This document shows positions 1-13,921 of a DNA stretch of 13,921 bases, one piece after another. The notes below the pieces were generated by a model. It made no database searches. It worked only from the letters and a program-made list of their open reading frames with translations, and had not been told where the DNA came from. Source of the stretch: a bacterium (GTDB taxonomy: Bacteria > UBP15 > UBA6099 > DSWB01); contig JAGUYV010000394.1 of the NCBI GenBank assembly GCA_020061125.1, positions 1 to 13,921 on the forward strand, in the 5' to 3' direction. Position numbers and translations under genes: made by a program. Position 1 is the first letter of the stretch, and every line of letters begins with the position of its first letter.

Positions 1-1974
1 GTTACATCCGTGACCCGGCTGCCGGACAGAAGCGTGTTCAATTCGCCCGCGGCCATTTATGTGATCAGCCAGGATGACATCCGGCGCAGCGGCTTGTTGC
101 AGATTCCCGAGATTATGCGGCTGGCGCCCGCCATGCAGGTGGAGCGCGTGGACGCGGGCACATGGTCCATTTCTGCGCGCGGGTTCAACAACCGGTACAA
201 CCGCCTGCAACGCGTGCAGATGGACGGCCGTTCCCTCACCGACATCCTGTTCGGCGGCGTGTACTGGGCCAATCAGGACGCGGTGATTGACGACCTGGAC
301 CGCATCGAGGTCATCAGCGGCCCGGGCGCGTCCCTGTGGGGTTCCAACGCCATCAACGGCGTCATCAGCATCATCTCCAAGCCCGCCAGGGAAACCCAGG
401 GCTGGCTCGTGAAATCCCACTCCGGAGACGCGGAACGCGGCATCGGAACCATCCGCTACGGCGGCCGCCTCGGTCCGGACACTTTCTTCCGCCTCTACGC
501 CAAGCATGAGGAGCACGGCAATTTCGACACCTACACATACAACAACGCCCTTTACAATTCGCCTTATGTAAACCAGTACACCGAAGACAAGTCCGACGAT
601 CTGTATTCCTATCAGGACGGGTACCGCAGACAGCAGTTCGGGTTCCGCGCGGACTGGGAGAACCGGGGCGCGGACACATTCACTTTTCAGGGCGACGCCT
701 GCAGGCTTATGAAAGGTGACTCCATCGCCTACGCCAACTACACCGTGCTGGCCAATCCCCTGGGCCTGCCGCCCTCGGGATACGCCTCTCAAAAGGAAGC
801 CGACGGCTGGAATGTCCTGGGCCGATGGAACCGAGAGCTGTCCGAAACCTCGGGCTTCAAACTCCAGATGTTCGTGGACTGGAACGCGCAGAAATACCTG
901 AACCCGCTTACCCCGCACTCGGATAAAAAGCGGGTGTCGGAAATTGATTTTCAGCACTATTTCCGCGCGGGCCGCGGACACGACATCCTGTGGGGTGCGC
1001 AATACCGGCACGACCGCATGCGCGTGAGCACCAACATGCTCACCTACACGCCGGAAACCGATTCGTTCAACAACGAAACCATCAGCGGATTTGTTCAGGA
1101 CTCCTTCAAATTCCTGTCGCCCGAGATGCTCATGACCGTGGGCGCGAAAATCGAGAAGAACGACTTCACGGGCGAGGAACTCCAGCCCAGCATGCGGCTC
1201 ACTTATACGCCCAACCAGGACAATGTGGTGTGGACCGCCGTGTCCAAGGCCGTGAAAGTGCCGGGCAACGAAACCCGCGCCAATTACAATGTGGGCGGCG
1301 CCAATGTGCCCGCCAATTCCCTGGGCGCGGGTAACCCGCCCATTGACATGTGGATGCCCTTCACTCTGCAGGGAAATCCCAGGGTGCAGGAAGAGGAATT
1401 CATCGCCTACGAACTCGGCTACAGAACGCGGCCGCGAGCGGATCTCACCCTGGACATGACCGCGTTCGCGCACCGGGGGCACCACCTGCAGCGTACCGAG
1501 GTCGTCACCGCCGTGCCTTATGTGGTCACCCTGGTGAGCAAGGGCGTGGCGCACTACGAAGGCTTCGAGCTGTCCGCCACCTGGACTCCTGCGCCGCGCT
1601 GGCGCCTGGCCGGGGGATACACATGGTTCTCGGCCGATGAAAAAACGGCCGGCGCTCTGCCCGTGTCAGATGAAACGCCCAGAAATCAGGCGCAACTGCG
1701 CTCGTATTACGACATAAACCCCAACCTCGAATTCAACACAGCATTGTACTACCAGGACAACATCCGCCACCCGGACATCAAGCTCCCCAAATCTCTGCGT
1801 TTGGATGCGGGCTTAACATGGAAAAACCAGAGCAAGGGATACGAATGCAAGGTCTGGGGCCGCAATCTCATGGATCCTAAATACCGCGAAGGATTCCCGG
1901 ACCGGTATTCATCCCTGGGCGCGGCGCAGGTTGAGCGCAATTTCAGCATTGAAATGAACTGGAATCTGCCGTAA
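1..1974 (+). CDS. TonB-dependent outer-membrane receptor (5' partial)
   Basis: Outer-membrane active-transport or sensing receptor; the substrate cannot be told from sequence. The frame is open from base 1, so the gene starts upstream: signal peptide, TonB box and the first plug residues are missing, and the GTG at base 10 is not the real start. The visible 657 residues begin inside the plug. Plug hallmarks are ARGFNNRYNRLQRVQMDGRS at about residues 59-78, then GGVYW and the DRIEVISGPGASLWGSNAING segment up to about residue 122, typical of family plug domains. The rest is aromatic-rich alternating sequence as expected for a 22-strand barrel, ending with FSIEMNWNLP. A yfiR-like gene follows 47 bases later on the same strand with no terminator between, so the two are probably co-transcribed. 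This linkage suggests a signalling or regulated-uptake receptor (inference). The family call is secure; the ligand is unknown. Confidence 0.93.
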   Translation, partial: VTSVTRLPDRSVFNSPAAIYVISQDDIRRSGLLQIPEIMRLAPAMQVERVDAGTWSISARGFNNRYNRLQRVQMDGRSLTDILFGGVYWANQDAVIDDLDRIEVISGPGASLWGSNAINGVISIISKPARETQGWLVKSHSGDAERGIGTIRYGGRLGPDTFFRLYAKHEEHGNFDTYTYNNALYNSPYVNQYTEDKSDDLYSYQDGYRRQQFGFRADWENRGADTFTFQGDACRLMKGDSIAYANYTVLANPLGLPPSGYASQKEADGWNVLGRWNRELSETSGFKLQMFVDWNAQKYLNPLTPHSDKKRVSEIDFQHYFRAGRGHDILWGAQYRHDRMRVSTNMLTYTPETDSFNNETISGFVQDSFKFLSPEMLMTVGAKIEKNDFTGEELQPSMRLTYTPNQDNVVWTAVSKAVKVPGNETRANYNVGGANVPANSLGAGNPPIDMWMPFTLQGNPRVQEEEFIAYELGYRTRPRADLTLDMTAFAHRGHHLQRTEVVTAVPYVVTLVSKGVAHYEGFELSATWTPAPRWRLAGGYTWFSADEKTAGALPVSDETPRNQAQLRSYYDINPNLEFNTALYYQDNIRHPDIKLPKSLRLDAGLTWKNQSKGYECKVWGRNLMDPKYREGFPDRYSSLGAAQVERNFSIEMNWNLP

Positions 1975-2021
1975 CGCAGCGGCACGCACAGGGGATTCCA
2001 GCGAACCGGACAGGCGCGCAT

Positions 2022-2708
2022 TTGAAAGACGGTAAACGCATACAACTCATTCACGGCAAGACACTTTGGCGCACGGCGCTTGCTTTGTTGTGCGCGGTTG
2101 TCTGCGCCTGTGCCGCGGGCCGCGCCGTGGCCAGGGAATCGGCCGCGGAACGCGAGGCCAAACTCCGCGCCGGGTTCCTGTACCATCTGGCCAAGCTCGT
2201 TACCTGGGAAAAGGATCGCTTCACGGATGACAAAGCGCCCATCATTGTTGGCTTCCTGGGCGACGCCATGCCCGAACTGCCCGATTATTTCGAATCGCAG
2301 GCCCCCTCTTACAAGGCCCAGAACCGGGACATGCTCGTGCGCCGGTTCAAACTGCCCGCGCCCGATGCAGACAAGGCCGTGATCCAGAAGCGCATCGGGG
2401 AAATCCAGCGCTGCCACATCCTCTATGTGCCCCGTGAGCTTGAACGGGACATCCAGAAATTCCCCGGCCTGTTCAACGCCAGGGGTACGCTCATCGTGGG
2501 CGAAACCCGCGGCTTCGCCGAAAAGCAGGGCATGATCGGACTCGAAATCGTCAAGGGCCGCATCGTGATTTTCGTGAATCGCGGGAACCTCAAGCGCGGG
2601 CAACTGGCGGTCAGCGCGCAGTTTCTTCAGCACGCCATCCAGGTGGACTCGAAATCTGAAGGCGCGGGAACGGGCCAGAAGAACTCGCAGGAGCGGCAGA
2701 AACATTGA
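2022..2708 (+). CDS. YfiR-family (DUF4154) periplasmic signalling protein
   Basis: Predicted periplasmic regulator of 228 residues. The start is TTG with only a weak AGG at 2012-2014; no ATG lies in frame before the domain, so the start is uncertain. Residues 1-37 form an export signal: a basic N-region, the core LWRTALALLCAVVCACAAG and a likely cut after AVA. Cys-28 and Cys-30 do not form a good lipobox. The DUF4154 domain spans about 45-208: KLRAGFLYHLAKLVTW, IVGFLGD, a conserved RCHILYVP strand, TLIVGETRGFAEKQGMIGLE and a terminal helix ending in FLQHAI. The tail (211-228) is polar and low in complexity. In Pseudomonas and E. coli, YfiR binds and represses the membrane cyclase YfiN. Here the next gene, overlapping by one base, is a kinase with a YfiN-like periplasmic domain, so that kinase is the likely partner (inference). 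Confidence 0.85.
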   Translation: MKDGKRIQLIHGKTLWRTALALLCAVVCACAAGRAVARESAAEREAKLRAGFLYHLAKLVTWEKDRFTDDKAPIIVGFLGDAMPELPDYFESQAPSYKAQNRDMLVRRFKLPAPDADKAVIQKRIGEIQRCHILYVPRELERDIQKFPGLFNARGTLIVGETRGFAEKQGMIGLEIVKGRIVIFVNRGNLKRGQLAVSAQFLQHAIQVDSKSEGAGTGQKNSQERQKH

Positions 2709-4957
2709 TGAAATCGCTGATCGGCAACATGACCTTTCGCAGGAAGGTGCTGTTCTTCGCTGCGGCGGTCAGCCTGTTGTCCCTGTTCCTGGTGTGTTCC
2801 GCAATCGTGGGCTACGATGTGTCCACTTTCCGCCGCTCCCTGGTGGAAACCGCATCGGCCGAAGCCGACATCCTGGCCAAATCCGCGGCCTCGGCAATCG
2901 TTTTTTTTGATGCGGACTTCGCCTCCAGAGTGCTGGGCGGCCTGGAAGCCGAACCGAATGTGTCGGCCGCATGCATTTACACCACGGACGGAACGGTCTT
3001 CGCCCGCTACGCACGCGGCAAACAGGGGGCCGCGTGTCCGAAAAAGCCTGGCGCAAACGGCCATGCATTCCTGTCGTCGCATCTGGATGTATACCGCCCA
3101 GTGCTGTTCGAGGGCGAACCCGTGGGCACGATCTTCATTCGCACAAACACCGGCGCGCTGGCCGCGCGCGTGCGCAATTTCATCATTATTGTGCTCATCG
3201 CCATGGCCGTTTCCCTGTTCGCCGCCATGATGGCTTCATATGTTTTCCAGAAGGCGCTCACAAAGCCCGTCATGGAACTGGCCAAAACTGCGCGCAGAGT
3301 GTCCGGAGGCAACGATTACAGCGCCCGCGCCCAGGTGTACGGCAACGACGAACTGGGCGAGCTTACCAACACCTTCAACCAGATGCTCGACCAGATCCAG
3401 GCGCGCGACGCGGACCTGCGCCGCAGCGAGGAACAGAACCGGTCCCTGCTCGAAAGCCTGGACATCGGCGTGTCTCTGATTGACGAGAATTATGAAATTC
3501 TCATGGCCAACCCCGAGTACTGTCGCAGGGCAGGCATGACGCACGACGAAATCCTGGGCCAGAAGTGTTATTGTGCCATGAACAAAGTCGAAGAATTATG
3601 CCCGGAGTGCCCGGGCCGCGAGACTCTGCGCACAGGCCGCCGCGCGGAGAAAATCCTGGAGAAAACCGGTCCGGACGGCAAACCCATGTTTCTGCGCCTG
3701 CACACCTATCCGCTGTTCAACGACCGGGGCGGGGTGCGCGGATTCATCACCCTGTCCGAAGACATCACCCGAGACAAAATCGAGGAACAGGAGAAAGAAG
3801 CGCTGCGCGGGCAGCTTCTCCAGGCGCAGAAAATGGAAGCCGTGGGCCAGCTCGCAGGCGGCATGGCGCACGACTTCAACAATATGCTGGCCGTCATCAT
3901 GGGCAACGCCAGCATGGGCCAGGTGCAGACCTCGCCCGCGGACCCCAACTTCGACCGTTTCAACCGCATCCTCGACGCGTCCGACCGCGCGCGCGCGCTC
4001 ACTCTCAAGCTGCTCACCTTCTCCCGCAAGGAGCAGATCAATGTGCGGGACGTCTGGATGCACACCGTGCTCGATGAACTGGTGGGCATGCTCTCGCGCA
4101 CCGTGGACAGAAGCATCGCCATCAAAACCCTGGTCCACCACAGATGCCTGGTGCATATTGACAAGAACCAGATTCAGCAGGCGCTTCTTAATGTGTGCAA
4201 CAACGCCGTGGATGCCATGCCCGGCGGCGGAACCCTGACCCTGGAGTGCAGCCGCCATACATTCGACGGCTCCGTGTGCCGCGAATGCGGCAAGCGCAGT
4301 TCCGGCGATTTCTGCATGATCCAGATCTCGGACACGGGCGTGGGCATGAGCGACGAAGTGCGCAAGAAGATCATGGAGCCTTTCTTCACCACCAAGGGCC
4401 TGGGCAAGGGCACGGGTCTGGGCCTGTCCGTGACCCACGGCATCGTCGAGGGGCACGAAGGACACATTCACATTTACAGCGAGATCAACGCTGGAACCTG
4501 CGTGAGAATATATCTGCCCATGTCTCGCGCCGCGGCTGAAACCGGGCAGGATCCGGCCGAGCGCAGGATTCACACAGGCACGGAGACCGTGCTTGTGGTG
4601 GACGACGAACCCGGCGTGCTGGACACTGCGGCCGCATTGCTCGAACAGGCCGGATACACGCCCATCCGCGCCATGGGCGGCGATGAGTGCCTGGAAATCA
4701 TCAAAGCGGGCGATGGGGACATTGACCTGGTGCTCCTGGACATGGTCATGCCGGGCCTGTCCGGCAGCGCCTTGTACGATGAATTAAAGAAGCTCGCACC
4801 CGGAATTCCCGTGCTGCTTTCCTCGGGATTCAGCGTGAACGGACAGGCGGGCAAGCTGCTGGAAAAAGGCGTGCAGGGCTTTGTGCAGAAACCGTTCGAC
4901 ATTTTCGCGCTCACCAGGGCGATCCGCGAAGTGCTGGACAAGCCGGATCAGGCCTGA
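2708..4957 (+). CDS. Membrane hybrid histidine kinase: CHASE8-like sensor, HAMP, PAS, HisKA, HATPase, REC
   Basis: Inner-membrane sensor kinase of 749 residues that would autophosphorylate and pass phosphate to its own receiver. Order: TM1 about 14-35; periplasmic domain about 38-152, with FRRSLVETASAEADILAKSA, NVSAACIYTTDG and FEGEPVGTIFI, resembling the CHASE8 sensor of YfiN; TM2 157-180; HAMP 181-233; PAS about 243-355 with a Cys cluster (C287, C289, C298, C301); HisKA with H388 in GGMAHDFNN; HATPase with N495/N499, D542 (DTGVGMS) and GKGTGLGLS 566-574; receiver 626-745 with DD632-633, phospho-acceptor D678 and K728. All key residues are present. I chose the ATG at 2708, which forms TGATG with the preceding stop; a TTG at 2705 would add one residue. 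A purine-rich GCAGGAG lies at 2687-2693. No DNA-binding output domain is present, so a separate Hpt or regulator may act downstream. Confidence 0.93.
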   Translation: MKSLIGNMTFRRKVLFFAAAVSLLSLFLVCSAIVGYDVSTFRRSLVETASAEADILAKSAASAIVFFDADFASRVLGGLEAEPNVSAACIYTTDGTVFARYARGKQGAACPKKPGANGHAFLSSHLDVYRPVLFEGEPVGTIFIRTNTGALAARVRNFIIIVLIAMAVSLFAAMMASYVFQKALTKPVMELAKTARRVSGGNDYSARAQVYGNDELGELTNTFNQMLDQIQARDADLRRSEEQNRSLLESLDIGVSLIDENYEILMANPEYCRRAGMTHDEILGQKCYCAMNKVEELCPECPGRETLRTGRRAEKILEKTGPDGKPMFLRLHTYPLFNDRGGVRGFITLSEDITRDKIEEQEKEALRGQLLQAQKMEAVGQLAGGMAHDFNNMLAVIMGNASMGQVQTSPADPNFDRFNRILDASDRARALTLKLLTFSRKEQINVRDVWMHTVLDELVGMLSRTVDRSIAIKTLVHHRCLVHIDKNQIQQALLNVCNNAVDAMPGGGTLTLECSRHTFDGSVCRECGKRSSGDFCMIQISDTGVGMSDEVRKKIMEPFFTTKGLGKGTGLGLSVTHGIVEGHEGHIHIYSEINAGTCVRIYLPMSRAAAETGQDPAERRIHTGTETVLVVDDEPGVLDTAAALLEQAGYTPIRAMGGDECLEIIKAGDGDIDLVLLDMVMPGLSGSALYDELKKLAPGIPVLLSSGFSVNGQAGKLLEKGVQGFVQKPFDIFALTRAIREVLDKPDQA

Positions 4958-4994
4958 ACTTTTCCTCCGAATTTCTTCATTTTCAAAAACGCAC

Positions 4995-5025
4995 AAAAAA
5001 AACAGGGCGCGGGTTGCGCGCCCTG
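4995..5025 (-). terminator. Rho-independent terminator of the FecR-domain gene
   Basis: A perfect 9-bp stem (5003-5011 pairs with 5017-5025; CAGGGCGCG arm) with a 5-base loop is flanked on its low-coordinate side by eight A residues (4995-5002). Read on the minus strand, the GC-rich hairpin is followed directly by T8, the classic intrinsic terminator. It lies 45 bases past the FecR-domain stop codon. On the plus strand no T-run follows, so it is not a good terminator for the upstream kinase operon. Confidence 0.9.
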
Positions 5026-5069
5026 CCGGGAAATCGTTGAGATAAATCCGCGCGTCGCCGCGGTTCGGT

Positions 5070-5816
5070 TCAGAAGCCCAGCTTGCCCTTGCCCGGAATT
5101 TTCTCCTTGAGCTTGTCTTTCTGCTCATTGAGCTGGTTCATGAGTTTCTCTTTAACCGCGCCCACGGAAATCTGGTCTTTCCATGCGTCCAGATTCTTCT
5201 TGAATTCGCCGATATCGAATTCCAGGAGTTCGAGCTGCACGCCCTGGAGCAGGTCCACGGCGAACCCGGCTTCGGCCAGCACTTCGCCCAGGTCGTTGAT
5301 GATGGCGACCACGCCGTCGAGCACATTGACCTTGGCCTTGCCTTCTTTATCCACGGCCACATTGAACTCGGTCCCCCGGACTGCGACCACGCCGGACGGG
5401 GTGCCCACTTTGAACTCCGCGCCGTCGCCCATGATCTCTTTGTCCAGGGTGGTGAACAGTTCGCCCATGTCCATGTCAATGGAGTCGGGGTTTTCCGCGC
5501 CCTCGTTCTGTTTCACGGTCACGGTGGTCTCGGCGTTCAGCTTCATTTCCACGCCTTTGCCGTACTTGATGGCGGCGCCGCTCTCGGCGAGGGTGCGCAC
5601 GCGGTCGCCCTGGTTGAGGCACTTGTTGAGTTCACCGGCCTGCCAGGCTTCCTTGTCTTCCGCGTCCGCGGCCTGAAATTCCACGGTGCCCGCGATGCCC
5701 GCGAGGTACGCGTAGCAATCAGGCGGCGCGGCGGCCTCTTCCTCGGCCAGAACCGGGAGCGCGGCCAGGCACGCCATCACGGCCAGCAGCGCGAACAGTC
5801 TCATTGCCCTTGTCAT
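5070..5816 (-). CDS. Exported FecR-domain protein
   Basis: Small periplasmic or secreted protein of 248 residues. The ATG at 5816 is chosen because GGAGG (5826-5830) sits nine bases upstream and because residues 1-24 form a clean signal peptide (MTRAMRLFALLAVMACLAAL, cut after VLA). The open frame runs further up to 5906, but that ATG lies at the predicted transcription start. The FecR domain occupies about 37-190: AYLAGIAGTVEFQ, a GDRVRTLAESGAAI strand pair and the family signature TPSGVVAVRGTEFNV at 139-153. The C-terminal 50 residues are charged and helical, ending in a basic KGKLGF tail. True FecR anti-sigma regulators have a cytoplasmic N-domain and a membrane helix; neither is present, and no ECF sigma factor is nearby, so this is a stand-alone FecR-fold protein, perhaps a ligand- or envelope-binding factor. 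Precise function unknown. Confidence 0.85.
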   Translation of the reverse strand: MTRAMRLFALLAVMACLAALPVLAEEEAAAPPDCYAYLAGIAGTVEFQAADAEDKEAWQAGELNKCLNQGDRVRTLAESGAAIKYGKGVEMKLNAETTVTVKQNEGAENPDSIDMDMGELFTTLDKEIMGDGAEFKVGTPSGVVAVRGTEFNVAVDKEGKAKVNVLDGVVAIINDLGEVLAEAGFAVDLLQGVQLELLEFDIGEFKKNLDAWKDQISVGAVKEKLMNQLNEQKDKLKEKIPGKGKLGF

Positions 5817-5909
5817 GCGAAAAAACCTCCCTGTGCTGTGTCGGGCCGGAGCCTCACGGCTGTCACACCGCATGACGCTTTTCCGCCCCTCTGGATTGAT
5901 CACCATAAA

Positions 5910-5939
5910 TTAATAACACCTGCTCCATCCATGTGTCAA
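5910..5939 (-). promoter_or_regulatory. Candidate sigma-70-type promoter of the FecR-domain gene
   Basis: On the minus strand a consensus -35 TTGACA (5939-5934) is followed after 18 bases by TATTAA (5915-5910), a 4/6 match to the -10 box. Transcription would begin near 5903, giving a leader of about 87 bases before the ATG at 5816. This argues against the longer frame beginning at 5906. The box spacing was counted by eye. Confidence 0.5.
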
Positions 5940-5974
5940 ACGCGGCTTCGGCTTTCACAAAAACAAAAATCGTC

Positions 5975-6001
5975 TTGACGCGGCGCGCGGCCCTGTATCA
6001 T
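5975..6001 (+). promoter_or_regulatory. Candidate promoter of the CheX-like gene
   Basis: TTGACG (5975-5980) and TATCAT (5996-6001) are separated by only 15 bases, which is short for a sigma-70 promoter. A start near 6008 would give a leader of about 45 bases for the chosen ATG at 6053 and would place the upstream ATG at 6008 at the RNA end. Together with the opposing promoter at 5910-5939 this makes 5817-6052 a divergent regulatory region. Confidence 0.35.
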
Positions 6002-6052
6002 CATTGAATGCAGACCCGAAGCGCATTTTCCCCCGGCAGGTTTTTAAGGCGC

Positions 6053-6553
6053 ATGAAAGTTGATTACCTGAACCCGTTTCTGAACTCCATCGTTCAGATC
6101 GTACAGTCGCAGTTGTACGAAAATCCGCAGCGCGGGCGGATTTATCTGCGCACGGAATATCCGTACCGCGCCGGGGAAGTGGCGATCATCGTGGGCATCA
6201 CCGGCGCGGTGCAGGGCCAGGTGGCGCTGTCCATGAGCCGGAGCGCGGCCCTTGCCGCAGCCGCGCGCATGATGATGGAAGACGCTCTGGACGATCTTGA
6301 TGAGTACGCGCAGAGCGCTTTGTCCGAAATGGCGAACATGATCACGGCCAACGCCACCATCGCGCTGGCCGATGCGGGGTTTTCCTGCGACATCACGCCC
6401 CCGTCCTTGATCGTGGGCAGTGACATTCGAATCAGTCCCCGCGAAAGCATCAAAACAATCGTGATTCCCCTGGAATTGACCGTGGGCGCCATCGAGGTCA
6501 ACCTGTCCCTTGAAGAAGCGCCCGCCGGCGCACAGGCCATGTCCCCGAATTGA
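6053..6553 (+). CDS. CheX-like CheY-P phosphatase
   Basis: Cytoplasmic protein of 166 residues in the CheC/CheX/FliY phosphatase superfamily, which removes phosphate from receiver domains such as CheY. The start at 6053 gives the usual CheX N-terminus (MKVDYLNPFLNSIVQIV) and follows AAGG (6046-6049) closely; the frame is open back to an ATG at 6008, which would add 15 atypical residues. The middle contains the catalytic helix motif: S88, E92 and N95 in SALSEMANMITANA match the (D/S)xxxExxN phosphatase signature. Strands GEVAIIVGITGAVQGQVALS (41-60) and the C-terminal TIVIPLELTVGAIEVNLSL fit the family fold. No chemotaxis or flagellar genes are visible; it sits between two hybrid kinases whose receivers are possible substrates (inference). 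It converges on the soluble kinase gene with an eight-base gap. Confidence 0.85.
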   Translation: MKVDYLNPFLNSIVQIVQSQLYENPQRGRIYLRTEYPYRAGEVAIIVGITGAVQGQVALSMSRSAALAAAARMMMEDALDDLDEYAQSALSEMANMITANATIALADAGFSCDITPPSLIVGSDIRISPRESIKTIVIPLELTVGAIEVNLSLEEAPAGAQAMSPN

Positions 6554-6561
6554 TGCGCGGC

Positions 6562-8619
6562 TTATTCATCTGTCCCGGACGGATGCACAACCCTCTGAAT
6601 CGCCTCGAACATTTCTGACAGCAGGAAGGGTTTCTGGATGTAGGCTACAGCACCCTGCTCGAGCAGCGCGGCCGCCTTGCCTTTCTGGCTGTGCCCGGAA
6701 CACAGGATTACGGTTGCGTCCGGCCGCAGTTCCTTGAGGGCGCGGAAAATCGCGGTCCCGTCCATGTCCGGAAGGATCATGTCCAGAATCACCGCGTCAA
6801 CAAGCTCCATATTGGTTTTGAACGCTTCCAGGGCCTGCGGCCCCGAATGCGTGGCGATAACATCATAGCCTTCGCTTTCCAGGGCTTCCTCGATCATGCC
6901 GTTGAAGTCGGTATCGTCGTCAATCACGAGTATGGTGCCTTTGCCGAATCCGCGCGCCGCGGCGCATTGCGGATCCGCATCCGGCTCTTCACAAGGCGCC
7001 GCTTCCGGGAGAAACACGCGGAACATGGTCCCCTGTCCGGGCGCGCTCTGCACGGAAATGAACCCGTTGTGCTCATGCACGATGCCATGGGTCACGGACA
7101 GGCCCAGGCCCGTGCCTTTGCCCGGCTCCTTGGTTGTGAAGAACGGATCGAAGATTTTGCGCAGCGACGCATCGTCCATGCCGTGGCCCGAGTCCTTGAT
7201 GGAAACCACGCAGTACGCGCCGGGCCGCGCGCAGGCTTCGTGCGCTTCGCCGGAGCCTACCGCCGCGCGCCCGGTTTCAATGTCAACGGCGCCGCCCTCG
7301 GGCATGGCTTCGCAGGCGTTGAGGCAGATGTTCAGCAGCGCCTGCAGGATCTGGTTCGTGTCCGCGTGGATGTGAAGATCTGGTTCGAGCGCGCGAGTTC
7401 TGATGGCTATGCCCCGTGAAATCGTTCCGCGCAGCATGTCCGTAAGATCCGCAATCACCGCATCGAGCGCCACGGTCCGGGTCTGGAGTTTTTCCTTGCG
7501 CGCGAAGGTGAGCAGCTTCATGGAAAGATCCCGTGCGCGCAGACCGGATTTGATGATGCGTTCGAGCCTTGCGTAATCCGGAGACTCGGGATGCTTGGAC
7601 TTGAGCATCATTTCCGCAGTGCCGTTGATGGCCGCGATGATGTTGTTGAAGTCGTGAGCGATGCCCCCGGCGAGGGTGCCGATGGCTTCCATTTTTTGCG
7701 CCTGTTGAAGCTGCTGCTGGAGATTCTGCTTCTCGGCTTCCTCGCGTTTCCTTTGGGAGATGTCCCGCACGATTCCCGATGCGTTCCATTCTCCCTTGAG
7801 CCGGATCGGGGTCAGCGTGAGTTCGGCTGGGAATTCCTCACCGTTTTTTCTCACGGCGGCCAGCTCCACAGTTTTTCCGGTGAAAGAGCCTCGGCCCGTT
7901 TCGCGGAATGAGTCGAAAACACGCCTGAACGCCTGGCGTTGTTCCCCGGGCGCGATGAGATCGTGGAGGTCCCGGCCCGCGGCCTCGGACTCGGAATAGC
8001 CGAACATGGCTTCCGCGGCGTTGTTCCAGAACGATACGCAGCCGCGGGCGTCCATCAAGATGACCGCGTTGTGCGCGGACCGGCAGATGGCGGAGAATTT
8101 CTCTTCGCTTTCCCGCAACTGCTCTTCGGCGCGGACCCGCGCCAGGATATCTCCGACCTGATTGCCGATCGTCTCCAGAGCCTGGGACGCGATGCCGGGG
8201 ATCTCATCGGAGGCGGCGGTGCCGATATTCATGCAGCCGATGACTTCGCCGTTGTGTTTGAACGGGATGACCGCGAGCGCCCTGTAAAATTCCGCGCCCG
8301 AGGCGGTCACGGCCCTGGGCATCGGGGTTTTGCCTTGGCAGAAATATATGGGTTCACCCTGCATCAGAACCTGCACGCGGGGCGAATCTTTGTCGAAATG
8401 GCTTACGGCTCTGACGAATTCATCCGGCAGCCCTTTGTGGCACAGCATATCTATGCCGCCATTCCGGTCCACCAGATAAATGCCTCCCAGCTCCATGCCG
8501 GCGGCGTCCATGGCCGCTTGCACGCAAATCTGCAGGGCTTCGGTGAGAGACGATGTCTTGCCCAGACGGCAGGATAGTTCATTCTGGATTTTCAGTATCT
8601 TTAAGGCGTGCTCACTCAT
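6562..8619 (-). CDS. Soluble hybrid histidine kinase: GAF, PAS, HisKA, HATPase, REC
   Basis: Cytoplasmic sensor kinase of 685 residues; no membrane segment is visible. The ATG at 8619 is chosen because a promoter with a perfect -10 box places transcription near 8660; a TTG at 8652 would leave almost no leader. Order: GAF about 18-162 (ALQICVQAAMDAAGMELGGI, then ALAVIPFKHNGEVIGCMNIG); PAS about 172-290 (AVILMDARGCVSFWNNAAE, FGYSESEAAG) ending in the usual GIVRDISQRK linker; Gln-rich coiled linker 295-312; HisKA with H322 in GGIAHDFNN; HATPase with N430/N434, D476 (KDSGHGM) and GKGTGLGLS 500-508; receiver about 562-680 with D567-D569, phospho-acceptor D613 and K663. All catalytic residues are intact. 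The kinase core resembles that of the membrane hybrid kinase upstream (LTFxRKE, GKGTGLGLSVTHGIV), so the two may be paralogues. The input signal is unknown. Confidence 0.94.
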   Translation of the reverse strand: MSEHALKILKIQNELSCRLGKTSSLTEALQICVQAAMDAAGMELGGIYLVDRNGGIDMLCHKGLPDEFVRAVSHFDKDSPRVQVLMQGEPIYFCQGKTPMPRAVTASGAEFYRALAVIPFKHNGEVIGCMNIGTAASDEIPGIASQALETIGNQVGDILARVRAEEQLRESEEKFSAICRSAHNAVILMDARGCVSFWNNAAEAMFGYSESEAAGRDLHDLIAPGEQRQAFRRVFDSFRETGRGSFTGKTVELAAVRKNGEEFPAELTLTPIRLKGEWNASGIVRDISQRKREEAEKQNLQQQLQQAQKMEAIGTLAGGIAHDFNNIIAAINGTAEMMLKSKHPESPDYARLERIIKSGLRARDLSMKLLTFARKEKLQTRTVALDAVIADLTDMLRGTISRGIAIRTRALEPDLHIHADTNQILQALLNICLNACEAMPEGGAVDIETGRAAVGSGEAHEACARPGAYCVVSIKDSGHGMDDASLRKIFDPFFTTKEPGKGTGLGLSVTHGIVHEHNGFISVQSAPGQGTMFRVFLPEAAPCEEPDADPQCAAARGFGKGTILVIDDDTDFNGMIEEALESEGYDVIATHSGPQALEAFKTNMELVDAVILDMILPDMDGTAIFRALKELRPDATVILCSGHSQKGKAAALLEQGAVAYIQKPFLLSEMFEAIQRVVHPSGTDE

Positions 8620-8666
8620 GGCGCTGCTGCTTCCGTGTTTGCGTGAATGCAATGAGTATTTGACAA

Positions 8667-8693
8667 ATTATAAGAAATCGCGTTGGAGTTCAA
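8667..8693 (-). promoter_or_regulatory. Promoter of the soluble hybrid kinase gene
   Basis: The minus strand carries a perfect TATAAT (8672-8667) with TTGAAC (8693-8688) 15 bases upstream; the short spacer means the exact -35 is uncertain. The predicted start near 8660 gives a leader of about 40 bases to the ATG at 8619, with GGAAG about ten bases before that ATG. Confidence 0.55.
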
Positions 8694-8771
8694 TCTGTTT
8701 TCTGTAATAATCCCGAAGCGGGCTTTCACCTTGCAGGGAGTCCCTTCACCCCAGAAAACGCGGCGATGCTT

Positions 8772-9047
8772 CTAACCCCACTTCATGCCGATTTTGCGAA
8801 TCATGCAGTAGTTCTCGCAGTAGAAAAAAGTGTTGCCCGTCGAGCGGCAGCCGCGGCACCGGATTTGCTTGGGCTTCACTTTGATATTCAGCATCTCGGA
8901 CCATTCTTCGGCGGTTCGGATGCGCAGTTCCCGGTCATTGGACACAGTCGCCCGGAAAATGTCGCAATGCGAACAGTCGCGGCCGCAGAAGGCGATCAAT
9001 TCATGATTGCTGCGAAGCGGAGCGGCTTTCCCTCGAGCGAAGAGCAT
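8772..9047 (-). CDS. Short Cys-rich DUF3795-family protein, probably C-terminally truncated
   Basis: Cytoplasmic protein of 91 residues, function unknown. Start: ATG at 9047 with GAGG nine bases upstream; the frame is open to a TTG at 9062. The DUF3795 pattern is clear: IAFCGRDCSHCDIF (C21, C25, C28), TAEEWSEMLNIKVKP, then QIRCRGCRSTG (C64, C67) and YCENYCMIRK (C77, C81). These Cys sets suggest binding of zinc or an iron-sulphur cluster (inference). Family members usually continue after the CxIRxC stretch with a further Cys pair; here the next Cys position is Ile (IRKIGMKWG) and a TAG ends the frame. None of the three frames just past the stop restores a Cys-rich tail, so this is either a short variant or a decaying copy. 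It lies downstream of the acetyltransferase gene on the same strand, about 107 bases away. Confidence 0.7.
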   Translation of the reverse strand: MLFARGKAAPLRSNHELIAFCGRDCSHCDIFRATVSNDRELRIRTAEEWSEMLNIKVKPKQIRCRGCRSTGNTFFYCENYCMIRKIGMKWG

Positions 9048-9154
9048 GGCGCGCAACCTCAAATGCCGATGGCGATGATAACCAACTCATCTATATTACC
9101 ACTATTATGTCTTGTGGGGCAGTGCGCGAAAAAATTTTTGTGCCGGCAAGCGGG

Positions 9155-9760
9155 CTATTCCAGATCCTTGATCATGCGGAACAGATATTCTCGGCCGTTG
9201 AGGTTGGTCGTGAGTTCGGAATCTATTTCGAAGCCGTGTTTTTCGTAGAAGCGCACGGCGCGGCGGTTGCCTTCCTTGACTTCGAGAACCAGTGCGTTTG
9301 CGCCGCGCGCGCGTGCGCGTTGCGCGGCGTCGAGCAGCAGGGCCGCGGCCGCACCTTTGCTCTGAAATTCAGGCCGGACCGCGATGTTGCTGATGAAAAA
9401 TTCGCCCTCGTCCACCCGGCCCACGCCGGATGCGCCGGACAGAAATGCGGGCACCATGCCCAGGCGCTTGACCCGGATGCGACCCAGGAGAAGCAGGCCC
9501 GTGACAATGGTCTGTTCCTGTTTGAAGCGCCAATCGTATCCGAGCAGCATGCCCGCAATCCGTCCATTGGCCTCGGCGAACCGCGCGTGTTGAAAGCTGT
9601 AAAGATTGCCCCGCCGGCCGTACAGGTGCGCAATCATGTCGCGCGCGTCCTCGCCTAACAACAGCTCCCACTCGGGCGTGGACGCGATCAGAAATTCGTA
9701 GAACGCGGCCTCGTCCTGGGGCCGCGCGTCGCGAATGGTCACTGCAAGGGCATGTTCCAT
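9155..9760 (-). CDS. GNAT-family N-acetyltransferase
   Basis: Cytoplasmic enzyme of 201 residues expected to transfer an acetyl group from acetyl-CoA to an amine; acceptor unknown. It begins VTIRDARPQDEAAFYEFL, the usual first strand and helix of the fold. Motif A is FFISNIAVRPEFQSKGAAAALL (about 121-142), with QSKGAA standing for the acetyl-CoA-binding Q/RxxGxG/A loop. Motif B is ALVLEVKEGNRRAVRFYEKHGFEI (about 156-179). About 45 residues between the first helices and motif A (WRFKQEQTIVTGLLLLGRIR region) are longer than in minimal GNATs, resembling the ribosomal-protein acetyltransferase-like group with a lid insert. No good ribosome binding site precedes the ATG at 9760; the predicted promoter would start RNA almost on the ATG, so a leaderless message is possible. 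It is divergent from the phosphoesterase gene. Confidence 0.88.
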   Translation of the reverse strand: MEHALAVTIRDARPQDEAAFYEFLIASTPEWELLLGEDARDMIAHLYGRRGNLYSFQHARFAEANGRIAGMLLGYDWRFKQEQTIVTGLLLLGRIRVKRLGMVPAFLSGASGVGRVDEGEFFISNIAVRPEFQSKGAAAALLLDAAQRARARGANALVLEVKEGNRRAVRFYEKHGFEIDSELTTNLNGREYLFRMIKDLE

Positions 9761-9766
9761 GGGAAT

Positions 9767-9818
9767 ATCTTAAAATCCGTGCAGTCCGTTTGCAAACGCA
9801 TTCCGGCCGGGGTATGGT
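9767..9818. promoter_or_regulatory. Divergent promoter pair sharing a -35 hexamer inside a 12-bp palindrome
   Basis: A perfect palindrome CGTTTGCAAACG covers 9787-9798. Its centre TTGCAA (9790-9795) reads the same on both strands. On the plus strand TATGGT (9813-9818) follows after 17 bases, leading to the phosphoesterase gene. On the minus strand TAAGAT (9772-9767) also follows after 17 bases, leading to the acetyltransferase gene. Each box is a 4/6 match, so strength is modest. The palindrome could also be an operator. Confidence 0.4.
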
Positions 9819-9827
9819 GAAAGGGCA

Positions 9828-9834
9828 GGGGAGG
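9828..9834 (+). promoter_or_regulatory. Strong ribosome binding site of the phosphoesterase gene
   Basis: GGGGAGG lies eight bases before the ATG at 9843 and fixes that start. It is among the best Shine-Dalgarno matches in the window, in contrast to the acetyltransferase gene on the other side of the intergenic region. Confidence 0.75.
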
Positions 9835-9842
9835 ATTGAGTC

Positions 9843-10712
9843 ATGAAAAGAACCGTGCTGCTGATTTTCTCGATGCTTCTGTGCGCGGCGTGCGCGCGCG
9901 CCGCGGACCTGTCTCATCCCAACAGGGCCGAAGCCGGAAAGCTGGATCCGGCCTCGTGCGCGGATGGGTTTTCATTTGCGGTAATGGGCGACAACCAGGG
10001 TAGCCGGAAAGTGTTCGATTTCCTGACGGGCCTGGTGCGCGAGATGAAGCCGGACTTCGCCGTGAGCGTGGGCGACATCACCTCCAACGGGTTCCCGTCC
10101 GAATATGAAATGTACCTGTCGCAAATCGCGGGCGCGGGAGTGCCCTGGTTCGCGGTTCCGGGCAACCACGAATACCGCAGCGCCGAGGGCCACACCTCGC
10201 TTGAGGGCCGCAAGCGTTTCGAGTCCATTTTCGGCAACTCGGATTTCCTGTTTGATCACTGCGGCTGGCGGTTCATCGGCCTGGATGTGGTGGCGTTCGA
10301 CATGCTGAAAAACGAGCAGATCGCAAAACTGGAAAAGGCGCTCAAGGGGTTCGAGGGCCGCGCCGTGGTGTTCATGCACTATCCCCCGGCCGTGCTTCCC
10401 AACTGGGAGGAGGGCTACTGGAAAGCCAACGCGGACAAATTCCTGGCCCTGCTCGAACAATACCGCGTGCGCTACTTTTTTGCGGGCCACATCCACATCC
10501 ACGACCGCCTGCGAATCGGCCCCACGGATTTCATCATCACCGGCGGCGCGGGCGGCGGCCTGGACAGGGACATCCCCGCGGAGCAGTACAACAGCCCGCG
10601 CGGCGGTGCGTTCTACCACTTCATGCTCGTGAAGGTGGACGGGGACAAGGCCACGGACATCCTGATCCGCCCGGACATTCCCCCGGACAAAATGGAAGAC
10701 TGGGAGCGCTGA
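9843..10712 (+). CDS. Exported calcineurin-like metallophosphoesterase
   Basis: Predicted periplasmic two-metal phosphoesterase of 289 residues; substrate unknown. Residues 1-20 are an export signal (MKRTVLLIFSMLLCAACARA); the C14 and C17 contexts are poor lipoboxes, though a lipoprotein is not excluded. The family motifs follow in order: FAVMGDNQGS with D50 (the usual GDxH His is replaced by Gln-52), SVGDITSNG with D78, PGNHEY with N108, H109 and E110, MHYPP with H179, and FAGHIHIHD with H216 and H218. A GGAGGGLDRD loop (234-243) and a final strand pair (GAFYHFMLVKVDGDK) complete the fold. The length is normal for a single-domain member. The gene ends 16 bases before the stop codon of the convergent GH31 gene; only a short palindrome (GCCGCGCGGC) lies between them, without a T-run. 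Confidence 0.9.
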   Translation: MKRTVLLIFSMLLCAACARAADLSHPNRAEAGKLDPASCADGFSFAVMGDNQGSRKVFDFLTGLVREMKPDFAVSVGDITSNGFPSEYEMYLSQIAGAGVPWFAVPGNHEYRSAEGHTSLEGRKRFESIFGNSDFLFDHCGWRFIGLDVVAFDMLKNEQIAKLEKALKGFEGRAVVFMHYPPAVLPNWEEGYWKANADKFLALLEQYRVRYFFAGHIHIHDRLRIGPTDFIITGGAGGGLDRDIPAEQYNSPRGGAFYHFMLVKVDGDKATDILIRPDIPPDKMEDWER

Positions 10713-10728
10713 ACGGCCGCGCGGCGGA

Positions 10729-13700
10729 TCAATCGCCTTTGACGCGGTATGCCTGCTTCATGGGGTAATCCCCCTCGACCGCCACGCGGAACTGCCACTT
10801 GAAGTTGTGCTGGCTGACCTTGAGAAGGATCTCGTTCGGCCCCTTCTTGAGATGCGCTTTGACAATGTCCGTGGCGGTCTCCATGCCGCGCCATCCGGAC
10901 CGGCTCAACACCTTTTCCCCGTTCACCCACATCTCGGACGCGTCGTCGCTGTTGAGGCGGAAGGTGGCGTCCTGCTCCTCTCTGGAAACGAGATAGGTGA
11001 CGGCGTAGGCGATGGCGTTGTCGCGGTGCAGGTTGTAGTAATGCTCTTGGAGATCCACCACTCCGTCGGCCCCGGCCCTGGCTTTGCGCCACGCCACGCC
11101 CGTGGCGTTCTCCGCGCTGCTGGTTTTGTGCACGGCGTCGAAATCCACGCCGTCAAGTTCCGGCCCGAACTTGCTGTCCGGCAATTCGCCCCGGCCGTAG
11201 TCGAATGGGCCAACCACGGTCCATCTGTCCAGCCAGTGGTTGTGCGTGCTCATCACGCCAGACACGCTGAAGGGCTTGCCGTTGACGGTGAAGTCCGCCT
11301 GGATGATGTTCTGGAGGCGCATGCCGAACTCGGGCGGCGCCGGGGGCAGCTTGAAGTCCTGCGCGTCATAGCGGCCGGGCCGGTCCGCAATGTAGTCTTT
11401 GGACGCCAGGTCCTTGCGCGTGGCGCCGTACAGCTCCACCACCTTGAGCGTGAATTTGTTTCCGTCAAACAGGCCGGGCGCGGCGTAGAAGTACGCGCGT
11501 GGGAAGCTCTTGTAGTAATAGAGCGAGTCGTTTTTCTCGAATACGCCTGCGCCCGCGATGGCGAGCAGGGTGTCCAGGAACGGCCCGGAGGGGTACTCGT
11601 TGCTGTAGGAAACGGCTTCATTCTTGATGTTGCCGGGATCCGCGGCCTTTTCGCCGAGCAGGCCCTTGAGGCGGCGTTCCGCGGCCTTGCGTTTCAGCAA
11701 CTCCGGATCCGCGTCCGCGGCCACGGCCAGAATTTCGTGCCCGTTGCGGATGTCCATGGCCGGAATGCGGATGCGGTTCATCATGGCCGTTTCGTCGTAC
11801 TCGACTGCCGTGGCGGTTTCAAAATCGCCCCCGCCGCCGGGCAGCATGGTTTTTACGGTTGCGGACCGGGCTTTTTGCGTGAAGGGCAGCTCCACGATCA
11901 CGGCGCGCTTCTGGGGCTGGCCCTGGAACGACCCTGCGGCCGGACCCACGCTCACCCGGATTTCATCGCCCTTGCGCCACGCCTTGAGCGCGGTCTCTGC
12001 GTACTCACCCTGGAGATACCGTGTGGTGACACCGTCGTCTTCATAAAGCGTGAATTCGCCCGTTGCGCCGTCCGCGGCCGGGAACACGCGCACCACAAGC
12101 TCGTCGAGCGGCGCCGTGGCCATGCGCTCACGGTACGGCTGCATGGGGATGGGAACCCCGGCGCGCGCGTAGAGTGGGAATTCGTCAATGGTTCCGGCCG
12201 CCAGCGCCTCGTCGCCGCCCTCGAATCGTTCGCCCGTGAACCAGTTCACCCAGCGGCCCTCGGGGAACCACACCACTTGCGCGCCCACGCGCTCCGGCCC
12301 TTTGCCTTCGCTCACAATCGGCGCGGCCAGAAGCGCGTCTCCGAAATAATACTGCTGCGGATTCACATAGGAACGGGCGTCTTCGGGATGCGCCATATAC
12401 ATGGCGCGGTTCATGGGCATGGAATCCCGAAAGCACTGCCGCGCCGTGGAGTAGATGTAAGGGAACAGCTCGGAGCGCAAGTGGAAGGCGGAGCGCATGG
12501 CGGTTTCGGCCCATGACTGGTACTTCCAGGGGCGGCGGTCCAGCTCGGGGTTGCGCGTGGAGTGCGAGCGCAGGGCCGCGGTGGTGGCGCCGAACTGGGT
12601 CCAGCGTACATAGGACTCGGGGATGCGCCTGCCCATGTGGCCGCCGATGTCGTGCGACCAGTAGAACACGCCCACATTGCCTGCGAGCGAAGTGAACGGC
12701 ACCATGAACTGGAGCATGGCGAATTCCGTGGACGAGTCGCCGCTGAAGTGCACGGGATAGCGGTGGTCGCCGAATCCGGCGTAGCGGCTGAAGCTCTGCC
12801 CGCGCAGACCCGCACGCCCCGTGTGCGTGTAATAGTAATGGTTCAGAATGCGCAGGTTGGTGAGGCCCGGCACGCTGCGCGTGTACGGATACTGCTGCCA
12901 GTCCAGCCACCAGAAATCCACGCCCGCGGCTTCCTTGTCCATATGCGTGTGTTTGAACAGTGTGTCCAGATATTTCTTGCTGCCCGCGTCAAAAGGAACC
13001 GTTTGCCCCTTTGACGGATCCTCGCCCAGATCCTTCATGAACGCCGCGTACATGTCCTCGTGTTTTCCCACGCCGTCGGCCGGATGCACATTCAGGGTCG
13101 TGTGCAGTCCCTTTTCGTGGAACCACTGGAGCAGGTCCTCGGCGTCGGGCAGCAGCTTGCGGTTCCAGGACCAGCCCGTCCACCCGTCCTTGTGCCAGTC
13201 CATGTCCAGCACCATGACATCCAGGGGGAAATCGTGGTTGTGGTATTCGGCCACGATCTCGCGGTACTCCTTGCTGGTGTAGGGCCAGTAGCGGCTGTAC
13301 CACACGCCCAGGGAGTATTTGCGGGGCAGGGGAACCGGGCCGCCGATCTTTGTCATGGCCTTCAGCCCGGCCCGATAGTCGTGCCCGTAGCCGAACAGAT
13401 ACCAGTCCGTGCCCGATCCCGCGGGCCGCTCCTGCACCCAGTCCTTTGTGAACAGGTGCATGTCCGAGTCATCGTGCAGAAACCAGCCGTCGCGGGACAA
13501 AAACCCTTGCCCCAGGTCCACGGGTTCACCCACGCCGTCCACGGTGCGGATGGTGCCGCCCAGGTTGCCCGTGTTCTCCATGCCGGGTTTCCACACCACC
13601 GCGGCGCCGCCGTCAAGCTTGATCTCCGCCGACAGGTTGTCCTCGCTGAACGGCTTCCCGTCGTCGTTGTGCGTGAGAAGGATTTTTCCGGTGTCAATCA

Positions 13701-13921
13701 CAAGCGGGTTGCGCGCGCGGCCCAGGGCGAAGCCCGTGAACGCCGCGCTACGGTCCGCCGCGAACATGGACGGGGCGTCCACAAACGCGCCGGATTCCGA
13801 ATACTCCATGCGGATCAACTCGGGCGCGATGATTGTAAACCGCGCCTTGCCGTGCACGATAATGTGATCCGCGTCCGCGCGCGCGCCCGCGCACGGCCAC
13901 GCCACGGCCGCGGCCAGGGCC
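10729..13921 (-). CDS. Exported GH31 glycoside hydrolase with extra C-terminal modules (5' partial)
   Basis: Large secreted or periplasmic retaining alpha-glycosidase of family GH31. The first in-window codons read ALAAAVAWPCAGARADADH, the end of a signal peptide, so the start lies past the right edge and the GTG at 13905 is internal. Counting from that GTG (1058 residues): N-terminal beta-sandwich about 12-175; (beta/alpha)8 barrel about 195-520, starting at LPRKYSLGVWYSRYWPY; probable nucleophile D335 in DFWWLDWQQ (codon 12901-12903); probable acid/base D390 in HFSGDSSTEF (codon 12736-12738); beta-sandwich and DUF5110-like region to about 735. Residues 735-890 are unassigned. From 895, WTVVGPFDYG through LNSDDASEMWVNGE to GPNEILLKVSQ looks like a PA14- or galactose-binding-like module. 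Typical alpha-glucosidases have WxDMNE at the nucleophile, so substrate specificity is open (glucoside, xyloside, galactosaminide or other). Confidence 0.92.
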   Translation of the reverse strand, partial: ALAAAVAWPCAGARADADHIIVHGKARFTIIAPELIRMEYSESGAFVDAPSMFAADRSAAFTGFALGRARNPLVIDTGKILLTHNDDGKPFSEDNLSAEIKLDGGAAVVWKPGMENTGNLGGTIRTVDGVGEPVDLGQGFLSRDGWFLHDDSDMHLFTKDWVQERPAGSGTDWYLFGYGHDYRAGLKAMTKIGGPVPLPRKYSLGVWYSRYWPYTSKEYREIVAEYHNHDFPLDVMVLDMDWHKDGWTGWSWNRKLLPDAEDLLQWFHEKGLHTTLNVHPADGVGKHEDMYAAFMKDLGEDPSKGQTVPFDAGSKKYLDTLFKHTHMDKEAAGVDFWWLDWQQYPYTRSVPGLTNLRILNHYYYTHTGRAGLRGQSFSRYAGFGDHRYPVHFSGDSSTEFAMLQFMVPFTSLAGNVGVFYWSHDIGGHMGRRIPESYVRWTQFGATTAALRSHSTRNPELDRRPWKYQSWAETAMRSAFHLRSELFPYIYSTARQCFRDSMPMNRAMYMAHPEDARSYVNPQQYYFGDALLAAPIVSEGKGPERVGAQVVWFPEGRWVNWFTGERFEGGDEALAAGTIDEFPLYARAGVPIPMQPYRERMATAPLDELVVRVFPAADGATGEFTLYEDDGVTTRYLQGEYAETALKAWRKGDEIRVSVGPAAGSFQGQPQKRAVIVELPFTQKARSATVKTMLPGGGGDFETATAVEYDETAMMNRIRIPAMDIRNGHEILAVAADADPELLKRKAAERRLKGLLGEKAADPGNIKNEAVSYSNEYPSGPFLDTLLAIAGAGVFEKNDSLYYYKSFPRAYFYAAPGLFDGNKFTLKVVELYGATRKDLASKDYIADRPGRYDAQDFKLPPAPPEFGMRLQNIIQADFTVNGKPFSVSGVMSTHNHWLDRWTVVGPFDYGRGELPDSKFGPELDGVDFDAVHKTSSAENATGVAWRKARAGADGVVDLQEHYYNLHRDNAIAYAVTYLVSREEQDATFRLNSDDASEMWVNGEKVLSRSGWRGMETATDIVKAHLKKGPNEILLKVSQHNFKWQFRVAVEGDYPMKQAYRVKGD

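Follow-up and report, generated by a model that had tools for sequence, protein, structure and literature searches.

A candidate outer-membrane-to-cytoplasm signaling operon encoding a TonB receptor, a YfiR-like protein, and a CHASE8 hybrid kinase

Introduction

How bacteria relay the presence of an extracellular ligand across both membranes is understood well in only a handful of cases, of which Fec-type sigma signaling is the main one. A bacterial locus that encodes a TonB-dependent receptor, a YfiR-like periplasmic protein, and a membrane-bound hybrid sensor kinase raises the question of whether these proteins could form another such route, and of how that route would relate to systems already described. 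The locus lies in what we call the window, the whole 13,921-nucleotide stretch of DNA that was analyzed, which is one entire contig of a 4.1-Mb assembly (513 contigs, 79% complete). An earlier reading of the sequence, here called the original prediction, proposed a new pathway in which a YfiR system takes its input from a TonB receptor and delivers it to a phosphorelay. We found this reading to be partly supported: it is largely right in anatomy, unproven in mechanism, and overstated in novelty.

Results

The three genes lie in series on the same strand (Table 1). As originally described, a gap of 47 bases lies between the end of the receptor reading frame at 1974 and the TTG start of the YfiR-like frame at 2022, and the kinase ATG at 2708 shares one base with the YfiR-like TGA (TGATG); an alternative kinase start is the TTG at 2705. 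Because the first base of the window is the first base of the contig, the N-terminus of the receptor is missing. What remains includes the plug domain at 37-363 (Pfam Plug, 3.5e-15), and the first residues, VTSVT, match the end of an EVTSVS segment that precedes the plug in relatives.

Table 1. Features of the receptor, YfiR-like, and kinase genes in the window
Feature	Position	Strand	Basis
TonB-dependent receptor, TOL_0244 type, 657 residues, N-terminus lost	1-1974	+	Pfam Plug, NCBIfam NF053590, tree
YfiR-like periplasmic protein (DUF4154), 228 residues	2022-2708	+	Pfam, NCBIfam NF053591, Foldseek
Signal peptide of the YfiR-like protein	about 2022-2135	+	
DUF4154 domain	2160-2636	+	Pfam
Hybrid sensor kinase, membrane-bound, TM-CHASE8-TM-HAMP-PAS-HisKA-HATPase-REC	2708-4957	+	Pfam, NCBIfam NF053592
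CHASE8 periplasmic sensor domain	2831-3139	+	4.2e-17, genome search
SAIVF, counterpart of YfiN AAVVF	2891-2905	+	Motif comparison
HAMP	3251-3403	+	Pfam 7.1e-13
PAS	3434-3772	+	Pfam PAS_9 1.2e-12, PAS_4 1.5e-11
HisKA and HATPase_c; H box HDFNN with His at 3869-3871; N, G1, F, and G2 boxes intact	3845-4525	+	Pfam, motifs
C-terminal receiver; phospho-acceptor Asp in LLDMVMP at 4739-4741	4589-4924	+	Pfam Response_reg 1.7e-20, motifs

The original prediction called the kinase YfiN-like, with a periplasmic domain at residues 38 to 152. This region matches CHASE8 and no other sensor family in Pfam (PF17152, residues 43 to 145; 4.3e-16, 59.4 bits, passing the gathering cut-off of 27), and it is followed in order by HAMP, PAS, HisKA, HATPase_c, and Response_reg. 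The predicted fold agrees: an AlphaFold model of the sensor region (pLDDT 92) begins with a long helix, continues with a PAS/Cache-like sheet, and ends in another long helix that runs into HAMP, placing the PAS/Cache-like domain between two membrane helices. The PDB neighbors of this model include the periplasmic domains of LapD-type proteins and CitA; a PDB search by sequence with the CHASE8 alignment gave no match. The receiver has intact motifs (acidic pair, phospho-acceptor Asp, Ser, and Lys).

The middle protein had been read as YfiR-like, which both its family and its predicted fold bear out. It passes the gathering cut-off of Pfam PF13689, DUF4154 "YfiR/HmsC-like" (3.7e-22; 79.4 bits against 24.9), and the best 15 PDB matches of its AlphaFold model (pLDDT 90) are Pseudomonas YfiR structures, with Foldseek E values down to 2.9e-07 and TM-scores of up to 0.79 by target length, indicating a YfiR fold. 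Weaker matches of the same model are to periplasmic substrate-binding proteins. In the YfiR tree the window protein sits on a very long branch; it has an extra stretch of about 13 to 16 residues, and Ile183 occupies the position of the central Phe162 of YfiR, where relatives have Leu (50%), Phe (30%), or Ile (14%). There is one cysteine in the mature protein and therefore no internal disulfide.

A YfiR fold, a CHASE8-HAMP membrane protein encoded in the same operon, and a hydrophobic stretch implicated in YfiR binding are all shared with YfiBNR (TpbB, Pseudomonas aeruginosa), HmsCDE, and AwsXRO. In YfiN this stretch is AAVVF, and mutations in it abolish control by YfiR (PMC3375315). The Phe of the AAVVF/SAIVF stretch is kept in 97% of 119 YfiR-linked CHASE8 domains. 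Judging from the homology of both partners and from this conserved contact stretch, YfiR very probably acts on the kinase through CHASE8. The systems differ at both ends, since YfiBNR has the OmpA-like lipoprotein YfiB where the window has a TonB receptor, and a GGDEF diguanylate cyclase where the window has a histidine kinase and receiver. Among the window proteins scanned with Pfam, none is an OmpA/Pal-like YfiB lipoprotein, and Pfam found no GGDEF domain on the CHASE8 protein but HisKA, HATPase_c, and REC instead. The two substitutions at the heart of the original prediction, a TonB receptor as the outer-membrane partner and a complete hybrid kinase rather than a cyclase as the output, are thus both present.

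All three proteins also have their best or specific match in an NCBIfam trio with the same gene order. Release 20 of NCBIfam holds models for a TOL_0244 receptor (NF053590), a TOL_0243 YfiR-like protein (NF053591), and a YfiR-associated kinase (NF053592, "sensor histidine kinase, YfiR-like protein-associated"). Of the three window proteins, the kinase scores 204.4 bits, over the cut-off of 194, and differs in being a hybrid with a C-terminal receiver. The receptor (463.7 bits, E 1e-138) and the YfiR-like protein (63.2 bits, E 2.5e-17, over 1-149 of 150) fall below their equivalog cut-offs of 645 and 125, respectively. Truncation does not account for the shortfall of the receptor, because its match spans positions 15-603 of the 604 in the profile. 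We consider it almost certain that the trio is a divergent member of this TOL_0244/TOL_0243/YfiR-associated-kinase system (TOL_0242-0244 type).

A profile search of the host genome found one DUF4154 domain and one CHASE8 domain in the whole assembly, and these are neighbors; the pair adjoins one of four plug domains. Because the sole DUF4154 and the sole CHASE8 of the genome adjoin beside one of its four plugs, in an order that recurs across phyla, we regard the trio as more than a coincidence. DUF4154 was absent from all six sampled genomes of the same taxonomic order, so of the sampled genomes only this one gained or retained the module. Five HPt domains are encoded in the host genome, as is one ExbD. 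A search for TonB_C at E 1e-3 gave none there, the assembly being 79% complete; four plugs and an ExbD without TonB_C point either to a gap in the incomplete assembly or to a TonB_C that is too divergent.

The idea that the receptor-DUF4154-kinase order occurs in this genome only did not survive a genome survey, in which the order was conserved across phyla. The survey looked for DUF4154 in two genome sets, a draw of 386 taken mostly across the domain and 395 from a single phylum, and neighborhoods were read for the loci of both genome sets plus 80 named loci, with identical domains removed. The named relatives came from a tighter YfiR alignment; two broader alignments gave no usable pattern, and a scan of genome contigs with the window YfiR sequence alone returned no relatives. 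Outside the window, 100 loci extended for 2.5 kb or more to either side; in 79 of them DUF4154 is directly preceded by a TonB receptor and directly followed by CHASE8 (36 of 53 loci from the genome sets and 43 of 47 named loci, the latter biased, unlike the former, because they were selected for their resemblance to one YfiR subfamily). By record titles, the trio occurs in Gemmatimonadota, Acidobacteriota, Verrucomicrobiota, Bacteroidota, Fibrobacterota, and Pseudomonadota. Within the 386-genome draw, CHASE8 exceeded the cut-off in 28 of the 32 genomes with DUF4154 versus 8 of the 354 without it (Fisher p 3e-31, which is only indicative since the genomes are related), and 24 of 43 CHASE8 domains over the cut-off start at most 400 bases downstream of DUF4154. 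The conserved order shows functional linkage, not the direction of signaling.

Several apparent departures from this order were rejected on inspection. A TonB-DUF4154 fusion in locus L152 comes from a reading frame that crosses N stretches and a frame change, and the length of a DUF4154 reading frame in L100 is due to a spurious extension upstream, in a different frame. Two loci that seemed to lack a receptor have one: L091 encodes Plug and barrel, and in L144 the receptor is split over two reading frames. Separately, CHASE8 kinases can also occur without a neighboring YfiR gene: at loci L204-L208, no DUF4154 lies within several kilobases of the CHASE8 hybrid kinase.

The output of the CHASE8 protein is exchangeable, being a kinase, a hybrid kinase, or a chemoreceptor. 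Among 119 linked CHASE8 genes (the window included), 62 encode a kinase, 42 encode a kinase and receiver, and 15 showed neither; most of these 15 are cut by contig ends, and the 4 scanned by Pfam are methyl-accepting chemotaxis proteins. Output type switches at least 18 times on the weakly resolved YfiR tree. A GGDEF domain was seen in none of the 119, a count made with a model seeded with five sequences and in a sample that holds few close relatives of Pseudomonas and Escherichia. It is in these two genera that YfiN occurs. Loci L199 (8842-11151) and L200 (Verrucomicrobium) have the receptor-YfiR-CHASE8 order with a chemoreceptor (MCP) output.

The receptor is itself a dedicated subfamily tied to YfiR. 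In the single-phylum set of 395 genomes, the 23 genomes with DUF4154 at E<1e-30 are precisely those that encode receptor homologues (E<1e-40); there are no such homologues in the eight genomes that have only a weaker DUF4154 type and none in the 364 without DUF4154, and wherever contig ends permit checking, every homologue adjoins DUF4154. In a tree of 72 receptors, a branch of length 0.82 with 100% SH-aLRT support holds 50 YfiR-linked receptors, that of the window included, plus two tandem copies. The other three receptors of the host fall outside it, as do most unlinked receptors, and only one of those three matches the trio receptor, weakly (28% over 172 residues). A second, looser group of linked receptors pairs with other YfiR types. 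A chance adjacency of three unrelated genes would fit the six same-order genomes without DUF4154, yet the conserved order across phyla and this perfect co-occurrence in one phylum already refute it, and it deserves practically no credence. As a side observation, two tandem TonB receptors of the linked subfamily precede one YfiR gene at loci L086 and L092, as if sharing one repressor.

Given a TonB receptor as the outer-membrane input, which Fec-type systems (FecA-FecR-FecI) likewise use, we considered whether the receptor signals through an N-terminal domain to a FecR-like anti-sigma factor, with the YfiR and kinase genes incidental. The gene at 5070-5906 (-) does encode a FecR domain (Pfam, 1.1e-12). 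However, it is convergent, and its product is a secreted protein with a signal peptide that, by its domains, is closer to leptospiral LipL45/Lsa33 than to an anti-sigma factor; the window operon has no sigma/anti-sigma pair, nor is there a sigma factor among the window genes scanned against Pfam. The window receptor is truncated, and in four full-length relatives the N-terminal Fec-type signaling domain is absent, leaving Plug and barrel only. A Fec-type mechanism is therefore highly improbable, and these relatives favor the distinction from Fec-type signaling drawn in the original prediction.

Another possibility reverses the direction: YfiR and CHASE8 would sense the state of the envelope (redox, peptidoglycan, or stress), and the receptor would only be a co-transcribed target of the kinase. 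In keeping with this, P. aeruginosa YfiR responds to the periplasmic redox state without YfiB (PMC3375315), and at most loci the receptor gene is the first of the operon. The single mature cysteine of the window protein, which precludes an internal disulfide, speaks against this direction, and the receptor subfamily and YfiR are co-inherited far more tightly than a mere target needs; we consider this reading improbable.

The strongest competitor accepts the receptor as input but makes it an ordinary transporter. The imported ligand would bind YfiR, the true sensor, and alter its grip on CHASE8, with no contact between receptor and YfiR. In YfiR structures, the pocket that YfiB uses is occupied by vitamin B6 or L-Trp, albeit with affinities of tens of millimolar (PMC4887326), and both the weaker match of the YfiR-like model to substrate-binding proteins and the ExbD of the host genome are consistent with import followed by sensing. 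The lack of a detected TonB_C in that genome counts against it. A receptor subfamily tied to YfiR fits a specific partner, although it is compatible with import as well; on balance, we regard import followed by sensing as rather unlikely.

Discussion

The explanation that we favor, as the probable one, is an outer-membrane-to-cytoplasm signaling operon in which a YfiR-like protein would repress the kinase and a receptor would relieve the repression. Like YfiR acting on YfiN, the YfiR-like protein would bind CHASE8 around SAIVF and hold the kinase in one signaling state. Once bound to the receptor, a ligand (perhaps a molecule of low solubility such as a long-chain alkane) would then alter the periplasmic side of the receptor or be delivered, upon which YfiR would release CHASE8. 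Phosphorylation of the kinase and receiver would pass to an HPt protein and a response regulator, which we place elsewhere in the genome because neither is encoded within the operon in the window. That the receptor acts upstream, through YfiR, is likely from gene order and the dedicated subfamily. We infer both that YfiR makes physical contact with the kinase or the receptor and that phosphorylation is controlled. The N-terminal motif of the linked receptors, LS-LEQLMN-EVTSVS, might serve as a docking site for YfiR, which we offer as an idea.

The original prediction went too far in presenting the pathway as new. According to Malone et al. (2012), YfiB is missing from most distant YfiR-YfiN pairs, whose outputs are GGDEF-EAL, HPt, histidine-kinase, or MCP; the authors proposed a modular YfiR-YfiN core and already included a hybrid kinase output in Thauera, with YfiR and without YfiB (PMC3375315). 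YfiR with a kinase output and no YfiB is thus common to those pairs and the window, whereas TonB receptors are not mentioned in that paper; NCBIfam, for its part, names all three partners. We found no paper that unites TonB receptor, YfiR, and kinase, nor an experiment on the trio, in the non-subscription literature that was searched. The system is recognized but experimentally almost unstudied, and what the window contributes to it is a divergent member, not a kind of its own. As a compact second candidate for signaling through two membranes, the trio offers named partners and a testable contact site. We tentatively suggest that it may exemplify a third general route from an outer-membrane receptor to the cytoplasm, in which, in many phyla, a dedicated TonB receptor would release or capture YfiR on ligand binding and so switch a CHASE8 protein with exchangeable output.

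The only characterized relative of the receptor suggests a role in sensing alkanes or other poorly soluble molecules, a role that would matter for hydrocarbon degraders. In Thalassolituus oleivorans, TOL_0244 rises sevenfold on n-C28 relative to Tween 80; its similarity to OmpS of Alcanivorax dieselolei, which is reported as needed for alkane detection, is 40.3% (PMC6304351). Both are receptors of the window subfamily tied to long-chain alkane detection, but that paper describes no YfiR or kinase partner for them. The MCP output at L199 and L200 fits the reported link of OmpS to alkane chemotaxis. An alkane-like ligand in the host organism of the window, by analogy with TOL_0244 and OmpS, is nevertheless doubtful.

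Other genes of the window merit brief mention. A CheX-like phosphatase gene (6008-6553, +; Pfam CheX, 7.9e-21), whose product could dephosphorylate a receiver, lies beyond the trio, and no other chemotaxis genes were seen in the window. Convergent with it and near the trio is the gene for a second hybrid kinase (6562-8652, -), a soluble GAF-PAS-HisKA-HATPase-REC protein that is also of the HDFNN type. Farther along, a family 31 glycoside hydrolase (10729-13905, -) has a long C-terminal extension that weakly matches PA14 and sugar-binding domains.
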